This document shows, one piece after another, positions 1-64,000 of a stretch of DNA of 64,000 nt; positions within the stretch are counted from its first letter, which is position 1, and every line of letters starts with the position of its first letter. Under the pieces are notes generated by a model. It had not been told where the DNA came from and did no database searches. It saw only the letters and a list, made by a program, of their open reading frames with translations. A program made the translations under genes and the position numbers. Source of the DNA: Brugia malayi (lineage: Eukaryota; Nematoda; Chromadorea; Rhabditida; Onchocercidae); contig NW_025062477.1 of the NCBI RefSeq assembly GCF_000002995.4, forward strand, positions 4,994,649 through 5,058,648, written 5' to 3'.

Positions 1-3000
1 GGTCATTTCAGATGATATTTTCTCTTTATAAAATGCTTTTTCCTTTTGGTTACATTTATGTTTTCGTTCTTATATTTCTGTCTTGCTACTTAGTATCTGT
101 TGATGCATGCACTTTACTAGCTGCATGCTTTGCCTATGTTAGCTGTTTGTGCATATTATATGTAAGTTTTAGTTATTTTATTGACAAGAAAAGGTCATAA
201 AGTATTTTACTCAAGAAGTCGGAATGTATTATCAGACTTTCCACTTTTCTCAACACAGTTTTAAATTAGTTTAGGAGCTTTTCAGATGGTGGAATTCCTC
301 TGTTTGTTTGAAGTCACAAATTATTTTGAACCTGTCATGTGCTAGATTTCGACTTGCATTTTTTGAACTCCCTGTGTCTCTGAATTTCAATTAATATCTT
401 TTGAGCTTTTGAATTTCTAAAAATTTGTTTGAAATCGTTTCTATTTCATCATATCCAGATTTTTCTCCAAATTCATCTTTGCGCATGATATTATTTCTGA
501 TCTTGTAAGCTATGGTTTTTCAATGACTGTAATCATAGGTTTTTTTGTTATCCGAACCCACTAAATAAACTGGATCTTTTGCTTTGACAATTTTTTGATA
601 TAGCAACTTCGATTCACCAATATGTCAATAATAGACTTTTACATAATTTAATACTTTCTTTATTAAGCTTTTTTTTTTTTCCTTCTATTTTATAAGTGTT
701 ATATTGTAAAAGAGTAATAAAGTTATTGTCGACGTGTGGTAGTTGCGATAGTACAAAAACACATACTATTAAAAAGGTCTAATATCTACTTCAACCTGTT
801 ATAGATGAAAAATAAGATTCAAACCTAAAATGATTATAATTTTATAAAAAGGTATGATATTGATGCTGCAGTAGAAATATTATGAGATGGTTCATTGAAT
901 GAAGAAAATAGTAGTTACAAAAAGTATCTATTTTAAGTTTCGTCATTGTAATTTCTGATAAAATTTATTGTAATGATAAGACAATAACAATTATAGTTGA
1001 CTGGTTCCATAGCAGTTTCATTTTTTGACACCGCGTGAAATTAAACCTTTGCTATTTGCATATAAATAGGTGTGAAATATTACTATCACAACTATTTGTT
1101 AAAATATTTTTCTTTTCAAATTATAAATATGAAAATAAAATATCTCGAAAGAAATCCTAAGTATCTAAAATATCTTCTGAATAAATTGATTATTTAAAAT
1201 TTTTTAACCTTCTTATATATGTTTTTTTTAAAAAGACTTAAATATAACGTTTTCATTTTCCTTTTTGTTATCATTTATTATGCTACAACTTACAAATTTC
1301 ATTATCTACTGCAAGAGATATGATAAGTTGAAACTGAAATAAGTGATAAGATGAAGATCTTGTAATGTTTCTATAAGAATTAATTTAATTTTATATTTTT
1401 TAAAAACTTCAAGGAATAGAACAATCCATTTTGAATCAAACCCATTTAAAACTTTTATTAGGTCAAATGCTTTCTGTACAACAACAATGCATAATATAGC
1501 ATAGGAAGAAAGTAATTCAATCTAGTAAATGAAGAATTTCTTTCTTATTCTCTCTCCAACACGCATCAAATTTATCAATTTATACAACCGGAAAAGTGGA
1601 AAATACTTGTATTTTTAGACAGTATTAGTACTATCGTCTTCCCTTTTCTCCTTTTTACTTGAAATTTCACGTAGTTAAAGGTTTGCTGCAAGGTAAGAAG
1701 TATCTCAAAGTAGGCTTCAGAAATTTTACTGCAAACTCAAAATCAGCGCTATCTCCTTCGAACAGATCAACAAGGGAATGAAGCAATAACAGATCAAGCG
1801 ATCATGGATATTTATTTATTGTCCGAAGGATGATAGGACTACGGATGATGTTAGATGTTGGGAATGTCACTTCTTGAGAGTATTAGTTTTTATAGAGTTG
1901 TCAAATGTCAGTTAAGTTCAAAAATATTTTTTTTTTGATGAATTGCAATTTTAAAATCATATTGGCAATTAGACAAAATCTAACATAATTTAAATTCATT
2001 TCTCTGTTTAAATTATTGAAACTGAAAAAAACCATAAAATTTTCATAGTGATCCATATTTAAATTCGTAATTAAAATTAATTTCAATATAAAAAATGAAT
2101 TGAAGCCGTTACTGATTGCAATTTTTTTTGAAAATTTCAGCAATGCAGATTAATTGTTATACATTCACATTAGACACATAGAAATTATTCATAGGTTAAA
2201 AATTTTTAGCAAATAAGATCACCGCACATTCAAAATAAAGTGATATTATGATCATAGTAGACATGATGAAACCTAGAAAGTATACAATCATGAAGCAAAG
2301 TAACCGAAGCATTCATTCACCTCAAACTTGGATCATTCTTACATAATCTTCGTGCATTCAACATTTATCAGTTCATTGAAGGACAAAGTTTTTCTGATCA
2401 AACAAAATTTTCGGTCTTTTTCAAAATTAATCTAACATCTGATACAAGTAATTTTACTTAAATTCATTTTGAATCACCTTTCATCATTTCTAGATAAACA
2501 ACTTATACATTTTGTCTTTGGCTTTCGGTCACGGTTGCATAAAATTTGTCGGAAATTTCTTTCTGATCGTCAAAAGGACTAAGATAGTTAATTCTATTTT
2601 GCCGACTCTGTTCTTTCCCAATTTCTAAAAACTCAAACTAATTCAATCTTCAAATGTTTAAAGTTAATACAACGAACTCAACAATTAGGAGATAACTTAA
2701 AGACTATCATTTTTCCAAAGTTTTCTTTTACTTTTGTTGTGGATGCTGTTTCTATACGATTTGTTGTGTGCGGGTCTTTTTTGTGCTGGTTTTTTTTTTC
2801 TTTTTAAAAAAAAATGAAAAAGGAGACTCTTAATATTCTAACTAATAGTAATAAAAGCAGGAATTAAATATTGGTAATGATAACAACCTTACTGTTTTAA
2901 TTGAAATTATAATTATCAAGAGAAACATTCATTTGAATGATTATTTCAAATTTAAAACTCCGCGACAAATTACTGCTAAATTATTCATAGCATTCGAATA

Positions 3001-4052
3001 ACCCAAATGGAATTACTTATTTTGCATTTTGAAATTTAACTCAGCAGTATATTAATGTTATCACATCATCGTACGCAACTCCTCTTTCAACTTTTACTAT
3101 TCCCTAAAAATTATAAATGATACATGCCTACCCGTTATGCAACATATGAAATGAATTTGTAGTGTTACTTCAATCCGAAAAATATGACAAATCACAAATT
3201 CAGTTCTGATCAGTCAACAGAAGAATATGCTTTAGTTAACAAAAAAGTGATGTATTTTAGAATAATAAACAAATTTGGTAACTTTTTAAGAAAATTCAAT
3301 TGTTAAAAAGATCATTTTTAATAATTGAAAATTTAGTAGCAGTCAATTACTGATTGCAATAGAAGATCAGAAACAAAATGAATTATATGAATTCTATATT
3401 TCTTCTTGGAAGCTTGTCACGGAGTAACAAATATGAAGTTAACAGATCAAGTTACTTAAAAATTACCACTGTTATTTACTTCATTCATTGCTCATTTCGA
3501 ATTATAATTCACTTCTTGTTGTCTTTTATGGTCGTCTATATCTGCAGGAAAACAACAACAGCAGCAGACATATTTGTTGAGATTATCTTCAAACAAGATT
3601 TACTATATATGTCTGTGTTCCTTCATTTTATTCCCACTACACTTGTATTTTTCATCATAATTTGACAACTCAAATTTGTGGCACTCAGATTAGATTATTA
3701 TCACTTATCAAATACCATCATTGTATTAAATGCATGAAAATATCATAAAAAATGATAAAATATTCGGCACATTAGCGTAAATTTGAAGTAAGCGACGAAT
3801 GATACCATCAAAAATTTGACAAAATAGCTGAATGTCCATCATTGCATTCATAAGACCAACACCATTTCTTCTTTCCTCATGAATCATTTAAAATATTTTT
3901 CTAATATTTGATTGAAAATTAAAAATGATTCTGTAGAAAGATTTCACAACGATTTCAGTTGTTGTCGATCATATTCTCATCCTCTGTTCTTTCTTTTTTG
4001 GATGCCATTCGAAATATGCCAATCATAAATGCAAAATCACTGTAATCATCCA
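1..4052. other. Intergenic, downstream of tiam-1
   Basis: A+T-rich sequence with homopolymer runs. The open frames here (12-200 plus, 1901-2143 minus, 3378-3665 plus) are made of I/F/L/N/K-rich codons, have no recognisable domain and do not join to other exons by phase. I see no gene. The left edge may hold the 3' flank of an unseen neighbour, and the part next to 4053 should carry the tiam-1 3' untranslated region. Confidence 0.5.
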
Positions 4053-4793
4053 CTACGGTATATGGCGTTCACTACTATAGCCACCATCTGATTGACTGCT
4101 ACCACTAATCGGACGACGTTGCTCTTTCCTTGAAAATAAAATAAATTCTTCATATACTATTTATTTTAAAATTATTACTTACAAATATTTAAAAAAATTG
4201 TAATGTCTCATTTTTTTTTTTCAAAGAATGAAACTCATTCAGTTAATCAATTTAACCAATATACTTTATTTGTGGCAAGAAAGTTAGTTTAAAAATTGAC
4301 TAATATTCTAGTAGAAGTACAGATAATTCTACCTTAAAATTATTATCACTATTGACAATTCATACTAAGCATTTTAAATTTCGCATCATTAGCAGCAAAT
4401 GAAGCGAATTTCCACTTTTTTTTTCCAAATATTTGCAAGAAATAATTCGGATAAAAGGATAAATAAATTTAAATTTCATATTTCAGAATTCTGAAGATTT
4501 CAGAATTTTCATATAGTACTGCCCCCAAAAATCTTTTCCAAAAAAACTGCATTGCAATAAAGAAATTAGGAAGAAAAGTATAATTATAAAAGCAATCAAA
4601 GATATTACACCGCACATAAATAGTTGAAATGATATTCCTTAGGGTATTCACCCCGACAAATCCATCTAAAAATAAGCCTTTTAATATAACTCCATCGGAA
4701 AATCTCGTTTTTCTTGAAATAACATTAGTACTATGAAAAGGAATTGTTGAAAATTTAAATGTTTTTTACAGATTAATATATCTAGGTGGTAAA

Positions 4794-4824
<31 letters not shown>

Positions 4825-7800
4825 CTGTGATACCTTAGATGTACATTATAAATAAATTGATATAGTGGTATTTTTATATTGACAAAGTGATGTGTTATTA
4901 CTGATTCCATTTTTATTTTTAATTTTTTCCAGTAAGCAAAATTCATTTTTATGTGAGTTATTAAGCATAAATACAAGCAAGGTTAGGATAAAAACGTTTT
5001 ATTGAATATTTCGAAAAATATATTTCATTTTCATAAGATCCAAAATTTATAAGAAATTAATAGATATATAGATTATGATTATGTGATTCTGTTGTTGAAC
5101 TTTTGCTTCGTGCAAAGATTTTCGTTGCTAGTACTTGAATTTAGGAATTTTCAATTTCAATTAAATTTGTGTGCAAAATTTAAATTAAGAATTAAATTTA
5201 GAAATGTCACGCAGAAATGATTTCCAGTGTTGGAATTAGCACTGCACAGATTAGATGCACTGTCATTTATACAAACACAAAAACATAGATGACACACACA
5301 CAGGTGAGAACTGAACTCTCAAACTAATATTGGCATTTTTCCTACCCGGGATAACAAGTTTACCTTGAAAAAATTAGAGTGTTTAATACAGGTTAATTAT
5401 ATTTGTGCATGGAATGAAATATGATCATTGTTCTATTTCATTGCTTTTCTGATCTGAGATAATTAAAGTTCACAAATCTGAACACAATACTTTTTCCAGA
5501 ACCTTTTTTTTCTATTTATCAGCAATGGAACGCTGTTCTTGTTTATGATCAGAATTAGAATGGCATCTCATGTTATTAATGAAATCATTCTAGCAAAAGC
5601 GTATCACCAAGGGGTAAAGTTAAAGCCTTAATTTGCTTCGAGGTGACAAAAATTCATCTAGTTCGAACTCCGTGAGGATTGGTAGATTGAGGATTCTTTC
5701 ATAATTCGATGGTTGGTGATACATGGATCTTCTCAATTGGTGAAGTAGTTGTTAAATAATTTTTTGCAGATAATTTCTTAGATTAGCAGTGTTTAGCCGT
5801 ACGTATAACATATGTTTGAAATTGATTTAAATTTGAACGAATTTTCATTTAAATGAGCAAAAGTTAAAATTTAATGAAAGAAAATTAGGGCGAGAACTTA
5901 CGCGAGAGTGGAAGCAGCTTTACGAACAGATTTAATGAAATGATTTTTAATTTCTGCTTGGCAGCAACACAAATGGTAGACGGATTCACGTGATGAACCG
6001 ATATGTGTGATTATGAAGACATATTGTGACTGAGATGATTGAATATTGCTTTCGTTTACTTCTACTTCAACAATTGGTAAAATTCGATAAACTTTCGTCT
6101 GCAAATAGACTGATTTAAAAACTGTGAATGAGGTAAAGAAAAGACTGGATTGAAATGAAATTAAATGAAATATAAATATAACAGGAAAATAGTAAAGGAG
6201 AAGTTAAAGAAGGTATAATTGAGATTGTTATAATAAAGATAGATAAAGAAAGAAATTCATAGCAAAACAAAAAAATATATAGATAATTTTTTTAAAAGAG
6301 ATTAATTAGTACTCGTTTCAAGATAAAATGGATTGATAGAAGTAAACTTAAGGAAAATTAGGGCATTAAATAAAAATAAAACCTTGTTTTTGGAAAGTGT
6401 TGGACAGAAAATCACAATTAGGCTGGTAAAAACAAATGCCACGCAAGCAACCGGACGTGAACGATTTTCCGGACAATTTAACCAATTAATGTGAGCAAAC
6501 ATTAGTAATTGACTGAAATTCATACGTGATGCCTGGAAAGAAAAGAGAAATCTTACAATCTTGTAGCATAATTTTAGGCATTAATTTTAGATTTGAAAAG
6601 ATTCCAATACTATAACTGAAATGAATTATTGAATATTAAAGTATTAAGGCTTAAAAATTCATATTTACGACTACTCAGATATTTTTAGGAGCGATTAAAA
6701 TTAAAAGAATTAATTTACTGCTCCGTTTTTTAACGAAATTTCTTCAATATTCCGTCCATATTGTTCTGTTAATCGTTGCATTTCATTCACATATTCTGCT
6801 AAAGCTTGCATTCTTGTTAGAGCTTGCTCACCTTGTTGCCTTTCCACAGATCCTTCAATAAAAGAGATGTTAAATTCTAAGTAAACTCAACTACAAATCA
6901 ATTTTACTCTAAATCAATATAGGTAATCATTGATAGGTAATGAAATTTATAAAAATCAATAAATAAATAAAAACATTACTGTGAAATTATGAACATTCAG
7001 GAATTTATTTCTAAAAATTTGTCTGCATGGAATATGTATATGGCTGTACATGTGAGTGACTGATGAATTATACTTTTTTAATTCGAAATAAGCAAATTAA
7101 ATGAATAGGGAATAAACTTTAAAATTAGAATTAAAAATAGGAATAGTAAAGTTTAACAGTGAAATGTTTGTGATTTTTCAACTATAAAATGTGAAATACA
7201 ATTTTTTATGTACTAGAAAATGAAGAAAAAGTGAACCTTTAAAACAATTATCTCTAATTTGTTGTAAAAAAAGAGGATATTTGAGAACCCGCTGGATTGG
7301 TTTGATTAGTAGGGATTGAGCACTTTCACTTTGCTCACCACTAATGTTTAATTTATCCAATCGTGTCACAATGTCATTTAGTTCTAAAATGAAACCATCT
7401 TTGATTTTTTTTTTAAATTAAAGAAAAAGAATTGAATTAATCAAGATATTAATAATAATATAAATGATATCTAACAATGAGTAAGAATTACACGAATGTA
7501 TCTGATACTTAAAATTGTATTGTATTATCATTTAAAAAAAAAAGGAAAATAAATCGAACAAGTTTGCAGATAACTTAATAGAACTTTTTATGTTGAAATC
7601 ACATCAATGAGTTAACCCTTTTTATTTTGTTGAAATCGTAAATATGCAGCTGAATAATCGCTATAAATTTTGAATTTACTACATTTGTTGACAAATAAAG
7701 CCGAAATACGAATCAATGAATCCTGAAATGAAGTTCCAGTGAAATGAAGTTTTCCGAGTTGTCTGGATTTAAATCCACAGGTGTTCATCATTTAGGAAAG

Positions 7801-10800
7801 TATTTTTGTGATGATTCATTACATCCATTCAATTCATAAATTAAAAATCAAAGCAATTAGCTAAAAATGGATTGGTTCTAACTTGATCTTACCCGCAATT
7901 GTTGTTGTGAGACTGTAAATGAACGAGCAACATCTCCGGCTGCATCCAGAAGTGATAACAGGAATGAAGTTTGAATCCGTAATAAGCGATCAGCTGTTTC
8001 CAATAATGGTAAATTTGTCGGTTTTAAATATTGATTCACCAGCTATTACAAACTTTTCCCATTTGAATTTATTTTTCTTTTAAATTTAAATTGTGTGAAA
8101 AATTTTCAAAAAGTTTCGCGACATCTCAGAATGTATTAGTTTTTTCCGATTAAAAAAATATAGAAGTTAGCAAAAATTCTAGAAAAAAATCATCTAAACA
8201 TGTCTTATGAAAATTGAAATTTTATTTTATCTATCAGTATATTTTGAAGTTAGTAAAAACAAAAAAAAAAAGGAAGATTATATCATATCGTCATTTCTTT
8301 ATTTCTTTTCTCTATGGTTTTATCCGTAATTTATTATCACCAAACTTAAAATTGATAAACTTATTTGTCTTAAACTTTTTCAATTACTCGATATCTTTAA
8401 AAAGAGAAGATTAAAACCTTCTGAACATCACGCACAAAATTTTCTTCCGTTGATACAAGTTCACTGATTGTTTTCAAAAGTTGATCTTCCGCTCCTTCAC
8501 TAAAATGTGATACGGAGATGGCACCAATAGGAGTTGTATGTCGATATTCCGCACGCCTTGATGGCTTCTCATAAGCGGAACGAGACATTTGACGAAATAA
8601 ATGACTGTTTGATGATGACTGACAGTTTTGATGAATACTTCGAGTAGGTGATGATCTAGCTGATTCACTTTCTTGATCCTATAAATGATACAGAATGAAA
8701 AAAAAAAAAAAAAAAAAGAAAAAAAAAAGAGAACATTCTTAACATTCGGTTAATCGATTATCATCAATATTTGTCACCAAATCACCCTATTTTAAAACTT
8801 AACTATCAATGTAATAAACCGAGCAAACGGTAAGCTTTTGAAGTTTAAAAGTTTCCATAATTTCAATAAAATTTGTTTACTTTTCGAGTTGTATTCGTAT
8901 ATGACGTAATATCGGATATCCGATCCATACTATGGGAACGATTTCTTGTGAAAGATTGTGGTGGTGGTGGCGGTGGTGGTGCAAAACTATTGAAAATTGT
9001 TGTAGCAGTAGTAGTAGTAGTAGCAGTACTACTACTACTACCACTAGTCTCAGTAGATAACGGTATTGATCTGACGTACTGCGAGACGATAGCGTCACGT
9101 TTGCGTAGAACAAGATTTGTGCCGTGACGTAACAAAATTTGCACCTCTTCAGCACTTCTCAACGAACTAATCAATCGGTTATCAACGCTTATCACCAAAT
9201 CACCCACTTCAACACAGGTCGTTTTATCACGAATTGCACGAACTTCAGCCTAAAAATTAAAAATTTTCATAGCCAATTATTTGTAAACATTTGATTGAAT
9301 TTATTATTCAATCAAAACTATCCAAACATCTATTCAAAACTAAAAATGTTCAAAAATGAGTTTTTGCGATATGATTGTCATTTATCTTAACAAGCTGTAA
9401 AATGAACTAGTTTTTAGTTTAAAGTAGATTACAAGATAGCAAATATCTACTTATCATTTGACTTACAACAGGCAAAAATTATTTTATATCTAAATTTATT
9501 TGTATATTTAAGAAACCTTTCTATTCGATGAAAAAAAAATCGCATGTTTAATAATTTGGTTCAATATTTCTATTTTTTGTAAATTTAAGGAGTTCAAATC
9601 AAATTCAAAAAAAAGTATAATTGATTCAGTATGAAACAACTTTTATTGCAATGATTTCCGAAGAAAAGCAAAAAAAAAAAAAAGAAAAAGGTCGACTAAA
9701 ATAAAATGTGAAAATTTAAAAAAAAAAACAGGTGTTAGTTAATTATTTTAAATTATTGCAAAGAAATGTTTAATATGATTGATAATGAATTAGACAGCAA
9801 ATCGTTTGCTAAAAATGTAATAACCAATGATTAAAGAAGATATTGTGAATTATTGAAATTAAAATGTGAAGAAGAGAGAGGGAGGAAAAGACGAGCAGAG
9901 AAAGAGATAAAAAAAAAGGAAATAAGTGGTAGTGTAATTTTAAGAGTGGAAAATGTAATAACAAAATCAATTGTATAAATTTTTGGTTGAGGTTGCAGAT
10001 CAGTTAAATTTTGGAAAGAAAACATAAATTAATTATCTATTTATTTATTTCATACCTGTAATTAACGGTTGTTCTGAGATGAGAGCCGCACGAAATGATA
10101 TCAAAATTTTGAAATGCATTTATTTAAAAATGAAAGAAATTGTAGTGAAATTTAACGCTGAAAGAATTACACTTGAATTGTTTCATCAATTTTAAAGTTT
10201 CAGTTTGTTAAAAAAGAATATTATTTATCAAGATGAAAGGATTTTCCAACACTAAGTGCTAATTTTTGTAACAAATAATAAATGTATATGCGAATTTGAG
10301 TTTTTAAATTATATTAAATATTTATTTAATTACGATTTTAAATCATTTTAATGTTTTGTAGAAAGATGATATTTTGTTAACAATTTTGAATGATTTTTGA
10401 TCAATTAAAATATTATAAAATTTGCATAGATTAATAGATTTACTAATTGCAAAGGAATATATAAATTTTTCAAAATGGTTAATCGATATTTGTTTAAGTA
10501 TTTATTAAGTACAAGTAAAATCCTATGTATTGCTAATTTCTCAGTGATTCTGTCCAATCTGTTGTCTTTTAAGCTTTTTTTTTTATCAAAAATCGCTCAC
10601 AAAAGAACATAAAACGTAAATTAATTCAATTAAATATCAATTTTAAAAGAATCAATTCATATTTTCAGAAAGATCTCAAATAACAAACTTGAAATAAGTA
10701 AGGATATTACAATCACTATCACTAAGTAATGAGCTCGTTGTAAGTCAATATCTTTAAGTAAGTAAACCTATTGTCCTATCATTCATATAGCAACAAAAGA

Positions 10801-13800
10801 AAGAAAAAAGTAGAAAAGAAAAAGTGGTTAGTTGCTGAAATTAGCTCCTCATTTTGAGAGTTGAATGAACAACTTTAAGAAAAGGATGAAAATTGCAGAC
10901 TAAAAAGAAAAGAAAAAAAGAAATTACAAATTTATTATCAAACTAAATTTTGAAAATTATTTTCAACTTGAAACATTTTGTCGATAGTAAAAATACAAAT
11001 CAATTTTATAGATATATTAATTTTGAGCATCAAATAGGAAAAAATATTTTACTATTAAGGTATCATTTTTTTTTTTTAAAGTTATGAAGTTAATACTGTT
11101 ATCTAGTATTATTCAGTCCTTTTAATTTTGATTTCAACATTTTATTCATTTCATTTTTTAAATTATATTATTTTCTTACATAAAGTAATTTTTGCTTTTT
11201 CCTTTCATTATCATTTTTTTTGATATGCTTTCCATTTTGATATGTTTTATATAGTTTGTATATAAGAAACAATAATACATTTAACCTTTAACCTCTGTAC
11301 TGAATGGCTTTATAATATAATTTACCTTGATTCCACCATCATTACACATTTTAGCTGATATTGTTAAACCAAGACTTCGCTCTTTCTTTTGCAATCGATA
11401 ATCTCGTTCTTGTAATCGAACTCGATCATATCCCTCTCTCACAATGTAATATTTTTCCGGATCAAGTTTCAGCTCATCACAAACCTGACACAAAGACAAA
11501 TTTCAAAATCAAAAGCTAGCAAACTAAGATTGATAGAATATGCTATGATAATTTGATTAGGACAAGATAAAATCTAGAAAAAAAACAAGGAAACAAATAA
11601 CTACCATCTGATTTTAATGTTTGTTAATAGATGTGTATTAATAATAGTTCAATGTTTGTTAATAATAATTTGTTTAACTTAAGTACAAACAAATATTGAA
11701 ATCATTTTCCAATCTGAATTTAAATTTAAATCTTGAATATGATTTTCAATCGCAAAAAAAAGAAAGAAAAGAATTTACAAAGAATAAATTACAATATTGT
11801 TAAGTTTAACGATGAAATTAGGTCGTTTCATTTTTATAAAAAAAGAAAAAGTTGTTCACCTTGCATAAAATTTCTCTCACATTATCTACGGTTGTTTGCT
11901 GAAGAGTTATAATGGAACCGGAAGGAAGTAATACATTTATGGTACCATTATTACTATGTAAAGGATAATCATCGAAAAGTGTATGAAGTCGAGAAACATT
12001 CAACATTAATTCTTCTTGATGATTCCATAATCTTTTACTGCTGAAATAGTATAAAGAATGAAAAGTTAAAATAAAAAATTAAAAATCTCTCATCTTTTTT
12101 TAATAGTAAAAGATTCTTTTAATTTTTAGTTTATTGTTTAAAAATGCTAAATGAAATTTCAATTAATTTGATAAGTGTTAATCATCATAATTTATTTTTT
12201 TCTTTTTGTTAAAATAATAAATTGAAAGAAGACAATTAAAAAATTCTTGGGAACAATTCTTTTTTTTTTTTTTTCAGATAAAAAATTTTACAATCAAACT
12301 GATAAAAAAGAATTTTATGCTATTATTAATTAGTTAAAAGCTAACATTTGAAACTGTGATTTACATAAGAAGTATAAATGTAGTGAACATATGGCAGAAC
12401 CGCCAAATGAACTTAGATGACGTAATGTACGCAATGAAATTTTACTTAATAATTCCTGAAATACAAAGAAGGGACAATTTTGTAATGAAATTGATAAAAT
12501 ATTACTAGGAAATATTGTACTGAGATTTTCTTTTCTCTAAAAAAAAAAAGAATTATCACTGAAAATAAAACTTTAAAATTAAAGGGGAAATATAATAAGC
12601 TGAAATTATTTTATCCATTAAATTACATAGCTAAAAAATTTATTGAACTAAAAAATTAATTTAAAAAAAAAAGTGTGATAGTACAATAATAATACTGATA
12701 ATACCGATGGTGTTGGAAAATTAATATCGGAAATGGCAGCTAAACGATATTTTAATGTAAACAATTGCAATTGGCTCATTTCTAGTTCATCGTTTAAATC
12801 ATGAGCTAATTCACAGTCTGGTTGTAATGATCCAAGTGAACGTACAAGCTTAAAGAAAAAAAAAAAATGATAAAATAAAACTTTTTCACTTTCTTTTTAA
12901 TAAAAAAATATTTAATTGAAATGTTTTTTTCCAAAATTTATACTACTTGAAATCAAAATTCGAAAATTTTAAATACAAATTAATAAATCAAAAAATAATT
13001 GTCAGAAAATTTGCATTATTTAAGCATTAAATTTTTAAATGTAAAATTTTTTTCAAATTATCATATTATATAATGTTTATTCTTTTTTTTTTTTAATTTG
13101 TTGGATAAATGTGAAAAAAAAAAAAAAAAAAAAAAACGAAAAGTCCATATCGGAAGAAATTTTTAATTTCCTAAAAAAGTACTTAGATACCAAAAGAAAT
13201 TCTTTTAATGATTAAATCGAATTCTTTTAGAAATTAAATTTAAACAACTTTTTCTTTTTTCATGTATAAAAATGTATATTGTAAACAAACATTTTTATTC
13301 TTGTTTAAATTTATCGTCCCTTTCTTTCTTGCTTCCTTTTTTTTTTGAAGAAAAATTGTAAGACAAAAAGATATATTAATTTTTTTTTTTCTTTTGAAAT
13401 TGAAATAGTTTTTGGTTTCTCTTTCATACAATGATTAATGTTTTACATCGCATCCTTCATGATATCAATTCCTCTTTCCCTTCTTTTTCTCTTTTTTTTC
13501 CTTTCCAACAAATTTCTTTTCTTTTCTTTTCTTTTTTACTGAACCTTTAATTGTGACTTATTTATTTGTTTGTTTATTTTGTTTATTACTTTTTAAAGCA
13601 ATAACAAAAACAAAAGAGAAAAGAGAGGAAAATTCAACTAAACAATGATATTCATAAAGAAAAAAACAAATGAATGATTTTTTCTTAGAAAAAAAGGAAA
13701 ATTATTCTTTCTTTTAGTTTTAAATTATATTAAAAAGTTTGAAATTAAATAAAACACAAAAGTTGATGTAATTTAATAATGACTGCTCAAAAAATAAGTT

Positions 13801-16800
13801 ATAAGGATGATCACAATAATAACGAATAGTTAAAAGTTAGCAATAAAGTCATATTAAAATTAAGATTAACAATATGCAAAAGAAAAGAAATGGATTCATA
13901 AGATTTGAATTATATTAAAAAGTTTAAATTGAATGTTAAAAAATGATAACTAACAAATTTTAGGCAATAAATAGAATAAATTAGTCAAATATTGCCACGA
14001 AAAAAGTTACTTTTGCTATAATAAATTTCAAAATTTCAATTTATTTTGAAATATGATTGAGAGAGAATATATAGTAATTATTGCTTTTTAAAAAATAAAT
14101 TCAACCTTATTAATAAAATAAAAATAGGCGGAAATTCCTTCAAATCTTCTTTTTTCTTCACAAATTCAAGGAATTATTGCCCCACTCCATTAATCTATCC
14201 AGGAAATTTGATATGAGAAATTATCTGCGTAGAAATGGAATAAAGTAAACAAATAGAAAAGATATCGAACTAAATTTAAAGTTAAAAGATCACAACGCCT
14301 AATATAATATAGTGGTTTGTCAACATTGAAATAAAGTCTAATGCTAAGTGATATGAGTGATATCAGCAAATACACTGATATCAGTAGCATTTATATCTTT
14401 CATTATTATTATTTTTATAACTATACTGCATAATATGCTGTATATATATATGTGCTATAAATAAGTAATTACTTCAATTTGCTGCTTTCGATAGTATCGT
14501 TATTTAAATTGTAATTATAGCAATAATTGTAAATTAATTATTAATTATATATCATCAATCAACAAATGTTACAAGTAAGGTCTTTGATATGATAAGCTTA
14601 ATATTATTGCTAAAGAGTAAATGATTATTAATAAATAATAAAAAAGACCAAAAAAAAGTGTGTATAATGAATAATAGTTTGATAATAAATTAAAGTAAAA
14701 AAATTATTGATAAGCATACAATATAATGCATGTTAACAAACTGATAAATATGGAAAATGATATTTGTTTAATTCTACTGAATATTATAATTAGTGATATT
14801 TGATAACTTTAATCGATTAAATAATTATCAGAATAATTATTAGAATAAAAGATTGTAAAGTAATAAAGAGTGAAATATACCGAATTAATAGTTTCGTTTA
14901 CTCTCGCAATTTCTTTTTGTAAATGATAAGTAGCACTGGAAATATTAGTGGTAGTAGATTGTAGGAAAGATGAAATTGTCAAAAGTTTAATTAATAGAAA
15001 GCGCAAAGTTCGCGAATTGGAACATTCGATAGCAAAGGCACCAGTTGGCTCAGATATATACAAGCGCTCTTTTATTTCACCGACAACCATAACACTTTCT
15101 AACTGAAATTATCATTAGGAAAAAAAATTTTATATGTGCAAAATATTTTTGCATAAACATTTATTGTAATTAGCAAATTTTTAATTAGTATTTAGAGTAA
15201 ATTATAAAAATTTTGACCAACAGTTTATATTTTAATTATTCATAAGTTAACTGTAAAATAATAAATATCCAATATAATATTGCAACATTTGCAACTGCAA
15301 AATAATAAATTAATATAATTAATACTTTAAATTATTTATGAAATGGATAATTTTTCATACCAAACATTTGCTCATTAGCTGTTTCTATTATATGCAAATT
15401 CATTCTTTCTTTTTTTTTTTTCGATTTTCTTCTAAATGAAACGATTATTGGAGGAAATGATAATAGGAAGTGATGATATATGAATATATTAACCAGTTGT
15501 GATCATTAATTGACCAACAAATATGAGAATAAATATAGATGGAAAAAAAGATATGTAAATTAGAAGAAAGAATTATGAATATACTAATGCTATACAATAT
15601 TAAATATGCTGATGTTTAATCTTTTCCTCTGAAAATTCAACTTAAAAAAAAAAAATAAATAAATAAAATTGAAATTAGTTTCATTAGAAACTTTACTGAA
15701 TATTTTGACAAAATTGGAATTATTCGAAGAGATATGTGAAATAATTTATGGAATGATTTTTATGCAAAGTTTAAGAAATTTGATATTATTAAGCATCATC
15801 ATTTGACAGTAATTGTTAGTTTATGTCAACAGAATTTGTAAAATTTACTAAAATTTTGCTGAAATATCTCAATTCTAATAATTTTACTTTCATAAATAAA
15901 CCATTTGTGATAACATTTACGTTTGATGTGAATAAATTTCATTTCTTCCTAATTATATTACCTAATCAGTATGAATGTTTTACTGTAATGTTGTCATATA
16001 TTCATGAAATATATAATTACCAAATTACCAACACAGTAATGAAATTCCTTCTCTAATTGGACGAAAATTTAATTAACTTCTAAAATTACTTATTAAAACA
16101 GTGTTGACATTGATCATAGCAGTAATACTTTTACATCACTGTCGTAAAATAATAGTAATGATAGCATCGTCATCCATTAAAAATGATAAATGATAATTGT
16201 AAGCAGCAATAATAATGATTATATAATAATTTAAACGCTATGCTATATTTCACACAATTATTTCAATCAAATTTTGCAAAAAAAATTCATTCAAACTTTA
16301 AAAAATGTTTAAAATATTTTATGTATTTTACAGAAAACTTTGCATAATACTTTAATTTAGCTTTATAATTTAACTATGACAAAAATATTTACATCTATGT
16401 TTGATCGATATTTATTATGCATCATTGAAAGAGCTTCTAATTAATAAGAATGCTATTTTAATTAGTGATGCAAGATAATAATTGCATCAATAAAACGCTG
16501 AAATGGTAGGTAATCAAGAAGCTATTGAATAAAATTTCATTGAGAATAAAGGTTTTAGAAAATTGCTTGCAACATTTAAGAAAATAAATATGAATGAGAA
16601 GAAATTCTGAACAACTATCATTCAATCATATAAAATTTCATTCGAAATCCTGCGATTAAATTTTTACTTTGATACATTTTAATTTCAAAAAATTCGCATT
16701 ATTAAATTTGCATTGTGTAGACTTAGTTTTTTCACATTATATATTAAGACTTAGTCTTTTTTAAAAGAAGGAAAAAAAATTTTTTTAAATTAAAGAGATA

Positions 16801-19800
16801 AAGCAAGAAAAAACAAATTCGAAAATAAAACAAATTTTGTTATTCTCATAATAATGAAAATAAAAAAGTGAAGAATGTGAATTCTCATCAAATATTTCGT
16901 TTTGCATTTTTCTTTTCCCATTAATCAATTCAATTTCAAACAAAATGTATTAAACGTTAAAATTAATAAATGTTGGAAATATTGCGTCAAATTCTTATTG
17001 GAAATACAATTTTGAATGCTTTATAAAGCAATAAAAATAAGCCAATTTAGTTCATGAAAGAAGAAAAATCTTTTTTAGAGAAAAAAAAGATATAAAAGAT
17101 TAATTTCCGGCAATAACAAAAATGAAAATTTTAACATTATTTTCTGAAAAATTCTCATTTCTTCGACTGTCATTAACTTTAAATTAAAAAAAGAAATAGT
17201 AATGTTGTATTATTATATCGTTATGTAATACTTAAGTGAAAAATTAATTTCGACTGTTTACTGCATATTAAAGTGGAAAAAGTAAGGAATAATATTAAAT
17301 TGGAAAGTTTCATAAATTTAAAATAGAATTTCATAAATTCAAAATGTACTATGCATGGATAGCATGGAATTAAACTTTACAAATTTTAAGAAGTAAATTA
17401 AATTTCATAAGTTTCAAAAAGCATGCACCATGTATGTATAACGTAAAACTATTCCATAAAGTAATAAAGTAATTTATTAAAGATATCAATTATTGATATT
17501 ATGCCTAAATGAATATTGTAAATTTGAAAGTATTGTTGCACAAGATAGTCTTTTTAGATCTACAAAAATATGAAATATATTTAACAGAAGAAGATTTCAC
17601 TTTTATTTCCAGAAAAAAAAACTTGTAAAATTATTTTAAGAAAATTTCTTTTCCTAATTTATTGAAAGAATTATCTGAAATTTTGAAAAAAAAATAAAAC
17701 ATACCAAATTAAGAGAGAAATCTTTGCCCTTAAAGCGAATTAAAGCACCGTTTTGAGTAAGTTTAATTATGCATTCCGTAAATGATCCATTACGATTTTT
17801 GACGACACCTTCGTTTACTTCAAAAATTTGCGTTATAAACGCTGGAATGATGGTTGATTGCATAGATGATGACGTAGGGGTAGGGTCACGTGTAGTGATG
17901 CACCTTGACATCTCATAACTACCTTTGACCATCCTATAGAATCGATCACAGTCATCAACCGAGACTACATTAATACCGTATGTTTCACCACGATAATGCC
18001 AATAAGCAAAACAAGATGATACACGAGTGATACGACTTGCTGCAACGTATTTAAACAATTTTAAAAATAGTAATAGTATTAATAGTACTAGCAATAATAC
18101 TAACAGTAATAATAAAATCATAAAAATAATTTTTCGTTTTAAACGAAAAATTTTAACCCAACCACATTCCGATTGCATTTTTGAGTATCTTTTTCAGTTA
18201 CCTTATTTCTAAATTATCAAAATGCAAATTATTACTATATAACTAATCGGAATAAAATCGCTATTGCTTTATTTTAAATGAAATATTTTCTTTTCTAATT
18301 TAAATTTTTGTCAAATTCAAGTGGGCAAGTTAAAGACATACTCAAAATATTTTATTATTACTATTACTACTGTTATTTATCTACTTATTTATTACTAATA
18401 ATTGTTATTAATTGTGATTCAATATTATTATTATTGTCATTGTTGTCATTATTATTATTATTGTTATTACTATTAATTATTATTATTGGCAACAGTAATA
18501 AACATAAGAGAAGCATCGCTAATTTTTCTTATGCTTTTAAAGCCATAAATACCTTTTTATATTGCATGCATGCATAAGCAAATTTATATTTTCAGGATTT
18601 GGAAATATTTGAAAAGTACTGCAAGTAAATAGTAAGTATGTACTTAAGCATATGTACAGTTTATTTTATCATTTTAAATCGATTAAGTGTACTCACATAT
18701 TTAGCACCTTTCCAGCTTAGGAAAATTGTATGGTTGAAAGATCAAAAGAAGAAAATTAACTTTAAAAATGAAATAGTTTAACATTAGACCTTTTTAAGAG
18801 TTATCTCGTCATATATGAAAAATTTTAATAAAGATAAATAAGTAAACACACACAAAGTAATTGCATAAAAAGAGATTAAAGTAAAGGAAAAGCAAAATTA
18901 GACTCCTATAATTTTGAAAAACATACTTAAATTATCAATAATTCCATCTTCTATTTAATCGATCAATTTTGTTAATTTTTTTCAAAAGATAAAAGAAAAA
19001 TCGTTTTCTAAACAAGTTTATACATTTATTTATTTTTTTTTTTGATAATATATTTATATACGAATTATTAAATTACCGAATATTAAATTTAAACTCGCCC
19101 AAAAAATAAAAACAAAAAAAAAGAAAAAAGAAATAAATGGAAAGTTTATTTGAGAAATAACAATTTTATGACTATCTCATTAAAAATGCATTTAACCATT
19201 CCTTTTTTATTCGTTTTATTTTTGCTTTTTACATATTTCATTTTTCTGTTATTTACTCTCAATTTTATTCATCATTTATATTTGTAAAATAAAAAACTTT
19301 CAAAAAAAAACTCTGAATTTTATAAGTTATGAGTGAGTGATATAAAACTGTCACTGCAATATATTTTATTGAAATATTTCAAACTACAAATCAATTTTCC
19401 TCAAATAACGATTTGCCATCACTCTTAATGAAATGGGAAACATAAGATGAATGAATTTCATTTTGCTTCCATAAATTATCCCTTCATTAATTAGTTAAAC
19501 TTTCCTCTATCAAATTAGTTATTAACAGATGGGATGTGTAAACAAATGTATTCAAATATATTACTGCAAATTACGCACTATCATATTTTCAAAAATGTTT
19601 CAACCTGACCCAATAATAGATATTAAAGAATGTTTTCTCATAAAAACAAAGAAAATGGCATTTGAAATTGTTTGAAAATTACTTCATAAATAACAAATAA
19701 TTACAAAATAATGAATCAGCTAATTCGATAAAAAATGATTATATGCTTCAAAATCTTTTAAAATTCTCTCTTAGGAAAATTACATATTTGTTATTCATTT

Positions 19801-22800
19801 AAAACTATCAATTCATTTTGTGGTGTGATTTTAATAAGTTTAAATGCATATTCGAGCAATATTTTCAGCAGTTTGCATTGAAATTAATTGGCTAATTTTA
19901 ATCAAATAAGTTTTTTATTAATTAAATCTTTATTCTTTAAGTCTTAATTAGTTATACAATTAATTATTTTTGATGTTATTCTTTTTCAATGCAAAATCGA
20001 TAAAAATTATATTTATTTGAATTATAAAAATTAAACTTTTAACACTTACATGGATCAAGAATTTGCTCATCAACAATTCCGGATTCATTTTTGATAAGCA
20101 ATCGAATAGCTTTACAATTGACATCATGTTTTCGGGATGGCATTTCAATAACCGTAATGGATAGCAATGATGGATACAACATATTCCATTGGGTACGATC
20201 CGATGAAAGCCGGAATAATTCAGCCCAAAATCTATCAATAATCATTTGGTTCGAAATATGCGAAAGCAGTAACAAAAATTTGAATTTATGGAAAACCTGG
20301 AATATTCCAGAGAAAAAAAAAAAGCAATTTCAGTTAATAGGAAAAAACAAAAAAACAAAAAAAACAAAAACGGTTCGAGTCGAAAAGAAATTACCTAAAT
20401 ATTTTTTTCCCAAAAAACTTTTGAAATAACCTTCGAAGATTTTCAAAATATCAAAATGAATCAAAAAAAGAGAAAAAAAAAAAGAGAGAGAGAGAGATGC
20501 ATTGGATAAAGTATATTTAACAATAACAAACAATTATGTATAACGACTAAAACGTTTACCAATTCCTAATTAAATTGAAAATGTATCATTTAAGAATTAC
20601 TTCAACGTACCCATCTTTCTTCCTTATCTTTACCTTACTTCTATTTCTCTCCTCCCTCTCTCTCTCTCTCTCTCTCCCAATTTCTTTCTCTTTACCACTA
20701 CGACAATCAGTTTTTCTTTTTCTTTATCTAAAAATTTAAATTTGAAATCAAAAATAACAAATAGAACTTATTGTTGCTGCAAAGAGAAATAAATGAACTG
20801 GAAAAGCTTTTTTTTTTTTTTTAGAGGGAGCTATAAGCTTAGTAAATACGTACACGCACGTGCACATACACGTACATACACACGCATACACATGTAGATA
20901 CCCACATATACATACGTGCACATACACATGCACACGCACATATAAAGTACATAAGATAACATACACCTACACTTATATATATACACATACACAGGCATAA
21001 TTCACGAATGCATACACACATGCACTCACAGACACACATACACAGATAGTTACGACGTAAACAGACACTTGCAGATAGCAATAACATCAACTGTCAGCCC
21101 AGCGAAATGAGTCTACTGGGAAAGGAAGGTTTCAGGATGGAAAGTAGGCGGCGGAGAAGGGAAGACGGAATGAGGCAAAGGACGTCGAACTGCTGCTGGA
21201 ACACATTTTAGCAATTCGTTCTCATTCTAAGCTTATTCATCTCTTCTCATCACATTATGTCCTCTCTCTCCTTCCTTTCCCTCTTTTCCCTTTTTCAATT
21301 TCAATAGACAGAAGAATATTATATTTAAAATATTAAAGAGTAGATCAGATGGAATTTAAAATATTAAAGAGTAGATCAGATGGAATTTAAAATATTAAAG
21401 AGTAGATCAGATGGAATTTAAAATATTAAAGAGTAGATCAGATGGAATTTAAAATATTAAAGAGTAGATCAGATGGAATTTAAAATATTAAAGAGTAGAT
21501 CAGATGGAATTTAAAATATTAAAGAGTAGATCAGATGGAATTTAAAATAAAAAAATTTTTCTTCTTTATCAATTCTGAACGTTTATTTATTATATTCTAA
21601 GACTTTACATATAATTATGCACTACTACAAAGATGGCGGAAAGATGAAAAGATAAGATCAGGATTTTATATAAATATATCAAATTTAGTATGCATATTAA
21701 GTGATATGACGTGTGATAATGATAAGCACCAATAAGCTTAATTGATGAAAAGGTTACTTCTGTGATGCATGCATGAGAAATGATAATTTTTGAAAGGGAT
21801 GTAGTATGAAATTCTTATTTGATAGCAAAGTTAATTAAATTAGAACAGATTGTTACGGACGTTATTTCAATTTCAATTCTAACATACTGTTGGTTTTCAG
21901 TAAAATCTCGGTGCAAAGGAAAATAATGAAGTTAATCAAGTTTGATTGCTAAAATGTTGAAAGGATGATCATTGGATGTGAAATTGTGACATCAACTAAT
22001 ATGATATGACAAATATATTATTTATTTATTTATTTTCTATTATTATTATTAGCATTATTATTTTGCTTATGTTTATCTAATTACTTTATTGACTATTTAT
22101 TATTTTTACTGATAGTTTTTGGCCAATATGTCAAAATTGTTTTTCTTTAATTGAAGCAAAGTAAAAATTTTTAAATTAAAACTTTCCAAAAATTGTAAAT
22201 TTCAGTTGCAATTAAAACAAAAAGAGTAATAAAAAAATTAAGGAAAGAAAAAATAATTTAATTGCTAATAAAGCTAACAAAAAATTTACCTACTGCTGGA
22301 AAAATGTCGAAAAAACAAACAAACAAAAAAAAAATCCATTTGCAATGTCGCATTTAAAACGGTTTTATAATAGAAAGACGAATGAAATCAACCATAAAAT
22401 GTAGTGATGATAAATGGGGCAGAAAAAAAAAAGTTTAAAGGGAAAGTATAAGTGACAGGTATGATGTCCTTTCAAACAATCAACCAATCAATTTGGATGA
22501 ATTTTTTGTGTTGTCACTAAGGTGACGAGTGTGACAATGAGACATGACAGAAATGTCGAAAATTTTTCAAAATAAATAAATGCTATTCTCAAGCAGCACA
22601 AAAAATGCATTTCTTTACCTAATAATTTGAAAGTTAAAGGTTAGTTCTTTTCTTTTCTTATAAATTTATTTCTCATTTGATAAAATGTAATACTTGAATG
22701 ATACATACATATTGTGTTATGATAATATATCATAAATACCATTTATATACGATGAGAATGTCACAAATATCTATCATATATCATGATAATATCATAATTA

Positions 22801-23527
22801 TTTTTTTGTACTACGATAAGATCACGAATATCTATTGTATACTATGATAATATCATTAATATTTATCATGTCATATCATGACAGTGCCATAAATATGATA
22901 ATATCAATATCATAAATATCTATCATACACTACGATAACTTTATAAATATTTATCATATCGTGATACTACCATATACTTGAAAATAAATTATTGTAAGTG
23001 CAATTTGATATGAGAACAATAATGCGTGCAAGAATGATAAGAGTACAGTGATTTATGAAATGTCAACTGCCACCTTTTTTGAACAAGTTAAATTAGTACA
23101 AATGATGTGACATTCAAATTTATTTCACTTTCAAATTTTTATTTATTTTGAAGAAAATTTTCAGAAGAAAAACGAAAAAAAATCCATTTGTTGCTAAGAA
23201 AAAAAAAGAAAAGTGTTAAAAAAGAAATCAAACTGTTGGGAAGAAAATTTTCAAATTCAATTAACTTAAATAATATATAATAATGAAATACACGAATGCA
23301 TGCATGCATAAATGAATGCATTCATGCACGCATACACATATATCACAAATTAAATACAAAATGTGAAAGAAAGGAAAAAAAAACAATTGAAAGACCAACC
23401 TGAATTGTGTTATTGTTTGATGTTCAGCAGCTATTGTTGTTGCTGCTATGATATGATTAGGCTCTATCATATTATCAGTAAAGCAATAATGACGTATTTC
23501 ACAGGGACATGATAACGAACTTCCCAT
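4053..23527 (-). CDS. tiam-1: RhoGEF of the TIAM / Still life (SIF) family, 17 exons
   Basis: Guanine-nucleotide exchange factor expected to activate Rac-type GTPases at membranes and synapses. Coding exons in transcription order: 23527-23396, 20296-20050, 18039-17705, 15102-14881, 12848-12705, 12455-12346, 12040-11860, 11484-11326, 9249-8881, 8678-8418, 8042-7893, 7722-7617, 7383-7237, 6852-6719, 6532-6383, 6098-5902, 4128-4053. They sum to 3120 nt (1039 residues) and phases agree at every junction. Domains: MGSSLSCPC start (myristoylation/palmitoylation type, like MGNKLSCSC of fly SIF); WH1 about 45-165 (FWAELF, CFAYWHYRGETYGIN); PH-like about 185-270; coiled/Ex region; Ras-binding about 405-480; PDZ about 490-565 (SLGLTI loop); threonine- and proline-rich linker; DH about 698-890 (ELVSTEENFVRDVQ, LLIKPIQRVLKYPLFLQ); PH about 900-1015 (HLCCCQAE). 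It is shorter than fly SIF. The weak points are the exon 1 donor (GTCTTT, chosen for phase) and the exon 6 donor (GTTAGC). Confidence 0.9.
4793..4818. repeat. (CT)n microsatellite
   Basis: About 13 CT units in the last intron of the RhoGEF gene. A minus-strand frame reading [11 protein letters not shown] through it is only the repeat translated. Confidence 0.9.
18335..18490. repeat. ATT/ACT trinucleotide-rich low-complexity tract
   Basis: Imperfect TTA/TAC/TTG triplets in the second RhoGEF intron. It yields a leucine/isoleucine/tyrosine-only frame on the plus strand that is not a gene. Confidence 0.7.
20845..21055. repeat. Imperfect CA/TACA-rich dinucleotide repeat
   Basis: Alternating ACAC/ATAC/GCAC sequence in the first RhoGEF intron, preceded by a CT run near 20645-20675. 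The minus-strand frames here consist of repeated C/V/Y/M residues and are repeat translation, not protein. Confidence 0.85.
21092..21215. promoter_or_regulatory. Short GC-rich island in tiam-1 intron 1
   Basis: About 120 bases with clearly more G and C than anything nearby (AAAGTAGGCGGCGGAGAAGG and flanks). It is followed by a pyrimidine-rich stretch at 21240-21300. I could not fit it as a coding exon of the RhoGEF: no frame has the required phase. It could be an alternative promoter with an untranslated first exon, or a conserved enhancer. Inference only. Confidence 0.3.
21330..21549. repeat. 31-bp minisatellite, 7 tandem copies
   Basis: Unit begins ATATTAAAGAGTAGATCAGA. Copies start at 21330, 21361, 21392, 21423, 21454, 21485 and 21516 and look identical by eye. 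It lies in the first RhoGEF intron. The perfect identity points to recent expansion or active homogenisation. Confidence 0.95.
22725..22975. repeat. Degenerate AT-rich repeat, about 45-50 bp period
   Basis: Recurring CTATGATAATATCATAAATA-like blocks alternate with TATCATAT blocks. Many units are partly self-complementary (TATCAT/ATGATA), so hairpins are possible. It lies in the first RhoGEF intron. Confidence 0.6.
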
Positions 23528-23984
23528 ATTCCTGAATAGTAATTGTGGCGCTTCTTGTTTTCCCTTTTCAATAGGATTGTAGCGCTTCTTATTTTCCTTC
23601 TTCCCTCTTTTTTCTTTGTCTTTTTTTTTCGAAAAAAGAAAGAGCTTAGGGAAGATAAATGTGAAAAAAAAAAGAGAAAAAAAGAGGATATAAGGCTAAA
23701 TAATAACAAAACAATCTCAAACCTTAAACTTCTGGCAAAAGAGACAAGAGTAGAAAGCCTAAGTATAGATGGAATGAGTGTGTTATAATGCTAAGCTTTT
23801 CATATCTATTTTGTCATCATTGATTCTTAGGCTTTTTCTTCTTCCTTCTTATTTGTCTTATCAAACTAATGAAACATGGATTTTGAGTAACAGTAAAATA
23901 TTTGTTGTAAAATATATTATCAGCTAAGTGTATTTGTTTTATATAAAAATAGCCAAAATAGCTTATATAAAAAGAGCCAAGTTA

Positions 23985-24145
23985 ATTAGGATCAAGATAG
24001 ATTGATAATTTAGTTGAGGTCAAGATGGATTGATAGTTTAGTTAGATCAAGATATTAGTTAGAATCAAGATAAATTGATAATTTACTTAGATCAAGATGG
24101 ATTGATAGTTTAGCTAGGATCAAGATAGATTGATAATTTAGTAAA
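23985..24145. repeat. Degenerate tandem repeat, about 30-33 bp, roughly 5 units
   Basis: Repeating GATCAAGATAGATTGATAAT blocks, each followed by a TTTAGTTAG-like spacer, with substitutions and one truncated unit. It sits 0.5 kb upstream of the RhoGEF start codon. Confidence 0.7.
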
Positions 24146-27100
24146 GAGTGATAGAAAAAAGATTATAAAAATGAAAAGCAGAAGAAGCTATAATAATAGT
24201 AATAGTAGTAGTAGTAGTGCTGGTAGGATTTAGTAGAAATGGTAGGCCAACCCAAAATTCATATGTTGCGTCCAATGAGAGAGATGAAATGAAATGAAAT
24301 ATGAAATGAATGAATATGCCAACACCGACTTAAGTCTTTACAAACTCTGTCTCATTCATATAAGCCTTTAGTTTCAGGCTTCATACTTCATCTCATATGC
24401 ATTAAGCACAATATATAGACTATTGATACTTAAAAAATTAATAAATAAAAAAAATCCGAGAATATTCGTTGCGGAAACATAAAAGATTTTACTTAAACAA
24501 TTAAAATGAATGAGCAACGAATTAGACTATATAATGGATTCTTTCTCAAAAGATATAAACATTTATATTTTCTCTAAAGTATTTCTTATGATACTCGCAA
24601 CGAAGTAAGCAAAGGGTCAAATAAGAAAATCGATTGGTACTGATCACAGATTCATTCCACACGAAAATATATTCCGAAATGAAAATTATCGAAAAGAACA
24701 GGATTGAAAAGGATGAAAAATTATGAAAACTGAAAAATAATATTAATATATATGTATGCTTTATGTAGTATACTTCAAGTAATATCACAGAAGATCAGAA
24801 ATATAATAAAAATTGATGGTATCAGGACATTCCGGTCTACATTCCAGTCTACATTCCGGTCTATATTCATTTCTTTGTTTGCTTTCTTACTTATTCATAA
24901 TTTCAAACTGCTAACCTTTGATCTTTCTTTTACAGCGCTAATTTATTGCATAATGTTTAAATTATTCACAAAAAGAAAAAGCTGAATATTGAAAAGTCAA
25001 TTCGATTAATTAAATGTTAGTGAGAGTGGAAATTTTATAGACTAAAAACTAATATTGATTAGATTAAATAGGAATATTTTATCAGTACAAGTCTGAATAT
25101 GTAAATGTCTCTGTCATCAAAATTATAACAAAATAACAATAACATCGATTAAATGATTGTAATTATTATTGATAAAGTATTTTTCGATGATAAAATATTA
25201 AGAAATAAATTATTGCAATTATTTATCAACGAATAACGAATTTCTTTTTTTATTTCAAAAATTTGGAAAAAAACTGAAAAGCATAAGATTGATTCAAGAT
25301 TGAACTTATGATAATCTATTTAAGCATTATAATTAGCTTAAAAGGAATAAATTATTTTTTTAAATTATAATCAAGTGCTATAAAAGGTAAAATCAATTTT
25401 TTATTTATAAAGAATCAATATTACATATTTCGAAGAAACAATATCATACTTAATTTTTTAAGCTATTGCTATATTTTTTTTTTTCAAATTCTTATAGCTA
25501 ATTTTAAGATTAATTTGTCCATGTGCAATTAAATTGCTTTGTTAATGGATTTAATGCTAATTCAATATTATTCTTAATTTCTAGTTTCAAATTTTAATTT
25601 TAATTTATTGCAATCTGTATCCATCTAACATTCACATTATTTTCTCACGCATATTTGATTCACATTTTCATCCAATATTATTCATTTCCAAATGACAGAG
25701 AATAGCTTCCGCTTATATCCATCCTCAAATGTCCAAAAGCAGAAATCGATGAGTGTAAAGAATATAAACAAAGTTTGACTAATCAACATTGTCAACTGAT
25801 TGTCAAATGGATATGAAAAAGATGATGACAAAGAGATGACATTTGTGAAAAAGAAAAGTGAAAAATTTGTAATTTTTCCTTCTCGAAAGTTTTTTTTTTT
25901 TTTTTTGCAAATAAAAAAGAAAACATTTTGACATCAAAAAAATTACAATTTTATAGTAGAAAAAAAAGTTCATCTTGAATTGTTGAAAGCTTTAAAAATT
26001 TCAAAAATTGTAAAGTTTATTTTAGATATGTGCTGCAGTAGATAAATATATAAAGAAATAATAATTAGAATAAAATGTAATGTTGAAAAAAAAAAAGTTG
26101 CAATTCGAGATATTCTGGAAATTTTAAGAAACGGTGGGTGATACATGCTCAGATCAAATTTCCTTTTATCCCTTTTTCTTCATCCTATTTATCCTTTTTT
26201 TTTTCTTTTTTTTCCTCTCATAATTTTTTTTCACATTGTTTTCTGAAAAAGTTAACTGAAGAAATTAACTTAAAAGAATATTATTAAAGTATATAAAACG
26301 AAGTCAGATTTTTAGATATTGTTACGAGAGAGTAAAGTTACATTTTCATTTTAATAAATTTTGAAAATTTTACTGTTAGAAAATGTTTAAACTTTTATTT
26401 ATATGCTAAGCAATTTTTTTTAATTTCAAAAATTAGCAAATTGTTTTTTTTTTTTCCTTGTTGAATTTCTATTAATAAAAAATAAAAAGTGTAGTTTTTA
26501 AATTTAGGTGTAGAAATTTTTGAAATATATTTACTATAACAAAGATCATTTTTTTTTTTTTTTGAATTATTTATTAGTACTGTAACAAATATGGGCCATT
26601 TTTTTCAAATTATTTCCATTTAATTGCTGCATCTGAAAAGATTTTTTGTCAAAAAATTCAAAAGAATCATTTTCTTAAAATTTTTTCCTTTTTTTTTGTT
26701 TCAGATAAATTAATTAAATGAAATAATAAAAAAGGGCGATAACCTTAAGTAAAGCAAAAGGGAAAACTATAGGAATTATTAAATGAATAAGAGAAAAATC
26801 TGAAACAATGCAATTTGTTGGAATTAATTTCATTAAGATATTGAACATTGATGAATTTTCAGTGATTTAAAGTTCGTTTAGTACTTTAAGTGCTATTCAT
26901 TTATCCTTGGTTTAAGCAATGAAAAACATTATTCACTTGAATTTATCATAATTTCTGCATTTATTGAATAAAATAGAAAAAATAATTTAAATTACTATTT
27001 GCTGTTTAATATTTAAAGAATACATCGTACTGTATCGATGTTTTCATTTGAAATATGAATTTTTGAAAATCAATAAGTCTCAAATAATTTTGTATGACAG

Positions 27101-27179
27101 AGACAATAAATTGAATTATAAATGAAAACACTGAATAGATAAATTTACATTAATTTACAATTCTTAAATTCATTAACTA

Positions 27180-27870
27180 GCAGAATATGCAAATTCTCTG
27201 CTGTCAAAATAATGAATTAATTGATGAATATTGATGAGTATTAAGTATACTACAACTTATATTAACCATCAGTAAATAATAAAATTATTTATATTAACTT
27301 TGAAAATTAAACATACAGTAATTAATTGATCTGAATTGAAATGAATAAATTAATTTGCATGAATATTGATTGTACAACAAAGAACTGATTTATATTAACT
27401 ATCAAACACAAAAACAATGAGTCCATTTGCAATGACATTAACATTAAGCATTAAACATAGAATAATGAGTTTATTTTCATTAACATTGAACATTAAACAC
27501 ACAACAAAGAGTTCCTTTGCATTAACATTAAGCATTAAATATAGCATACAATAACGAATTGCACTAACACTAAGAACCACGCATACTATAATGATTCTCA
27601 CTTGCATTTAGATAAGTACTAAACAGCTATAATTGATGACAATGATAACAATGAAATAATAATTATAAAAGACATAAAATTATGAATTGATTTTATTAAG
27701 ATTATTCATTAAGCATACAATAAACATTTGATATACATTAACATCAAGCAATCTACAATAATTTAATTTACACTAACATTAATAATTAACCATACAATTG
27801 TGAATCCATTTATTTACAATAAACATCAAGCATGAAGCGATAAATTAATTTATACCAACCTATTATTATA
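27180..27870. repeat. Degenerate tandem repeat built on ATTAACATTAAGCATTAAACATA
   Basis: About 60-70 bp irregular units containing CATTAACATTAAGCATTAAA followed by an ACAATAATGAGTT-like segment. Copies become more diverged towards both ends. The minus-strand frame at 27395-27607 (repeated LMLNVN) is the translated repeat. Confidence 0.6.
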
Positions 27871-27969
27871 TTTGTTTATCGTTTATTTTCCATTTTGTTT
27901 TTTTTTTTTTCATTTTTTTTTAATCCAAAATTCATTTAATGTTTCATATGTGATACAAACTTATAGACA

Positions 27970-28090
27970 GGTGTTTATGAATATATCTGCATATTATCAT
28001 AAAAAGAAACGAAGACGACAAAGTTTTCTTTGGAAAGAATTCGGTATTCGAAATAAATCAAATATGCAAAGTAATCCTGAAACGGCTTAA
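27970..28090 (+). other. Possible orphan terminal exon, unknown product
   Basis: After a plausible acceptor (CTTATAG near 27961-27966), a plus-strand frame continues to a TAA at 28088-28090. Its residues are unlike the usual AT-rich noise (KKKRRRQSFLWKEFG, then NKSNMQSNPETA). No family is recognised and I found no partner exon upstream with matching phase. It could be chance. Confidence 0.15.
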
Positions 28091-28257
28091 AAATGAGCTT
28101 TTTAAATGAAATATACATGAAAGCTTGGAAAAATGTTTCAGAAGTGGTCTATTTTGGTTGAAATGGAAAGATAACTTCAATATCATCCTGTATTCTATGC
28201 TACTCCACTGAACAACAATTTGTGTTTTTGAAATTTTGTTGCAAAATTTATTTTTTC

Positions 28258-28320
28258 ATGATAAGTGATAATTTATGATAGAACATGATAATTTATGATG
28301 GAAGATGATAATTTATGATT
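28258..28320. repeat. 20-bp direct repeat, three copies
   Basis: Three successive GATAATTTATGATAGAACAT-like units. Confidence 0.6.
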
Positions 28321-31300
28321 AAAATATTTCCACTGTTTTTTTTTTTATTTTGGATTTTTTAGGTTTGAAAAATTAAATTCATTTCAGTGATAAAATTTGA
28401 TAATATGAAGAAACAAAAAATTTTAGGAAAAAAAACTATGAAAATATCCATTCTAATTTTAACGCTTAATGTATTCATTTTACAATCTCTTAAATTAATT
28501 AATCAATTAACTAATTAATTAATTAATCGTTTTACATTTATTGTTTTATAGTGTGTATACATATAGAAATTTTCTTTAGAAAGAAAAAAAACTTTAAGGA
28601 CAACAATTTTAATAAGAAAATTATTTTTAATAGGCTGTCATCTGCTTTCATTAACATTGCAAATGATAATTCATTCTAAGGGACTGATGAAGTGATAAAA
28701 CATGATACCACTGATTGATAATTGTAATTGTTAACCTTTTAAATCTCGAAATGATAACCTTTAGCATAACAACCGATGATATCAATAATAAAGTTTTTTG
28801 TTATAAAATAATGTCTCTACTATGTTTCGCTGTCCGAAATACTTCTAAAAATCATCAGTGATTTAAATAAACTTATACTATGGCTAAAGTTGATAAGAAG
28901 ATAGTAATTAATTGATTGCATTGGTCGAAGGGAAAATTAAAAAGTAAACAAAAAAAAAAAAAACGAAAAACGAAAACAATTAGTTGTAGGCATTTAATTG
29001 TATTACATTTTATTAATTTTTTTTATCGAAGCTAATATTTCTGTTAACTTTTAGATAATTATAAAATTCCATAAAAGTGCCGTAATTTTATACTTTATAA
29101 TTTTATAAACTTAGCTTTGATTTAGTATATTAAAAAATCAAAAAAAAAAAATCACAAATACTGCACCAATAAAATTAATTAATCAATTGGCTGTTGCGAA
29201 TAATTTAGTCTCAAATCATGCAGTAATTAGGCTTAAGCATAATTAAGAAATAAGCTTAAATAACTTCAAACAAAGTAATCAAACAGAGTATGTCTCAATT
29301 AGTGGATGTATAGAATCAGCTAAAAATTAAAAATTTCAAAATTGAAAAACACAAATTTAAACAAAATATATTATCCATTTAAAAATAGAAGAAAGCTATT
29401 TAAAAAACGATTAGTTCAAGTGTGACTTCATTTCATTTTTTGGAAACTTTTTAATTTTTAAAAATTTTCACTCTTTTCTAATTTGCACCTATCCGGCATA
29501 ACGTAAAATTTAATTATTGGTATAAAAGTTTCATTGGATGAGATTCAAATAATTTCATTTCTTCCTAATTTCTTTGTCGATACTGTAAATAAAATGGATG
29601 AAAATAATGAAAGTCAAAAGTAAGAATTATAAAAAACAAGGAATAACAATTTAATTTCATTCTAAATTCTATATTTCTTATCAGTGTATTAATGTCACTT
29701 TGATTTTAATCTGTCAAAAATTTTTTTAATTCTAAGTTAATAATTACTGAAGTGTATTCTTCAAAGAAAACTGATTGTTTACAGTAATTTTTTAGCTTAA
29801 TATTAAATTTGTTTTCTTTTTTTTTTTTTTTTTTTTTTAAATTCATTTGATTTAATTTTATTTAAAAGCAAAACAATCTTTGCATTTTTTTTATTTTGGT
29901 AACTCAAATTTTTCGAATATTCTTGATAATAATGTTGGATTTATCTTTGCGATAATTTAACATAATAAAATCGTTTTGTATTTTACAACTGAAATAGAAT
30001 TAATAAAACCTAAAATTTAAAATAAAAATTTAATTTATAGGAAAAATTTTGTCTTTTTCATTCTTCCCTTTTTTTCTGCTACTACTTTTTACTAATTGCA
30101 ATATTTTTCATCAATTCTGGCCACCAATCATTTCCAATTTTCCATTATCTCAAAAAAAAAAAAAAGAAAAGAAAAAAGAAAAAAATAAATCAGGAATAGA
30201 AGATATAACATCTTTCATTTGCTATAAATTAAATCTCACTACTAAATCAAACACCGCCCGGCTCACTTGTCACTATTTCCCAAGCAAACAAAAAAAAGAA
30301 GAAAGAATGAACAAATCATTTTTTCCATTTTTCCGCATGTATTTCTTTCTTTTTTCTAAAATCTCTTTTTTTTGTTATTTCAAAATATTTTTAATTTGTT
30401 AAAGGCTAACAAATAAATTGTTGATTTATTTAAAAACTAATAAAATTTGATTGAGTAATTTATTGAATACATTTGATAATATGATGTTGCTATACATTTT
30501 TTGAAAAAAAAAAAAAACAATTTAAGATTGATTACAGTAAAATTAATAAATTCGACAAATAAAAATCAAAAAAAAAACGAAAGAAATTTTCGGTGAACTC
30601 TTATAAAATACATGTTTATTTCATTTTTGGATAGCAAATCAAATAATTTATGAACAAATTTTGGTTTTTTAATTTGCCAATATTTTACAATATTTGTTGT
30701 ACTTAAAATTTATTACCAAAGTAAAATTAATGTGCTTTTGGATTTTGTATTTAAAAAATAAATTTAATTAGCATAATTAGTCGATTTTTTACACGATCCT
30801 TATCAGCTAATCCTTATTTCCTCCATAGAATCCCAAATAATTTTTTTTTTTCCAATTTTAAAATAGACAGTACAAATTGTTTCTTTCAACTTTGTTTATA
30901 ACTTTACACTTTATTCTTTTTAATTTCTTTTGAAAAAGTTAAACATTCATTTTTCGACCTTGCATATATTGAAGATTTATTCACTCATATATGTTAATCA
31001 TTTTTTTTTTTTTTGAATTTTTATTTAATCACTGATCATATTTATAAAATAAAATTGTGTTACATTCTAAATTGTACCTTAAACGATTCTATTCAAATCG
31101 TTGCTTAATTAGCAAATTATCAGTTTCAATTCAGTGTTTATATTCCAACTTAGAATCGAAGAATGAGATATGATTAGATATCATTAACACATTGGTCAGT
31201 TATTATAATTTCCACCAATATTAATCGACAAGAATTGAAACGTTTATGTTCTAGCATATAATAGCATGATATTTCAAATCATTATCATGATTTCTGGAAG

Positions 31301-32016
31301 AAATTTATTCTTGATATAACTGAAATATACTAACTTACGGTAACTTATAAGAAAGGCAAAAAAAAAGATTAATATATCCATTATTATCCTTCTCATATGC
31401 ATTGATTGAGATTAAATTACTATTGTCATTTCCTATAAGCTAATCTAATCATTGTAATTATCATTATCACAAACATTCTTCTTGCACCAATGACAATAAT
31501 AGTAGCATAATTTTACAAAAAAAAAAAAAAAAAAAAATACAGAAGAAAAGATTGAATTTTCCAACTATGTTTGACGATGTAAATGAATGATTTTTCTTCT
31601 TTTTTTGGCCTTTAAACAGTTCTTTTATAATAAACTATCACTGAACTTTTTCTTCAACTTTTTAAAATTTAAAACTATTTAAAAAATAAATCGATTATAG
31701 CTGTAATACTTGATATTATTACATTAATCAATAAAAAAAAGTAAGTGAAGAAGGAATGAAACGAATTGAAATGATATGTATTTGTTTAGTTGCTTGTTTA
31801 TTGTTATCATAGAGATTGAAATAAAAACAATTTTTTTGTCCCTTAATTTTTATAAACTTTAAAAGATTATTTAATTAATTATTATTATTATTGTGGTTCT
31901 TTACTTTGCAAATCATAAATTATTTGAAAAGTAATATTGATTTTTTTTTGTATCGCATTAAAAATATAACATTAAAAATGTAACAATTTTTAGCAGTCAA
32001 TTCAAACTTCTAAATT

Positions 32017-35000
32017 ATGATCGAATATGATACAACAACAACAACAACTGCAGCAACAACAACAACAACTGCAACAATAACAACAACGACAACAATAACT
32101 ACTACTACAACTACAACAACTGCGACACATGCAATACCTCATATTCTTAATATTCATGTTCATTTGGATGATAATGAAACACCAATTAAAGCGGTCTTAG
32201 ATGAAACAAAATGTGAGAGAAGATTTTTAAAAAATAAGAAAATTAATTAAAAGGCAAATTTGTGAATGAAAAATAATTTATAGTAAATTTATTTTGCAGA
32301 TAGAAAAATTTTCATATTTATTTTTAACAATTTTTTTTTTGAAATAACTATGGAATAAAAAAAAAGTTCTTTCTCTTTTTTTCAAAAAAAAAAAACAAGA
32401 TAAAATATTTGGAATTTTCATCTCGAATCGATACGTTTCGAATTGTTTTGCATAATTTTTCATCTTTCTGTTTTTGTTTCAGCAACAAATTTCTTTTCAA
32501 TCGATCAACAACATCGTTCTGATAGTACTAAAAAAATGACAAAAATATGCATTACACCACTTGGAGATACTCTAGCAATGGATACAATTGATACAGGTTT
32601 ATAATAAATAATTTTTAATTTCTTTTATAAATTAATGAATTTGTTAAAATTATTTACTTTTTTCTTCTTTTTTTTTTTCATTCGAAAATTATATGTTAAT
32701 ATTTATTAATGATTATCTGTTATTAAATTAATAAATAAATATTATTTTGATAAATTATGCTATTCTTATATACATGTTTATGTAAAAATTACCAAATTGT
32801 AATTTGTTAAAATTATATTTTAAAAAAAAATGAAATTGTTTTAACATTTATTAAAATGAGTCATTTAATCTTTAGTATCTTTTTCATCAACAACAATGCA
32901 AACTCAAATTTCACCAACAATTTCAACACTTTTACATCAACAGCCTCGATCAGCATCAATATCAATGCTACGTGATAAATGGGCTAGCAAGGTGGAATTT
33001 ATGCTAGCAGTGATCGGTTATGCGGTTGATCTTGGCAATATATGGCGATTTCCATCAACATGTTATAAATATGGAGGAGGTATTCAAATTATTTTCTTTC
33101 TCCTTCTCTCTCTCCCTCTTTCTCTCTCCCTTTCTCTTTCATTCTTTCTTTCATAAGATATAATTTAAAATGAGTAAATTTTAGTATTAATTTTTGCTTT
33201 GTTTCAATATTATTTATTAATGTCTAACAAAGAAATGTATTAGAACTTCTTATGTTTTGTAAATAACAGAAAAAAAGATTAAAAAATTTTTTTCTCAAAT
33301 ATGCATAAATTCACGGATAGTTTAACAAAATAAATCTTTTTAAATAATAATTTGCTTAAATTTATTTATTATAAAGTTCAATTGCTAATTTTTATTATTT
33401 TTTTCCTTTGTTTTTCATTCGAAAATCAGATAAATTAGAATGATTTGAATGAAGGAAATATGCTATTAAGAAAACTTGAAATAACATAAGAATTTAATCT
33501 ATTCTAAATATAAGTCATATTCAATATATTTAACAAAAAAAAAAAATTGATAATTATTTAGCATTAAATGAAAGTAAAATAAAAAATAATAACAGTGGAA
33601 ATACTTCATAAATAAATTTCAATGATAAAGACATATAATTAAACAGTAGATCAATCAGCTAATTAATTAATCAAACAAACAGTAAAACTATTTTAGGTGC
33701 ATTTTTGATACCATATTTGATTATGCTCTTCATTGGTGGTTTACCGGTATTTTATATGGAATTAGTCCTTGGTCAATTTCATCGTTCTGGTTGCATAAGT
33801 ATTTGGAAAAAGATTTGTCCAATGTTCAAAGGTAAGATTTATCTCTTTTTTCAACAAAACATTAATTCATTATTAAATTATAAGTTAATTATAATTCTAA
33901 AACTAATAAATAACTTCTCAATTATTAAAATGATTTCAATTAATTTAATTTTCGCAGTTTTAAATTAATTAATTTGAACTTACAATTAAGTTTTAGTTAT
34001 TATCAAAATAATTTCGACTAATTTAATTCATTCTATTTTCAATAAATTAATTTGAAATTAAATCAAACGATTTATGTCTTATAAGTCTTTATTAAATACT
34101 TCAAATAAAAAAACAATGAATGCTTTTCTTAATTAGCAAAATAATTTCATTTAATAATTTGTTCTGTTTTAAATGAATTAATTCAAAATTATGAAAAAAG
34201 AGTTTATTACAGGTATCGGTTATGGTATATGTTTCATATGTACCTTTATTGCTTGCTTCTATAATGCAATTATTGCGCACGCCTTATACTTCTTGTTTAA
34301 ATCTTTACAGGTAAAAAAAAAATTCATCAAAATAATTTTCATTACATTTTTAAATTATTGTATAAAATTTTCATCTTAAAAAAGAAATGAAATATAAATC
34401 GATTAATTTAAGAATATTCAAGCAATAATACAATTAGTCAAACTATTTTTTCTTAATTAAATTTAACAAAATAAAAATTGAAAATGCTTGCTTCATCTTC
34501 TAATGGTGTAATAAGTACAAAGTATTATCAGTAAGTATCATTCGTTGTAATGAAAGAAAAAAAAAAATTCCATTACCAACTTCATTTTTTCGTTACATTT
34601 ACAATTAATGAATTGAAGTTGCCACACTAAATTTGTATTCTCATTTATTATTATTATTGCCATTATAATTGTAATTATTACTATTATTATTATTATTGTT
34701 ATTGTTGTCACTGCTATTATTATTAATTATTATTTCTTTTTCTATTACATTTATTATTTTGGTAGCATTTTAGTCGGAAGTACCATGGAAAACATGCAAC
34801 AATCCATGGAATACACCGTTATGCGCAATTAGTCTAAATGGTTCAAATAGTGCAGTTGCAATCAATGAAAGCAATCAATTGAATGGAAAATTAAGGACAC
34901 CATCTGAGGAATTCTTCCTGTTCGTTTTAATTAAATTAAAATTTTAGTAATTAGAGTCTCACTTAAAAACTTTATTTTATATTCATTTAGAAACACATTT

Positions 35001-38000
35001 CATGACTGTTATATTAAAAAATTCATGTCAATTTCAAAATACTTTTTATTCTTTTGTTGTTGTCAAGCATTAAAATGTCTTGCGTTATTTTCATTCAATT
35101 TAACTGAATTTAATTCTCATTTTGAATTCTAATTTCACATAGAAATGAAATTGTGCACACTTCGGCATTCATAATGTTTAAATAATTTTTGAGATATAAC
35201 TTTTTTCTTTTTTGAATTTAATTAAAGTTAAGAGATTGAACAGCTCAAGCTAATATTTGATATGTGACAAATATCATAAATGATTAATCCATGAATTGTG
35301 ATTTGATTATATAAATTTAAAAATAAAGGAATACTCTATTGATTTCAAAGAACTAAAAAAATGCTTAGATTCTTTTTTTTTTTTTTTTTTTTTTTCAGAT
35401 TTAATGTATTGGAAGAAAATTATTCCAGTGGTTTTAATGATCTTGGTGGTATTAAGCCATCGTTAGCTTTATGCCTCACTATTGTTTTTATTCTTGTTTA
35501 TTTTGCTCTCTGGAAAGGACCGCGAAGTAGCGGGAAAGTATGCTTTTCTTTATATGTTCAAAAAGTTTTCATAAAACAATAAAAGATACCCATGAAAGTG
35601 ATAAATTTTGAATATTACTACATCTAAGAGTAAATAAATGTACTGAACATAGATCAATCTTATCTCTAAGTAATAAGATAATTGATTGTATAAGGTAATT
35701 AATTAATGAAAATAATTCACTATAATCAAATATATATTCAATTAATTTCTATTTCTTTTCTTTGAATTTTATAGTCAAATATTAAGAAAAAACTATCGAA
35801 TGAACTAATAACGTATTCTGCAAAAAAAAAAAAAAAAATGCTTTGAGCTATAGATGGCTTGAAATTGAACGTCCAGTATTCATGAATAGATCAATTATTG
35901 ATTAAAATAATGAAATAATATGTCTTTTATTAAATATTTAATGTGTACTGTCTAAAAGACATATAATTATTACATATTGATATTTTTCAGTTCAATAATT
36001 AACCTTAATTAATTTCAAAAATTTTACAAGATTTAAAATCAATTAAGAAAGAAATTTAGTGTGTATGGATAACAGCCACTGCACCATACATAATTTTATC
36101 AGTGTTATTCGTCCGTGGAATCACTTTACCTGGTGCATCAGCTGGAATATATTATTATTTGATGCCAAATTTTAAAATGCTTCTTGATATCGATGTTTGG
36201 ACAGCAGCTGCCACCCAAATTTTCTTTTCACTTGGCCCTGGATTCGGTGTATTACTTGCATTAAGTAGTTATAATGATTTTCGAAATAATTGTTATCGGT
36301 ATACTCATTTTTTTCATTTTAAATTATTTTTCATTTTTATTTACAAAAACTATTTAGAAAAAGCATTATGATTTTATTTGAAAAATATATTATGCATAAC
36401 TTGAATGCATACATATACATATAAAAATATATGCATAATTTGCAACATATATAAATATAACCTGGATATTACTTTAAAATTATTATTAATTGGTATTCTT
36501 AATTGCATGTCATATAAATTATAATTATTTCCTTATAAGCTATCATTTGTAAATATTAATTATTAACACATGCAGGGATGCACTGGTAACTTCATTTATT
36601 AATTGTGGTACTTCATTTTTTGCTGGTTTTGTAATATTTGCAACTCTTGGCTATATGTCAACCATAACTAATTTACCGGTTAATGAGGTAGTAGGCGATA
36701 ATGATGCTAATATCATCTTTATTGTCTATCCACAAGCAATTGCTACAATGTCATATGCAAATTGTTGGTCTTTCATATTTTTTGTCATGTTAATTACTCT
36801 TGGCATCGATAGTACGGTAAGTATTACTGTAAGTTTTTTTACGTCACTATGGTAGACATTTTCTATGGTATTATCGTAAACTTTTTTTGTGTACTTCACT
36901 GGTGCTATTAAGATGTTTAAATATTTAATAATAAAAATTATTGGAAAATTTAAAAATTTTCAGTTTTTTTTTAAGAAAAAATGATGAAAAACACTTAAAC
37001 ATATTATTTTAAGACTTAAAAAAATGCCACATGTATGAAGTGCTTAAGGTTTTTTAATGTTCACCGTCATTTTTTTCATCACAAAATCATTAAAACTTTT
37101 TATTTGTAAAAGAAAACTATTTTTTAGTTCAGTGGAATTGAAGCATTGATTACGGGATTCTGTGATGAATATCCGGAAATGCTAATACGGAGACGTGAAA
37201 TATTCGTGGGTATCGTAATCGTTGCCTATTATTTTGGTAGTCTTCCAACTATTACTTATGTAAGCATTAGCTAATTCCATCTTTTCTACTCTTTCGCTAA
37301 CTGTTTATTTAATTGAAAGATATAACCAATTTTTTAAATACAACAGCTATAAAAATTGCAATATATATATATATAGTAATGTTTAAATATAGCAATATTG
37401 ATTAATTTTAGTTGATCCTAAAAATTAATACTTCATAAATTATTTGTCTCTCACATAATTAGTTGCAATGAAATAAGCAGTAATACATAATTACAACAAT
37501 ATTGGTTAATTTTAACTAATTTTAAAAAGTATTTAGTACTCTATTTCATAAATTAAATGAATTAAAATTCATTTAAGGGAGGCAAATATATCATATCATT
37601 CCTTGATGAATACGGTGTATCATTATCAGTATTATTTATTGTAATGTGTGAAATGATTGCCGTTTGCTGGTTTTATGGAATACAACAATTTAGCCAAGAT
37701 ATTCAACAAATGCTTGGCTTTTATCCAGGATTATATTGGAGAGTTTGCTGGACATGTTGTCCAGTTGTCATCACTGTAAAATTCTTTCTTTCATTTTTTT
37801 TTTCTCACAAACTTAGAAAATCTTTAAATGGTCAGAAGATGGTAATCATTTATAGAGAAGCATTTCAGTATGAGTTATTATTGTTTATTAAAAAAAAAAA
37901 AAAGCAATATTCATAATTACAATTTGTAACAGTTAGAAAATTTCAATTAAGAATAATGGTTCTTTAATTTCAAAAAATTAAAATTAAGATAAAATTTAAA

Positions 38001-38796
38001 ATCCTACTTTTTTTTCCGTTTTTTAGACAATATTCTTATTGACCATTTATAAAACATCACTGGAACCGATGACCATTGGGTCGTATACATATCCACAGTG
38101 GAGTGCTTATTTTGGATGGTTTCTACGTTTAACATCAATTCTCAGCATTCCATTCTTTGCAATCTATTATTTCTGCATTGCTAAAGGAACCATAAAAGAA
38201 GTTAAAATTTGAAATTTTTGCATATTTTTTAGTAAAAATTTTGAGTCACGCTTAAAAAATTAACGTCAAATGGATGCTGATAGACTGTAAGAAATAATGC
38301 CAAAATTATGATATAATATATTTTAAAAAGTTAAAGCAAAATAAAATATTGCTTATTAATTAATTAAGTTTATTACTATCTCTTTTTTATTGATTATCCT
38401 CCATTTTTTATTTTTTTGAGAGTAACAATTGAAATATTGCGATAAATGACATTTTTATTGATTACAATGAAATTACAAAACTAGAGTCAAATTTTTGAAC
38501 TTAAACCTTATTATAAAGTATTCATTTAATATTATGTTTAAACAATTGCATTCCAATTCTTTCAACTCAAAATTTTAATTTTATTAAATTTTCAATTTAA
38601 AAAAATAATAAACTACTTGGAAAAAATTCAGCGCTGGCAATTTCTGATAAAACCACAACAAAGTATCTATTCTCAGACATCATCAATAGCGCCATCGACA
38701 CTGCTGCAACGTGATTTGCCAACCACTGATACCAAGGATAGTGCACCTGATAATAATGAGACTCCAATGGCTACCAATAATACCATCCATTTGTAG
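32017..38796 (+). CDS. mod-5: SLC6 sodium/chloride-dependent monoamine transporter, serotonin-transporter type, 13 exons
   Basis: Plasma-membrane reuptake of a biogenic amine, most likely serotonin. Exons: 32017-32212, 32483-32596, 32876-33079, 33697-33831, 34213-34310, 34774-34919, 35399-35537, 36060-36298, 36576-36816, 37128-37259, 37578-37775, 38027-38200, 38632-38796. The total is 2181 nt (726 residues) with all phases consistent. TM1 carries [13 protein letters not shown] (about 151-163) with the amine-binding Asp. [21 protein letters not shown] favours the serotonin rather than the dopamine branch. EL2 has the cysteine pair in [11 protein letters not shown] and sequons NGS and NES. TM6 shows [16 protein letters not shown]8 [19 protein letters not shown]10-11 [18 protein letters not shown]. 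The N-terminal tail is about 135 residues and its first exon is mostly threonine from ACA/ACT repeats, so the start at 32017 is uncertain; a downstream Met is possible. The C-terminal cytosolic tail is serine/threonine-rich. Confidence 0.9.
34640..34735. repeat. ATT-rich trinucleotide repeat
   Basis: Imperfect (ATT)n with interruptions, in the intron just before the EL2 exon of the transporter. Confidence 0.7.
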
Positions 38797-41413
38797 AAGA
38801 TAGTCATTTATCTTTAAAATTTAAAAATATATGGAATAATTTTATTCATATCCTTTCTTTCGCAACTTTTTTTTCATTGCATTTTTCTTAATTTCTTTAT
38901 TTCATTCAATTGATAAAGGAATTGATAAAAAAAAAAAAAAAAAGAAAAAAAAAAAGGAAAAACTGTTTATCTTATCAATGATGTTAAGTTGAAAAGAAAA
39001 AGTTGCATATAAGAAATAGTTGAAAGTTATTAGTTGGATTAATTTAAATAAAAAACTCTTAAGTTGTTAATTATATTAATTAATTATATGTTTGTCATTA
39101 AGCTTCGATGTGCAGCTTGTTTGGTTCTAATGAAAAAAGATCTCTTTTTTTATTATGATTAATAATCATTATTTTTTTTTCAATTCTGTCTTTATTTTTC
39201 GTTTTAATGTTTTATAAAATTAAAAAAAAATGAAATTTGTTCATAGATTTTTGATGGATATAATTGGAATTTATTTTTTTTTCTTTGCAAAGAAAGATAT
39301 CAAAAAATGTTCACTTTATTTTTATAGTAATTTACATTAATTAATTGAATTATATTATCTGAAAAAAAAAAAAAAAAAACTGTTTCAGAAAAAAATTATC
39401 ATAATTTTAACTCTCATAATTTCAGCTAGTTTAAATTATGATCTGAAAAAAATTTTCAGTTATTTTTTTCGCTGTTATTGTTTTTTTTTTGTCATTTGTT
39501 GCAAGCTATCATTATTAAATGGTAATTTATGAAATGTTAATTGGAAATATTCGTCAATCCAATCAAATTAATTATTAAAAAAATTTTGACTAATATATTT
39601 TTGTTAAAAATATTGCTTGAAAAGTTTAAGTCAAACCAAGTACAGGTATCAAATTATTTGAAAATAAATTATTAAGATAAAAAAAAAAATTAGATACTTC
39701 AACTTTCTTTTTTGTTTAGATTTTGTTCCGCAAAAATTATTTCTTATTGAATATTTTTCTCGAAAAGTTAATTAATATGAAAATTTCTTGTTAAGTAATA
39801 TGAAATGCATTTTTATTTATATCTTTTGCAATATCTTTTCTTTTTTATCTATTCTTTTGCATATCTATATCTTATATATCTTTTTGATTTCGATTCCAAC
39901 TTTTATTTTTGCATAATTCTCCCAGTGTTAAAATAATTAATTCATACATAAGTGTGTTTTTAATGTGTTTATTAAGATATTCTTTTTTTATTTATTTAAA
40001 AGTTTTTCTTTTATTGACATTTTTTTAAAACTTTTCTTTAATATAATAATAAAAAATGTTGTATCTTCCAAAAGAACTAATCAAAAAAAAAAGAATGAAT
40101 TCAGCTTTATCATTCATTAAACTGAAACTTTTATAATCTTCTATTTACATTTTATTGTGAGTAATAATAACTAAGATAAATGGAGAGAATATTAATTAAT
40201 TGATAAAGGAAAATTTTGATTAACAAAAAAACTTTTTTAATTTTTGATATAATTGTTTGAAATAATTTCAAAATTCAACCACAAGAAATTAAGATCTCTA
40301 AGTCAATTTATTTCTTGGTTATTAAACATCTCTGCAAGTGTAAATTTTTTTCTTTTATCGTCACTGATAAAATTTTAGCTTATCATATGAAAAATTTTAA
40401 GAATTTTTTTTCTTAAAATTTTAAGAAAAAAAAATTTAAGAAAAAATTTTAAGATGACTGATGTAACAATATACCTTCAAAATCAAAAAAATTTTTCAGA
40501 GTATTACATTTATAAATTATATGTTTCATTAATCTGACATGCAAATTTCAATATATTTATTGAATCAAATTTTTAAAAATTGTTTGTTGCTTTCTATGAC
40601 TCTTTTTTCCTAATCTATATTAAAGGTAATCACGTTTTAAACGTTAATTCAAAGTTAGTCTTTCATAGTTACAATTGTCGTACTAATTACATTAATTTTG
40701 ATTCAAATATTTTTGACTTATCTTTTCATTTTTTACATTAATCAATCAAATTAAATCTTTTTTTCTTGCTTATTTTTAAACACTTTTTATTCGGAAGGAA
40801 AGAAATCTCAACAGCAACGGAAACTTTATTCGATTTCAAATGATAGATAATTTAAATTAGAACAATTTTCTGTTAATGGGCTATTTTGCGCAAATTTTTA
40901 CGTTTCACATTGTTCCCTATGGTATAGTAATTAATTAAATTAATTAATTGTCTTAGACAAATAACTCTGTGGAAATTATTTTGAGTAAATTAGAATTGAT
41001 CTGTGTACTTATTTATTCGAATTATTAATATCATTCATTTTTTTTTTCTTGACCGTCCAAATTATCTACTTTGTTCTTCTTTATAGTGTTAATCAGTCAA
41101 ATAATCAGTTAATCGAATTCTACAGATATCGGATTTGATCATATCAATCTATTGATTTGATCTTTATTTCACACTATTTGTATTATAGAAGTGATAATTG
41201 ATGAATGATTGTGTGGTATGTTTTCGAAGTTATTGAATTTTTATAAAACGAACTTGTAGTATTTGCTAATTTGTATATAACATTTCTATTTAACACAAAT
41301 TGTTGTCACATCAGTGTCACATTTCGACCGATCACATAATATTAGGTAATTAACTATATATTATGCATATCAGTAATTAGTCTTCCAGGTTTTACTTCAT
41401 TAAGTCAACAGTG
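38797..41413. other. Intergenic, transporter 3' flank to RING gene
   Basis: A+T-rich with many homopolymers and no supported exon. It contains a palindromic cluster at about 40388-40456, where CTTAAAATTTTAAG recurs in both orientations and could fold into overlapping hairpins. Confidence 0.5.
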
Positions 41414-44072
41414 ATGTTTAACAATCTTATCTGCTTTATATGTAACGGACGAATAATAATGGAACAAATTTCAATGTTACATTCATGTGGTCACGCATTT
41501 CACTATCAATGCATTTTACATTGGATTAGAGTAATTTATTAATAACAATTATTATTAGTTTGAGTAATTCATTTAATTCTTGTTATCGATATTATTATTA
41601 TTATTATGAATATCAATATTTATTATTATTACTATTATTATTTGAGTGAGTCATTTAAATATTATTTGGTTCTTTCTTTGAAATAGTTTTATCTCAAATG
41701 ATTCTTTCAAAAATGCATTTACTATTTGCTTTTCTAATTTATCTTTAAAAATTGCAATTGTTCTAATTTTTTTAGGTTTTTAAAAAATGTCCGATATGTT
41801 TTATGCCAAAAAATGAATGCAATATTGTTAAACAATTATATTTTGTTACTGATGAAGAAAATCAACAAAAAGAACGAAGCAATTATTCACCTTTACCACG
41901 AAAAAAAGTATTCATTAATCTTTTTTTTTTTTTGCAAGTTGAAAAATTAATGAATCACAATTGCAAATAGTTAAAATTTAAAAAACTGTATCAAAGCAAA
42001 TTATTAAATCATTTTTATTATTTATGCAATACGATTACTTGGTGAAAATATATATATTTTTATAAAGAAACAAAATGAGCTTAAGAAATTGAAATTAAAA
42101 TTTTATTTTTTAAAATTAAATTTTTGAATTAAAATTTTAAAATTATAAATTATAATATTGCATATAATATTGCACAATATTGCAATATTGCAATTATAAT
42201 ATTGCAAAATTATAAATTATAATATTGCATAAATTATAATATAAATGTTTAGATTAAAGGTAATTTGGACGATTTGCGAAGTGATAATGCACTTTTTCGT
42301 AAGCAAAGAGCAGAAGCTATCAAAATTATAGATGAAATAAGAAAACTGAAAGAACGAAAGATTTCCAAAATCAGTGAATGCTACAAGAGAAATACAGGTT
42401 AAATTTTTTTTTTCATTTTATAATGAAACTGAAAAATATTTTCAAATTTTAAATTTCATCCATTTGAGCGATTAACTTGAACCATTTCATTCTATTTACA
42501 TGAAATAAACAAATGTCGGAAAAGTTGTAAATTTCAGGAAAAATTTCCTTATGTCTTCGTTTTTTAAATGAATTGAAAAATAAGAGAATTTTTTAGTTAA
42601 CTGATCAAGAAATGTAAGAGCGAATGTGAGAAATGAATTTGTAATTGTGTTTGGATATGGAATACGGAAATGATGAAAATTTATGAATTATTTTATGTTT
42701 GAAATTGTTCACTGCTTCAAAATAACTTTTCCGGCACTCATATAGTATTAATTGCATTAATTACTTTTCATACTTATTTCATGCAAATGTGATTATGAAT
42801 AAATCTTTGAATATTTAAACTTTTGAATAGTTTACTTGGAAAAAGGAAAATTAAAATTTTGCAATGCATACACAAAAAATAATACTTTGTAGTATCAAAA
42901 AATTGAAACTATGAATTTCAGTAATTTATTTATTAAAAAGATATAAAAGGATTATTTCATAGGAATGATAGAATTATCTGATAAATTCTAATCAAATAAT
43001 ACAATCAAATAATACAACTTATTGCTAATCAAATAATACAACTTATTTCGTCTTTTTTTTTATTGCTTTCCTTGATTGACAATGATATTACATTAATTTA
43101 ATTAATGTAGTATCATTAATTTAAGTGGCTTATTTTATTTAATCATTCAGCTTAATTTCTTTTTTTGATGACAATTTTGTATGTGTCATCCATAAAATCT
43201 ATTTAATAATGACATTTGTAAGTTACATTGGTGAAATCAAATTCGATGTTAACTGCTATTTTTCATTGATAATATAACTTAATATAATATATATAACAGA
43301 AAAAAATATATATATAACAAAATTGATCATTTTGGTGGGAATTTTATATTAACTGAAACTTAAAGAATTACTCAATTATAATTTTTCTAAATACGTTTAA
43401 ATTTACTTAACTTTCTTATGAACTATTCACATAACTTAATTTATATAGAAAATGTGTTATACACTAAATGCATTTGTACGTTCTGTGCAATTTGGCATTT
43501 CATATTGATTAGACAATTGTAGATGAGTAACAAATATATTTTAATACAATATTACAATTTAAGATACAATCTAAGCGAGTTTACTTAAGTTAACCTTACG
43601 TGATGAACGTATAAATGTAAGTGTAACTTTCACTTACGCTTTTCTATTCTATTATTATATAAAACAAATTTCAAATTACAAATAATTTTATTTCAAGAAA
43701 TAAAAAGAAAAAAGTAATCTTGAAATAAGCAGAAAAAAACTTGTTAATTAGTTCTCAATAACTTTGCATGCAGATTGGAGCAGAAGAAATAGAGAAACGC
43801 ATTGCTTAGTTTATGATGAAATGATAATAGAAGATAACATAAAAGTTTTTGATGTAGTAAAGATATATCAACTGATAAGCTCTATCAATTCGTTCATTTG
43901 TCACATGTCACATTGTTCCTTCCTTCCTAGCAGTTTCAAGAAAACATTTCTACCCAGTCGTCGCATCAACGAATCATTGGAAAAAGTTTCAGGTGACCAT
44001 GCACTGGATGTGCACTATTGTCACATCTTGTCAACAATAAAATCATCTTACTATTGTCGCATGAGTAAGTGA
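41414..44072 (+). CDS. Truncated TRAIP-like RING-H2 protein
   Basis: Predicted ubiquitin-ligase-type RING protein. Exons: 41414-41530, 41776-41907, 42253-42397 and a tentative 43774-44072; with all four, 230 residues. If the third exon is not spliced it reads through to a TAA at 42400-42402 (132 residues). The start MFNNLICFIC gives a RING-H2 pattern C-x2-C, C-x-H-x2-H-x2-C, CPIC within the first 60 residues. The next segment, ECNIVKQLYFVTDEEN, followed by a charged region with LDDLRSDNALF, matches the order in TRAIP just after its RING. The long coiled coil and C-terminal PIP-box region of full TRAIP are absent. Exon 4 fits by phase and is open for 99 codons, but it has no family match and its 3' third lies in a duplicated repeat, so it may be untranslated. 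An inverted partial copy lies at 49.4-50.5 kb. Confidence 0.65.
41834..43115 (+). repeat. Inverted repeat B, left arm
   Basis: Runs from inside exon 2 of the RING gene through exon 3 and about 700 bases of the following intron. The other arm is at 49418-50545 in reverse complement. The introns are nearly identical (one AT-rich insertion near 42110-42240 in this arm), but the exon sequence is strongly diverged. Confidence 0.9.
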
Positions 44073-44580
44073 ATGTTATGCAGTAACTTATCCATTAGCA
44101 TAAGTCATGTATGTGACATGAATGTTGACAGATAATTAATTAATTGATTGCTTTGGTAGGGCAAAAAACATAATTGAAGTTTACTTGTAGATAACTTTAC
44201 TTGTAACTTTATAAGTAATAACTTTCATTGATTGGATAATTGGACAATATTCGTTTTCATTTATTCTCAGTTGTATTATTCAGTTCGAAGAATTTTTTTT
44301 TTTTATTTGAAATTATTTACAAATAATATTTATATAATTTAAAATATGTATTTATAAAAACGAAGCAAAAATATTGCGAGCGGAAGAATTACAACTGTCT
44401 GCCAGACAGCACAATCTTCTGAAATATCATTTGTTGATTTCTTTTCTTAGATATTTTATCAATAAGACACAATTTTAATTCTATTTTATTATTTTAGTTA
44501 TTCTATCCAATATATACTTTACTCATATTACCCAGAAATCTAACTATTTCCTTGGCTAACTAATAGAAAAAATATTGTCC
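43955..44580 (+). repeat. Inverted repeat A, left arm
   Basis: About 620 bases that match the reverse complement of 56245-56866 almost without differences by eye. It covers the 3' part of the tentative RING exon 4 and runs up to the 3' end of the left lectin gene. The two arms border the outer ends of the inverted lectin pair. Confidence 0.92.
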
Positions 44581-44610
44581 TCGTTTAATTCCATTTAACT
44601 AATTTTATTA

Positions 44611-47600
44611 TTACTGCAACATTTGAGAGCACCAATCTGTAAAAACGGATTTCAATATTGAATGGAATTATGAAAGCCTTACGGAATAATTTGCTTGCTG
44701 TTGCTTTAACTTCAGTTAGCTTTCCTTTTCGACCTAAAATCTCAGCTAATTACATTAAAAAAAAGATTATTTAACACTGAAATATGAACGAAACAGGTGG
44801 AGAAGAGTTATAATAAATAAAGAAACGATTAATAGAAAAAAGCTTATTAAGTTACTAAATGGATGAAGTAATATTCTTGAAAAATTGTTTTACTCAAATT
44901 ATATTAAACGAAAAAACAATAATAAAACTAAAAATCTTCTCTGTGTTTAATTTAAAATTGCATTTTCGTGTTTATTTTATAATGAATAATGAATGATCTT
45001 GCAAGCTTATTGCTACAAAATGAAATAAAAAAAAAAAAATTTAGTAAGAAAAAGATATTACCGGCAGCCGGATAATCATAATCAAAGTCCTGAAAGCAAT
45101 AAGCTTTTTAAAATTTCGATTTATAACGAATTAAATTGAAAAGTCTCAGGAAGATATAGTCAAAATAGTTTAAAGAGCTGAGTGAGAACTTTAAACTACA
45201 AATGATTCATACACTATAAAAGACAATATTAATTGAAATTCATTCGTTTTTTTTTTCTCAACTTTAATTCTCAACGATAATAAAAAGTACAATTTTAAAA
45301 GCTTGCATTTTTTTTTGGTTAATTGAAACTTAAGATGTCACCTTAATTTTACGAATTGGACCGCCTTCTGGAGTCTGAAATTATTAAATCCATTAGTAAT
45401 TTTATATGTATTATTGGTTTTTTTCTTTATATATTTTAGCTATTTGAATTAAATTTTCCTTCTTTTTCAAATATTCTTCCATGCTCTCTCTATGCTCAAC
45501 TGTTAAATTAATAAAATTTAAATAAAAATTGATTGAAACAAAGTAATTTGACAATTTCTATCGTTAAACATCAATTCAACGCCATATAATCACACGTAGC
45601 GTTAGGTAAATATATTTTCATTTTTTTTTCGATGCAAAAGTATTACAAAATTTAGATCATTACCTTAGAAATGAAATTAAAATTCAATTTTTTAATAAAT
45701 GTAACGCACATTTTTGCACCATAAAACTGTTGTTATATCATATAAATATGTATTATTAAAGAGGACTTAATTGATATTTATCTATTACCAAAATTTTTGA
45801 AAGTGAAATAAAAATGACCTTAGTAGTGTCCAACTTATAACGACATATGATATAATAAGCTGGAAATTGTGAATAACAATCCATATCAAAGCTATAGAAC
45901 GGTCTGATATACTCTAAAAAATAAAAATAAAATAAAACAACTTTATCTGTTTAAATAATTTTATGCTATTAGCAGGAAATTAAGAAATTTCAAGAACATT
46001 TCAATATCTGATATGCAAGCATTTTTGTTCACTAAATTCCTCAGTAATCTTACATTTGTGAATTTTATAGGAAATGAATTTAATAATTTGCAACTTAATT
46101 TGATTCAATTTGAAGGATGAAATTTTTCATCAATGTGAAAAAAAAAACGAAAATATGAAAATTATAAATAATCCGAATTTTAATTCAAATATTGTTTATG
46201 ACGAATATTTTCCAAATAATTATCAATCAATCAATTTTGCATCTATCTATCGAGACGGTTAAAAAGATTAATTATGCAGATTACCTTAGCATGGCTTGAA
46301 TATGTTTTTAAAATTAACAAAACTTACGTGTTGGCGGAGCATAAAGGAAAAATCGTCTACAATCCTTTTCTCTGAACGATGAAAAATTTGACAATTGTCC
46401 CACTCTTAAGAATTCGTCGTAATCAAAAGGTGAATTATCAAACCAATGATAATCTCTATTTATAAATGTTAATCCGATTAATAACGGAAAATCATTCCGG
46501 TCAGCATGAATAAGCCATTTATGTCGTTCAAATGCTAAATGGACCATATAACTTTAAAAATTGACAAATAATAATTATTCAAAAAATTGATGTTGAAAAT
46601 TTGCCAAAATTATTATCATTTTTTGAAATTTGATGACAAAAAAGGAATGCAATAGATGAGTACTTCGATAAAGGAATTTAACGAGTTCAAATTCATCATT
46701 ATTACGAATTGAAACACTATCCATAATTGGATAATCTGATAACTGTCGGCATACATCTTGATCTGATGTCGCAATCGTTCTCCAATGTTCATTAATTGAC
46801 GTATTCTTACAAATTCATTCGTACAATTGGTGTGTAAATTATTAAATTTTAAAATATTTTATAGCAACAGATTTTTCAGCTTTAAACTTAGAATAATTCA
46901 TTGGTTTAACAAACAAGAAATATTAGTAAATTGTGATAAACTTAAAAATGTTTATTTAAGTAAGCTTAATATGACTAGCTATTATTAATTATTCATTAAG
47001 ATGTGAATTAAGTGAATTTTATATGAGAGGCAAAGAAGAGAAAATGATATGAGATAATAAGTTAAATGTTAGATATGTAATTGCAATATTGAGATAAATT
47101 AAAATTGTTTACTTAAAATTGCAAATTGCACGATAAGGTGTGTTGTTGTTATTGTCTAGCATGAAGTAATGATAATTAGACGACAGTTGGAGATAATTTT
47201 AAATGTTAAATGTAATAATTGAAGAACTAACACTTCGAGAGATTTTATGAACTAGGTAACAATAAAAATCATCGCCGATTCGTTTCTTGTAAAAGTCGGA
47301 ACCACAAGAAATATCGCCTAAAATGATTAATGAATATTGCACTGCTTTTTTTTTTTAAATTCATTTTAAAAGCAAGTTAAATTATTAGAAAAACCACAAT
47401 TTTACATGCTTGCAAGAATTTTGTTATTTATAAATTGAAAAAAGCTTTTAAAATTATTAGCACAAAAAGTTTTCAAACCTTACAATTTATCTTAAATGAG
47501 AAAAATATTAAAATTAATGTTTGTTTGAAATAGCAGCTAAATTTAGTAATGCTGTCAATGAAAAGATATGATTTATTATCATAAAATTATGCTTGTTTTC

Positions 47601-47737
47601 ACGGAAGTCACGCATTACGTGTTAGCATGGTGAAACGACCACTTTAATAATACAAATGAATGCTAACTCTCTTCGCAGCGTGTTGAGATAAATATAGTTG
47701 TGACACAAACAATAAAAACAACCGTACGTGACATCAT
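44611..47737 (-). CDS. Secreted C-type-lectin-domain protein, left copy
   Basis: Exons in order: 47737-47668, 47317-47232, 46805-46664, 46534-46328, 45913-45819, 45374-45342, 45089-45062, 44709-44683, 44636-44611; about 237 residues. Exon 1 is a signal peptide (MMSRTVVFIVC...). The C-type-lectin fold is read from DISCGSDFY...DDFYCYLV (first cysteine pair), SVSIRNNDEFELVKFLY (the E..fv..L helix), PLLIGLTF (WIGL equivalent), YHWFDNSPFDY (W-x-D-x-S), then DMDC...IICRYK (closing cysteines). Canonical EPN/QPD and WND sugar/calcium motifs are not visible, so sugar binding is doubtful. An acidic/aromatic tail follows. Exon 8 has one extra A compared with the right copy, which shifts the last exon into another frame; if it were spliced differently the stop would be at 44595. 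The paralogue is at 52.9-56.2 kb. Confidence 0.75.
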
Positions 47738-47790
47738 CGGATGTTCGTCTGATGAAGAATTTTGCAAAATTCCATTAAAATAATAATCAA
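47629..47790 (-). repeat. Lectin promoter/signal-exon module, copy 1
   Basis: Contains the left lectin exon 1 and its immediate flanks. The 5' flank and start of the intron match the other two copies (50680-50830 and 52840-53000), but the exon itself differs at roughly 14 of 70 positions. Confidence 0.85.
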
Positions 47791-49164
47791 TCTGAAGAAG
47801 CATTCGATAAAATTATCAATTAAATGATAAATGCACTGAAATTTAAATTTCAATCATATTTGTTAATAAATATTATAAATCAGAAAATGCAGTATATATA
47901 AAAAATTTAAATAACTTTTTTTTTTATAAATTTTTTTTTTCTGTTTTTTACTAGCTTTTTTACTACAGTTAGTATTACAATTTTCTATTACAGTTAGTTG
48001 AATAATTATAATTTTTCAAATATTAATTAATTACTTATTTTTAAAAAAAAATCTCATCCAATGAAAGTAGCTGCAATTTAAAATGTGAATTTTAAATAGT
48101 AATAATAAGTACCCTATTAATCAATATTTCCAATAGTTTGAGATAACGTTTAATGCATATAACGACAAAATTAGCATTGATTGATAAAATTAAAACTTCA
48201 ACTTTCACTTTAATAGGCATTTTTTTCGTGTGATCATGTCATATGGAAAGAATTAGAATGACACTTGCATTTACACTCATTAGATACTGCAACATTTTTC
48301 TTATCATTACCAAATGTAGCTCAGATGTAATAGAACCGTTTGTTTAAGAATGTTGAGACAATGGCGACAGTAACGCTTCAATGTTGACAATGGTGACAGT
48401 AACGCTTCAATGTTGACAATGGCGACAGTAACGCTTCAATGATGCACCAACAAACTTTGGAAATATCATTTCAGGAAGGATTATTCCACTATAATCTACC
48501 AAATTAATACTGTTTTTCTAATTTTGTGAAATATATTCATCATTCCATTCGTAAAACTAAGCTGTTTTTTTTTTTTTTTTTCTTCTGACTTAACAAAGAC
48601 TTAACAAAGCAGTTTGAAGAAATTTTTATTCGAGTTCAGATGGAAAGCAATAGCAGCAAGCAAAAGCACATGAAGATCAGTTCCTGTGATATCGTCGTGC
48701 TATCATCAGAATCTTGTTATCAGTTTATAAATACTAACTTATCACAGTTGTCAAAAACTATTATTCGGTTTAAATTCATTATATCTAAAAAATAGTTCCA
48801 TCCATAATCCATAATAAAGAGTTACAAATAAAAAACAAATAATTTGTTCAATACTCGTAATTTAGTCTAAATTGTTTGACATTAAAAAATTAAAACAAAA
48901 AAAAGGTAAAATTGAATTTTGGAGAACAAATTTTCTCCTCAAAAATTAACAGTTTTAAAAAAAAAAAAAAAAAAAAAATGAAATGAATCAGAGCTGATCA
49001 TGTGATGATGGCATACGCAAATGTCATATTCATGTCTATCATCACGTCATCACGTCATTTATCAGTAAGTTGTTGTTGTAAAGCGAAAATTTTCAGAGAT
49101 TATGTTGCTCATAATTATATTATTATCAACGAAATGTCAAATTGCTAAAAGAAAGAAAGCGCAA
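47738..49164. other. Intergenic spacer inside the inverted lectin cluster
   Basis: No gene supported. It holds the upstream region of the left lectin gene, poly-T and poly-A runs, and a 29-bp tandem repeat at 48357-48441. Confidence 0.5.
48357..48441. repeat. 29-bp tandem repeat, three copies
   Basis: Unit GACAATGGCGACAGTAACGC plus TTCAATGTT, at 48357, 48386 and 48415, with one C/T change. It is more GC-rich than its surroundings. Confidence 0.9.
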
Positions 49165-49266
49165 ATGTTACAAAGTATTAACTACCTCATTGTCATACTT
49201 CTTAGCAGTTTTATGACACGGTCAAATGGAGAAAGTGAAGCATTTATCATCAAAATTAAAATTCTC
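49165..49266 (+). CDS. Possible orphan signal-peptide exon
   Basis: A plus-strand ATG opens MLQSINYLIVILLSSFMTRS followed by NGESEAF, a good-looking signal peptide with a plausible cleavage site. A GTAAAAG donor follows 34 codons. The sequence just downstream is the inverted copy of a RING-gene intron, so no second exon is evident. The frame itself stays open to 49395. It may be the remnant of a secreted gene cut by the rearrangement, or chance. Confidence 0.25.
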
Positions 49267-49417
49267 GTAAAAGTGAAAGAATGCCTAGATTTTAGTTTAT
49301 ATGTATACTTAAGCCTAATCTTACACTTAGCTCCTTTAAGTTCTTTAAGCTATTTTGAATATTTTCATGAGATTTTCCAATTTAATTCTTTATAAAATGA
49401 AACTTCAACAATTTGTT

Positions 49418-50545
49418 TAATTTACTTAATTAAATGCAGTATCATTGTCAATCAACGGAAGCAATAAAAAACGAAATAAGTTGTATTATTTGATTAGCAC
49501 TTCTGAATTTATCAGATAATTTTATCATACCTATGAAATAATCCTTTTATATCTTTTTAATAAATAAATTACTGAAATTCATAGTTTCAATTTTTTGATA
49601 CTACAAAGTATTATTTTTTGTGTATGCATTGCAAAATTTTAATTTTCCTTTTTCCAAGTAAACTATTCAAAAGTTTAAATATTCAAAGATTTATTCATAA
49701 TCACATTTGCATGAAATAAGTATGAAAAGTAATTAATGCAATTAATACTATATGAGTGCCGGAAAAGTTATTTTGAAGCAGTGAACAATTTCAAACATAA
49801 AATAATTCATAAATTTTCATCATTTCCGTATTCCATATCCAAACACAATTACAAATTCATTTCTCACATTCGCTCTTACATTTCTTGATCAGTTAACTAA
49901 AAAATTCTCTTATTTTTCAATTCATTTAAAAAACGAAGACATAAGGAAATTTTTCCTGAAATTTACAACTTTTCCGACATTTGTTTATTTCATGTAAATA
50001 GAATGAAATGGTTCAAGTTAATCGCTCAAATGGATGAAATTTAAAATTTGAAAATATTTTTCAATTTCATTATGAATTGAAAAAAAAAAAAATTTAACTC
50101 GTTTTTCTCTTGAAGCGTTCTTTGAGTCCGGTAAGTCCTTTTTTATCTATTTTTCCTGTCTCTTCTACAAGTTTAATAGCTTCCGCTTTTCGGTTATGAA
50201 ACATTGCACTGTCACTTCGCACATCTTCCAAATTACCTTTAATCTAAACATTTATGCAATATTATAATTTATAATTTTAAAATTAATTTCAATTTCTTAA
50301 GCTTATTTTGTTTCTTTATAAAAATATATATATTTTCACCAAGTAATCGCATTGCATAAATAATAAAAATAATTTAATAATTTGCTTTGATACAGTTTTT
50401 TAAATTTTAACTATTTGTAATTGTGATTCATTAATATTTCAACTTGCAAAAAAAAAAGATTAATGAATACTTTTCTTCGTGGTAAAGGTAAATTATCGCT
50501 CTGACGCTGTTGTTGATTACCTGTATTAGTAACAAAATACAATTA
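49418..50545 (-). repeat. Inverted repeat B, right arm
   Basis: Reverse-complement copy of 41834-43115. It begins abruptly in the middle of RING exon 2, without the RING itself. The breakpoint at about 50545-50555 joins it to lectin intron sequence. Confidence 0.9.
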
Positions 50546-50761
50546 TACAAATAAAGTGATATGATTTGTTATCAGAAATTATGCTTGTTCCTATAGAAAT
50601 CCACGCTTAGCATAAAAATATATAAGCATAGATTTCAAAAGAACAAACAAATAGTGAAACGACCACTTTAATAATACAAATGAATACTAACTCGGTGCGC
50701 AATACGTCGAGATAAGTGCAGTCGCGAGACAAACGATAAAAACAACCGTACGTGACATCAT
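50094..50761 (-). CDS. Chimeric secreted basic peptide: lectin signal exon fused to TRAIP-like tail
   Basis: Exons 50761-50692, 50520-50471 and 50243-50094 give 270 nt and 89 residues, with phases agreeing (70 nt ends in phase 1, 50 nt starts with two bases, then a full frame to TAA). Exon 1 is identical over 70 bases to exon 1 of the right lectin gene and supplies a signal peptide ending STYCAPS. Exons 2-3 derive from the RING gene tail, minus the RING. In the copy the codons for TDEEN have become TACTAATACAGGT, which creates a splice acceptor. The mature product would be short, lysine/arginine-rich and probably helical (LPLPRRK, ending GLKERFKRKTS), with possible basic processing sites. Function unknown. 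The open frame despite heavy replacement change suggests a used gene, but no transcript evidence is available here. Confidence 0.6.
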
Positions 50762-50830
50762 CGGATGTTCGTCTGATGAAGAATTTTGCAAAATTCCATT
50801 AAAATAATAATCAGTCTGAAGAAGCAGTCG
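50680..50830 (-). repeat. Lectin promoter/signal-exon module, copy 2
   Basis: Exon 1 plus about 60 bases of upstream sequence and about 140 bases of the following intron (continuing to about 50555) shared with the right lectin gene. It provides the promoter-proximal part of the chimera. Confidence 0.85.
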
Positions 50831-52839
50831 ATACTACTTCAAAATTATTTCAAAAAATGATAATGATGTATGTTCTTAATAAATTCTATTTTTGAAATTC
50901 TGCGCTATTTTCAACTGCTTAAAAAAAGAGAAATACACGTTTATTAAATGCTAACCATAAAAATAACTTTATTGAATTGATAAAAAGTAGTTTAATTGTT
51001 TTTTTTAGCTTTTATAGTGTTTTTATATAATATAAAATTATCACCTTAATGTATTACATTTCTTATCATTTTTTTAAGATCTTTTTTTTTTTTTTTACAT
51101 TTTGCACAGTTTGTCATTCAATTATTAAATTATTTTCATATCTTGAAGTGATTAATGGCTGCAAAGATAATTACAAAAAATTAACGAAAAATTATAAATA
51201 CTAAACTAGCAGAGAATTCAAGCAAAAGAACTTAGTAGCATGTAAATCATTTTCGTAAAATAATCAGAATTTGCTATCAAAACCTTATCAATATCCTATT
51301 TCAAATTTTTATCAGCAATACTGCTTCTATTTCTCAATATGTCGCCGAAATCATATAATTCTAATTCGAATAATTTCAGTTTAATTTTTAACACAAATAT
51401 TTTAGCATAAATGTATGGAAATAATATAACTGATCAGTATGAATAGTGTGCCGTTATCAGCATTATCAGTAATTAATTGATATAAGATTAGAAGTAAGCA
51501 GAAATAGATGCTAATAAGAAACTGCTTAATTATGTTGACAGTATTTTTCACAGGTAAAAATAACAGGATAATAATAGATGATAAAATTTTAAAATTTATA
51601 GCTGAGATTCACACTATTTTCTTTTTCGTCTTCAACTGTTCTTACTGATTTTATTATCAAATCTGTTGCATCTGATAAATTAAATGTCTTCATTGCTTTT
51701 TATCATCGCTTATCACTGATATCATCTTACGTTCATACATTTTTTCGCACCTTTCCTGGGCGTTTATCATTTGCCCTGAATGATTGTATAAATCATTGTG
51801 TTATATAATTATACTATGAATAATTTCAATTTCCAGAAACCAAAAGGACTTAAGAAATTGATAAGAAGACCAATAATTCACTTAAAAAGGCATAATAATT
51901 CTTCAAGGAAAAAAATTGTTGTCTATAAACAATATAAGCATTTTGTGATTTAAAAATACTACAAATTGTTTCAAACATAGTAAATATTATGAGCAACAAC
52001 TGAAACTGTTAAAATCATTGAAAAAAAAGCAAATAAAGAAAGCAATGAATTGTCAATTAAAACAGTCTTTAGTACGAACATATTTACCGACTTTTATGAC
52101 AAGTTGTGATGTTTTTCAATCATGAAGATAGTTTGTAGCAAGATTGGTGATAAGCGCTAAGGAAAACTTCGATTATCATCAAAAAAAAAATCTATTAAAA
52201 CTACAGTTTAATTTAAAATTAAAAATAATCTATGAATGAAGAATGGGATCCTTTGTTATGAAAAGACAAAAAGTAAAGTAAATAATTATGATATCCTTTA
52301 GCTAACTTCTTTATATAATAGCTTATAAAAATGATAATGATTAGATCACTTATAAATGATTAGAAAGGAATGAAATAAATTAATAAACCAAAAACTTTTT
52401 TTTTTTTCGCATTTCTTGAACTATTTTACAATAAAAGTTTCATTAAGTTGCATCTAATTTATTGAACATGAAAATTACTTTTTTTTAATTCCATCCTTTT
52501 AATTAAATCTTGAAAAATAATTTAAGAAAAGTGATAAAGGAATAGGAATAAATCAAACTAAAATCATTTTTATTTAGCAAATAAATCACTGACAAATTTT
52601 GATTGGTAGAAGTTTGAGTATTTATTATCATTAATTAAAAATCACATTTCAAATTGAAATTACTTTAATTGGATGAGATTTAAAACAAAAAAGTGATTAC
52701 TTATCATTGAAAAAATTATAATCATTCAAATAATTAACTATAATAGAAAATCTAATAAAAAACGAAAAAAAAAGAAAAGAGAAAATCGTTTAAATTTTTT
52801 ATATATATTGCATTTTCTGATTTATAATATTTATTAATA
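50831..52839. other. Intergenic spacer between chimera and right lectin gene
   Basis: About 2 kb of A+T-rich sequence between divergently transcribed genes, so both promoters lie here. No exon or repeat array is supported. Confidence 0.5.
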
Positions 52840-53000
52840 TCGCTTCTTCAGATTAATTATTATTTTAATGGAATTTTGCAAAATTCTTCATCAGACGAAC
52901 ATCCGATGATGTCACGTACGGTTGTTTTTATCGTTTGTCTCGCGACTGCACTTATCTCGACGTATTGCGCACCGAGTTAGTATTCATTTGTATTATTAAA
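52840..53000 (+). repeat. Lectin promoter/signal-exon module, copy 3
   Basis: Inverted relative to copies 1 and 2. The conserved upstream block starts near TCTGATTTATAATATTTATT (about 52817) and includes GAATTTTGCAAAATTCTTCA just before the start codon. Confidence 0.85.
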
Positions 53001-56000
53001 GTGGTCGTTTCACTATTTGTTTGTTTTGAAGTCTATGTTAACACGTAGTGTGTGGATTTCCGTGAAAACAAGCATAATTTCTGATAACAAATCATATCAT
53101 TTCATTGGCAGCATATACTAAATTTAGCTGCTATTTCAAACAATCATTAATTTTAACATTTTTCTCATTTAAGATAAATTGTAAGGTTTTTTGAAAAGTT
53201 TTTATGCTAATAATTTTAAAAGCTTTTTTCAATTTATAAATGATAAAATTCTTGTAAGCATGTAAGCTTGTGCCTTTTTTAATAAATTAATTTGGTTTTA
53301 AAATAAATAAATATAGCAGTAACAATAGTGTTTAAGATGGATAATTAAAAATCAAGAATTTTAAATTTCTAACTTCAGTAGTATGTTCTGATGATTTTGA
53401 AATGAAACGAATTGGCTTGGATGTTTATTGTTTTAAAGTGTTTTCATTCAATAGACATGTTAGTTCCTCAAGGATTTCAATTCTTCAAATTCACTTCATG
53501 AATAATTAATGATAATAATTATTTGTATTAAGCTTAAATAAATTTTAGTTCCCTTAATTTGTTAATATTTTTGGTTCGCCTAAACTGAAAAGTCTATAGC
53601 TATAAAATATTTCAAAAACTAACGAAAAATTTGACAAATTTTGACAAAATATTTTATAGGATAAACAATACATTGATGAATTCTTTGAAAAACCAGATGG
53701 CGAAGGTGACAATCGCTTGTGTCGAGATTATACAATGCATGCTTCACCAAATGGAACCAGTGTTAGCATTCGTAATAAAAAAGAATATGAATATGTTAAA
53801 GTATTATATCGAAGTATGCATTTCATTTCAGTTATTTCTTTTTAATTTTTTTTTTTTTTTTTTCAAGTAAACTAAATTAAATATTTTTGTTTTTTTGCTT
53901 CTACAATTTTCTTCTTCAATTCTCTAAGACATAAATGCTAAAGAAATAATTCTTTTTAATTTCTTAGTTAAATTTTGAAAAAAAAAAAATTATTCATATT
54001 TACAATATTAGTTTTCAACTATCACATAATTGATTTGCCACCAATTTTAGTAGTTGTTTGATTTGTTTAGCAGCCGATTACTCACTGACTTCAATGCCAT
54101 TACTGATTGGTTTAAAATATTATGATGAACGTCTTGAATGGTCTGATAAATCAGCATTTAATTATAGTGATTTCATGGAAGCTGATTTCAAATCACGTTT
54201 TACATACATGAAAAAAGGCCAATGTCGACGTTTTTTCATGTACAGTCCACCAACACGTAAATTTTGTTAATTTTGAAAATGTAAAACTAATTTCATTTAA
54301 ATTATAATATATTTCTCATTAGATAAAATGTATAATCGTTCAATTGATAATTATTTGAAAAGTGTTCATCCTAAATAATATTTTTTACCTTTTTAATTTA
54401 ATTTTGATTAATTGTAATCTTCATATTAGATAATCGCATTTGCAACTTAGCAAATGATTGAATTTATTTTTAATAGAAATTCAAAACTGTAAGATTATTG
54501 CATATCGTAAATGAATTTTGAAATAAGCTAGTGCAATTGTATACTATTGCAATTTCACATTGCTATTTTAATATATAAAATTATCTTTCTTTTCAGTTGG
54601 CCCCAGAAAATATCTCGTCTTTGATATCGATTGTAAATTACGATTTTTCGAATTTCGCGCTGTATGTCGATATAAAGTACCACGTTCTGAGGTTAATTTT
54701 GTTTTCAAAAATTCTGATAATAGATAAGTATCAGTTAAACTATCTCGAATACTACGTATTCATAAGATATAATAACAGTTTTATAATACACAAATGTATA
54801 TCATATTTATACATTATTAATAATTTAAGTGATTAAAAAACTGAAATTTATTTTAATTTTTAAAGTAATGTTTAAAATTCCGTAACACTTTTGCATCGAA
54901 AAAAAAAAGAGAAATAAATTATGAATGAAATATATTTACTTTGTGCTATGTGTGATTACTGCCATTGAATTGACGTTTAACAATAGAAATTATCAAATTA
55001 TATCGTTTCAACCAATTTCATTTAAACTTTATTGATTTAATTTTTAAGTATGAAGAAATGTTTTGAAATAGAAAGAAATTTTAACTCCAATAATTGAAAT
55101 ATTTATACTTTATTACTTACTAATGAGTAGTGGGAATACGAACGTAGAAAATATGTGATTGAGATTACAGGGAAAACATTCCCGGATGACATTTAATTAA
55201 AATCAATTTCAGCTTGATGTCCAACCGGTCCCTCAACCTGATGACTACTCTAAGTCGAAAGAGGTATCATTTTTGATTGAAATTTAATATAGGAATAGTA
55301 GAGGAATGCAACCTTAGTAAAATTACACTTTTCACTATTATTGAAAATTAAAAGTAAACTTTTCAAAATGAAATTTCGAAAAAAAAATAAACAAACTGAT
55401 TTCATTCAATATTATTTCGATAGTATATGAATTATTCCTAGTTTAAAGTTCTAATTCGACTTTTTAAGTTATTTAGAATGTACGGAAATTATAAAAAAGT
55501 TAATGATAAAGTATATTTGCAATGATACTGCAAAATAAGTTCGTAGAAAAAAGTCAAAAACTGTTTCATTCGATTCGTTTATTTAAAATGTTTGTTTAGA
55601 AAAGAAAAACAAAGCAAATGAAATATTTTTTCGATCTTAACTTTCCTGAAAAATTTTCGCTTTGTTTTCTATAAATTTAAATTTTAAAATGTTTAATGTT
55701 TTAGATTAATGAAAATTTGGACTACCACGATTATTGGCATGAAAGTAATTTTTTTTCCTAAGCAACATTGATTATTTTAATTTTATTTTTTTGGCTATGA
55801 ACATACAAAACTCTTTCGTTTAAAATAAATATATATTTAAATTAAAAACACCTGACAAAATGGGAAATTTTTATTACTATTTCTTTGCTTAATATAGTTT
55901 GAGTAAAGTAATTATTCAGGAATATTACTTCATACATTCTGTTTATTTTTGTTCATATTTAAAGATATAAATATCGTTTTTTTTCGATTTTTTTTTTTTT

Positions 56001-56219
56001 TTTGATATCGTTAGCTGAAATTTCAGTTGTATAGAAGAAATGATTGCAGCAAAAGCAATGACAAGCAATTATTCCGTAAGACATATATATATATATTTTT
56101 TTTTTATTAACACGAAATTCTTTTCAATGAATCCAAAAAATTTCATAATAATTTCATTAATATTGAAATCTTCACAGATTAGAGCTCTTGCAGCTTTCAA
56201 CAATAATGGAATTAATTAA
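52906..56219 (+). CDS. Secreted C-type-lectin-domain protein, right copy
   Basis: Exons: 52906-52975, 53379-53458, 53660-53813, 54071-54256, 54597-54691, 55213-55263, 55705-55744, 56050-56075, 56178-56219; 744 nt, 247 residues, all phases consistent. Signal peptide in exon 1. The lectin fold shows CSDDFEMKR...VYCFKVF, NRLCRDY, SVSIRNKKEYEYVKVLY, PLLIGLKYYDE, LEWSDKSAFNYSDF, QCRRFFMYSPP, DIDCKLRFFEFRAVCRYKV. The EPN/QPD and WND motifs are missing. One NGT sequon lies in exon 3. The tail after the domain is proline- and aspartate-rich (VQPVPQPDDYSKSKE) and ends in a short LAAFNNNGIN segment. The same exon layout as the left copy proves common origin, yet most surface residues differ. Likely role: extracellular or host-interface recognition or defence; this is inference. 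Confidence 0.8.
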
Positions 56220-56244
56220 AGGGGACTAACAATATTTGAATTAA

Positions 56245-56866
56245 GGACAATATTTTTTCTATTAGTTAGCCAAGGAAATAGTTAGATTTCTGGGTAATAT
56301 GAGTAAAGTATATATTGGATAGAATAACTAAAATAATAAAATAGAATTAAAATTGTGTCTTATTGATAAAATATCTAAGAAAAGAAATCAACAAATGATA
56401 TTTCAGAAGATTGTGCTGTCTGGCAGATAGTTGTAATTCTTCCGCTCGCAATATTTTTGCTTCGTTTTTATAAATACATATTTTAAATTATATAAATATT
56501 ATTTGTAAATAATTTCAAATAAAAAAAAAAAATTCTTCGAACTGAATAATACAACTGAGAATAAATGAAAACGAATATTGTCCAATTATCCAATCAATGA
56601 AAGTTATTACTTATAAAGTTACAAGTAAAGTTATCTACAAGTAAACTTCAATTATGTTTTTTGCCCTACCAAAGCAATCAATTAATTAATTATCTGTCAA
56701 CATTCATGTCACATACATGACTTATGCTAATGGATAAGTTACTGCATAACATTCACTTACTCATGCAACAATAGTAAGATGATTTTATTGTTGACAAGAT
56801 GTGACAATAATGCACATCCAGTGCATGGTCACCTGAAACTTTTTCCAATGATTCATTTGGCGACAA
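56245..56866 (-). repeat. Inverted repeat A, right arm
   Basis: Near-identical reverse complement of 43955-44580, starting just after the right lectin stop codon. The frame at 56779-56964 is an antisense shadow of this repeat. Confidence 0.92.
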
Positions 56867-58813
56867 CTGACTTCATAGTATCTAATGGATCATTCTGTTC
56901 ACAATTAAAATCAGCACTACTTCAAATTATTTTCTATTCAGTAATGCGTAAAAGTATGGTTTGATGATTTTAAAATGGTTTGCGCGACATTCATTTTACC
57001 CCTTAATGACCTCTGACCTTTACGAATTTTGTTCTTGAATTAATTATTAGTTAAGATGCTACAATTTATAACATTTTTCTGAGTCGAATTTTCACTTTTA
57101 TAAATAATATATATTTTGCTGCACAAATCATAACATAGATTTTGAGATATTGGAATAATTCATTCCAGGGAAGTGCTTCCGAAATGAATTATTCGCATTA
57201 TATTCTCCCATTTTTTCTTTCAGCACGATGATTCGCTTCCTTTTTCTTTTGCAAAATTTTTTATATTTGATATTATCTTGATATTATGTATGATATCTTT
57301 TATCATTTTAAGTAAAATAAAACTTTTTTCTTCTTGGCAAATTTAAAACTACATTTTTTGATAAATTTACGCTGCATTTTTAGTATTATGTTCACATTAT
57401 ATTTTAGCAAAAAATTATGCTCAATTTTTGATCAATTTACGCGGAATTTTTAATAAATTTATCCTATATTTTTTGCAAAAAACTATGCTTTATTTTCGAT
57501 CAATTAACATAGAATTTTTATCAAAGCTATGCTACATTTTTCATAAAAACATATAATAGAAATGCGCTAATGTCACAGCTCTATGATCTTTCCATTTAAC
57601 ACAAATATATGATGAAAAATGGCAGATTGTATGGATGAAATTACTCTAAGAATTGCATCAAATCAATTCATTGCTGGAAAATGGTCAAATATTTGATTTC
57701 CTTTGGTCACATTGTCACAAGAGGAGGACATTGTATAGGAAAGAAGTATCAACCCGCCAATAATAATTTCACTAGCTTTAGTCTAAGGGTGTATGTATGT
57801 GTGCATGTGTGTGTGTATGTATGCCATTGTTACTGGTCACTGGTCATTATGTTGGTCACTTGAGTATATCTAATATTAGATATGTGAGCAAGAAGAGATC
57901 ACACATTGCTTCCTATATAAAATATCTGATTTCTTTAAATCTCTCACACAAACTACTATCTCTCATTTCCTTTGCTCTTAAATTTCTTCATTTCTCTTAC
58001 TGTATGATTCATCAAATCTCTGCCTAAACCATAATATTTTCATCGTTATCACTTTGCATTTTGCACATAGTTCACAATTTCTTTCACTTTCTGTTCTATC
58101 AAATTATTCTATTTTCTTCTTCTCTAATTGGGCGGTTTTTGTTTTTGTTTTTTGTTCTCCTTCCTTCGGCGGCTTTTCTCTCTTTTTTTTCTGCTCCCTT
58201 TTTAGGCGGGTGTTAAATGTTGGTACCATTAGCTGGGTATATAAATTCGAGAATACTTTTGCTACATTTCATTTCATCTTCCGTTCATCATCATCATCAT
58301 CATCAAATTCTTAGATGGTCACTCTCTTCTTATTAGTTGGTTACGATTGGTCAGAAAGAGGGGTCATTCAATTTAGCTCAGATTTATAGGGTTTAGTTTT
58401 AGTTTTGGGCAATTTAATATTGAAACATTTCCATTCTTAAGCAGTCTGTAAACTCATCGTAACATTTTACTGCTTATAGTTAGTCATCGCTGTTAGTAAG
58501 AGAGAGTGGGAAAAGGAGAAAGAGAGAGCGGTCATTCAAATCTTTTAGCAGCACCTCAAATTCATCTTTCTTTTTCTGTCTTATTTTGTTCCTACGATTA
58601 TGTTGGGATTAACCAATTTGACCTAATACATTGTAATTTTTAATTGATATCTGCTGTACGGTAGTAATCTCTAAAAGATATGATCTTCTTGCAGTGTTTC
58701 TCTCATAGAAGTTTCACAGAAAAATTCATAAAAATTCATTTTCTGTGGGCGGAGAATTTTCAGGTTTTTCAAGTTTACATCTTACTACTTACCATACACT
58801 AACATTCACCATC
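56867..58813. other. Intergenic, upstream of HMG gene
   Basis: No gene supported; the open frames between 57681 and 58314 are low-complexity. From about 57900 the sequence becomes pyrimidine-rich, with CATCAT repeats near 58285-58305 and a GA-rich block at 58499-58530, as expected of a nematode promoter and 5' untranslated region. A TTTTCAG at 58757-58763, 50 bases before the ATG, could be a trans-splice acceptor. Confidence 0.4.
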
Positions 58814-59775
58814 ATGGCTAAGACAGGGCCAAAGGGATCAAAAAAGTCAAGTAAAAGGTCAAGCGGAGCATCAACATCAAAGCAAAAGAAGACGAAGAAG
58901 GTCAAAGTAAGTTAGCTTTTTTTTTATTTCCATAAAAAAAGCAAAACAATTAGTGTGGATGAGTACTTTAAGTACTATAAGCACATAAGTACTATAATTA
59001 TTACAGCATAAGTACTAACATATCAGTCATTAATAGACTAAACCATGGGTGATATGATATGTTGTATTTTCAGACTATCCCCTATTGTATTTTCTGAGAT
59101 CTTTTTGCAGGATCCGAATGCACCGAAGCGAGCCAAGTCAGCTTACATGTTCTGGTTGCTGGAAAATAGATCTCGTATAGCGAAACCTGGCATGTCTGTC
59201 ATTGATGTGAGCAAAGCAGCAGGTGTTGAATGGGGCAAGGTAAAAGATAAGAGCAAGTACGAGAAAATGGCCAGCCAGGATAAGCAGCGATATGAGGCAG
59301 TATGTATTTTCTTTTTCAGATATACATTTGATTACTAATATTTTGTTTATGTTTGAAATTTGGTCTGTAAAAAATGAAACATTCTAGTTCTAGCTACACA
59401 ATTCATAATAATGATTACATCATTTTAATTACATTATTCTAGGGAAATAACTGATCTTCGTGAATAAATATATCATGTTGATCAGTTTGACATATCATTA
59501 TCATATCATATTCGCTGTAATACAGTTTTTCCAGGCTATAGTCATGGATTATTTGTAGTATCATTAGTTCTCAATAGCTTTTTTATAATTCCAATTAATT
59601 AGTTAATTCATTTAATTCATATTGCATCTAAACAATACACTTATCATCTAACAAAACGAGAAAGAAATTAGGTCGAATTAGGCGGACTAATAGAATATTC
59701 GAATAGTTTTTTTTTTTTTTTTTTCGGAATCAAATTGAAAGCTGATTTCAGGAAAAGAAAAAATACAAGAAGTAA
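58814..59775 (+). CDS. hmg-1.1: Small HMG-box chromatin protein
   Basis: Architectural DNA-binding protein of the HMG-1.1/HMG-D type, expected in the nucleus. Exons 58814-58906, 59111-59299 and 59752-59775; 306 nt, 101 residues. Residues 1-31 are a lysine/serine-rich basic tail (KKSSKRSSG). A single HMG box follows at about 32-101: DPNAPKRAKSAYMFWLLENR, then VSKAAGVEWGKV, SKYEKMASQDKQRYEAEKKK. The start is chosen because the ATG is in good context and directly opens the basic tail. There is no acidic C-terminal tail. The codon composition is clearly less A+T-rich than the introns. The assignment to the family is firm; one-to-one orthology with C. elegans hmg-1.1 is inferred from size and the single box. 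Confidence 0.88.
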
Positions 59776-61004
59776 CAGTGAAGAAGATTAAAGGCAACGG
59801 TTTTTTTTTCTTTTTTTCATGCATTTTTTTAAGCTGTTAATTTTAATCTCGCTTTTTTTTTTGTCGTGGAATTTTTTTATATGTGTGTGTGTCTTTTTTT
59901 TTTTTTTTTGACTTTTTTCGGATATTCTATTCTTTTCTTTTGCGCATTCCAAAATTTTATTGTCGTCGAAATTCATGTCGGATATTTTATCCTTTTATAT
60001 GATTTTTTCTTTATAAAGTTTCAACAGAAACAGAATCTGAGGTTTGTTTAAAATAGGAAAGGAATTTTAAAGGGCTGCAAAATTATTGTCAGGGATTTAT
60101 CATCAACTTCTATCGGCATTTAACCGTGCTAGTTGCCTGACCTTTATATTACCGTATTCCTTCCAAATGTTTGATTTTTCTTTCTAATGATCTTGCTTTG
60201 TATTGGTTGCTAATTAATGGAAATACCTCAGTGTTTTTGGGTGCGCTTCATTAAATGTTGAAGTAAAAATAAGTTGGTTTGAGATGTGTCGAACATTGGT
60301 AAAATTCCAATTGTGTTTCCAATCATATTCGGGTTGTAATATCGATCAGGCTACCACCAAATAGGCTTGGTACGGAAGAAAAAGAATGTAAGACCAGTTA
60401 AGAAATTAAAAATGTGAGGTAAAACAGCGTAGTGATAGCGCTCTGTACTGCAAAATTCAAGCAATTTTACGGAATAAGACTGTTACTGTTTTCTAGTAAT
60501 TTGAAGTAACTTGTTGAATAGATTTGATTATTTAATTAGCTGATTTGGATACTTTTGGAAATACAATAATTATGGCGCATTTACTAATTTCGAGATGTGA
60601 GGAAGTAAAGAATTTGAAGCTAATATGTTACTAGTTTTACATACTTATGCATTGATAAGATCGTCCAAAGAGTATCAAGATTATGAGGTAAAAGCTGATA
60701 ATTTACTAACTGTTTGATTTGAATTTTTCATCTTTGAAGCTTCCTTGCATTATCAAGTTCTCAAAGGAGAGGCCAGTAAGGGAGTAATTTTTTTTCGAAA
60801 CATATTATGGAATATGCTAGGAGTGATTAATTAATTAGTTGCGTTGGACTGAAGTTTTTAATAATGGATTCGAGTTTGCGGTTGTTATTGCAATTAAATC
60901 GACGAGTTAAAAAAATAGAAGAATTAAGTTTGGACTGAGAGATTAAATTTATTTATTTTGCAGGAGATATGATGGTGAAGGTGTTTGTGAAATAATTTTA
61001 AGCT
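59776..61004. other. Intergenic
   Basis: Poly-T-rich 3' flank of the HMG gene, then unremarkable sequence. No exon supported. The two overlapping frames at 59788-60051 are K/F-rich products of T/A runs. Confidence 0.5.
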
Positions 61005-62896
61005 ATGCTTCGTATTATTGCTTGTCCTTTGACGAATGTAAGATGTCAAACCGTTTTCCAGAAATTTTCAAGCTTTGCTCAACCTTCAGTTTCTGATCAT
61101 CAGGTGTGATTGTTTAATTTTTTTACACTTTATATACTGTCATTAATTTCGTTTTACCTGTAAAAGCAATCGATATGATGGATTAGTGTTGTAAGGATAA
61201 GGTTAAAAACTGCGTGAGATTAAATGGAAAGTGACACCTTGACCGTATTAAAAGGATAGATCAATAATTAAAACGATTTAATTAACTTAAAACAGTTGTT
61301 TTTATTTATTTTGATTCAAAGTACTTTACAAACATCGTCGATAAAAATGGAACTGTCTTTCTTTCGTAGGGTTATCAGTCCATTGTAATGGAGGATGTTT
61401 TATGTTTACCTGATTTTATTTAGTTTCCTCGTGTGATTAATTGTTTCCTTCATTTATGCAAAAATTTTGTTTCCTTTCTTATCCAAAGATTTCTTTTTTT
61501 CATTAATTGGAATTTAAATCGTATCTTATGCAGCAGGTGAGTAAGAAATATGTAATCTATGACAGCTTTAGCTGATTTAGATGGTGACCATATTAAAAAA
61601 AAAGTAACTGCATTTCAATTAGCATATTCGAAATCATTAATTGGTTAGTATGAAGTGATGAGTCAATTCATTATGTATATGATTTGGTTGTTTTAATTTA
61701 ATGAAAAATATACTTTCCAGATATCAGAGATAAGCATATCAAAAAATGCTAATAAACCATTTATTTTGCTGGAGGATGACAAATCTATAGTACCGGTTTT
61801 TGATTTAAATCGAAGGTTGGGAAATGTTTTTGCTCAGTTTCGTTATCGACATTTTTTCGAAAAAGAATTCACTGTTAAAGGTTTTCTTAATGGAGCAATA
61901 CAGGTAATATCAGTTGATAATATAATAAAGTAAAACATAAAAATTGATTTGAGCAAAAAATTTTTTTCTCAAACTTTTATGAATTCATTTTAATTATAGA
62001 TTATATTTTCAATTAAAAAGGAAGCTTTAGCTGGAAAAAGTTGAATACAACATGAGAGTTTCATAATTATTTTTAGAAACAGGTCTATCTTATACCAGTT
62101 AATTTTAGTAAGGAGAGATATGAAACTATAAGTGGAGATACGAATAGATTTCTCAGCAAATATATTATTTTCAAAGTTTTAGCACTTTATAAAATTCCTA
62201 TCTATCTAAGTTGATTTAAATTTTTCGAGTCCCATTTTCTCATAGCTGTAATTTATAACTTTAATTTTATCTTTTCAGGCTTTCCTTTTTAAAATCTTCA
62301 CTTTTTATTCCTATTAGAATTTTATTAAAACTAGTTTCTAATTAAAAGTGAGGAACTTTTAGGTTTTGCAATAGGTTTCTGTTTAGGGCTGTATCGCAAT
62401 TAATGTTATTAAAAATTCATAACATTAGTTTTCGATGATGCATAATTGATAGTTGTAGTTGCGAAACACCTTCCTTGTAACAATTAAAAAAAAAAAAAAA
62501 AAAAATCCAATGAATAATTCATGATCACCCTAGACTAGAACTACCACTAGAAATGCATCGAGTAAAAAAAAACTAGCACTAAAAACCTTATCTTACAAAA
62601 CTTGAAATATAGCATTATTATTTTAAATATAACATGTCATTACCTTATCATCATATCAATCAGTCAATAGGATTGTTTTCTAGGCTGCTGTTTTATGTGC
62701 GGGTTATATTCGTTATGGAGATTGGGGTAATTTAAGAAGGATAATGATTGATGAAACTGTTTCTGAATTGCAAACGCGATTCGATCCATTTAATATGGAA
62801 GATTTCGAACGATTGCAATTCTCTACTAATGATGTTATTTGTTCCGTCATTGATTCCTCTTACACATGTGGCAAAATACAACCAAAGAGTGCGTAA
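61005..62896 (+). CDS. Mitochondrial MAIP1/Tim44-like protein, 3' end uncertain
   Basis: Exons 61005-61103, 61721-61903 and 62684-62896 join in phase 0 and give 164 residues before a TAA. The N-terminus (MLRIIACPLTNVRCQTVFQK) is a typical arginine-containing mitochondrial presequence. The middle, FFEKEFTVKGFLNGAIQAAV, then WGNLRRIMIDETVSEL, resembles the MAIP1 (AFG3L2-interacting matrix protein) block with its F-x-REF-x-x-GF-x-x-GA pattern; this match is from memory and tentative. The protein is much shorter than that family. Past about codon 150 the family-like reading seems to continue in another frame (AKYNQRVRKIYLSIL, 62874-62920), so there may be an indel, an unseen intron (GTAAAA donor at 62893) or gene decay. 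Confidence 0.5.
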
Positions 62897-64000
62897 AATT
62901 TATCTTAGCATATTATTAGAACGCAAATATGCATCATCACTTAGTATTTCTGTTTGGATGTCTTTCTTTAATTTTCTAACTTCTCAGGCCAAACTAGTAG
63001 AAGAATTAATAGTTTGTTTTTCGCATGCACTCTTCCGTAAAGCTGTTGCAAAATTGAAATCAGATGATAACAAAGTTACGAAAAGTTTCTGGTATTCCAA
63101 ATAAAAATTTGGAATTCTTTTTGCTATAGATGAAATCTGCAATTTTTGATGAACTTGAATTGTTGTTTCCTGTGGATACTTGAATCGAGCCTGCACCTTA
63201 ATACTTTTTGATCCTAAACCATTTTCTGAAGTTCTAACATTGCTAATTTCTGAACACAAGTGTAATTAATTGGGAACAGTCAGGTTATTGCAGCTTCTGG
63301 ATTACGGTCATTTTTTCCATTAAAACATCGAGCTTTTTATTCACAAGCTATCATTTACATCAAGAAGAGCAACATGAATGAAAATGAAAGTATTGAGCGT
63401 TTGCTAAGGATATCACCTCCTGGAAGCTTACTCATCTGCAACATCACGTAAGTTTTTTACATGCTATAATGGACAACGGCCGAAGAAATCCTTCAACGAC
63501 AGCCTGAGGAAAGAGAGGAAGCAGAAATGAAGAAAGCATGAAAAGCGAATCTTGTAATGAAATAAGCGGAAGTTAGAAAAAAACTTGATATCTTACTTAG
63601 GATGAAGAAAGAAATATGCAGTGACGAAATAAAAGATTACCAGAAGAATGACCTTTTCATTTTGCTTATACGTTTTATCTGTTTTCCGTCTACTTTTCAT
63701 TTTTTTTTTAATCTTTCACTATTACTTTTATATATTCCACCGATAATGCGATCTAAAAAAAAATGGAATCAATGGAAAATCTGCATGAAGTACTTCTGAA
63801 GGAAACGAAAATTATTTCTAGATTATCGAGAATTCTAAACCCACTTGGAATGTGGAAAGTTACCCGAATCAATTTCTTTGATTACCCGTAAGAAGCAAAT
63901 GGATTACTGGGAATATTCGATGTTGTCTAAATGGAACTTGCCGATGAGTTTCAGATTACATTATTACACCGACTCAATGTATCAGTGATTCTTCTAGATT
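62897..64000. other. Unassigned right edge with several open stretches
   Basis: Open segments that could be exons but could not be placed. On the plus strand, 63284-63450 opens after a CAGTCAG acceptor (ends LLRISPPGSLLICNIT). Then 63763-63891 encodes MESMENLHEVLL...LGMWKVTRINFFDYP, and 63931-64000 (MELADEFQITLLHRLNVSV) runs off the window. Their composition is more protein-like than the intergenic noise. They may be the 3' part of the MAIP1-like gene or the start of another gene. Confidence 0.25.

Follow-up and report, generated by a model that had tools for sequence, protein, structure and literature searches.

Why should the exons of two gene copies be more diverged than the non-coding DNA around them? 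This question was raised by a locus of Brugia malayi that holds a RING gene (A) and an inverted, truncated copy of it (A'). A sequence-only reading of the 64,000-nucleotide stretch concerned, which is called the window below, had noted the contrast and had ascribed it to diversifying selection or to patchy gene conversion. The features of the locus are collected in Table 1.

Table 1. Features of the locus, numbered by position in the window except in the first line.
Feature	Position	Strand	Basis or remark
Window in the assembly	C137:4994649-5058648		64 kb of 86.8 Mb
RING gene (A) exon 1, RING-H2 first half	41414..41530	+	Gene model; Pfam RING matches at residues 7-47 above cut-off; B. pahangi P0001
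RING gene exon 2	41776..41907	+	AG..GT, phase 0; matches P0001
RING gene intron 2	41908..42252	+	Alignment with the 227-base intron of the chimera
RING gene exon 3	42253..42402	+	TAA at 42400-42402; 40/145 mismatches to the chimera up to 42397
3' UTR/flank tract, inferred conversion tract	42430..42961		0/532 mismatches to 49532-50063 (inverted); exact identity rechecked
Second near-identical place	43968..44581		4/614 mismatches to 56244-56857 (inverted)
B, C-type-lectin-like gene Bm357	45819..47737	-	P0005 100% identical over 200 modelled residues
Bm357 exons	47668-47737, 47232-47317, 46664-46805, 46328-46534, 45819-45913	-	Further 3' exons not placed
Chimera (A') exon 3 with TAA stop	50094..50243	-	Gene model, alignment
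Chimera exon 2, 3' part of RING exon 2	50471..50520	-	Predicted acceptor inside former coding sequence
Junction of lectin-gene-like intron 1 and RING exon 2 sequence	50545..50550		B' similarity ends at 50550, RING exon 2 similarity at 50544
Third near-identical place, signal exon and flanks	50642..50825		99% to 52842-53025 (inverted)
Chimera exon 1, predicted signal peptide	50692..50761	-	All 70 bases identical to B' exon 1
B', diverged inverted copy of B, Bm9329	52906..54691	+	Gene model; P0011
Bm9329 exons	52906-52975, 53379-53458, 53660-53813, 54071-54256, 54597-54691	+	Gene model

The gene model of the RING gene has three exons and a product of 132 residues. In Pfam the product matched zf-RING_2 with 31.4 bits, the curated cut-off being 27.3, and the best E value against RING chains of the PDB was 5e-6. 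The query in the searches for the RING domain and for RING relatives was a longer model of 230 residues with a fourth exon (43774-44072, open and in phase). The Pfam RING matches and the match to the B. pahangi protein P0001 fall within exons 1-3 of that model, and protein matches in the assembly at query residues 129-230 depend on the fourth exon. We dropped this exon, because a stop follows exon 3 and three of four relatives end there. A protein search with the 230-residue model listed the B. pahangi RING protein and no B. malayi entry for 41414-42402, and the RING gene may be absent from the B. malayi annotation.

The stop is in frame in both copies: GGT TAA at 42397-42402 in the RING copy, and AGT TAA at 50099-50094 in the chimera. 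The annotated relatives P0001, P0003 and P0004 terminate at the corresponding residue, and the annotated end of P0002 differs. Since the reading frame closes at this TAA in each copy, the nearly identical DNA beyond it is probably 3' UTR and flank; it includes an AATAAA at 42504, near which the RING transcript may end. It had been described as an almost identical intron; the identity stands (0/532), and the label of intron probably does not.

Alignment shows the modelled gene in the inverted copy to be a chimera, in which exon 1 and the start of the intron of the neighbouring lectin-like gene are joined to the RING gene inside its exon 2. The chimera model comprises 89 residues in three exons on the minus strand, and over 184 bases that take in exon 1 and the first part of the intron it is 99% identical to the lectin-like gene B'. 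The splice acceptor of the model sits within the coding sequence of the RING gene, and the junction in the B. pahangi protein P0002 is at the same place. The junction is downstream of the RING cysteines; the RING domain is absent from the chimera, and no Pfam family was found at E<=1. The stretch of residues 5-20 is strongly hydrophobic by its mean hydropathy of 2.1, and the predicted mature part, with the cleavage point assumed, has 67 residues, a net charge of +8 and no cysteine. Exon 1 is thus predicted to encode a signal peptide, and the spliced product is predicted to have a basic, exported mature part. For the Pfam, relative and junction comparisons, the chimera query held 88 of the 89 residues, the last one missing.

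To measure the contrast, we aligned 41834-42980 with the reverse complement of 49512-50544 and counted mismatches at ungapped sites. The compared part of exon 2 (41834-41907) had 17 mismatches in 74 sites, intron 2 had 5 in 227, and exon 3 had 40 in 145; the first 32 bases past exon 3 had 3, and the tract beyond them had none. In consecutive windows of 40 sites the mismatches numbered 10 and 7, then 0-2 in the intron, then 9, 10, 12 and 3, then thirteen times 0, and finally 5 and 2. The longest identical run downstream was 534 sites, a length that none of 20000 shuffles of the mismatches reached (maximum 207). The contrast between exons and non-coding DNA is thus upheld by a proper alignment and by sliding windows, and the earlier estimates for the parts were close: about 38 differences in about 146 bases had been claimed for 42253-42397, and an upstream intron very close apart from indels, which amount here to about 118 additional AT-rich bases in the RING copy. 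This AT-rich expansion of intron 2 (about 42097-42240) consists of two blocks, is present in the RING copy only, and carries repeats like AATATTGCA.

The edges of divergence are abrupt, yet they are offset from the exon borders. That is, a few mismatches persist just past exon 3 (3/32) before the identity begins (0/532), as is expected for the end of a conversion tract.

Then the silent and non-silent sites of the exons were compared. Across 64 codons, 10.0 of 38.7 silent sites and 40.0 of 153.3 non-silent sites differed, so that dN/dS is 1.01 (dS 0.317, dN 0.321); bootstrapping placed pN-pS between -0.16 and 0.14. Divergence in the exons is therefore about 26% for both classes of site. Of the 48 codons of exon 3, 17 were identical, 5 differed silently only, and 26 changed the amino acid. 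Among the comparable fourfold sites, 2 of 9 differed. About five silent codons had indeed been claimed for exon 3, with the implication that this is few; given how few silent sites exon 3 offers, the count is not low. For exon 2, about eight changed codons and no silent one had been claimed, and we counted 7 changes of amino acid in 16 codons. Since the other nine show no silent difference, the silent signal is carried mainly by exon 3, and the coding comparison is one of just 64 codons.

Silent divergence was also high when the 31 codons with an unchanged amino acid were taken separately: 5 of their 18.7 silent sites differed, every one of the five within exon 3, whereas the non-coding DNA had 5 differences in 761 sites (Fisher p about 1e-6). 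With the silent sites rounded to 10/39, the silent divergence of the exons was far above the divergence of intron 2 (5/227), with a Fisher p of 2.7e-6, and above that of the 3' flank (0/534), with a p of 6.5e-13. Because the silent exon sites are as diverged as the amino-acid sites, the exon sequence appears old throughout, and the anomaly is the apparent youth of the non-coding DNA.

These values bear on the possibility that strong diversifying selection acted on the exons after a recent duplication, in the manner of venom genes, so that the introns would give the neutral rate. Such selection would account for exon divergence far above that of the introns and for the 26 amino-acid changes in exon 3, and the hydrophobic, signal-peptide-like N-terminus of the chimera makes a new role plausible. 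However, the silent sites are equally diverged (dS 0.32, omega 1.01), and in exon 3 the first, second and third codon positions differ in 15, 10 and 14 of the 48 codons. Selection on amino acids alone does not lift silent divergence above intron divergence; the excess of silent over intron divergence means that the non-coding DNA has been either reset or constrained. The dN/dS ratio of the exons, proposed by the sequence-only reading as a check, thus speaks against selection as the cause of the contrast. The ratio averages both lineages, and it may be compatible with an early adaptive burst.

The age of the exon difference was considered from annotated proteins of other filarial species, exon 3 being compared over 49 residues. 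For the RING protein one relative was found among 151 candidates, namely B. pahangi P0001. For the chimera, all three candidates were relatives: B. pahangi P0002 and P0003, and Wuchereria bancrofti P0004. The ending of the B. pahangi chimera was set to KRKTS as in P0003, P0002 being annotated with a different end. In B. malayi, 27 of the 49 residues differ between the RING and chimera versions of exon 3, and in B. pahangi 26 of 49. Between the two species, the RING version differs at 6 of 49 residues and the chimera version at 1 of 49. That is, the exon 3 proteins cluster by gene rather than by species. Of the 27 residues that separate the versions in B. malayi, 25 still differ between P0001 and the chimera of B. 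pahangi, 21 of them with the same two states; the W. bancrofti relative agrees with the chimera at 24 of these 27 residues, with the RING protein at 1 and with neither at 2. As annotated, P0004 is without the exon-2 part and without two residues of exon 3. P0001 and P0002 are both encoded on a contig of 11,241,718 bases. P0003, from a contig of about 4 kb, has RING exon 2 joined to chimera exon 3, and could be a misjoin through the near-identical intron or a true recombinant. In a search for sister-species DNA, a scan of genome contigs with P0002 gave 260 pattern matches, none of them confirmed, and a scan of viral contigs with one 32-base non-coding pattern gave 0 matches.

Since B. pahangi has both exon versions and W. 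bancrofti has that of the chimera, the split of the exons is, at the level of these proteins, older than the divergence of B. malayi, B. pahangi and W. bancrofti. By the same comparison the chimera is currently conserved and is not changing fast, as only 1 of 49 exon-3 residues differs between the two Brugia species. A duplication older than the species and a chimera so little changed both count against recent diversifying selection, and we consider it very unlikely to have produced the contrast.

It could also be supposed that the duplication is recent and that the exons of one copy were overwritten by conversion from a diverged third paralogue. The sharp edges of the mosaic would suit this explanation. 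We searched the 86.8 Mb assembly, the best candidates being scored, and found two matches to the DNA of exon 3 at E<=0.001, with no third copy at that threshold, and likewise two matches to the 3' flank. A third paralogue identical to one of the exons had been named beforehand as the observation that would undo the selection reading, and it did not appear. The RING protein gave 15 matches in the assembly at E<=10; those outside the locus were weak and confined to query residues 4-59, which is the RING part. As the best candidates scored at E<=0.001 include just two copies of exon 3, a third copy that still exists does not explain the contrast. Moreover, both exon versions are common to B. pahangi, and two separate exon replacements would have been needed around a young intron. 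Overwriting of the exons is in our judgement less probable still than diversifying selection.

Purifying selection might instead have kept the non-coding tracts identical, as a regulatory element or an RNA, and the absence of any difference across 532 sites is what such a constraint would leave. Against this, Rfam gave 0 matches in 41000-57000, and near-identity occurs at several places, namely intron 2 with the 3' flank, 43968-44581, and 50642-50825. Moreover, one of these places covers a terminal coding exon for which the database models of the two genes use different frames. A resetting of the non-coding DNA fits the remaining evidence better, and we regard constraint as still more improbable than the overwriting of exons. 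An assembly artefact, in which one copy was polished with the reads of the other, could erase a few true differences between copies about 98-99% alike, but it has next to no chance of being the cause, as it cannot bring 20% divergence to 0%, five differences survive in intron 2, and P0003 of B. pahangi, be it a misjoin, with the intron near-identical there too, or a real recombinant, speaks against it.

We therefore think that intron 2 and the 3' flank were very probably replaced by recent gene conversion, with the old differences between the exons left standing. This is the simplest explanation, because the split of the exons predates the species while the non-coding DNA is near-identical. 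Of the two causes offered at the outset, conversion is the one that we retain. Conversion between the inverted copies, which are about 8 kb apart, would have homogenised the non-coding stretches. Conversions that replaced exons may have been removed by selection, or the tracts may have been halted by the mismatches themselves, and either would leave the peak of divergence on the exons. The RING protein would be intracellular, and the products of the RING gene and the chimera would do different jobs. We favour selection over mismatches as what spared the exons, since separately homogenised stretches flank exon 3 on both sides and the predicted proteins clearly differ.

We also compared the lectin-like pair B and B' on the same terms. 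In one nucleotide alignment, introns 1-4 differed at 32 of 341, 33 of 191, 28 of 124 and 64 of 311 sites, introns 3 and 4 being 21-23% diverged, and the exons were 18-30% diverged. This free alignment flatters the diverged parts, and the intron figures are biased downward. When the exons were aligned by codon, there were 60.3 differences in 117.2 silent sites and 183.7 in 455.8 non-silent sites (dS 0.87, dN 0.58). Thus silent exon sites exceed the introns as aligned, and dN is below dS, which fits conversion that favours non-coding DNA, but we give this result little weight. The abrupt near-identity of 614 bases is a firmer sign of conversion than these intron figures, the adjoining stretches having 20 mismatches in 109 and 15 in 47 aligned sites. 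Since introns 3 and 4 of the pair are 21-23% diverged and yet this one stretch has 4 mismatches in 614, patchy near-identity recurs across the locus. The exons are not always spared, because 43968-44581 contains a terminal coding exon and 50642-50825 a first exon.

The last exon common to Bm357 and Bm9329 (43968-44581 and 56244-56857) is read in different frames in the database models, by which Bm9329 ends after a few residues and is without the hydrophobic tail of Bm357 (P0005). Bm357 is named a C-type lectin by UniProt; neither B nor B' had a C-type lectin match in Pfam, and a structure model of Bm357 built from six sequences had a mean pLDDT of 44.8, too poor for a fold search. In the part of PMC6742230 that matches the name, Bm357 is given, as a C-type lectin, among potential GPI-anchored proteins. 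The text matched in PMC4699822 is the longer name Bm3576 and not Bm357, and none of the papers found with the two lectin-like gene names mentions Bm9329. Three exon-like matches to Bm357, with 43-49% identity, lie about 3 Mb away on the same contig (C137:2033151-2034126) and may represent another gene of the lectin-like family. The chimera and Bm9329 are arranged head to head with about 2 kb between them. Since their inverted 5' regions, including the first exon, are 99% identical, the two genes may share regulation. Elsewhere in the window there is a tandem array (21292-21616) with a 31-base period, its central copies identical or nearly so and its outer ones decayed.

The pattern itself is already known. 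In the passages of PMC3924837 on the red and green opsins, the introns are homogenised by conversion, and the peak of divergence on an exon is attributed to selection that restricts conversion. The present locus resembles the primate LW/MW opsins in having nearby duplicates with homogenised introns, and exon differences that are older than the species and group by gene; the grouping examined here is that of the exons. Unlike the opsins, the copies here are inverted, one of them is truncated and chimeric, and exon 3 differs at 40 of 145 sites.

In the accelerated evolution of snake-venom genes, non-silent divergence exceeds silent divergence. The present genes are like them in that the introns are more alike than the exons and one copy has a predicted signal peptide. 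In contrast to venom genes, dN here equals dS, and the silent divergence of the exons is not that of the introns (p about 1e-6 or less).

The origin of the chimera is akin to a general class (compare PMC3449122), in which a chimeric gene is born when a partial duplication captures the first exon of another gene. As in that class, exon 1 and part of intron 1 match one gene and the remainder matches another. Here, however, the parents are immediate neighbours, and the new gene is apparently still in conversion contact. We tentatively suggest, at somewhat less than even chances, that the chimera arose as a secreted protein when part of an intracellular RING gene came to lie behind the signal exon of a neighbour and gained a new acceptor within what had been coding sequence, that it has been kept apart exon by exon against conversion, and that the peaks of divergence would be codons guarded by selection in filarial parasites.

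In conclusion, the B. malayi locus is a filarial example of the opsin-type pattern. Introns that are more alike than exons do not mean positive selection until the silent sites have been checked, and the intron clock was apparently reset here. Next to the gene of a lectin-like protein that has been named as potentially GPI-anchored, the locus contains a chimera that is small and conserved and has a predicted signal peptide. If selection set the peak of divergence on the exons, the peak would mark residues worth testing.
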